Virus record (IMG/VR): IMGVR_UViG_3300030110_002737
Location: 15,374 to 43,592 of that record
Source of the DNA: a virus
Reading direction: 5' to 3' (one strand)
Length of the DNA: 28,219 nt
The notes under the pieces are model-generated. The model was given only the letters and a program-made list of their open reading frames with translations. It had not been told where the DNA came from and ran no database searches. This document shows, one piece after another, positions 1 to 28,219 of the stretch; within the stretch, counting starts at the first letter, position 1; every line of letters begins with the position of its first letter. Both the position numbers and the translations under genes were made by a program.

Positions 1-1
1 A

Positions 2-2872
2 GCTAAAGGAAGAGGGCAAATAGACGGGACAGTAGGCTCTCCAGGTAGTAGTTTGCCGGGACTTTATTTTTCAGCAAAACCTAATGGGTGGTCTCCAAGA
101 GCAAATTCATTAATAGTTGATTATCCTACAGTTACCGCTACAATGAAAAGAAGGTCATGCGGAACTAACCCATCGCCTGACGATCAACAAACAGTATTTC
201 CATTATATTTTACGGATTCAGGTGGTGTTACTTCTAATATAGTAATTCAGCCGGGCTCGGTAATTCAGTTTACTATGAGTATAAAAAGAGGAAGTTACGG
301 AGGTATATGGACAGGTGACGAAGACGATGTTGCTTCAGTTGATTGGGCTTGGAACAGAGAATATGTATCTAATGCGTTATACACAAATTTTAAAGACTGG
401 TTTGACGGGCAGGGAATATCAGCAGAAATAAATGGAACAAGAAATGCGGGAGGTAAAGAAATTATTGGTCACTATGTATCAACAACAGCATCATCACAAA
501 ATGGGTGTAATGTGCAAGACGGCTGTTATAATTATTCATTTCAATTTATTGAAGATACAGGTTTATTAAGTTTATGTATGAGTTCAGGAGTTCCAAGAGG
601 AGGGCCCGGCTTTGATAAAAGACCCGCAAAAATGAGTATGCATATTTTAGTGGTTACTAATAATAATATAATTACTTTAGAAACAGAGCCACTACCAGGA
701 GACCCTAACATTTATTATGAAGGAGCTCAAAACTTTAATATAGTATTTGACCCATCAGTAAATGAAAATATTCATGAAGGCAATGTGCAGAATCAAGTAA
801 TTGCTTCCAGTCTTCCTGCCATATCTGATTTAACTTTTGCTAATTGTTACTCTTTTGGTAACGGTGTTGAGAGTTATAAAATATTTGATAACGCAGGTGA
901 AAACGCTATGTCTATAGGTGAAAGAGCAAACGCTGTTTTAGCACAACCATATCAAGAAAACAAAAGAAAAGCATCAATTACATATAGTGGTATTTATAAT
1001 GGAGAGACCAATATAAACAACAGTAATGAGTTTAATTTATCTCTGGCAAACTTTAAAGATTTAGAATTAATTTTTGGCCCTATTATGAAATTACATAGTA
1101 GAGAAACAGATATTTTAGTTTTACAAGAAGACAGAATATCTTATGTGTTACAAGGTAAAAACTTATTATCTGATGCAGCAGGTGGAGGAGCTATAACATC
1201 TATTCCAGAAGTATTAGGAAAACAAATTACCAGATTAGAAGAATTTGGTATTAGCTTTAACCCTGAAAGTTTTGCGTCTTGGGGTAAGAATATATACTTT
1301 ACAGATACTAAAAGAAATTCTGTAATTAAATTAAGCGGAGGGACATTTGAGGAGTCACTAACAATAATTTCAGAAAGTGGTATGAGGTCGTTTTTTAGAG
1401 ATTCTTTTACTGCACAAATTGACACTCAAAAATTAGGTGGCTATGATCCATACATGGGAGAGTATGTTTTAAATAACAATGAAGTTTCTGTTAAAGATGA
1501 AACGCCAGCTGTTGCTTGCGGTAATATTATTTCGCAAACTAACGCTGCCGACACTTATGAATTTACAGTAGAGTTAGGGCCAGTATACGGTAATTTTAAT
1601 TTGGTTTACAGACTAACAACTGGGTCAATAAAAATTACAGCAACTTGGCAGGGTTCTAATTTAGATACTCAGGCAACAGGTACAGCAACCTCTACACTTG
1701 TTGGTGCATTAGCAGATACTGGAGCTAATTTTTTAAATGGTAATGTGCAAGCGGGAGACCGAATAACAAATCTAACCTCACCTATTGTTCCTTCACCCAG
1801 AACAAATGTATTAGGAATTAATAGTAATACTGAACTAACTTTAGTAAACCCAAACTTTAATTTTACTACAGGTGATAGTTATATTATACAAAGACTTGTA
1901 CAGCCAGTAATAAAAACAGTTACTGTAAACAATCAAAATCCGTCAGGAACTTTGACTATAAACAAATTAAGTTTATATCCTACTCAAGTAACAATAAAAG
2001 TAGAAAGAACTGGGGGAGGTACCGACCCATTAGGGTATGAACTAACTCCACAATGCGTAACAACTGTTGCGGGTTCATTAACTCAAATAGTTTTAACATC
2101 TCCTCAGCAGTCAGGGAAACAATTACATTATGAATATCAATGGAATGATATTACATTTTATAGTCCTATTGACTCTAATTTAATGGTAGGGCAAGCTAAT
2201 CCATTACAATCTGTTTCTGCATTTGAGCAAACAGACGGGCAGCAGTCCGTAGGATTGATTGCTTACACCGGCTCAAATCATTTAATTCGTTCCGTAAAAA
2301 AGAATACTGATGATTTAGATTTTAATATTAATGAAAATTATTTATATATATTTAGTCAAGGAAACCCTATGTATTCTCCTGGAGCTACTGGAACATCTTT
2401 TGATTTTGATGTTACTAAACTAAATGGTAAATCCCCATTAAGCATCACTAATCCGCAAACAGGTGTATTTCAGGCGGAAAGACTTAATGTTACAATGGGT
2501 CTTAGTCAGCCTAATTTAATTGCAGTTACTGACTTAAGAGATAGGTCATATGTAAAAATGGGTTATGACGCAGCCTCTTCTTCGGCAGCTTGTGGTGTTG
2601 TTACAAACTGTAGCCAAGTGCTAACAAGCGCAAGACAAAATTCAGCTTTTGCAGCGTGTCAAGAAACTGTTATAACTGTTAGTAGATATACCAACGCAGT
2701 TTCTCCTGCTAACTTATCAATAGGTGACATAATGTATCAAAACAGCCCTTGTAATTCTACACCAGCTGGGTGGACTCCACAAGGATACTATAAAGTAAGT
2801 CAAGGAGGGCCAAACGGTAGAGTAGCACAAATAGGAACAGACGGATTAGTAATTAATATAACAGATTGTTAG
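2..2872 (+). CDS. Tail muzzle/stabilisation-like structural protein (5' end missing)
   Basis: Large virion protein, 956 codons visible. The frame is open to the left edge (…GRGQIDGTVGSPGSS), so the TTG at 53 is not a convincing start and the gene is 5'-truncated. Counting from codon 53, residues about 305-330 carry a SITYSGIYNGETNINNSN-type segment, about 399-430 carry GISFNPESFASWGKNIYFTD, and about 442-452 carry SGMRSFFRDSF. I associate this succession with the muzzle/stabilisation proteins of crAss-like and other Bacteroidota podoviruses, where the protein sits at the distal tail. Residues about 555-612 form a small beta-rich insert (GDRI…GINSNTELTLV…GDSYII) resembling one in the 255-aa protein at 3060-3827. 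The C-terminus has a Cys/Gly module with GYY and a terminal Cys. Structural role fairly sure; exact position by analogy. Confidence 0.75.
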   Translation, partial: AKGRGQIDGTVGSPGSSLPGLYFSAKPNGWSPRANSLIVDYPTVTATMKRRSCGTNPSPDDQQTVFPLYFTDSGGVTSNIVIQPGSVIQFTMSIKRGSYGGIWTGDEDDVASVDWAWNREYVSNALYTNFKDWFDGQGISAEINGTRNAGGKEIIGHYVSTTASSQNGCNVQDGCYNYSFQFIEDTGLLSLCMSSGVPRGGPGFDKRPAKMSMHILVVTNNNIITLETEPLPGDPNIYYEGAQNFNIVFDPSVNENIHEGNVQNQVIASSLPAISDLTFANCYSFGNGVESYKIFDNAGENAMSIGERANAVLAQPYQENKRKASITYSGIYNGETNINNSNEFNLSLANFKDLELIFGPIMKLHSRETDILVLQEDRISYVLQGKNLLSDAAGGGAITSIPEVLGKQITRLEEFGISFNPESFASWGKNIYFTDTKRNSVIKLSGGTFEESLTIISESGMRSFFRDSFTAQIDTQKLGGYDPYMGEYVLNNNEVSVKDETPAVACGNIISQTNAADTYEFTVELGPVYGNFNLVYRLTTGSIKITATWQGSNLDTQATGTATSTLVGALADTGANFLNGNVQAGDRITNLTSPIVPSPRTNVLGINSNTELTLVNPNFNFTTGDSYIIQRLVQPVIKTVTVNNQNPSGTLTINKLSLYPTQVTIKVERTGGGTDPLGYELTPQCVTTVAGSLTQIVLTSPQQSGKQLHYEYQWNDITFYSPIDSNLMVGQANPLQSVSAFEQTDGQQSVGLIAYTGSNHLIRSVKKNTDDLDFNINENYLYIFSQGNPMYSPGATGTSFDFDVTKLNGKSPLSITNPQTGVFQAERLNVTMGLSQPNLIAVTDLRDRSYVKMGYDAASSSAACGVVTNCSQVLTSARQNSAFAACQETVITVSRYTNAVSPANLSIGDIMYQNSPCNSTPAGWTPQGYYKVSQGGPNGRVAQIGTDGLVINITDC

Positions 2873-2873
2873 T

Positions 2874-3050
2874 ATGGCAGTAGCAATAAATAGATATTTT
2901 GATGGCAATAGTTTTTGTCAAGCAACAGGTATATATATAGATATAAGGCTAACTTCTTTAGCTCCTACTGGATATTATGCTTTTGATGGATATGTAAGAT
3001 ACTGGGATCAAACAACGCAAGTTTTAGGGCCATGCTCTACTTGTCCTTAA
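2874..3050 (+). CDS. 58-aa tail-associated peptide
   Basis: A 58-codon ORF starting one base after the stop of the muzzle-like gene (TAG-T-ATG) and ending nine bases before the next structural gene. It fills an otherwise empty gap, which supports it being real. The product (MAVAINRYFDGNSF…) contains APTGYYAFDGYVRYWD and ends with a Cys-rich GPCSTCP. The GYY, aromatic and terminal-Cys arrangement recalls the C-terminal module of the preceding protein. It may be a detached tail-tip or receptor-contact module, translated by coupling with the upstream gene. No catalytic motif is visible. Function is inferred only from position and composition. Confidence 0.6.
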   Translation: MAVAINRYFDGNSFCQATGIYIDIRLTSLAPTGYYAFDGYVRYWDQTTQVLGPCSTCP

Positions 3051-3059
3051 AATTAACTT

Positions 3060-3827
3060 ATGGCAAACGAAACATTATCATATAGCGACTCGGCCAAAGG
3101 ATGGCCTTCTTTTTATTCTTTTTTACCGGATTTCATGATGGGTATGAATAGTTATTTTTATACATTTAAAAATGGAAATATGTATAGGCATAATACCAAT
3201 ACGTTAAGAAATAATTATTATGAGGTTCAATATAACTCATCTATAACAGGAGTGTTTAATAATAATCCTTTAGAGATAAAGTTATTTAAAACTATGTCTT
3301 TTGAAAGTGATAGTGCTTGGTCAGTAACAGAACTAATAACCGATTTAAGTACAGGAAGTATGTTAAACACATACTTTGAGCAAAAAGAAGGAGAGTGGTT
3401 CTCATTTATCAGAGAAAACGCTTCAACTTTAAATTTTAAATTACGTTCGGCTCATGGTATAGGGACAATAAGTGCGAACCCTACTGTGGTTGGAGCAAAT
3501 GAATATTTATTTCAATTTACAGTTCCGCCTGGCAATATTATATCACAAGGAGATAAAATATATAAAACCACTAATCCTTCAGTTACGCCCCCTTCTCAAG
3601 CAGGAACAGTAAAATCAATAGACAATACCAACAACACTATCAATGTAGACACTACGGGGTTTGGTAATTTAGTAGTTCAAAATGATTATATTTTATATTA
3701 TAAAGATGTAGTGGCTCAATCAACCGGAGCAAGAGGTTATTTTATGCAATTTAAAATAGAAAACACAGAGACAACGCCAGTAGAACTGTTCTCCGTAGGG
3801 AGCAGCATGATGAAAAGTTATCCGTAG
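3060..3827 (+). CDS. Virion structural protein (tail region), 255 aa
   Basis: Residues 1-60 (SDSAKGWPSFYSFLPDFMMG, then GMNSYFYTFKNGNMYRHN) match a pattern I associate with structural proteins next to the muzzle gene in crAss-like and marine Bacteroidota phages. Residues about 157-217 hold a beta-rich segment (GDKI…SIDNTNNTINV…NDYILYYK) similar to the insert in the upstream muzzle-like protein, suggesting a shared module. There is no signal peptide or membrane helix. It is co-directional with its neighbours and separated from them by only 9-20 bp, as expected in a late structural operon. Virion location is well supported; which tail component it is remains open. Confidence 0.7.
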   Translation: MANETLSYSDSAKGWPSFYSFLPDFMMGMNSYFYTFKNGNMYRHNTNTLRNNYYEVQYNSSITGVFNNNPLEIKLFKTMSFESDSAWSVTELITDLSTGSMLNTYFEQKEGEWFSFIRENASTLNFKLRSAHGIGTISANPTVVGANEYLFQFTVPPGNIISQGDKIYKTTNPSVTPPSQAGTVKSIDNTNNTINVDTTGFGNLVVQNDYILYYKDVVAQSTGARGYFMQFKIENTETTPVELFSVGSSMMKSYP

Positions 3828-3829
3828 TT

Positions 3830-3843
3830 TTTATTATCTTTGT
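3830..3843 (+). promoter_or_regulatory. Candidate Bacteroidota -7 element before the GNAT gene
   Basis: TTTATTATCTTTGT contains TATCTTTG, which fits the Bacteroidota -7 consensus TAnnTTTG. It lies five bases upstream of the ATG at 3848. The same 14 bases occur on the - strand at 23337-23350 in front of an early gene. No clear -33 TTG is visible. The predicted transcription start would almost coincide with the ATG, implying a near-leaderless mRNA, which is why confidence is modest. Confidence 0.35.
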
Positions 3844-3847
3844 ATAA

Positions 3848-4249
3848 ATGAAATTTAATATACAGCCACTTAAAGAAGACGATTACGATAAAGTATTAGT
3901 CAAGTGGTGGAAAGACTGGAGGTGGACTCCTCCAGTAAAAGATTTTTTACCTGACAGAGGGTATATGGTATATTGTAATGATATACCAGTTTGTGCAGGT
4001 TATATGTACGTTACTAATTCTAAGGTTGTATTATTAGAATGGATTGTTTCTAATTTTGAAATAAAAAACAAAGAAACAAGAAAAGAAGCTCTACTGATGT
4101 TAATTGAGTTTGTTACATCGGTAGCCAGAGGGATTGAAAAAAAATATGTATATTCATTGCTTAAAAGCTCATCCTTAATTAAAATTTATGAGGAGTTGGG
4201 TTATATTAAAGGAGAAGGCAATGGGCAAGAAATGATTAAAATATTATAA
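3848..4249 (+). CDS. GNAT-like acetyltransferase-fold protein of the virion module
   Basis: A 133-aa protein with the size and outline of a phage GNAT-fold protein: N-terminal beta-alpha (MKFNIQPLKEDDYDKVLVKWWKDW), central strands (GYMVYCNDIPVCAGYMYVTNSKVVLLEWIVSN), then a helix (KETRKEALLMLIEFVTSVARG) and a C-terminal strand with ELGYIKGEGNGQEMIKIL. The usual acetyl-CoA loop (Q/RxxGxG/A) is not obvious: the region reads NKETRKEA. Catalytic activity is therefore uncertain. Such proteins are frequently found between tail and internal-virion genes in podoviruses. It ends one base before the next ATG, so translation is probably coupled. Confidence 0.6.
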   Translation: MKFNIQPLKEDDYDKVLVKWWKDWRWTPPVKDFLPDRGYMVYCNDIPVCAGYMYVTNSKVVLLEWIVSNFEIKNKETRKEALLMLIEFVTSVARGIEKKYVYSLLKSSSLIKIYEELGYIKGEGNGQEMIKIL

Positions 4250-4250
4250 T

Positions 4251-5234
4251 ATGAGTTTAACTACAGCCACAGCAGTAAAATTAGGAATTGATGCTATATC
4301 AGCCGTTGGAAGTTTTAGAAATGCTGCGCAAACAGATGATTTATTAGAACAGTCTAATAAAGCCGCAACCGAATACTTAGAATCAGCTAAAAGTAGAATA
4401 GAAAAAGATTTTTATGCAGGGCTAAATGTTCCTACTTCGGCATTTGAAGCAGAATTACTATCTAATTTACAAGCAACAACTACAGCCGTAGAGGCTTTAT
4501 CTGAAGCGGGTTCAAGAGAACTTATAGGTGGTGTTGGAAAAATACAATCAGTTCAGCAACAAGGAGCAGAAGCTGCAAGGATAAAACAGGAACAAGAGAT
4601 GTTTGAATTAGAAAAATTTAAAGCTGGAAAACGAGATGAAATGAATCAACAAATGTTGCAGCTTGAAACAACTGCTGAAAGAGATAGGCAAAAAAGAATC
4701 AGAGATGCAGAGCAAGATAGAGCTACATTTATGACTCAAGGTTTTTCAACTTTAGCAAGTGGAGCAACCACTATTTTAGAACAATCTGACTTATATAAAA
4801 AATCAAAAGATGATAGGCAATTAGCAAAATTTTTGAAAGAAAATAATATTTCTATGGGAGAGTATACAGCTGATCCTGCAAAATTTGCAGATGACTTTAT
4901 GATATATAAAATGAATGATAAAGAATTTAAAGCATATGAAGAAAGAAAACGAAAAGAAGATTATGAAAATAGCGAAGACAAGGAAAAGGCACAGAAAAAC
5001 TTTTACGCTACTGAAGAAGGACAAAGACAGCTCGGGATTCAAGCTGACGCAGAGTTAAGAAAAAAACAATACGAGGAACAAATGGCTGCTGTTGGTTCTT
5101 TAACAGACGTTCCTGGATTAATACCAGTGCAACAATCTCCATTAATGCAAAGTTTATTCCCTTCATTTGAGGAGACAATGGCTAAGTATGGAATAACTCT
5201 TCCGGAACAGCCAAAAACATATACAACAATTTAA
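4251..5234 (+). CDS. Internal virion protein, coiled-coil (gp14-like position)
   Basis: A 327-aa Ala/Gln/Glu/Lys-rich, largely helical protein. The N-terminus (TTATAVKLGIDAISAVGSFRNA) is Ala/Gly-rich and amphipathic, as seen in ejection proteins that insert into membranes. Residues about 80-165 look like a long coiled coil (EQEMFELEKFKAGKRDEMNQ and beyond). There are no cysteines and no enzymatic motif. It starts two bases after the GNAT-like gene and is followed by two much larger proteins of similar composition. By order and size it is the counterpart of T7 gp14, the smallest of three ejection proteins; this is an analogy, not sequence homology. Confidence 0.6.
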   Translation: MSLTTATAVKLGIDAISAVGSFRNAAQTDDLLEQSNKAATEYLESAKSRIEKDFYAGLNVPTSAFEAELLSNLQATTTAVEALSEAGSRELIGGVGKIQSVQQQGAEAARIKQEQEMFELEKFKAGKRDEMNQQMLQLETTAERDRQKRIRDAEQDRATFMTQGFSTLASGATTILEQSDLYKKSKDDRQLAKFLKENNISMGEYTADPAKFADDFMIYKMNDKEFKAYEERKRKEDYENSEDKEKAQKNFYATEEGQRQLGIQADAELRKKQYEEQMAAVGSLTDVPGLIPVQQSPLMQSLFPSFEETMAKYGITLPEQPKTYTTI

Positions 5235-5246
5235 ATTGATAAAATA

Positions 5247-7337
5247 ATGGCTACAAAGAAAGACATAGAGTTTAGCACATATATTGAAAGAGACTTAACA
5301 AAGTCCGTTATAGATTGGGGTACAATTTCAAAAACTTTAACTGACGATTTAACAAGAATCCAAAAAGAAAGAGCTGAAAAGAAAGCAGAGATAGAAGAAA
5401 AGACTCTTGAAGCTGACACTACTATAAATACGTTAGAGCAATACGACAACACCGATTTAGGAGGCCTTGCCTTAGGTATGTCTGGAGAATCAGCAAAATT
5501 TTTACAAACGCAAAATAATTTATTTAAGAGAGGGTTAATTAGTCAAACTGAATTTGCCCAAGCAAGACAGCGAGTATTGGCTGATTGGAAATCATTTTCA
5601 TCAATTACAAAGCAATGGAATGATGATTATAAATCATATGTTAATAGAATAAATGATGGTAGTGCTTCTAATTTAGAAAAATGGTTGAACACACAAAATG
5701 TTGCTTTTGGAAATTTAGAAAACGTGCAAGGTTATGTAAATCCTCAAACAGGAAGACTATCATTGGTAGAGGTAGACCCTAAAACCGGTGTGCCTTCTGA
5801 TGATCCAGGAAAGCACGTATCAATGAATACTATAAATCAAAGATTTAAAACTCAATACACTAAAATTGACCCCACTCAACTTGTTAAGGGTAAGGTAGAT
5901 GAATTGGGAGCATTATTAATTGAAACATTAGGAAGCAGGCAAGAAGTAATGGGAGCAAAAGGTTGGGGAACAAAAAAAGATGACGCCAAGTTTCAAGCAC
6001 AAATGCGTGACCAAGCAAAAGGTTTGATGAGTGATGATAACGTAGCAGTATTAGCAAGTTCAGCTTCAATAGGAGCGCAACCAACCTACGACAAAAATGA
6101 TATAAAGGAGGGTTCTACAGATTTTGTTTTAATGAAAATAGTTGGAGGTCGCCCTGTGCTTGACACAGATGCTAAAAACATAACTTCCATAAAAAATGAA
6201 GTTGAAGATTTACTTTATGGAAACATGATGATTCAGTTAGATACTGAATTTACAGTAGAAAAAGGATTTGAGGTTACAAGTGAATTAGCAGATAAAAGAA
6301 TTAGAGGACAGATAGAGTCTCAAGAATATAGAGATGAACTTGCCGGTAAAGAGCTAACTCTAAAAAACAAAAGACTTGAGTTGGATAAAGAAGTGGCTGC
6401 TGGTAATATGAAAGCACAAGAAGCTGCAACTATATTAGCTCGTGATAATTATGATTTAAATGTATTAAAATATGAAACTAATGATGGTTTAGTTAATGCT
6501 CAGATAGATAAAATGTATGCTGATATAGATTTAGGAAAAGAAAAATTAAAATTAGCTGAGCTAACTGGAGATAGAAATTATAAGATAGCATTAATGAATG
6601 AAACTTATAAATCTAAACTATTAAAAGAAAAAGAAAAAGAAGGAATAGTTCCTTATACATATCCTGATCCAAATAAAACAATGCCTTTTGGAGATTTTGG
6701 AGAAACAACAGGTGCTAAGTTTATTCAAGAAAAGTTAGGGCCAAAAATTAAACTTGACGATCAGTACTGGACGACTGACACTAAAGCAGAAGTTCAGTCT
6801 ACTATTGGAGAATATATTAAAGGAATGTTAGACCCAAATGTTTATAATGAATTAGCAGAAGCAGGTGGTTTTGATGTTCAATGGAATAAAGACGGTAGTG
6901 GAGTTCCTAAAAATGAATTAGGATTAGTTATTACTGTGGGTGGGGTTAAATATCCTTTTCCTCCACAACCCGCTTCAGAAAGAGAGATTAAAAAACTCAT
7001 GAATGAAGACAGGAGTCTGAGTAGAGAACAGGTTGAAAAACAAATAAATGATTCTAATGGATATAATGAGTTTACATCAAAAGGATTTATTCCAGAAGGA
7101 TATACATTTTGGGGAGAAGGCAGTAGAGGCATTACAGACTTAGCGGGTGATAAGGATTATGGAGTTCAAAACACTGAAGCGTTTTTTAGCTGGATAAATG
7201 AATTTATATTAAACCCTTCAACTACAGCGGCAATAGCCTTACAAGAACCGCCTGAAGACGAAGAGGTAAATTATATAGAAAGAATACAAGGGGGAGCAGG
7301 TGACTCAATTTTTGAAGAAGAAGAAATAGTTGAATAG
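5247..7337 (+). CDS. Internal virion/cargo protein (gp15-like position)
   Basis: A 696-aa hydrophilic, mostly helical protein. Residues 20-65 form a charged coiled coil (RIQKERAEKKAEIEEKTLEA), and residues about 355-480 are another long Lys/Glu/Leu helical stretch. The last 30 residues are very acidic (PEDEEVNYIERIQGG…EEEEIVE). No signal peptide, membrane span or recognised enzyme motif was seen. It lies 12 bp after the 327-aa gene and 8 bp before the 2042-aa gene, so the three were probably made together. An internal virion or ejected cargo role, like T7 gp15, is inferred from size, composition and order. Confidence 0.55.
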   Translation: MATKKDIEFSTYIERDLTKSVIDWGTISKTLTDDLTRIQKERAEKKAEIEEKTLEADTTINTLEQYDNTDLGGLALGMSGESAKFLQTQNNLFKRGLISQTEFAQARQRVLADWKSFSSITKQWNDDYKSYVNRINDGSASNLEKWLNTQNVAFGNLENVQGYVNPQTGRLSLVEVDPKTGVPSDDPGKHVSMNTINQRFKTQYTKIDPTQLVKGKVDELGALLIETLGSRQEVMGAKGWGTKKDDAKFQAQMRDQAKGLMSDDNVAVLASSASIGAQPTYDKNDIKEGSTDFVLMKIVGGRPVLDTDAKNITSIKNEVEDLLYGNMMIQLDTEFTVEKGFEVTSELADKRIRGQIESQEYRDELAGKELTLKNKRLELDKEVAAGNMKAQEAATILARDNYDLNVLKYETNDGLVNAQIDKMYADIDLGKEKLKLAELTGDRNYKIALMNETYKSKLLKEKEKEGIVPYTYPDPNKTMPFGDFGETTGAKFIQEKLGPKIKLDDQYWTTDTKAEVQSTIGEYIKGMLDPNVYNELAEAGGFDVQWNKDGSGVPKNELGLVITVGGVKYPFPPQPASEREIKKLMNEDRSLSREQVEKQINDSNGYNEFTSKGFIPEGYTFWGEGSRGITDLAGDKDYGVQNTEAFFSWINEFILNPSTTAAIALQEPPEDEEVNYIERIQGGAGDSIFEEEEIVE

Positions 7338-7345
7338 ATAGCATC

Positions 7346-10300
7346 ATGGATCAAAAAGAACAGTTATATAATCTTTATCTTAAAAATAACCTTATAACAG
7401 ATAAGGTTAGTTTAAAGATGTGGAACCAAATGTCTAAAAGACAACAAGAAGATATTTTTAAGTTAGGTCAAGATAAAGGTCTTTTTACTGATAAAATAAA
7501 AGTAGAACAGTTTACTACTCTTTGGGCTGAGCCTGTAAAAAAAAAAGAAATTTCAGAATCTACTTCAGATGGAGTGGAGACTATTATGGAGTCGGATACA
7601 ATTACAACTCCAGAAACCACTTCTTCGGATACCATAGAAACAATAATACCTCAACTAAATCAAGAGGTTGAGGAAGAGGTTGATGTAAACATAAATATGC
7701 AAGAAGCTGTGCCTACGGATACAGTAGATGTAGATATTAATGTGCAGCAACCAGAGGTAATACCTGAACAAGAAGATAGTGTTTTAGGCTTTAGCGAAAC
7801 TCCAAGATATAATCCCTATCGTACACAACAAGATTTACAAGTAAGAGAAAAAGATACAGCTATAGAAAGGGCTTTTGGAAAAAATTTTCTAACGGATTTT
7901 TTTGGTGATTTATATAGGTCAGGAGCTGCCGGTTTAGCACAGGGAGCTACTCTTGATGAATCATTAGAATTATTTGCAAAAGGTCAAAATGTAACCGACC
8001 AAGATATAGAAGAGTTTATAGAAGCGCAAAAATCATTACAGTCACGTGGTGAGTCTGATGAAATGAAAGACTTTAATCGTATTTACCGAAGTGAAGGTGG
8101 TAGTATATGGGGATTTATTAAAGGTGTTTCCGCTAACCCTTCAGTAATTCCTCAAGTTTTTGTTTCTTCAACAACACAATTATTAAACCCCGCCACTATA
8201 AGTGCTGCTATAGCAGGGGGTGGTACAGGGGCGGCTGTTGGTTCTTCCGGCTTTAGTGCTGGCCCATTAGGAGTATTTACCACTGCTGGTGGTGCTATAG
8301 CAGGAGCTATGGGGGCGGCAGGAGCTACATTAGAAACAGGGATAACATTTGCTGAATTATTACAAAAAGAATTAGATGATAGAGAGTTGGAGTTTAACAC
8401 TGAAAATGTAAGAAGTGTTTTAGAAGATGAAGACGCCCTTAGTTCTATAAGATATAAAGCCGCAGGGCGAGGTATTGCTATTGGTGTTATAGAAGGGGCT
8501 ACAGCTCGTATTGCCGGGTCTGTAGGAGCAAAAGTATTTAGAGGAGGCCCATTGACTACAGGAAGAAAGCTAAGGGCTTTAGGAGCAGGATTTGGTGTAG
8601 AGGCTGTTGGTGGATCAACCGGAGAGGTTGCTGGTAGATTAGTAGCGGGACAAGAAATGGACGTAGCTGAGATTGGCTTTGAAGGGATTGCAGGTATGGC
8701 TACAGCCCCAATTAGTGTTGGGTATGGAATATATAAATCGCCAAAATATTATGTTAACCCTAAAAGTGGAGGTCAAGACTTATCTCAAGCAACAGCTGCA
8801 CAAGCACAGGACATAATAGATAATTCTCCAGACGAAGACTTTGCTAAAACAGAAATTAATATAGTAAACAACCCAGAGATGAAGGCTCAATATGAGAAAA
8901 GAAAGGTTGACCTTCATGAAAAAGCAGTAATAGAAGGACAGCTAAAAAGAGCTGGTGTTACAGACCAATCTAAAATAGATGAAATATTACCCCTTCAAAA
9001 AGAATTAAATAGTTTAGCAGAAGATACAGGAGAGGCTTCAAAGATAAAAAGAAGTGAGATTAAAAAACAAATTAATGATATAATACAAAGAGAAGATGCC
9101 GTTCAAGAGCAAGAAACAAATGAGGTGGATGGCGAAGTTCAGGCCACAGATATTCAAGGAGTGGATGAGCGAGGGGGAACCACCGAAGGACTTACCAGAG
9201 AAGAGCAGCCAGCAACCGAAATCACCGAAGAGACCCAAACAGAGGAGACGGAAATAATTCAGGATGACAAAGTAACAGAGGTTACTCCTGAGTCAGAGAA
9301 AAGACCTGAGACTAAAAGACAAGCACAACCTGTAAGAAAGAAAATAAAAGGTAGTAAACAGTATGAAATAGAGGTAGATGCTGATGGTAATGCTCAGGTG
9401 ATACTATCTAAAAACGGAAGGCCAGTAAAAGATTTAAACCAAATCAAAAATCAAAAAGTTAAAGACTTTTTACTTCAAGAAGGAATAGATGTAAATGAAG
9501 GCAGAACAGGAGAGCAAGTATTTAAAGACAACAATCCTGATGCGGATATAAACAATATTAATCCGGAAGAAGCAGAAAGAATTATATTAGAAAGTGAAAA
9601 TGTTAGAGAGGTAGCAGAAGCTATAGAAACAGAAAAAAAGTCGGCTAATGTACAAAGGCAGGATCAAATAGAAATTGAATCAACTAATCAATTTGAGGAT
9701 ATTAGTTTAACTGAACAAGAGTGGAGTGAATTTAATGACAAAGCAAACTTAACGCCACAAATTAAAAGAAGATTTATAACTAAAGGAAAAGTAGAAGGGT
9801 TTGATACTAAAATACAGGCATTAGCAGATAGTACAAATCGGGACTATGATGTGGTTATGGCAGAGTTTTTTGATTATGCTATAAACAATCCAACTAAACC
9901 TAAAGTGTCTCGTGCTAAACAAGCTCGTACTTTAAAGCTAAATAACTTAGAGGCTCGTTTTGAAGAACTAACAGGATTAAGGGCCACACAAAAAAATATA
10001 GAAGCTGTATTAGGTGTTGACTCTAACAGAGAGTCTTTAAAAAATATTAGATTAAGAGAGGAGGTTCAACAAAAAGAAATGTTGGAGGAAGAAGGAATTG
10101 TTCCTGTAAGTAAAAAAGGCAGGGGTGTTCCTGCAAAAAAAATAGTTGAGGGAACTAAAGAAAAGAAAGAGGTTACTGTAGATGAAGCTGAGGCATTAAA
10201 AGACCAAATAAAATTAGAAGGAAAGGCAGCAAGGGATGCTGATAAAGCTGCAAAGAAAAAAGAAAAAGTAGTTTCTAATATTAACAAACTTAGAAACAGA

Positions 10301-13300
10301 TCAAGAAAAAATGTTAAAGGAAAAATAGGGGGAGACCAAACCTTAGGGGTTATGTTAAATAGAGTTTTGTCTGTAAACCCTAAGATAGTTCCTGATAGTG
10401 TAATAGAAAAATATCAAAACATAGTAAATCTTTTAGGTCAACGAAAAGGCGTTTTAAATCTTCCAGACATACAAAAATTAAAAAATGATGTAGAGTCTAT
10501 TGACAATGCACTCAACGAAGAATATTCTGTAGCTGGTGAATTAGCCGAAAGGTTTGAGTATTTCAAAAGAACTGATTTTAGTGTAAATGACAAAACTTCT
10601 TACGATACTGTATTGGCTAAAATGCAGGATCAAAATTTAATTACTCCAGATGAAAGAAAGTTGATGGAGAAGTATAGTAATCAGATATCTCCTAAAGAAA
10701 AGGTTGCTAAAACCCCCGAAGCAATACAAGAAGAAAAAGATGCTGCAATAGAGCAAATAGACAAAGTTGATAATATAACAAAAGTTCCGCAAGATTTAAG
10801 TACAGACCAAAAAGATTTAGTAAGGGTGTTTAGAAAATTACTAAGAGATAAAGATGTGTTAAACAGATTAGAGCCTTATCAATTAAAAAACATTGCTGGA
10901 CTTTTAGATAATGTAAATAATGGGTATGTTCCTCATTTACTTCAAATGACAACTGAAAGAATGGTAGCTATAGACAGGTCTAATAGATTAGCTAAAGCAG
11001 TTCAGAGAGCAAAGCCTTTAAAATTTTCTATGATGTATGCAAAGTTTAAAGATTTGTTTACAAAGAAGGGGGCGGTCTCAGAATTAATTAGAAGAAATCC
11101 TTTGGCCTATGTAGATCAAATTTTTGGTGACTTTAAAACCAAAGATATGTATGAGTCTGTGTTTCAGCCTTCTGCAAAAGCTCAGTCAGCTTATGCTACT
11201 GCAACGAAAGAAATTAGAAATAAATTAAATAAAGCAAAGAATGATGTGTTTAAGTCTTTTGGTAATGACCCAAACAAAACAACTATATCATCATACAAAC
11301 AACAACTTTATTTATTACAAAGAGAATTTGAGTCAAACCCTGACAATAAGTTTGTAAATCCTGCGATAGATGTTTTAAAAGCTACAATTAAATCTATTGA
11401 TGAACAAAAGACTAATCTAACATTAGAGGACGCTAAAGCACTACAAGATATTCTTAATGAGTTTAGCACAGAAGATGGTACGAGTATTGATAATGAAAAG
11501 TTATTCAACTCATTTAATTTTGCAGAAAAAGCAAGTATTAAAACAGTAGATGAAATAAACAGATTAAATGAACCTGCTGCTGTATTTACCGCATCAACTA
11601 TAAGGGGTAACTCTTTTAATCCGTTAAACAATTATGTTCATCATAATGTTTTATTTACTCCAGAAGCTGATAGTGATGCTACCGCTCCAGACTTTATAGG
11701 TAACTACATGAGTGGTCTAAAGCCATCAACTAAAGGACAATCATTAATAAGAAGAACAGGAGAAGTAAATCCTTTAAACTTTGATGTATATTCATCAACC
11801 AGAAAAGGGGCTGAGTATGTGCAGTTAGATTATCATATGACCGCACCCATAAGAACAGCCAGAAAAACAATTAGTGAAGCTAAGAAAAGATTAGAAGAGC
11901 AAGGGCGTATACCTTCAGACCAAAGAGAATATATAAACGCATTAGAAAGAGCCTATGAAGAGGTAAATAAGAATGTGTTGACAAGTGACTTTGGAGAAAC
12001 AACAATAGCAGACAGAGCAGCTAACTTTATGTCTCGTCAAGGTTATAGAACTGTATTAGCAGGTACAGGTAGATTTGCAGCAGAACTACTTTCAAATATA
12101 GGTATAGCTTTATTTGTAGACCGAGAAGCGTTTCAAGATGGAATGAAATATCAAGATATGCTTTTTTCAGATGTTGGAGCAAAAGTAATGGATAACGCAG
12201 GAAGTGCACAAAAAGACAGGGTGTTTTCGGAAGGTCTTGCGGGTCGTTTTGTTGATCCTAACGTATTAGATAGGTCAGAAGGGACAGCCGGAGCAAGAAT
12301 AAACAGTGATATACAAAATAAGATAAAACAAATATGGAGCTTTGCTGACCAAAAGTGGTTAGGTAATGTAGAAAAAATAGCAGATTATTTAATATCTACT
12401 CCTGATAAAGTAGTCATGAGGCCAATGTGGTTTGGAACTTTTGCAAAACAATTTAAAAAAGTTTCTGGTAAAGACGTAGATTTCAATAAGATAGCAGAAG
12501 GAGACCAGCAATATATTCAAGACAACAAAGAGGCGATAGACTCAGCTACTGAACAAGCCGATGAAATTACTACTTATATAGGAGCGGCAGATAATCCTTA
12601 CATGGGTATTCTTAAAGGAACATCTAAGCCTGGTGATAGTGTTTCTAAAAAAGCATTTAATAATTATAATAATTTTATGACCAGGTTTTTAATATTTGAA
12701 TTTGTTACAGCAAGGTCAGCATTACACGCAATTACAGGTAATGAAAGTAGATTAACTCAAGAACAAGGAGCAAAGATATTAGCTGGTGTAACCACAAGAA
12801 TGGTAACCTATTCATTATTATCAAGTATGTTAGGCGCAGGATTGTTAGGCTTATTCTTTGAAGATGATGAAGATGATAAAGACTTAGACAAACAATTTGG
12901 TCAAGCGTTAGGGCAAACATTTACTTCTTTGTTAATAGGAAGAGATTTTGGTAATGCAGTAAAATCTATTTTAAACATAGGAGTTGAAAAGTTTAACGAA
13001 TCTCATTTAGAATTTTTAAGAGACGGAGAGTATGACCAGTATAAAGACGCATTACAATATACTGTTTTACCAAAAAAACAACAAGGACAACCTATTACAA
13101 TGGGTGACTTATTATTAAGATTTGGTGGATCGTTTGGCCCAGCATTATCTACAGCAGACTTAATTGTTCGTAAGGTAAGTGAGCCGGCTCGTAAATCACC
13201 AGAGGCCAGAAGGCGTCAACTTGATGAGCAATTAATCCGTATGCCTTTAGAGGTAGCAGGAAACTTAGGATTAATACCAATATACAAAGACGTTAGAAAG

Positions 13301-13474
13301 GTTGCTATACAAGAAATATATAAAGATTTGCGTAGAGCAAACAAAATGAAAAAATCATCAAAAAATGAAACTCCAAAAGAAAGAAAGTTAAGACTCTATA
13401 ATGAATTTAATAGAAATAGAACTTTATGGAGATCAAGAAATCCTGGTAAACCTGACCCTAAAAGACCTAAGTAA
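7346..13474 (+). CDS. Giant internal virion protein, 2042 aa (gp16-like position)
   Basis: The longest gene in the window. Residues 1-65 form a small helical domain (MDQKEQLYNLYLKNNLITDK). Residues about 70-155 are an acidic Thr/Val/Glu-rich linker. Residues about 278-455 are Gly/Ala-rich and hydrophobic (AAIAGGGTGAAVGSS, TTAGGAIAGAMGAAGA), fitting membrane insertion. A second acidic linker covers about 580-640, followed by Lys/Glu-rich helical segments. Near residue 1195 is NGYVPHLLQM, and near 1430 NNYVHHNVLF; similar stretches occur in phage 'large polyvalent protein' types. One or two hydrophobic helices lie near 1808-1838 (TTRMVTYSLLSSMLGAGLL), before a basic C-terminus. I saw no lysozyme, transglycosylase, protease or polymerase motif. 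Role as the largest ejected core protein is inferred. Confidence 0.65.
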   Translation: MDQKEQLYNLYLKNNLITDKVSLKMWNQMSKRQQEDIFKLGQDKGLFTDKIKVEQFTTLWAEPVKKKEISESTSDGVETIMESDTITTPETTSSDTIETIIPQLNQEVEEEVDVNINMQEAVPTDTVDVDINVQQPEVIPEQEDSVLGFSETPRYNPYRTQQDLQVREKDTAIERAFGKNFLTDFFGDLYRSGAAGLAQGATLDESLELFAKGQNVTDQDIEEFIEAQKSLQSRGESDEMKDFNRIYRSEGGSIWGFIKGVSANPSVIPQVFVSSTTQLLNPATISAAIAGGGTGAAVGSSGFSAGPLGVFTTAGGAIAGAMGAAGATLETGITFAELLQKELDDRELEFNTENVRSVLEDEDALSSIRYKAAGRGIAIGVIEGATARIAGSVGAKVFRGGPLTTGRKLRALGAGFGVEAVGGSTGEVAGRLVAGQEMDVAEIGFEGIAGMATAPISVGYGIYKSPKYYVNPKSGGQDLSQATAAQAQDIIDNSPDEDFAKTEINIVNNPEMKAQYEKRKVDLHEKAVIEGQLKRAGVTDQSKIDEILPLQKELNSLAEDTGEASKIKRSEIKKQINDIIQREDAVQEQETNEVDGEVQATDIQGVDERGGTTEGLTREEQPATEITEETQTEETEIIQDDKVTEVTPESEKRPETKRQAQPVRKKIKGSKQYEIEVDADGNAQVILSKNGRPVKDLNQIKNQKVKDFLLQEGIDVNEGRTGEQVFKDNNPDADINNINPEEAERIILESENVREVAEAIETEKKSANVQRQDQIEIESTNQFEDISLTEQEWSEFNDKANLTPQIKRRFITKGKVEGFDTKIQALADSTNRDYDVVMAEFFDYAINNPTKPKVSRAKQARTLKLNNLEARFEELTGLRATQKNIEAVLGVDSNRESLKNIRLREEVQQKEMLEEEGIVPVSKKGRGVPAKKIVEGTKEKKEVTVDEAEALKDQIKLEGKAARDADKAAKKKEKVVSNINKLRNRSRKNVKGKIGGDQTLGVMLNRVLSVNPKIVPDSVIEKYQNIVNLLGQRKGVLNLPDIQKLKNDVESIDNALNEEYSVAGELAERFEYFKRTDFSVNDKTSYDTVLAKMQDQNLITPDERKLMEKYSNQISPKEKVAKTPEAIQEEKDAAIEQIDKVDNITKVPQDLSTDQKDLVRVFRKLLRDKDVLNRLEPYQLKNIAGLLDNVNNGYVPHLLQMTTERMVAIDRSNRLAKAVQRAKPLKFSMMYAKFKDLFTKKGAVSELIRRNPLAYVDQIFGDFKTKDMYESVFQPSAKAQSAYATATKEIRNKLNKAKNDVFKSFGNDPNKTTISSYKQQLYLLQREFESNPDNKFVNPAIDVLKATIKSIDEQKTNLTLEDAKALQDILNEFSTEDGTSIDNEKLFNSFNFAEKASIKTVDEINRLNEPAAVFTASTIRGNSFNPLNNYVHHNVLFTPEADSDATAPDFIGNYMSGLKPSTKGQSLIRRTGEVNPLNFDVYSSTRKGAEYVQLDYHMTAPIRTARKTISEAKKRLEEQGRIPSDQREYINALERAYEEVNKNVLTSDFGETTIADRAANFMSRQGYRTVLAGTGRFAAELLSNIGIALFVDREAFQDGMKYQDMLFSDVGAKVMDNAGSAQKDRVFSEGLAGRFVDPNVLDRSEGTAGARINSDIQNKIKQIWSFADQKWLGNVEKIADYLISTPDKVVMRPMWFGTFAKQFKKVSGKDVDFNKIAEGDQQYIQDNKEAIDSATEQADEITTYIGAADNPYMGILKGTSKPGDSVSKKAFNNYNNFMTRFLIFEFVTARSALHAITGNESRLTQEQGAKILAGVTTRMVTYSLLSSMLGAGLLGLFFEDDEDDKDLDKQFGQALGQTFTSLLIGRDFGNAVKSILNIGVEKFNESHLEFLRDGEYDQYKDALQYTVLPKKQQGQPITMGDLLLRFGGSFGPALSTADLIVRKVSEPARKSPEARRRQLDEQLIRMPLEVAGNLGLIPIYKDVRKVAIQEIYKDLRRANKMKKSSKNETPKERKLRLYNEFNRNRTLWRSRNPGKPDPKRPK

Positions 13475-13725
13475 TGAAAAACTTTGATGAAGATTTATGT
13501 ATGCACTACACTTATTCTATACTGACTGGAAAAGATACTTATGAAAACTTATTAGAAAATGTTGACACTCTTTATTTTCTTTACAATCCTGATACACCGA
13601 TGGAGGAAATAGACGATAGCGTATATGACGCTTTGTTAGATTACTATATTTATATAGAGGAATACGAAAAATGTAATGATATATTAGCCGCTAAAGAATT
13701 AGCTAAACTTATAGCTCTAAATTAA
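13474..13725 (+). CDS. Small acidic protein, unknown
   Basis: An 83-aa acidic protein rich in Asp, Glu and Tyr (YNPDTPMEEIDDSVYDALLDYYIYIEEYEKC). Its ATG shares one base with the stop of the giant protein (TAATG), indicating translational coupling, so it is likely expressed late with the virion genes. It ends inside the last codons of the opposing - strand gene, with a 17-bp tail-to-tail overlap. No domain is recognised. Helix-rich composition would suit a small adaptor or regulator, but nothing in the sequence decides this. Confidence 0.6.
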   Translation: MKNFDEDLCMHYTYSILTGKDTYENLLENVDTLYFLYNPDTPMEEIDDSVYDALLDYYIYIEEYEKCNDILAAKELAKLIALN

Positions 13726-14107
13726 TCTCAGAAATATCAGAGATTTGATCTACAAAATCCCTATTACGATTATATTGTTCTACAGCTTTAAAATTTCTTT
13801 TATAGTTTCTTCTTTCGGCCTCTAATTTATAAAATGAAAACGCTTGCATACCAACAACATGAGAATCAGTAGGAAAATAATACTTCCAACCCTTAGACCT
13901 GCCTCTATTTATATAATACATATATGCTACTGCTAACTTACCTGTATTTTTTACAAAATTAACCACAGCAGAATCATCTGATGTTGGTATAATTTCTTCT
14001 ACCGAAAAGGTTTCGTTGTTAATATTTCCTTGTCTTGATGTATTTGAAAAACGCTCAGCTACCGTTTTACAAAATTGATTTAATTCTTTTGCTCTTTCTT
14101 TATTCAT
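13709..14107 (-). CDS. Hypothetical basic protein, last gene of the minus operon
   Basis: 132 aa. The N-terminus is helical (MNKERAKELNQFCKTVAERF); the middle has a hydrophobic strand/helix (AVVNFVKNTGKLAVAYMYYINRGRSKGWKYYFP) and the end is basic and aromatic (KLEAERRNYKRNFKAVEQYNR). The RGRSKGWKYYFPT stretch could bind nucleic acid, but no known family is recognised. Its ATG overlaps the stop of the 55-aa gene by eight bases, and its end overlaps the + strand small acidic gene by 17 bp. It is the 3'-most gene of the leftward operon. Confidence 0.6.
   Translation of the reverse strand: MNKERAKELNQFCKTVAERFSNTSRQGNINNETFSVEEIIPTSDDSAVVNFVKNTGKLAVAYMYYINRGRSKGWKYYFPTDSHVVGMQAFSFYKLEAERRNYKRNFKAVEQYNRNRDFVDQISDISEINLEL
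13724..13745. terminator. Possible convergent hairpin between the two arms
   Basis: AATCTC (13724-13729) is complementary to GAGATT (13740-13745) across a 10-nt loop, exactly where the two convergent operons meet. No T-run follows on either strand and the stem is only six base pairs. It could slow or end transcription from both sides, but this is a weak call. Confidence 0.25.
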
Positions 14108-14267
14108 ATTTTATTTCATAGATTTTAACAGTGCTTGATTGATTAGTGATTTTTCCGTTAGCATTACGGGTAGGAGCTTCGCACATTAGTGTTTTAGTAT
14201 ATTTTATTTCTTCCTCTTCCTTTTTCATGTACTTAGGGTTCTTTGAATTTAATTTAGTTTTTTTCAT
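14100..14267 (-). CDS. 55-aa lysine-rich protein, unknown
   Basis: A 55-codon ORF (MKKTKLNSKNPKYMKKEEEE … VKIYEIKYE) that fills the gap between two - strand genes. Its ATG overlaps the upstream gene's stop as ATGA (14264-14267) and its TAA overlaps the next ATG by eight bases. This double overlap is the main evidence that it is translated. The product is basic at the N-terminus, with an acidic patch EEEE and a single Cys (LMCEAPTR). No domain is recognised. Confidence 0.6.
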   Translation of the reverse strand: MKKTKLNSKNPKYMKKEEEEIKYTKTLMCEAPTRNANGKITNQSSTVKIYEIKYE

Positions 14268-14455
14268 ATTTCATCCGTTAAAGATTGTATTAAGTCTGCT
14301 AATACTTTAATTAATTCTTGAGCTTCCTCTTTTGCTTTGTCATGATTTCTGTCCATCAAGTCTTCATACAGAGTATCTCCATAGTTATGTATACTTTCAG
14401 TAATATAATTTATATGACTAATTGTAGAAGTATCTTCTGGCGCTACTCGGGACAT
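14264..14455 (-). CDS. 63-aa helical protein, unknown
   Basis: Start chosen at the ATG (14455), giving MSRVAPEDTSTISHINYITE…; an upstream TTG would add six residues (MRKEKS) with no support. The protein is acidic and helical, with a leucine-rich end (AKEEAQELIKVLADLIQSLT) that could form a coiled coil or dimer. A TATATTTG -7-like element lies 15 nt upstream, so this may be the first gene of a short three-gene unit running to 13709. Function unknown. Confidence 0.6.
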   Translation of the reverse strand: MSRVAPEDTSTISHINYITESIHNYGDTLYEDLMDRNHDKAKEEAQELIKVLADLIQSLTDEI

Positions 14456-14470
14456 TGATTTTTCTTTTCT

Positions 14471-14478
14471 CAAATATA
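14471..14478 (-). promoter_or_regulatory. Candidate -7 element TATATTTG
   Basis: On the - strand this reads TATATTTG, matching TAnnTTTG. It lies in the only intergenic gap (14456-14501) between the VRR-NUC group and the small genes ending at 13709, 15 nt before the ATG at 14455. No -33 TTG at the expected spacing is evident, so the call rests on the -7 match and the location. Confidence 0.35.
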
Positions 14479-14501
14479 AAAAATTATACCACTTATCCTA
14501 A

Positions 14502-14825
14502 TCATCGGGGATTTTTTATATAACAATTTAAATTAATTAAATCTAAGTACTCGTCCATACTTATGAGACTGACATCGGTTAAGGTAGTAGAGCCCTTTTT
14601 TTCACTAACAATTTCTAAAGCAAAAGTTATAGGGTCTCCTATAGTATCAACAATAACACCACCTAATATATATGAGCACAAATCATTAGCTGGTAATGAA
14701 TTTATGTTTCTTTCTATATATCGTGCTATTTTTAAAGCAGTATATAAATCTAATTCTTGAAGACTGTCAATAAAAAACTCTTCAACCTCATATTTATCCC
14801 CTATAAATTTCTGTTTTAACCCCAT
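14502..14825 (-). CDS. Hypothetical 107-aa protein downstream of VRR-NUC
   Basis: 107 aa (MGLKQKFIGDKYEVEEFFID…). The middle has a hydrophobic beta-like stretch (LGGVIVDTIGDPITFALEIV) flanked by a helix (LDLYTALKIARYIERNINSL). No recognised family. It overlaps the 3' end of the VRR-NUC gene by 32 bp in another frame, placing it in the same operon as the primase-helicase, SNF2 and nuclease genes. A replication-linked role would be only by association. Confidence 0.6.
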   Translation of the reverse strand: MGLKQKFIGDKYEVEEFFIDSLQELDLYTALKIARYIERNINSLPANDLCSYILGGVIVDTIGDPITFALEIVSEKKGSTTLTDVSLISMDEYLDLINLNCYIKNPR

Positions 14826-15033
14826 GCTTTTCTAATTGTTCAATTCTAAATTTTTGCAATTTTGAAAGTTTCCCGTTGGGTTTTTTTATTTCTGAAAACA
14901 AAACATCAGAACCTTTAGGTATAGCAATTAGATCAGGAATACCGTTCTTATTTGTAATAGTAAGTTTTATAACGTAGTATCCTTCGGCTTCTAATTCAGC
15001 TATTCTTTTGTTCTGAATTTGCTGCTCAGTCAT
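14794..15033 (-). CDS. VRR-NUC domain nuclease
   Basis: A 79-aa stand-alone VRR-NUC domain of the PD-(D/E)XK superfamily, metal-dependent nucleases that cut branched or flap DNA. Visible motifs: GIPD with Asp34, SEIKK with Glu48 and Lys50, and LSKLQKFRIEQLEKHG with Gln60, in the canonical order and spacing. The length is normal for the minimal phage version. It begins one base after the SNF2 stop and follows the primase-helicase. It probably resolves or trims replication and recombination intermediates, alone as an oligomer or with the neighbouring helicase. The family call is firm; the substrate is inferred. Confidence 0.85.
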   Translation of the reverse strand: MTEQQIQNKRIAELEAEGYYVIKLTITNKNGIPDLIAIPKGSDVLFSEIKKPNGKLSKLQKFRIEQLEKHGVKTEIYRG

Positions 15034-15034
15034 A

Positions 15035-16267
15035 CTACAAATCTAACAAATCTCTTTTAAAATGGGTAAGGGTGTAATCTTTCTTTTTAACAACTGTTTT
15101 GTAAATATCTTTTTCTATTCCGTCTTTACTAAATATCCAAAATATTTTATTTGACTCTCGGTCTTTAGTCGTCATTCTGTCTCTGCTTTGCCAGTAAGAG
15201 GTAGCACTAAAATCAATATTGTAATAAACTAAAGCCTCTGCTTTTTTTAAACTAATACCTTCTCTCCCACTGACAATTTGTAAGGCTATAGATTTATTTG
15301 TTGAATTAAATTCATCTAAATCATTAGTTATCATGTCATTAAATACAGATTGGATAGCATTATATTCTTCCTTAAATTTATAAAATATACCTATCTTTTT
15401 ATTTTTAAAATATTTTTTAATAAACTTTGCTTTTGAGTTATCAACAATCATTGACTTGCCACTTTCAAATTTAACAGTGCCGGAGCAAAGTTGATGAACT
15501 TTTGACATTAACTTAACACCCGTATCGGCAAGCACAACCTCATTGTCTCCTTGTATAACTCGGTCTCTTTTAATTTTTTTTATAAGATTTAAACACACAG
15601 AACTTAGTTGAACATACAGTATTCTTTCATCTATTGTGGTTTTAAATCCTGCCATTTTTTGAGAATAGCTTAACTTATAAGGTGACATTTCATCTATAAT
15701 ACTTTTTAATCCATTAGTGTAATCGTTTATATAAATACTATTTATAAACTTTTGTTTTACATTAATATATTTTTTACTAAAAGCATAAAAGTTTTTAAAA
15801 GACTTAAATGGATTGTTAGGAATACCAAAGACCTGATGATACATCTGACTAAAAGACTCTGGCGTGGGCGTACCACTAAGAAGAATTACAAAAGGGTTAG
15901 ACCTTGTAATTATTTCTTTTATTTGTTTTGCTCTTTTATTAGGTTTTGGAAAAGCACCTAAAGTATGAGCCTCATCACAAACTATTAAATCCCAACCTGT
16001 TTGTTTTATCTTGTGTAAAGATTCATAATTTATTATTTCTAAATTATAAGGTGGCTGTAACTTATCATAATCCTCAGCTATGCTACTAATGGCTTTTTTC
16101 TTTGTTATAAATAATACATCTTTAACTTTAATTAATGTAGCAATGCCTAAGCTGGTAAGAGTTTTACCTGTACGAACCTCCATAGCTAAATATAAAAAGC
16201 CACTTGATCTAATTATATTTACTCCTTTAGATATAATATCTAATTGATAATCTCTAAATTTAATCAT
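15035..16267 (-). CDS. SNF2-type superfamily 2 DNA helicase/translocase
   Basis: 410 aa, a compact SF2 ATPase. The N-terminal FRDYQLDII is a Q-motif-like entry. Motif I is EVRTGKT (30-36), motif II DEAH (98-101) and motif III SGTPTPE (131-137). The C-terminal RecA domain carries GREGISL and motif VI SYWQSRDR (357-364, with Gln360, Arg362 and Arg364). Phages often encode this short SNF2 form beside replication genes and a VRR-NUC nuclease, as here. Its start overlaps the primase-helicase stop by eight bases. It likely moves on double-stranded DNA and remodels forks or protein-DNA complexes; the exact role is unproven. Confidence 0.88.
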   Translation of the reverse strand: MIKFRDYQLDIISKGVNIIRSSGFLYLAMEVRTGKTLTSLGIATLIKVKDVLFITKKKAISSIAEDYDKLQPPYNLEIINYESLHKIKQTGWDLIVCDEAHTLGAFPKPNKRAKQIKEIITRSNPFVILLSGTPTPESFSQMYHQVFGIPNNPFKSFKNFYAFSKKYINVKQKFINSIYINDYTNGLKSIIDEMSPYKLSYSQKMAGFKTTIDERILYVQLSSVCLNLIKKIKRDRVIQGDNEVVLADTGVKLMSKVHQLCSGTVKFESGKSMIVDNSKAKFIKKYFKNKKIGIFYKFKEEYNAIQSVFNDMITNDLDEFNSTNKSIALQIVSGREGISLKKAEALVYYNIDFSATSYWQSRDRMTTKDRESNKIFWIFSKDGIEKDIYKTVVKKKDYTLTHFKRDLLDL

Positions 16268-18644
16268 CTATCTCGGGAAATAAAATCCATCTACCACCCA
16301 AATCTCTTCCTTCCTCTGGCGTGGTATTGTATTTATATAAACAATAAGAAAATAACCATTTGTTAAATGCTATTCTTGATATAGTATATTTAGATTTAGG
16401 AGCAAAATCTGGGTTTTCTTCAATAAAATCACTATATAAATCTAATTTATATATTCGTTGATTGCTTTTTAGTTTGTCATTTGTAGAAGATGTAGCCAAT
16501 AATCCACACCATTCAACAAATTCATGAGCTGTTTCAGCAGATAGTTTTCTAATTTTCAAATTGACAAACTCACTTTTCAATAGCCCTGACTTTAAATATC
16601 CTTGTAAATTATTAATCATATAGTTGTCAAACTGACACCATTCTTCATCATCCCAGTCTCCAAACATTAATCTACCAAACTCTACTAATGGAGTAAAATC
16701 TTTAGTGTAGTGCTGTGACAACTCTAACTCCCACTTTCTTCTTTCAAAACTTGTTCCTTTTCCTTTAATTGCATAGTTGGTAGTTATGGCTACTTTTGGT
16801 GACTTAGCAAAAGGAATTTTAATTGCGTCTTTGTTTTTCTTTTCTAATGTTAAGCCTTCTGTAACAACACTAAATAATCTTTCAAAATCAAAAGCCTTTT
16901 TAACATCATCAAAGCATAATATTTGAGTATCAGCAGAAACTAATTGATAAGCAAAAGACCTTTCAAATGTAAAAGACTTACCATCTATAACTACTAATTT
17001 TTTCATCTTAGCTAATCCATTCATAAACAAACCCTTACCAGTACCCCCTTCAGGATTGTCTGATATTACTTCATCATTTAAGATTGTAGCAGGGCAATAA
17101 GATAAGTTTTTATACCCATGCATTAAGAAGCCAATAGTAGACTCCATTGATCTAATTCTACTGTCGTCTTCTCCGCATATATTATGAATAAAAGTTTTGT
17201 AATCGCATTGCTGGACGTGACATAAGGTAAACTCCCTATCAATAACGTGGTCTTTCCATACGTAGCCACCTAAGTCTAAATAATCAATTAAATTAATTTC
17301 TTCATATGTAATCTTAACAGCACAATTCATAAAATATAAATAAGCTGTATCTTTAGTATCTTCAATAAAAAACACATCAATAGAGGATAAGAGAGTTAAA
17401 AACTCTTCTTTAAAATATCGTGTGTGTTCAGCAAAATAATTGTAGACACTGATATCATCCAGTTGTAATAAATATTCTAAAACAAAATCTTTAATTTCTT
17501 TTTCTGAGGTGTGGTCAATTAAATTATTTATAACCCTTACAAAGACATAGTTTTTACTTCCTTCTGGATTAAACTTATAAAAACCGTTGTCCTCTAAAAA
17601 ATTTTTAAAATAATAATGTATAATATTTATTTTACCCTTTTCACTTTTTACCCAAAACTTATTTTCAGTTTGCTCTTCTTCTATTCTATTTATTACCTGA
17701 TCTATTTTTTCTTCATCAATTTTTTCACTTTGTATGTGGCACTTTATATCTGTTTTACTTATACCTCTTCTTAATTGTTGCTTTATAATATTTACCTTAT
17801 CTTCATCTTCATAATATTTTGTACCAAAGTTATGTGTGTTAGAGTAAGCCGAACTAATTGTTCTAAGTATTTCGTTTCTGCTAAAATCTTTAGACTCAAA
17901 ATTACTCATAACCATTATTGCGTAGTTTTCAGCAACACCAAAATCATTTAAAGCTGAGGCTAATATAAATACGTTGTTGTTTCTTTCGCCATCAGTTAAT
18001 CCGTACTTTTTTTCCCACCATTTTAATAATATTTCTACTATTTTATTTTCATCTGTTAGAGGTATTGTAGGCTTGTCTTTGTATTTAGTTTTTTCTATGT
18101 ACTCAGGCTCTTCTGTTTTATCCCATATACTGGAATTAATAGCTATATAGATTAATGGGTCATAAGACTCATAACAAACTCTTGAAACATTTTTGGATGT
18201 TACGTCAAAGTAATCTGATTTAAAATATTTTTTAAGTGAATTAAAATAATTTTTATGATTATCTACATCTTTAGGTATTTTTACTAATACCTTTAACCCT
18301 TTTCCGCTTGGAGAAATAAAAACAGAATAAACATATTTAATTTTTGTAAGTCTTTCCTTCTCCTGGAGTAAGTCTTTGTTGGTTTTATATCCATCAAAGT
18401 CTAAACATATTAGACCGCTATGTTCTAATAAGGATGTATCGTTTCTTTTTTTAAACTTACCACTAAAACAAACTGCCGGTAAAGTTTTTTTTAATTTATT
18501 TCTTTCTTCTTTATTTTTTTCAGAACGAATTTTTTTTACTACTTCTTTAGATGCTCCTTCTTCAATTCGTTTTAACACCACCTCTACATTTCTGTAGAAT
18601 GGTTGTGATGTATCTTTTATATCTTTAAATATTGTTATCTCCAT
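16260..18644 (-). CDS. VirE_N-type primase fused to SF3-like helicase (DUF5906-like)
   Basis: Start chosen at ATG 18644 (MEITIFKDIKD, 794 aa); a TTG further up lies inside a terminator and is unlikely. The N-terminal VirE_N/BT4734-like domain, related to archaeo-eukaryotic primases, shows LICLDFDGYK with Asp82 and Asp84, SPSGKGLKV (111-119), a His near 130, and NVSRVCYESYDP. The middle is helical, with a PriCT-like stretch (GERNNNVFILASALNDFG). The C-terminal ATPase has Walker A EGGTGKGLF (G533-G538), Walker B ILCFDD (575-580), sensor ITTN near 620 and a basic RRKWELEL near 635. The protein likely primes and unwinds phage DNA. This fusion is typical of Bacteroidota mobile elements and phages. 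The terminator directly upstream suggests its level is limited. Confidence 0.88.
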   Translation of the reverse strand: MEITIFKDIKDTSQPFYRNVEVVLKRIEEGASKEVVKKIRSEKNKEERNKLKKTLPAVCFSGKFKKRNDTSLLEHSGLICLDFDGYKTNKDLLQEKERLTKIKYVYSVFISPSGKGLKVLVKIPKDVDNHKNYFNSLKKYFKSDYFDVTSKNVSRVCYESYDPLIYIAINSSIWDKTEEPEYIEKTKYKDKPTIPLTDENKIVEILLKWWEKKYGLTDGERNNNVFILASALNDFGVAENYAIMVMSNFESKDFSRNEILRTISSAYSNTHNFGTKYYEDEDKVNIIKQQLRRGISKTDIKCHIQSEKIDEEKIDQVINRIEEEQTENKFWVKSEKGKINIIHYYFKNFLEDNGFYKFNPEGSKNYVFVRVINNLIDHTSEKEIKDFVLEYLLQLDDISVYNYFAEHTRYFKEEFLTLLSSIDVFFIEDTKDTAYLYFMNCAVKITYEEINLIDYLDLGGYVWKDHVIDREFTLCHVQQCDYKTFIHNICGEDDSRIRSMESTIGFLMHGYKNLSYCPATILNDEVISDNPEGGTGKGLFMNGLAKMKKLVVIDGKSFTFERSFAYQLVSADTQILCFDDVKKAFDFERLFSVVTEGLTLEKKNKDAIKIPFAKSPKVAITTNYAIKGKGTSFERRKWELELSQHYTKDFTPLVEFGRLMFGDWDDEEWCQFDNYMINNLQGYLKSGLLKSEFVNLKIRKLSAETAHEFVEWCGLLATSSTNDKLKSNQRIYKLDLYSDFIEENPDFAPKSKYTISRIAFNKWLFSYCLYKYNTTPEEGRDLGGRWILFPEIDD

Positions 18645-18655
18645 TGTTGTTGTGT

Positions 18656-18680
18656 AAAAAAAAGGGGGCAAAGCCCCCTC
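18656..18680 (-). terminator. Strong intrinsic terminator before the primase gene
   Basis: Read on the - strand: AGGGGGC-TTT-GCCCCCT followed by a T-run (eight A's at 18656-18663 on the + strand, one shared with the stem). The 7-bp GC stem with a three-base loop and U-tract is a textbook rho-independent terminator. It follows the SSB-like gene's stop (18684) and ends 11 nt before the primase ATG (18644), leaving no room for a promoter. Confidence 0.9.
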
Positions 18681-18683
18681 TTG

Positions 18684-18944
18684 TTAAAAAGGTAAATCAG
18701 GATCGGCTGAACTACTGGCTACCGGCTCAGATTTAGGCTCAGGCTTCCACGTATCAATAGCTACATAATGAGTTTTACCATACTCATCAGCTTGTTTCTT
18801 TTTTTGTACGTTTAATTTAATATACTTCTTTCCGCTATATTCAAAGATATGCTCAGAAGGAAGGTCAGTCAAACATAAACTACATGAAACCAGGTTACCG
18901 TCAAACTTTTCAGTACCGCTACCAACATAAATTTTTTCTTCCAT
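18684..18944 (-). CDS. Single-stranded-DNA-binding-like protein with DPDLPF tail
   Basis: 86 aa. The body (residues 1-68) is mainly beta (KIYVGSGTEKFDGNLVSCSL, HIFEYSGKKYIKLNVQKKK) and ends with YGKTHYVAIDTWKP. A disordered Ser/Ala/Pro linker follows and the last residues are DPDLPF. This acidic tip plus aromatic end matches the C-terminal peptide (D-D-D-I/L-P-F) by which bacterial SSBs recruit replication and repair enzymes. At 86 aa it is shorter than a standard SSB OB-fold, so it may be a reduced or unrelated ssDNA-binding type. It sits beside exonuclease, annealing and primase genes, and a strong terminator follows it. The tail is seen directly; ssDNA binding is inferred. Confidence 0.65.
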   Translation of the reverse strand: MEEKIYVGSGTEKFDGNLVSCSLCLTDLPSEHIFEYSGKKYIKLNVQKKKQADEYGKTHYVAIDTWKPEPKSEPVASSSADPDLPF

Positions 18945-18947
18945 ATT

Positions 18948-19160
18948 TTAATGTATTTTAATTTGATGCTCCAAAATTTCTAAAACGTCAGTCATAAGTT
19001 TTTGCTTATCCTGTTCGCTTTCCATAGTAGTTGGAACTTCTACTATAAATATTTCTCTTTTCCAAGATAGCTTTGAAAGATAATATTTAATTACCTTATA
19101 AACTACCTTTAAAACAAAAAATATTTTTCTATGCCAAATGATATGTCTATAATGTTTCAT
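18948..19160 (-). CDS. Hypothetical basic protein, 70 aa
   Basis: The N-terminal half is very basic and hydrophobic (MKHYRHIIWHRKIFFVLKVVYKVIKYYLSK); the C-terminal half is acidic and helical (ESEQDKQKLMTDVLEILEHQ). The start overlaps the exonuclease 3' end by 14 bases and the stop lies three bases before the SSB-like ATG, so it fills the operon without a gap. The N-terminus could be an amphipathic membrane or nucleic-acid contact. No known family is recognised with confidence. Confidence 0.5.
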   Translation of the reverse strand: MKHYRHIIWHRKIFFVLKVVYKVIKYYLSKLSWKREIFIVEVPTTMESEQDKQKLMTDVLEILEHQIKIH

Positions 19161-19875
19161 ATATAATGTGTTGATTTATATCTTCAGTAGAGTTTTTACT
19201 AAAGAATGTGTTATAAATAAATATTGCGTTTTCAGCTTTCTCTTGACCATTTTTTAAAAAATCATCTGTCGGTATATACACCCCTAATTGTAAAGTGTTT
19301 TTATCTACAACGTAAAAATGAACTGGTTTACCAAATAGCTTTTGATATATATATGCTTGACTATCATAGTTATACCTATATGCAGATGATCTAAACTTAT
19401 TAATATCTGACGTAGTCTTTAAGTCTATAATTTTATCTTCACAGATTATATCTGCCTTCCCCTTCCAGTCTAAGCCCATAATATTTCCTATTGCAGGAAC
19501 TTCAAATTTGTTAGATGGGTGGTATATTTCTTCAGCCATATCCATATTACTTTTTATCATTAAGATAGCCTTATCTAAGTCTTCTTTTTCTTTTTGTAGT
19601 AACAACATTTGACCATGCTCTTCCACTAATTCTTTATACCTTTTTGTATTTCTACTGGCTACATCAACTATAATAAAATTTTGTATCTTGTCAGGTTCTA
19701 ATATAGCTGTGTGAAAATATCTGCCTTCAAGCATAGCTTTAGTTTGTTGTTTAGGAACTCTAAACTGAAGGGGGTCATTAAGTAAAGTATATATGTCAGA
19801 ATTAGATAGCCATTGCTGTCCATACTCTCCATAGTAAAAAGAGTCTTCTTTAAGTTTTTCTAATATAGCAATCAT
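19147..19875 (-). CDS. PD-(D/E)XK exonuclease, RecE/Cas4-like
   Basis: 242 aa with motifs of the RecE/exonuclease VIII-like family (PDDEXK_1/Cas4 group). GRYFH (Gly51-His55) followed by Glu60 is the GxxxH entry motif. GKADII gives Asp142, IIDLKTT gives Asp151 and Lys153, and QAYIY gives Gln173 and Tyr177 (the QxxxY motif). These form the metal-dependent catalytic set of a processive double-strand-end exonuclease. The ATG overlaps the stop of the annealing protein as ATGA, so the pair is co-translated. Together they form an exonuclease-annealase recombination unit comparable to lambda Red or RecE/RecT. Its four-Cys cluster status: no such cluster is visible, so it is closer to RecE-like than to Cas4. 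Confidence 0.85.
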   Translation of the reverse strand: MIAILEKLKEDSFYYGEYGQQWLSNSDIYTLLNDPLQFRVPKQQTKAMLEGRYFHTAILEPDKIQNFIIVDVASRNTKRYKELVEEHGQMLLLQKEKEDLDKAILMIKSNMDMAEEIYHPSNKFEVPAIGNIMGLDWKGKADIICEDKIIDLKTTSDINKFRSSAYRYNYDSQAYIYQKLFGKPVHFYVVDKNTLQLGVYIPTDDFLKNGQEKAENAIFIYNTFFSKNSTEDINQHIIYETL

Positions 19876-20405
19876 TTGATATGTTTTGAAATTTCTTTCT
19901 TAACATTTGCCTTAATATTATACTTGCTTTCTAAATTTTTAACGATTGTTGGTAGACCTAAGTCTTTATTAGATGAAACATAGCTTAAAACTTTTTTCCA
20001 GTTATCGTCCCCTATCTCTAAAGTAACTTTTGTTTTTAACCCTACAGTTTTAGTCTTTCCCTGATTACCTATTGCGTTCATTACTTCATTGGCTGATGCA
20101 ACAGAGGTATCTAAACCTATTCCAAAATTACCTAAAGCCCTACCCCAAGCTGATGTTTCACAATTCTCTACATAAGATGTTTTATTAATATAAGATGATC
20201 CTTTATATTCTTCTGCTATTCCAGAAGCTATTAATCTTCCGGTAGAGTCTTTAATCTCTGCTTTTATCATTATAGACTCTGGAGTTTTGTCTAATACTAT
20301 AGAGTCTAAAGTATATTCTTGATATACTTCTCTAAAAAATTTTAATCTTGTGTGTACTTCAACATAATTTTTTCCCTTTATGTTAATTGTTTTTAATTTA
20401 TTCAT
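19872..20405 (-). CDS. Single-strand annealing protein, Rad52/Erf-like
   Basis: 177 aa. Residues 10-100 contain YVEVHTRLKFFREVY, a beta-hairpin region (SIMIKAEIKDSTGRLIASGI), GSSYINKTSYVENCETSAWG and GRALGNFGIGLDTS. The 'ENxETSAxGRALxxxGI' signature is typical of phage Rad52/Erf-superfamily annealing proteins (sometimes annotated DUF1071 or 'ssDNA-binding'). The C-terminus (110-177) is basic and helical. It probably coats ssDNA made by the exonuclease encoded immediately downstream (ATGA overlap) and anneals complementary strands. The leader is AATTAAATTAAATT-ATG with no Shine-Dalgarno. Role confident by family and context; the precise subfamily is uncertain. Confidence 0.75.
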   Translation of the reverse strand: MNKLKTINIKGKNYVEVHTRLKFFREVYQEYTLDSIVLDKTPESIMIKAEIKDSTGRLIASGIAEEYKGSSYINKTSYVENCETSAWGRALGNFGIGLDTSVASANEVMNAIGNQGKTKTVGLKTKVTLEIGDDNWKKVLSYVSSNKDLGLPTIVKNLESKYNIKANVKKEISKHIK

Positions 20406-20408
20406 AAT

Positions 20409-20801
20409 TTAATTTAATTTAATTAGTTTTTTTGTGTAGTAAGAATATCTATTCATTATATATTCTCTTTTAGTTTTTAAGTTTTTTATAAACTTATCGT
20501 TCTTTCTGCTGTTTACCTCTACTCTCATTTTACTTTCTATTAGTTTTAATTTGTGTAGGCAATTATTTATATTCATTATGACACATCCTTTTATCCAGCC
20601 ATTAGATAAAAACATTTCGTATTCATTTTTATTTAACTCCTGAAAGTAATCTCCATTGCGTGAACAATTTAAAATTTCAATTTTACTTTGAAACTTTTGC
20701 ATTTTAAATCCATTATTAATTACCGAGTCTCCCAATTCTTTTTTTATATGTATAGGATTGTCTTGTAAGGCTTGATTAAATAATTGATCTAATGAATACA
20801 T
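20409..20801 (-). CDS. Hypothetical basic protein, 130 aa
   Basis: Begins MYSLDQLFNQALQDNPIH. The N-terminal half is mixed, with CSRNGDYFQELNKNEYEMFLSNGW near residues 46-70. The C-terminal half is strongly basic and helical (LKLIESKMRVEVNSRKNDKF, then YIMNRYSYYTKKLIKLN), which could form a coiled coil or contact nucleic acid. Its ATG shares one base with the stop of the DnaA-like gene. No family is recognised; the location between DnaA-like and annealing genes suggests a replication or recombination accessory. Confidence 0.6.
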   Translation of the reverse strand: MYSLDQLFNQALQDNPIHIKKELGDSVINNGFKMQKFQSKIEILNCSRNGDYFQELNKNEYEMFLSNGWIKGCVIMNINNCLHKLKLIESKMRVEVNSRKNDKFIKNLKTKREYIMNRYSYYTKKLIKLN

Positions 20802-21100
20802 TATTTTACTTTATTTTTTATGTCTTCTAATATATGCTTATAATCAGGGTCACTTTCAACAAATGCTTTTGCTTTTTTATATCCATGAACTAAAGTGGAG
20901 TGCTCAACTGGTAAACCATTCTCTTCCATAAATCTTTTAATGTAAGATATCCTAATCGGTCTTTCTTGAGCAAGAAAATATAACATTTGTCTTGCTTCTA
21001 CTATTTCTCTTTTTCTTGTTTTAGTGTACATTTCACCTAATGTTAAGTGAAATTTGTCTGCGACAGCTTCTGCATACGCATCAAATATATCTTTTTTCAT
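20801..21100 (-). CDS. Free-standing DnaA domain-IV-like DNA-binding protein
   Basis: Start chosen at ATG 21100 (MKKDIFDAYAEAVADKF, 99 aa) because it avoids overlapping the upstream gene; an alternative ATG at 21133 would add 11 residues. Residues 17-85 match the DnaA C-terminal domain: a basic helix with KTRKREIVEARQMLYFLAQE, then ISYIKRFMEENGLPVEHST and HSTLVHGYKKA, the DnaA signature helix-turn-helix (usually R-D-H-S/T-T-V). No AAA+ ATPase domain is present. In the host this domain reads DnaA boxes, so the phage protein may mark the phage origin, compete with host DnaA or act as a regulator. Family call strong, role inferred. Confidence 0.8.
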   Translation of the reverse strand: MKKDIFDAYAEAVADKFHLTLGEMYTKTRKREIVEARQMLYFLAQERPIRISYIKRFMEENGLPVEHSTLVHGYKKAKAFVESDPDYKHILEDIKNKVK

Positions 21101-21101
21101 A

Positions 21102-21422
21102 TTATTTTTTATTAAATTTATTGTGTAATTCATTTATTCTTTCCAAAGTTGCTATTGCTTTTTCATAACTCATTCCCTCTGTTATTAAATTATCAATTTG
21201 CAGTTGTTTTATTTCTATCTGCAAATGATGTATAGCTTTTTCTATGTCCTCTATGTGTTTAGCAATATCAGACATACCTTCTTCTTTTTTCTTTCCGGCT
21301 CTCATTAAATAAGTGAGGGCAGTACCTATATTATATGTTGCTGAAAAGCCATACACTACTTCTGAAGCCTCGTATTTGTTTTTGCCTACATAATAATTAG
21401 GGGTTGATCTAATTGGTTTCAT
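21102..21422 (-). CDS. DUF3310-like (SaV) protein
   Basis: 106 aa matching the DUF3310/SaV-like pattern: PNYYVGKNKYEASEVVYGF, then NIGTALTYLMRAGKKKE and HIEDIEKAIHHLQIEI. This pattern (GxxE…N.G.A.KY..RAG.K…D..KA..yL) is widespread in phage replication regions and often linked to nucleotide metabolism, though its biochemical role is not well established. The C-terminus (70-106) is a helical extension. It overlaps the upstream 82-aa gene by 14 bases and ends one base before the DnaA-like start. Confidence 0.75.
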   Translation of the reverse strand: MKPIRSTPNYYVGKNKYEASEVVYGFSATYNIGTALTYLMRAGKKKEEGMSDIAKHIEDIEKAIHHLQIEIKQLQIDNLITEGMSYEKAIATLERINELHNKFNKK

Positions 21423-21657
21423 TTGATTTATTTTTTAATTGATATTTACTCATATCGTTTTTGATTAGTTTTCTTTCAAATATTTGATACTCATAATTGT
21501 CTTCAGGCTTAACAAATTTTTTTTTATACTCTATTAGTCCAGAGCATTTAAAATAATTTTCAAACTCTATTAAGTTTGTTTTATTTACAATATGATATTT
21601 GGTAATTTTTTTATTTTGTTCTGTTTCAAAAACAAAATTCTTTGCTAATTCTTTCAT
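21409..21657 (-). CDS. Hypothetical 82-aa protein, first gene after the structured leader
   Basis: MKELAKNFVFETEQNKKITK…, a basic protein with aromatic patches (LIEFENYFKCSGLIEYKKKF, YEYQIFERKLIK). No family is recognised. It is the first gene of the replication operon and sits directly below a roughly 150-nt leader rich in inverted repeats, with an AATTAAATTAAATTGA-ATG start region. Any leader-based control would act first on this gene and, by coupling, on DUF3310, DnaA-like, annealing and exonuclease genes. Confidence 0.6.
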   Translation of the reverse strand: MKELAKNFVFETEQNKKITKYHIVNKTNLIEFENYFKCSGLIEYKKKFVKPEDNYEYQIFERKLIKNDMSKYQLKNKSNETN

Positions 21658-21658
21658 T

Positions 21659-21809
21659 CAATTTAATTTAATTCTAAGGAAGTGGTTAATAGTATTAACT
21701 GTTATGGCAAAATTGCCTTTATAACCACCCCCCTAAATATAAAGGACAAACATTTAATATTAAGGTATCTTACACCAAAAAAATTATTGGGATTATTCCC
21801 GTCCTTTAT
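21659..21809 (-). promoter_or_regulatory. Structured leader/intergenic element with two nested stem-closed domains
   Basis: Read on the - strand, 21809-21801 (ATAAAGGAC) pairs perfectly with 21747-21739 (GTCCTTTAT). It encloses GGGA-ATAA-TCCC, a GGTGT-AAG-ATACC hairpin (one G-U) and the palindrome TTAATATTAA. Immediately below, 21732-21722 (GGGGGTGGTTA) pairs with 21689-21679 (TAACCACTTCC) over 11 bp with two G-U pairs, enclosing GGCA-ATTT-TGCC. A competing 15-bp palindrome (GTTAATA-C-TATTAAC) overlaps the second stem. After it comes AATTAAATTAAATTGA and the ATG at 21657. It could be a cis-acting RNA, an operator array or part of an origin. Confidence 0.45.
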
Positions 21810-21937
21810 TCTTTATAATTCTTTACTATAATTTTTTTTAGAATATCCTGATTTAATTTTTGTAGCCATTGTATATACTTTCTATCCGGCTTATCCTTCA
21901 ATTTTTCTTTTAAAATTAACTCATGGATTTCTTTCAT
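21806..21937 (-). CDS. 43-aa basic helical peptide
   Basis: MKEIHELILKEKLKDKPDRK…, 43 codons, basic and helical throughout. Its ATG overlaps the zinc-ribbon gene's stop as ATGA (21934-21937), the same junction used by other genes here, which supports translation. Its stop codon lies within the first stem of the structured leader, so ribosomes finishing this ORF would touch that stem; it could therefore act as a leader peptide. Function unknown. Confidence 0.5.
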   Translation of the reverse strand: MKEIHELILKEKLKDKPDRKYIQWLQKLNQDILKKIIVKNYKE

Positions 21938-22125
21938 AGCCCAAGTTTTTTATCCTCAGCCATAGCCTCAGCTCTCTCATCAAGTTTCCATTGTCTGTAT
22001 TCGTAGTCTTCTGTAGTTTCACAATAGTTTCCACAAGCTATACAGACAATAAAGTAGTCTCCATACTCATTCTCTATGTCTTCCCATTCATCTCCACAGC
22101 AAGTTGATACCATTTCTACTCCCAT
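21934..22125 (-). CDS. Small zinc-ribbon-like protein
   Basis: 63 aa with CCG at residues 9-11 and CIACGNYC at about 28-35: a CC…CxxCxxxC arrangement likely to bind one zinc ion. The rest is acidic (DEWEDIENEYGDY; EDYEYRQWKLDERAEAMAED). Small phage zinc ribbons of this kind often contact nucleic acid or transcription machinery, but nothing here specifies a target. The start overlaps the upstream 81-aa gene by ten bases; ATG 22113 (MVSTCC) is an alternative start. Confidence 0.6.
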   Translation of the reverse strand: MGVEMVSTCCGDEWEDIENEYGDYFIVCIACGNYCETTEDYEYRQWKLDERAEAMAEDKKLGL

Positions 22126-22361
22126 ATTATTGAAGAGGTATGGTATTCATATTCAGTAACATCAAACTTTTCAAAGTTATCATCAGTATCCTCTATCACT
22201 CCTCTTTTAACAAGATCATGATACTTTATATTTCTTAGTCTATGATACTCGTTTAACTTTCTTTGCTCACAATCTGGTTGTTTTTTGTTTGATATACAAT
22301 CGTGTATATAATCCATCCAGTCGTTATATGATTTAGTTTCTCTTGGGGTAATTTTTTTCAT
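22116..22361 (-). CDS. Hypothetical 81-aa protein after a terminator
   Basis: Start chosen at ATG 22361 (MKKITPRETKSYNDWMDYIH); the reading frame stays open further upstream through a C- and T-run that belongs to a terminator, so the longer form is unlikely. The protein has a helical N-terminal half with a Cys pair region (HDCISNKKQPDCEQRKLNEY) and an acidic C-terminal half (IEDTDDNFEKFDVTEYEYHT). No family is recognised. The U-tract of the upstream terminator ends about 16 nt before this ATG, so expression likely needs readthrough. Confidence 0.6.
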   Translation of the reverse strand: MKKITPRETKSYNDWMDYIHDCISNKKQPDCEQRKLNEYHRLRNIKYHDLVKRGVIEDTDDNFEKFDVTEYEYHTSSIIWE

Positions 22362-22377
22362 AATATATTTTTTAATT

Positions 22378-22442
22378 AAAAAAAAGGGGGGGGATAACAG
22401 CAAAATTTAGTTATCATTCCGAGTACTCACGCTACACCCCCC
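22378..22442 (-). terminator. Multibranched intrinsic terminator with G6/C7 closing stem
   Basis: Read on the - strand: GGGGGG (22442-22437), then the 8-bp palindrome GAGTACTC (22421-22428), then GATAAC (22415-22410) pairing with GTTATC (22398-22393), then a C-run (22392-22386) able to pair with the first G-run, then eight T's (22385-22378). The stem plus T-run fits intrinsic termination after the 55-aa gene ending at 22459. Adjacent 8-base homopolymers (A8 and G8 on the + strand) may be error-prone in sequencing. Confidence 0.7.
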
Positions 22443-22458
22443 ATTTACACAACAATTA

Positions 22459-22626
22459 TTAAACTTTCGTTAGTATTGATTGCGTTTTCCTATTTGCTAA
22501 TTCATTATACCGGTTAAGCAATAATTGATTAGAAATAAAGTCTACATCTAAAAATGTTTTCTTGTTAAATAAAACTTTCTTTAAATGGTTAAACTCTCTT
22601 TCCTCGTTTTTTGTTAGTTTATTCAT
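22459..22626 (-). CDS. 55-aa basic helical protein
   Basis: MNKLTKNEEREFNHLKKVLF … NQLLLNRYNELANRKTQSIL. A 55-codon ORF that fills the interval between the 210-aa gene and the terminator. The leader is AAATTTACTAATT-ATG, the usual A/T-rich start context here. The sequence is amphipathic and helical with Lys/Arg/Asn bias, compatible with a small nucleic-acid-associated or protein-binding peptide. No family is recognised. Confidence 0.55.
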   Translation of the reverse strand: MNKLTKNEEREFNHLKKVLFNKKTFLDVDFISNQLLLNRYNELANRKTQSILTKV

Positions 22627-22678
22627 AATTAGTAAATTTAAGTGTCAATAATACTAAATAAAAATGACATAACAAAGT

Positions 22679-23311
22679 TTATAGGAATTTTATATTGTTA
22701 TGTTTTACAACTTTTAGAATTATATCGCTTTCTAAGGAGTCTACAAGACCTATTCTTTCGTAGTGTTTTATGTCTCCAGTATCATAATCAAAGTCATTAT
22801 AATCAACGTATTCAGCAGGAATGTATGTAGAATTATCTAAATACTTTCCATTATTACTAAAGTCTTTTATGGTTTTAATCTCTTCATCTTCAACATCAGC
22901 ATACAATACTAACAACTGGTTTACATTATTCCAAAGTTTATTAAATACATCTTTTGAAATTAGATAAGTTTTAGCTATATCTTTTTCTATTGCTAAACAA
23001 AAACTTTCTTTTATAGTTAAATCAGTTATATCAAACAACTCTATTCTTTTAGTATGCTCTCCATCATAAAATTCATATAAATTTTCTTCCTGATAATATT
23101 TATACTTATATAAAGTAGAAGATAAACTTTTACCTATATTTTTATAATGAGATAAAAAATCTTCTTTATCTATTTTATGACAAACTTCTAAGTTTATATA
23201 TTCCTTATTAATATAGTCGTGTATTTTTTTTTGATCTAAAGTAACTACTTTGGTATATTGTATATCGTTATAAGAAGAATTTGATACAACTATTAGATAT
23301 TGTTTTTTCAT
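22679..23311 (-). CDS. Hypothetical early protein, 210 aa
   Basis: Begins MKKQYLIVVSNSSYNDIQYT. The protein mixes strands and helices, is rich in Asp, Lys and Tyr, and has an acidic segment (YVDYNDFDYDTGDIKHYERI) near residues 168-187. No signal peptide or known motif was seen. It has its own candidate promoter (TATCTTTG, 27 nt upstream) and so probably starts a transcription unit that ends at the 22378-22442 terminator. Confidence 0.6.
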   Translation of the reverse strand: MKKQYLIVVSNSSYNDIQYTKVVTLDQKKIHDYINKEYINLEVCHKIDKEDFLSHYKNIGKSLSSTLYKYKYYQEENLYEFYDGEHTKRIELFDITDLTIKESFCLAIEKDIAKTYLISKDVFNKLWNNVNQLLVLYADVEDEEIKTIKDFSNNGKYLDNSTYIPAEYVDYNDFDYDTGDIKHYERIGLVDSLESDIILKVVKHNNIKFL

Positions 23312-23336
23312 AGGATGTTGTGAATTAATTGTTTAA

Positions 23337-23350
23337 ACAAAGATAATAAA
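23337..23350 (-). promoter_or_regulatory. Candidate Bacteroidota promoter (-7 TATCTTTG)
   Basis: On the - strand TTTATTATCTTTGT contains TATCTTTG, matching the Bacteroidota -7 consensus. It is 27 nt before the ATG at 23311, giving a short leader, and lies in one of the few real gaps of the right arm (23312-23426). Directly downstream is the palindrome GTTTAAAC (23331-23338), which could be an operator. The identical 14-mer occurs at 3830-3843 on the + strand. Confidence 0.5.
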
Positions 23351-23392
23351 TTAAAAAAAGAGAAAATAACACACCATGCAGTTATTAATTAC

Positions 23393-23417
23393 GTTGTTGA
23401 TTTCGCCGAACAACAAC
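23393..23417. terminator. Hairpin after the DUF1281-like gene
   Basis: GTTGTTG (23393-23399) and CAACAAC (23411-23417) are perfect complements, and TTC-GCC-GAA can extend the stem inside the loop. It lies ten bases beyond the stop at 23427. On the - strand no T-run follows; on the + strand TCTTATTTTTTATTT follows. It may end the - strand mRNA by stalling or protect its 3' end, or act against antisense transcription from the + strand. Confidence 0.4.
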
Positions 23418-23426
23418 TCTTATTTT

Positions 23427-24179
23427 TTATTTAGACTCCCAAATTTCTAAAGTGTCTTTGGCTTCTTCAAGAGTCTTACCTAAATAGCTATCCTTACTAT
23501 AATCTTCATAATACCCTTTACCATACTCATATGAAGGATGGTCTTCTCTTAAATAAGAAGCATTACAACTAATACCATTATGGTTTATTTCTATTTCTTC
23601 TTCCCAATTCGGCTCATCATAACAGCTTTCATTAATTAACTCTCCACCGATATATTCTTTTGTACCTCCCCACTCGCACTCTTCTTCATACCACAAATTA
23701 AAATCCGGAAAGTCTTTAGCAAACATATCTAATATTGTTTCACAGATAGGCGACCAAGCACTTTCAAAATTAAAAGAAACAGATAAAAATGGTACTTCTG
23801 ATCTATTTTCTATTTTTTCTAAAGTTTTTGTTCTTTCATCTCTTATATCTACTTGCAAACTACAATCTCCCCATTTAGTATTCCAGTTGTGTAAACTCCA
23901 GTAGTACCAATCAGAAAATCCATACTTATCCTCTAATGTTTTAATCACTTTTTCATCTACCGGAACATCAGTCATAACCCCATCTATTTTTTCTCTTTTC
24001 CAATATTTACATTGTTTACCATTTATAGTAGCACTTCCTGATATAAAATCATATTCTTTTGGTCGTGGCTTGTAATATTGACAGATACTTCCGGCTTTTT
24101 CTATTTTATCTACTATTTTTAATTGTTTTTTTGAAAGTGGTTGATTAACATCAATCCCACTATAAACCCAGTTCGGCAT
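23427..24179 (-). CDS. DUF1281/Api92-like protein
   Basis: 250 aa. It starts MPNWVYSGIDV, and residues about 85-105 read SDWYYWSLHNWNTKWGDCSL, followed by FNFESAWSPICETILDMFAK and an acidic NLWYEEECEWGGTKEYIGGE. This series (PNWV…, WY.W…NW.TKW, FeTAWSP…, yEEe…GG) is the signature of the DUF1281/Api92-like family, which has a ferredoxin-like fold and occurs in phages and plasmids, including some elements with anti-host roles. Its biochemical function is not established. It is followed by a hairpin and then the promoter of the next unit. Confidence 0.7.
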   Translation of the reverse strand: MPNWVYSGIDVNQPLSKKQLKIVDKIEKAGSICQYYKPRPKEYDFISGSATINGKQCKYWKREKIDGVMTDVPVDEKVIKTLEDKYGFSDWYYWSLHNWNTKWGDCSLQVDIRDERTKTLEKIENRSEVPFLSVSFNFESAWSPICETILDMFAKDFPDFNLWYEEECEWGGTKEYIGGELINESCYDEPNWEEEIEINHNGISCNASYLREDHPSYEYGKGYYEDYSKDSYLGKTLEEAKDTLEIWESK

Positions 24180-24181
24180 AA

Positions 24182-24361
24182 TTATTTAGTTTTAGTTAAT
24201 ATTTCAATTATTTCAATTTTATTTAATAAATTTTTTAATTCTATTATATGCTCCTCTGTATCATTTGGAACATCATAATCATTATAACAATTCTTTATGT
24301 TTTCTTTTAATATATAAGCTATTAGCTTAAGTTCTGTTAAATTAAATCTTGTTGGAATCAT
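24182..24361 (-). CDS. 59-aa helical peptide, unknown
   Basis: MIPTRFNLTELKLIAYILKE … EIIEILTKTK, 59 codons. The ATG overlaps the upstream gene's stop as ATGA (24358-24361), and the TAA is followed within three bases by the next start. It is almost entirely helical, with heptad-like Leu/Ile spacing (IIELKNLLNKIEIIEIL), suggesting a small coiled coil. No family is recognised. Confidence 0.6.
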   Translation of the reverse strand: MIPTRFNLTELKLIAYILKENIKNCYNDYDVPNDTEEHIIELKNLLNKIEIIEILTKTK

Positions 24362-24612
24362 ATTACTGGTATTGTTCCAAGATCATCAAAGGTAGTTGAT
24401 ATTGCTCCCCCATCATTACCTTCATCATCCATCATAGGAATTAACCAATATTTATTGTCTAAACAAATGGCGACCGGTCTTTTGTACCACATATTATCCT
24501 CCATTTCTTTATCATCTATATATTCTACTTTGGTAATTTTTCTTCCTATTAAATTTTTAGAAATTTTATTAGTCCAGTATTTTTCTACTTCTTCTTTAGT
24601 GTAATTTTTCAT
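24358..24612 (-). CDS. Hypothetical 84-aa protein
   Basis: MKNYTKEEVEKYWTNKISKN…; a helical N-terminus, then beta-like strands (RKITKVEYIDD, PVAICLDNKYWLIPMMDDEG) and a C-terminal GGAISTTFDDLGTIPVI. The YWLIPMMDDEGNDGGAI segment looks like a compact beta domain and is reminiscent of small early phage proteins, but I cannot name a family. It is joined to the 59-aa gene by ATGA and separated from the upstream gene by two bases. Confidence 0.6.
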   Translation of the reverse strand: MKNYTKEEVEKYWTNKISKNLIGRKITKVEYIDDKEMEDNMWYKRPVAICLDNKYWLIPMMDDEGNDGGAISTTFDDLGTIPVI

Positions 24613-24614
24613 AA

Positions 24615-24842
24615 TTAATTAATTTGATTTTTAATACTTTTCATAACATCTTCAATAATAGCATTGTATTTTTCCCATTCTTCTTTGTCGTTTATGTCCG
24701 GAACATTTCCAAACTCTTCAGTCGTTCTACACAATACTAACTCTTCATTTATATAATCTACTATTCCTTTAGCAGTCCAGTAAACTTTTTCTTTATATTT
24801 CATCTCTTCTATCATTGTAGTCCAGTTAGTGTCTTTTTTCAT
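24615..24842 (-). CDS. Hypothetical 75-aa protein
   Basis: MKKDTNWTTMIEEMKYKEKV…; a charged helical protein with YWTAKGIVDYINEELVLCRT in the middle and an acidic-to-basic C-terminus. It overlaps the upstream 45-aa ORF by ATGA (24839-24842) and ends two bases before the next gene's first base. No motif is recognised. Confidence 0.55.
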   Translation of the reverse strand: MKKDTNWTTMIEEMKYKEKVYWTAKGIVDYINEELVLCRTTEEFGNVPDINDKEEWEKYNAIIEDVMKSIKNQIN

Positions 24843-24976
24843 AATTTATATTCTATTATATTGTCTTCTATTAATTTTTGCTCAACTTCTCTTAGTGTCC
24901 ATACATAGCCACCTTCCTCATAAAATTCTTTATAAAATCTCAAGAATTTAAAACTATATTTATATTGATAAGCCAT
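24839..24976 (-). CDS. 45-aa aromatic peptide
   Basis: MAYQYKYSFKFLRFYKEFYE … TLREVEQKLIEDNIIEYKL. Although only 45 codons, it is locked between neighbours: its start directly follows the TAA of the 59-aa ORF (TAAATG) and its TGA overlaps the next ATG (ATGA). The N-terminal half is unusually rich in Tyr and Phe. Function unknown. Confidence 0.55.
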   Translation of the reverse strand: MAYQYKYSFKFLRFYKEFYEEGGYVWTLREVEQKLIEDNIIEYKL

Positions 24977-25156
24977 TTATTTAATTATAGCAATAGAAGA
25001 ATCTACATTATTTAAGTGGTTTTTAATTCTTGTTAATTTATTATTAAGTTTATGTATCATTTTTAAATAATCACTATCATCTTCAATATAATTAGTTAAG
25101 TTGTGTCCTACAATCATTTGCAGATATAGTATTTCATTTATGTTTAATTCTTCCAT
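24977..25156 (-). CDS. 59-aa helical peptide
   Basis: MEELNINEILYLQMIVGHNL … RIKNHLNNVDSSIAIIK. The ATG lies two bases beyond the stop of the 173-aa gene, and its TAA abuts the next ATG. It is helical with regular hydrophobic spacing and two Met-rich turns, resembling a small dimerising peptide. No family is recognised. Confidence 0.55.
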   Translation of the reverse strand: MEELNINEILYLQMIVGHNLTNYIEDDSDYLKMIHKLNNKLTRIKNHLNNVDSSIAIIK

Positions 25157-25158
25157 TG

Positions 25159-25680
25159 TTATTTAATTTTATTTATTTCTGAATATAATAAAGGTTGAGG
25201 TTTACTCTCTTCATTATCTTTTATTTTAATTTTATAAAACTCTCCCATAGGGCTATCGTGATGGCTTATTCTTACTTCATACTCTCCCTCCTTTTCTTTT
25301 GTGATATAATATGTTAAGTCACATTTAGGAGCAATCTCTCTAAATATATCTTCTCCTTTTTTTAATTCAAACTCTTTATATCCTTCTCTATTTCTCCATC
25401 CCATATTTCTTCCCTCTACATATATTGTTTTACCTATATGCTTTTTAAATTCATCTTCTAAATCCCATAAAAAATATTCCCAATGGTTTTCTCCTATATA
25501 ATAATCATTAAGAAAATGATCTTCAATTTCTTTATCAGTAACATCAGATGGTTTTCTTTCTTCATCCCATAATATACTAACAAGAAACTCTTGTTTATCT
25601 CTTTCAAAATAATCTATTTCGTTTTGTATGTAGGCAGAAACATCATAAAATGTTTCCCAAATGTATGTAGTATTATTCAT
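25159..25680 (-). CDS. Hypothetical acidic protein, 173 aa
   Basis: MNNTTYIWETFYDVSAYIQN…; an acidic, aromatic-rich protein. Notable stretches are DKEIEDHFLNDYYIGENHWE, the Arg/Trp-rich EGRNMGWRNREGYKEF and a strand pair near the end (LTYYITKEKEGEYEVRISHH). These aromatic-acidic features are common among phage early proteins of unknown function. No catalytic pattern could be assigned. It is followed without gaps by a series of tiny ORFs. Confidence 0.6.
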   Translation of the reverse strand: MNNTTYIWETFYDVSAYIQNEIDYFERDKQEFLVSILWDEERKPSDVTDKEIEDHFLNDYYIGENHWEYFLWDLEDEFKKHIGKTIYVEGRNMGWRNREGYKEFELKKGEDIFREIAPKCDLTYYITKEKEGEYEVRISHHDSPMGEFYKIKIKDNEESKPQPLLYSEINKIK

Positions 25681-25744
25681 AATTTTAATATATATTTAAT
25701 TAATAACTTTTGTAAAAATAATAAATAAATTTAATATAAACAAA

Positions 25745-26395
25745 TTATAAAAGATTAAATTCATTGTGTAATCTTGCATTATAAGATGATGTCTCTTGTT
25801 CTATTGCACTATCTAACATACTATCAATGCACTTTATACAATCATTTTTAACATCATCATATGTATAAAATTTATATTTTTCATCAGTTAAATGGCGTAG
25901 TTGTGATTCAGACAATCTATTTTCTATATCATCTTGAAAATTTACATCCCAATCTTTAATAATTTTTTGTGCTTCTTCCAAATTCATATCGTACAAATGA
26001 GCATAATCAAATCCCATCCAATGTAAAGGAGTTTTAGAATTTATCTCTACATTCATTCCACAACCTAAATATGTAACCTCAGAAGGAATCCAATATACTG
26101 GGCAATGTCCTAACTCAATTCCCCTATAATCTTCTTCATAATCACAATAATCAACTAAGTATATTTGATTATATTGAAACAATCCATCCTTATCCCTTTC
26201 TCCAGTTCTTACCTCTACATATTCCGGAACACCTATATAAGAAACCCAATGGCTATTCCTTATTAATTTAAAACAATAATAAACCCCTCTGTGATTTGAA
26301 ACCAAATAATGTCTTTGGTTTTCTAATTGGTTTTCTTGTTCCTTTACTTTGTCTCTTAATTCAATGATTCTATTTTCAATCGCTATATTTTCCAT
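25745..26395 (-). CDS. Uncharacterised phage protein with 'GFDYAHLYD' motif, 216 aa
   Basis: Start chosen at ATG 26395 (MENIAIENRIIELRDKVKEQ): a longer GTG form (24 extra residues) would begin upstream of a good promoter-like element, so it is unlikely. The N-terminal 35 residues form a coiled coil. The centre has VTYLGCGMNVEI and HWMGFDYAHLYDMNLEEAQK, reminiscent of a widespread uncharacterised phage family with a 'GGLTYxG…WWIGFDxAHxGD' pattern. The C-terminus is helical with two Cys (NDCIKCIDSMLDS). The function of that family is not known to me. Confidence 0.6.
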   Translation of the reverse strand: MENIAIENRIIELRDKVKEQENQLENQRHYLVSNHRGVYYCFKLIRNSHWVSYIGVPEYVEVRTGERDKDGLFQYNQIYLVDYCDYEEDYRGIELGHCPVYWIPSEVTYLGCGMNVEINSKTPLHWMGFDYAHLYDMNLEEAQKIIKDWDVNFQDDIENRLSESQLRHLTDEKYKFYTYDDVKNDCIKCIDSMLDSAIEQETSSYNARLHNEFNLL

Positions 26396-26430
26396 AATAA
26401 ATAAATTTAAGTTAATAATTAATTTTTGAG

Positions 26431-26438
26431 CAAATTTA
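26431..26438 (-). promoter_or_regulatory. Candidate -7 element TAAATTTG
   Basis: On the - strand this reads TAAATTTG, matching TAnnTTTG, 35 nt before the ATG at 26395. It lies directly below the terminator of the upstream gene, where a new transcription unit would be expected to start. A TTG lies 13 nt upstream of it, too close for the usual -33 spacing. Confidence 0.4.
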
Positions 26439-26498
26439 AATGGTATGTAGTCAAGTTTTCTGACCACCTCTTTTTGCTTTGCAATATTAATTTATAAG

Positions 26499-26517
26499 TG
26501 TGCAAAGTAATTGCACA
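26499..26517. repeat. Inverted repeat TGTGCAA-AGTAA-TTGCACA
   Basis: A perfect 7-bp inverted repeat with a five-base spacer, abutting the terminator at 26517-26542 and about 60 bp upstream (in - strand sense) of the TAAATTTG element. The dyad form and position suit a repressor or activator site for the next unit, or a second hairpin backing up the terminator. Confidence 0.4.
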
Positions 26518-26542
26518 AAAAAACCCAGTTACTTGAACTGGG
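26517..26542 (-). terminator. Intrinsic terminator after the 93-aa gene
   Basis: On the - strand: CCCAGTT-CAAGT-AACTGGG followed by seven T's. Perfect 7-bp stem, five-base loop and U-tract, 36 nt beyond the stop at 26579. Clear rho-independent form. Confidence 0.9.
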
Positions 26543-26578
26543 CATTTTGGATCTAAAGTTGTGTTTTTAATTTCAGGA

Positions 26579-26860
26579 TCAGGGCAATATAATTGCTTCA
26601 AGTTTTAATTTTTCTGAACATTCTGACCCTTCAAAATATATTGAGGTATCTGTGTGATTATGTATTTCAAAATTATTGTCTTGAATCTCTTGCTCAATTT
26701 TAGCTAAAGTTTGTTTATATACTTCTCTTGCTTCTTCTTCTGTTGTAAAGTAAAATGAAGAGTTGTAGTCCAATAAACCCTGATAATGATGTACAGCATA
26801 AATGAATTTAATATCTTTCAATTTTGCTTGTTTTAGTACAGCTTTTTGTTGTATTAACAT
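26579..26860 (-). CDS. Hypothetical 93-aa protein
   Basis: MLIQQKAVLKQAKLKDIKFI…; a basic N-terminus followed by YAVHHYQGLLDYNSSFYFTT, a helix EEEAREVYKQTLAKIEQEIQ, and beta-like IHNHTDTSIYFEGSECSEKL. The strand-helix-strand order suggests a small alpha/beta domain. No family is recognised. It is the last gene of its unit, ended by a clear intrinsic terminator. Between it and the upstream gene is the 10-bp palindrome GCAATATTGC (26884-26893). Confidence 0.6.
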   Translation of the reverse strand: MLIQQKAVLKQAKLKDIKFIYAVHHYQGLLDYNSSFYFTTEEEAREVYKQTLAKIEQEIQDNNFEIHNHTDTSIYFEGSECSEKLKLEAIILP

Positions 26861-26895
26861 AGTGTTATTTATTTAATTTTGTTGCAATATTGCGT

Positions 26896-27456
26896 TTAAA
26901 ATAAAGAGAGTTGTAATTCCGGCTGACTCTCTGTTTTCTCTTGTTTGTTACCCATTTCAATTAATTCTTCTTTTGTCCAAACTTCATCAGGGCTTAACCA
27001 TTGGAATAATATTCCGGTTTCTCTACATTCCTGAATTTCTTTTCTTTTGGTTTCTAATCTTGCTTTTTTCCTTTCAATATATCCAGTTTCTACTTTTTCC
27101 CATGCGTTGTTCATATGTTCTTCTGTATAAATATCATCTTGTTCTGTATAATAAGATTCTTCTTCAAATACTTTGTCACATAAATTTACCTCTTCTTTAT
27201 TGTTTTCATAAACCATCTGTAAACGATACAAGCACCAATCGTTTTGTTTCCAGTATTTTTTTCCATACTGGATAGATTCGTTTTTATCTTCTGTTAGATA
27301 CTCAATTATATCTGTCTGACTCCTGAAGCTGTTTATATATCTATCATCTGTTTTACTCCTTTGCAAATGATGTTGGTATAGTTCAGGAATATCAGTTCTT
27401 AATAACCAGTTAAGATGATTTTCAGGGTCTAATTTTTTATATGGTTTTGTGTTCAC
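26896..27456 (-). CDS. Early protein with C-terminal sliding-clamp-binding motif QLSLF
   Basis: 186 aa, translated from GTG at 27456 (MNTKPYKKLDPENHLNW). The body is charged, helical and rich in Trp, Tyr and Glu (YGKKYWKQNDWCLYRLQMVY; EESYYTEQDDIYTEEHMNNA), with a Lys/Arg/Glu-rich helix (IERKKARLETKRKEIQECRE). The last residues, after a short flexible stretch, are QPELQLSLF. QLSLF is the canonical bacterial beta-clamp-binding pentapeptide (QL[S/D]LF), and an exposed C-terminal location is typical of true clamp ligands. The protein may therefore act at the host replication clamp, to recruit or to inhibit. The body matches no family I know. Confidence 0.65.
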   Translation of the reverse strand: MNTKPYKKLDPENHLNWLLRTDIPELYQHHLQRSKTDDRYINSFRSQTDIIEYLTEDKNESIQYGKKYWKQNDWCLYRLQMVYENNKEEVNLCDKVFEEESYYTEQDDIYTEEHMNNAWEKVETGYIERKKARLETKRKEIQECRETGILFQWLSPDEVWTKEELIEMGNKQEKTESQPELQLSLF

Positions 27457-27497
27457 TTGTTTGTGATTAATTTTGCGAGGATTAGTCCTCTACTACG

Positions 27498-27523
27498 AAA
27501 AGCCCAGTATTTTCATACTGAGC
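27498..27523 (-). terminator. Intrinsic terminator with GAAA tetraloop
   Basis: On the - strand: GCTCAGTAT-GAAA-ATACTGGGC (nine pairs including one T-G) followed by TTTT. The GNRA-type loop and short T-run fit an intrinsic terminator, 26 nt past the stop at 27549. A second small dyad, GAGGA-CTAA-TCCTC, lies just downstream near 27475-27490. Confidence 0.7.
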
Positions 27524-27548
27524 CAATCGCAGAACAAACAAAAATTTG

Positions 27549-27848
27549 TTAGCCGATACGAGGAACAAAAAATGGTTCTTCTTTGGCTATGTTTGTAAAA
27601 TCGTGTACCACATCAAAAACCGAATAATCGTTTTTAAGTACAAGTTCCACCCATTCCGGAGCAGTTGCAAAAACTATCTCGCATTGTTCCATTGGGTTAA
27701 TATTTTCATCTTTAAAGATGTTATTCATTGCTTGATAAGGCATTGTCAAGTAAAGTTTTAATATCGTTTCATCTTTCTGTGTTCTGTACAGAATAGAATT
27801 AATGTTGTCGTTGATATAGTTTAAAAAATGTTCTTCCCTGTTTTTCAT
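27549..27848 (-). CDS. Hypothetical 99-aa protein
   Basis: MKNREEHFLNYINDNINSIL…; N-terminal helix, then YRTQKDETILKLYLTMPYQA and an acidic, hydrophobic C-terminal half (CEIVFATAPEWVELVLKNDY). No family is recognised. It is flanked by a long palindrome upstream (27887-27908) and a terminator downstream, so it may be a single-gene unit. Confidence 0.55.
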   Translation of the reverse strand: MKNREEHFLNYINDNINSILYRTQKDETILKLYLTMPYQAMNNIFKDENINPMEQCEIVFATAPEWVELVLKNDYSVFDVVHDFTNIAKEEPFFVPRIG

Positions 27849-27886
27849 TTGTTAGTAAGTTAATTAAGGCACTATTGCCGACATTG

Positions 27887-27908
27887 ACAAGAGCAAATTT
27901 GCTCTTGT
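27887..27908. repeat. Perfect 22-bp palindrome
   Basis: ACAAGAGCAAA is followed immediately by its reverse complement TTTGCTCTTGT, giving a perfect 22-bp dyad with no spacer. It lies between the right-edge gene (stop at 27939) and the 99-aa gene (start 27848). No T-run follows on the - strand (TCAATG), so it is a poor terminator; a dimeric-regulator operator or mRNA hairpin are alternatives. Confidence 0.65.
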
Positions 27909-27938
27909 TTCGCTTCGTTAAAGCTCTTCAGAATGTCT

Positions 27939-28217
27939 CTAAAAGTTATTATAAGAAGGCATACGTTTTTGATAGTGCGCTTCCTTATAGCTTCTGTGTA
28001 AATTTTGAAATAGTGTATATTGTGCGTGGAATAGCATATCCATTCCACAACCTGAAATCCTCCCATTTTTATCGCATCCGGCAAGATTTAGAATAAATGG
28101 ATTTGTAATTCTTCTAAGTTTGTTTCTATATATATAAGCAAGACGGATTTTTCTACTCATTCCGGATTTGCTGACACTATCAACGCCACAATAAAAACGA
28201 CCATTTAAAAGTGCGTT
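27939..28217 (-). CDS. Conserved hypothetical protein, 5' end beyond the window
   Basis: The frame runs open to the right edge: …NALLNGRFYCGVDSVSKSGM then SRKIRLAYIYRNK, LNLAGCDKNGRISGCGMDML and HYQKRMPSYNNF at the C-terminus. The ATG at 28160 lies inside the conserved-looking VSKSGMSRKI segment, so it is an internal Met and the gene is 5'-truncated here. At least 92 residues are visible. The 'VSxSGMSRxI … GCGMDM' arrangement looks like a compact conserved phage/mobile-element family, but I cannot assign a function. Overlapping ORFs in other frames have less plausible composition. Confidence 0.65.
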   Translation of the reverse strand, partial: NALLNGRFYCGVDSVSKSGMSRKIRLAYIYRNKLRRITNPFILNLAGCDKNGRISGCGMDMLFHAQYTLFQNLHRSYKEAHYQKRMPSYNNF

Positions 28218-28219
28218 TT

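Follow-up and report, generated by a model that had tools for sequence, protein, structure and literature searches.

What is the function of the structured gap between two small genes of an uncultivated phage? The gap lies in the 28,219-nt stretch of phage DNA analysed here (the window), within a long run of minus-strand genes (Table 1). An earlier note, made from sequence alone, had described it as packed with nested complementarity and had proposed a structured leader ahead of a replication and recombination operon, with two mutually exclusive folds. The nested complementarity is real, and every piece that had been described was found in its place. It resolves into two neighbouring elements, which we call A and B, and the sections below ask what these elements are, where related phages keep them, and what they may do.

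Gene setting of the gap

The gap is intercistronic and not obviously the start of a transcript, and a scan for the sigma-70 consensus, the only promoter type searched, revealed no promoter excess around it. The genes downstream follow in the order 82-aa, DUF3310-like, DnaA-C domain (Pfam PF08299), putative annealase, DUF3799/exonuclease VIII-like, SSB-like and VirE/primase-helicase-like, where the SSB-like protein and the annealase are named from gene context and the DUF3310-like protein has only weak PHROG 'nucleotide kinase' matches here. Annotated relatives of the VirE-like protein are found mostly in phages of Flavobacterium, Cellulophaga, Polaribacter, Maribacter and Bacteroides, which suggests that the host is likely a member of the Bacteroidota. 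The source phage itself is uncultivated and probably marine, the marine origin of many contigs having been deduced from their relatives.

Among relatives in IMG/VR, the best conserved DNA of the neighbourhood is the intergenic DNA together with the 43-aa ORF. A shorter conserved stretch occurs at the 3' end of the 82-aa ORF (21431-21467, minus strand), where 28-36 nt are kept at about 83-97% DNA identity while the flanks have diverged in many relatives. L004, L006, L014 and L086 have a small additional gene (some 270 bp; MINPTTYKLKKLIPGYK...) inserted directly behind B, between B and the 82-aa gene. Upstream, within a 63-aa ORF, the minus strand of 21920-22069 is predicted to form an unusually stable RNA (MFE -39.3, z -6.2, 20 shuffles).

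Table 1. Features of the gap, its flanking genes and a second intergenic site
Feature	Position	Strand	Remarks
A/B gap		minus	between the 43-aa and 82-aa ORFs
43-aa ORF	21806-21937	minus	directly upstream of A; stop codon 21806-21808 inside P1 of A; kept in relatives
82-aa ORF	21409-21657	minus	directly downstream of B; its relatives come after A/B in many site-1 arrangements
Element A	21739-21809	minus	three-way junction RNA: P1, P2, P3 and conserved 3' strand
A, P1 5' arm AUAAAGGAC	21801-21809	minus	carries the UAA stop of the 43-aa ORF
A, P2 hairpin GGGAAUAAUCCC	21789-21800	minus	covarying; missing from some distant relatives, e.g. L228 type
A, P3 hairpin GGUGUAAGAUACC	21764-21776	minus	conserved U-AAG-A loop
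A, conserved strand UUAAUAUUAAAUGUUU	21748-21763	minus	between P3 and P1; from alignments of relatives
A, P1 3' arm GUCCUUUAU	21739-21747	minus	continues into UUUAUAUU; 6 T in 8 nt past the last G/C
Element B	21673-21737	minus	16-bp P1 (21722-21737 with 21673-21688), conserved internal loop, small hairpin
B, conserved UAAA, then hairpin GGC-AAUUUU-GCC	21706-21721	minus	hairpin itself 21706-21717
B, internal-loop conserved strand GUUAAUACUAU	21689-21699	minus	conserved in relatives
Plain intrinsic terminator AAGAGGGGGCUUUGCCCCCUUUUUUUU	18656-18682	minus	between the SSB-like and VirE/primase genes

Two conserved RNA structures on the sense strand

The minus strand of 21658-21815 has a minimum free energy (MFE) of -43.0 kcal/mol, well below the -27.8 +- 3.6 kcal/mol of its dinucleotide-shuffled versions (n = 200; z -4.2); for the plus strand, z is -2.9. 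When the minus strand of the gene block at 13.7-28.2 kb is scored in 289 windows of 150 nt, the exact interval ranks second by z. In DNA as rich in AT as this, folding energy by itself is a weak argument: relatives reach z below -4 in numerous positions, and a sliding scan of folding energy across 56 of them was too noisy for locating further elements. In the MFE fold, the sense RNA forms two side-by-side domains, A and B.

The decisive evidence for the structure is covariation. The annealase and the DUF3310-like protein served to gather relatives from IMG/VR, whose homologous intergenic regions were compared. Because MAFFT misplaced the P1 arms of divergent members, the counts were made on Infernal alignments fitted to the structure. 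Such alignments favour the structure, but the P1 of B, counted independently and without gaps, gives an agreeing result. Both elements covary beyond shuffled and slid controls. For A, 95.9% of cells are paired in 25 distinct sequences and both partners vary in 16 of 18 pairs, compared with at most 56% of cells and at most 8 such pairs when the 3' partners are slid; in 50 distinct sequences, 95.4% of cells are paired and 239 carry double changes (65.5 after shuffling, at most 39 after sliding). For B, 99.0% of cells are paired in 25 distinct sequences, 12 of 16 pairs change on both sides, and there are 54 double-change cells against 13.1 for shuffled and at most 9 for slid partners, the counts for both elements being controlled by shuffles and slid partners and taking no account of phylogeny. 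In P1 of both elements, the sequence differs between phages and the pairing is kept, and the inner strands are constant.

The kinds of pair that are tolerated also reveal the strand. On the sense strand, G-U pairs occur often and A-C mismatches hardly at all: 58 versus 2 in the ungapped count of the P1 of B, and in the CM alignments 56 versus 0 for B and 34 versus 0 for A. Thus, the selected structure is an RNA made from the minus strand. The earlier note had read the G-U pairs in a stem joining 21679-21689 to 21722-21732 as favouring an RNA role. This stem is present, its G-U pairs exist on the minus strand only (the plus strand reads A-C), and the MFE fold extends it to the full P1 of B; the strand-specific G-U excess and the covariation of both stems bear the RNA reading out. 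A and B are therefore conserved structured RNAs on the minus (sense) strand.

Element A matches covariance model (CM) R1 at 97.3 bits and CM R3 at 86.6 bits, the latter as the sole match in the 43.6-kb record. The perfect 9-bp closing stem that had been described is confirmed as an inverted repeat; all nine of its pairs vary on both sides among relatives, in which P1 is often only 8-9 bp long. The junction between P2 and P3 reads roughly UAAYYUUA. Since AUAUUAAAUGUU served as an anchor or pattern for collecting A sequences, its invariance is partly by construction; L023 and L024, two members found by the model without the exact collecting string, vary at it.

Element B matches CM R2 at 21676-21738 (61.3 bits), and its P1 encloses a UAUAAA-hairpin and GUUAAUACUNUUA. 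The plan of the family is an uninterrupted P1 of 14-18 bp, (U/C)AUAAA, a small hairpin, GUUAAUACUNUU(A/G), and P1'. The small hairpin is GGC..GCC or, in L214, CUACACGAAGUAG, with a similar form in L228, and in distant variants the innermost P1 pair switches from U-A to C-G on both sides together. TTAATACT belonged to the collecting pattern for B, and its strict invariance is again partly by construction.

A palindrome, GUUAAUA-C-UAUUAAC (21685-21691/21693-21699), had been proposed to compete with the second closing stem. It is present in the window, but it does not represent a selected alternative fold. The P1 pair at the contested position is kept in 25 of 25 sequences (as UA, UG, GU, AU or CG), whereas the palindrome pair is lost in several relatives. 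We reject the alternative fold, and with it the idea of two mutually exclusive structures, because the P1 pair persists where the palindrome pair breaks.

Placement at gene ends and terminator-like stems

When IMG/VR was scanned for the core patterns, the A core turned up in 87 stretches, the B core in 47, and a third core, C, in 8; CM models confirmed most of these. The genes that A follows include the 43-aa ORF and those for DNA polymerase (632-664 aa; L228, L265, L274), SSB-like (L220) and DUF3310-like (L211, L248) proteins. At convergent operon ends in L208, L209 and L252, the gene next to A runs the opposite way and no same-strand gene lies downstream; core C occupies the operon-end place in L274. 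Of 53 distinct A elements, 37 have an ORF stop between -12 and +16 nt of P1 (7% at random positions in the same loci), and six further ones have it at -17, inside the element; many of the 53 are related by descent, so that the position counts are not independent, and several unrelated upstream genes are represented. The overlap of a stop codon with the first stem, which the earlier note had pointed out, lies in the 5' arm and is a recurrent arrangement. B, when not directly behind A, lies 4-16 nt after a stop (L179, L248, L088, L093), and both elements always share the coding direction of the genes.

Given the varied upstream genes and the operon-end copies, A and B are better described as gene 3'-end elements. 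The term leader is only partly right, with copies after unrelated genes and at convergent ends. In records that carry them, close copies of A and of B are present once each, and L024 has an additional, diverged A-like element at a second site. The two stand in tandem in the window and about 18.6 kb apart in G052 and G064. In L017 and L018, a C-core element (GGACACAACGUCC...; 512-591 in L017) lies upstream of A, which places three elements in a row (C, A, B).

P1 has a purine-rich 5' arm and a C/U-rich 3' arm. Purine polarity (purines on the 5' side) is 0.78-0.80 in P1 of A and B, versus 0.87 in the plain terminators of these phages; P2 is likewise polar (0.89), so the polarity of P1 is not unique, which weakens its value for a terminator reading. 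At least five T lie in the 8 nt past the last G/C of P1 in 33 of the 53 A elements and in 13 of the 39 B elements, against a background of 15%; about 60% of A copies pass this loose U-tract test, as do site-2 relatives. The tails in the window are imperfect (UUUAUAUU after A, UUAGAAUU after the P1 of B), and a strict terminator scan of the window found no minus-strand terminator at A/B.

A second site is informative here. Between the SSB-like and VirE genes, a plain terminator is found in the window, as it is in many relatives. In L002, L016, L023, L024, L039, L042, L088 and L093, its place is taken by a conserved core inside a terminator-type stem with T behind it; the core is A-like in L023, L039, L088, L002 and L024 and C in L016 and L093. 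Intrinsic terminators resemble A and B in lying just past stop codons, in having a 5' arm that is A-rich and then G-rich, a C-rich 3' arm and often U, and in alternating with them at one site in related phages. They differ in that the loop of A and B holds a conserved multi-helix core of about 45-60 nt, and in that many copies of A and B, including those of the window, have poor U-tracts. Separately, an A-type core is shortened in L079 (5074-5134) relative to L080 (1128-1214), with the terminator stem and T-run intact; this is either a natural deletion or an assembly error.

Possible functions of A and B

Based upon these features, A and B are most likely elaborate transcript-end or attenuation signals. 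RNA structure, strand, conservation, placement at ORF ends and a terminator-like P1 are the observed basis of this account. Stop-codon placement, U-rich tails, P1 polarity and the exchange with plain terminators support a terminator reading, against which stands the lack of a good U-tract in most B elements and in many mid-operon A copies. Terminators are normally reused many times, and the single close copy of A and of B per record argues against plain terminators. Moreover, strict conservation of a 45-60-nt core is more than a plain terminator requires, and the core must have some further role.

We tentatively favour, while judging it somewhat short of probable, the reading that the A and B families at gene ends are core-bearing, possibly conditional terminators or attenuators, and that the window holds a partial attenuator. 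The parts of this account that we infer are termination or pausing, regulation and the identity of any factor. P1 would be a terminator-type stem, variable yet always paired, whose loop is filled by the conserved multi-helix core. Once the ribosome leaves the upstream stop codon, the core could fold behind RNA polymerase and join the arms of P1, leading to termination or a strong pause. How often P1 closes might be set by recognition of the core, through a factor or ligand, or by the ribosome on the overlapping stop codon. At those operon ends that have good U-tracts, P1 would make the 3' end of the transcript; in the window, with its imperfect U-tracts, the tandem of A and B would partially attenuate transcription between the small early genes and the 82-aa, DUF3310, DnaA-like, annealase, exonuclease and SSB-like genes. 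A broader version holds that A, B and their kin are conditional terminators in which a ligand- or protein-binding core inside the terminator loop decides stem closure, with different cores (A, A-like, C, B) reused at gene ends across divergent, mostly uncultivated phages; as a generalisation this is possible, though on the unlikely side.

Alternatively, A and B could be non-coding RNAs that act in trans: carried within early transcripts, they would be cut out or shielded by means of P1 and would bind a host or phage protein or another RNA. The low copy number just described is the main support for this, and a conserved core with a P1 free in sequence, the flexible spacing of the two elements and the absence of a fixed downstream gene are also compatible with it. 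However, the preference for stop codons, the U-rich tails and the exchange with plain terminators between the SSB-like and VirE genes point to action in cis, and we consider a trans-acting function unlikely.

A and B could also control the gene that follows, as a riboswitch or an autogenous protein-binding leader, for example for the 82-aa or replication proteins. For this speak the 82-aa-family gene that comes next in many site-1 arrangements, including those of relatives encoding DNA polymerase, and a multi-helix junction with conserved unpaired strands that looks aptamer-like. Three-way-junction riboswitch aptamers (purine and TPP classes) indeed share with A a closing P1, two hairpins and conserved unpaired junction strands. 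They differ in that A has no Rfam match at gathering score and no constant regulated gene, and in that the P1 of A is itself terminator-like. In contrast to the constant, metabolically coherent downstream gene of a riboswitch, the flanking genes of A and B vary, those downstream of other copies are unrelated, and L208, L209 and L252 have no following gene on the same strand. Downstream control is thus a doubtful explanation.

We assign a similarly low likelihood to an RNase III-type processing site or a 3'-end stabiliser that separates or protects mRNA segments. RNase III-type processing sites separate the early genes of T7, and the intercistronic positions, the place of A directly past stop codons and the uninterrupted P1 of B would suit such a role, but the sequence-conserved cores and the U-AAG-A loop are not required by RNase III, the P1 of A often has only 8-9 bp, and P1 has a strong strand polarity. 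Finally, a DNA element (replication origin, operator cluster or cruciform), which the earlier note had kept open, would suit the neighbouring replication genes and the many inverted repeats of the gap, but is hardly credible as the reason for conservation: the asymmetry between frequent sense-strand G-U and near-absent mirror A-C mismatches rules out an operator or cruciform as the cause of stem conservation, the elements are always on the sense strand and also stand at operon ends, and any DNA function could only be additional.

Among phage nascent-RNA elements, the putRNA of HK022 is, by description, the nearest functional analogy. It is a structured RNA of about 70 nt in phage early transcripts, with two stem structures, that mediates processive antitermination, and one phage has two (PMC9378689). 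Similar size, two stem structures and paired occurrence are shared with A and B, as far as a comparison by description allows (PMC9378689). HK022 putRNA, however, lies near early promoters and acts kilobases downstream, whereas A also occurs at operon ends with nothing but a convergent gene beyond, its P1 running into U-rich tails; these copies misfit promoter-proximal antitermination of this kind. GOLLD/ROOL-type RNAs are likewise conserved non-coding RNAs of phages and prophages with uncertain function, but they are hundreds of nucleotides long (PMC12286853 and general knowledge), compared with about 65-80 nt for A and B, which lie at gene ends inside operons.

The whole window and 19 locus sources with variants were searched with Rfam 15, and no family scored above the gathering threshold. 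This includes the ribozyme families, so that a self-cleaving ribozyme would have to be of a new class; permissive searches gave matches at chance level only (best E 0.58 for the window stretch, 0.5 for L033). In BLAST searches of cultured phages, neither the region nor the A and B cores had a real relative, the best short match being to an unannotated stretch of Vibrio phage VnaP, and two cultured relatives, Manatee Spring podovirus and Flavobacterium elemoF, lack A by CM R1. We found no description of the motifs in the literature, within a search whose coverage of subscription papers and preprints was thin.

A and B are thus two RNA families absent from Rfam and conserved across many uncultivated phages, and they offer a clean test case for transcript-end formation or early-operon partitioning in such phages. 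Should the core control the stem around it, A and B would represent a compact form of regulation suited to transfer into reporter constructs. Predictions that can be tested directly follow from the covariance models, from the exchange with plain terminators at one site and from the overlap with stop codons.

A further structured RNA lies elsewhere in the window, at 27493-27532 on the minus strand, where the intergenic RNA is strongly folded (z -6.4 for 27450-27600). Its outer stem, CUGCGA/UCGUAG, surrounds a variable GC-rich hairpin. Similar forms occur in L018, L035, L041, L051, L232 and L254, and in L099 the outer stem is changed yet complementary (CCACCAA/UUGGUGG). This is probably a third conserved element.
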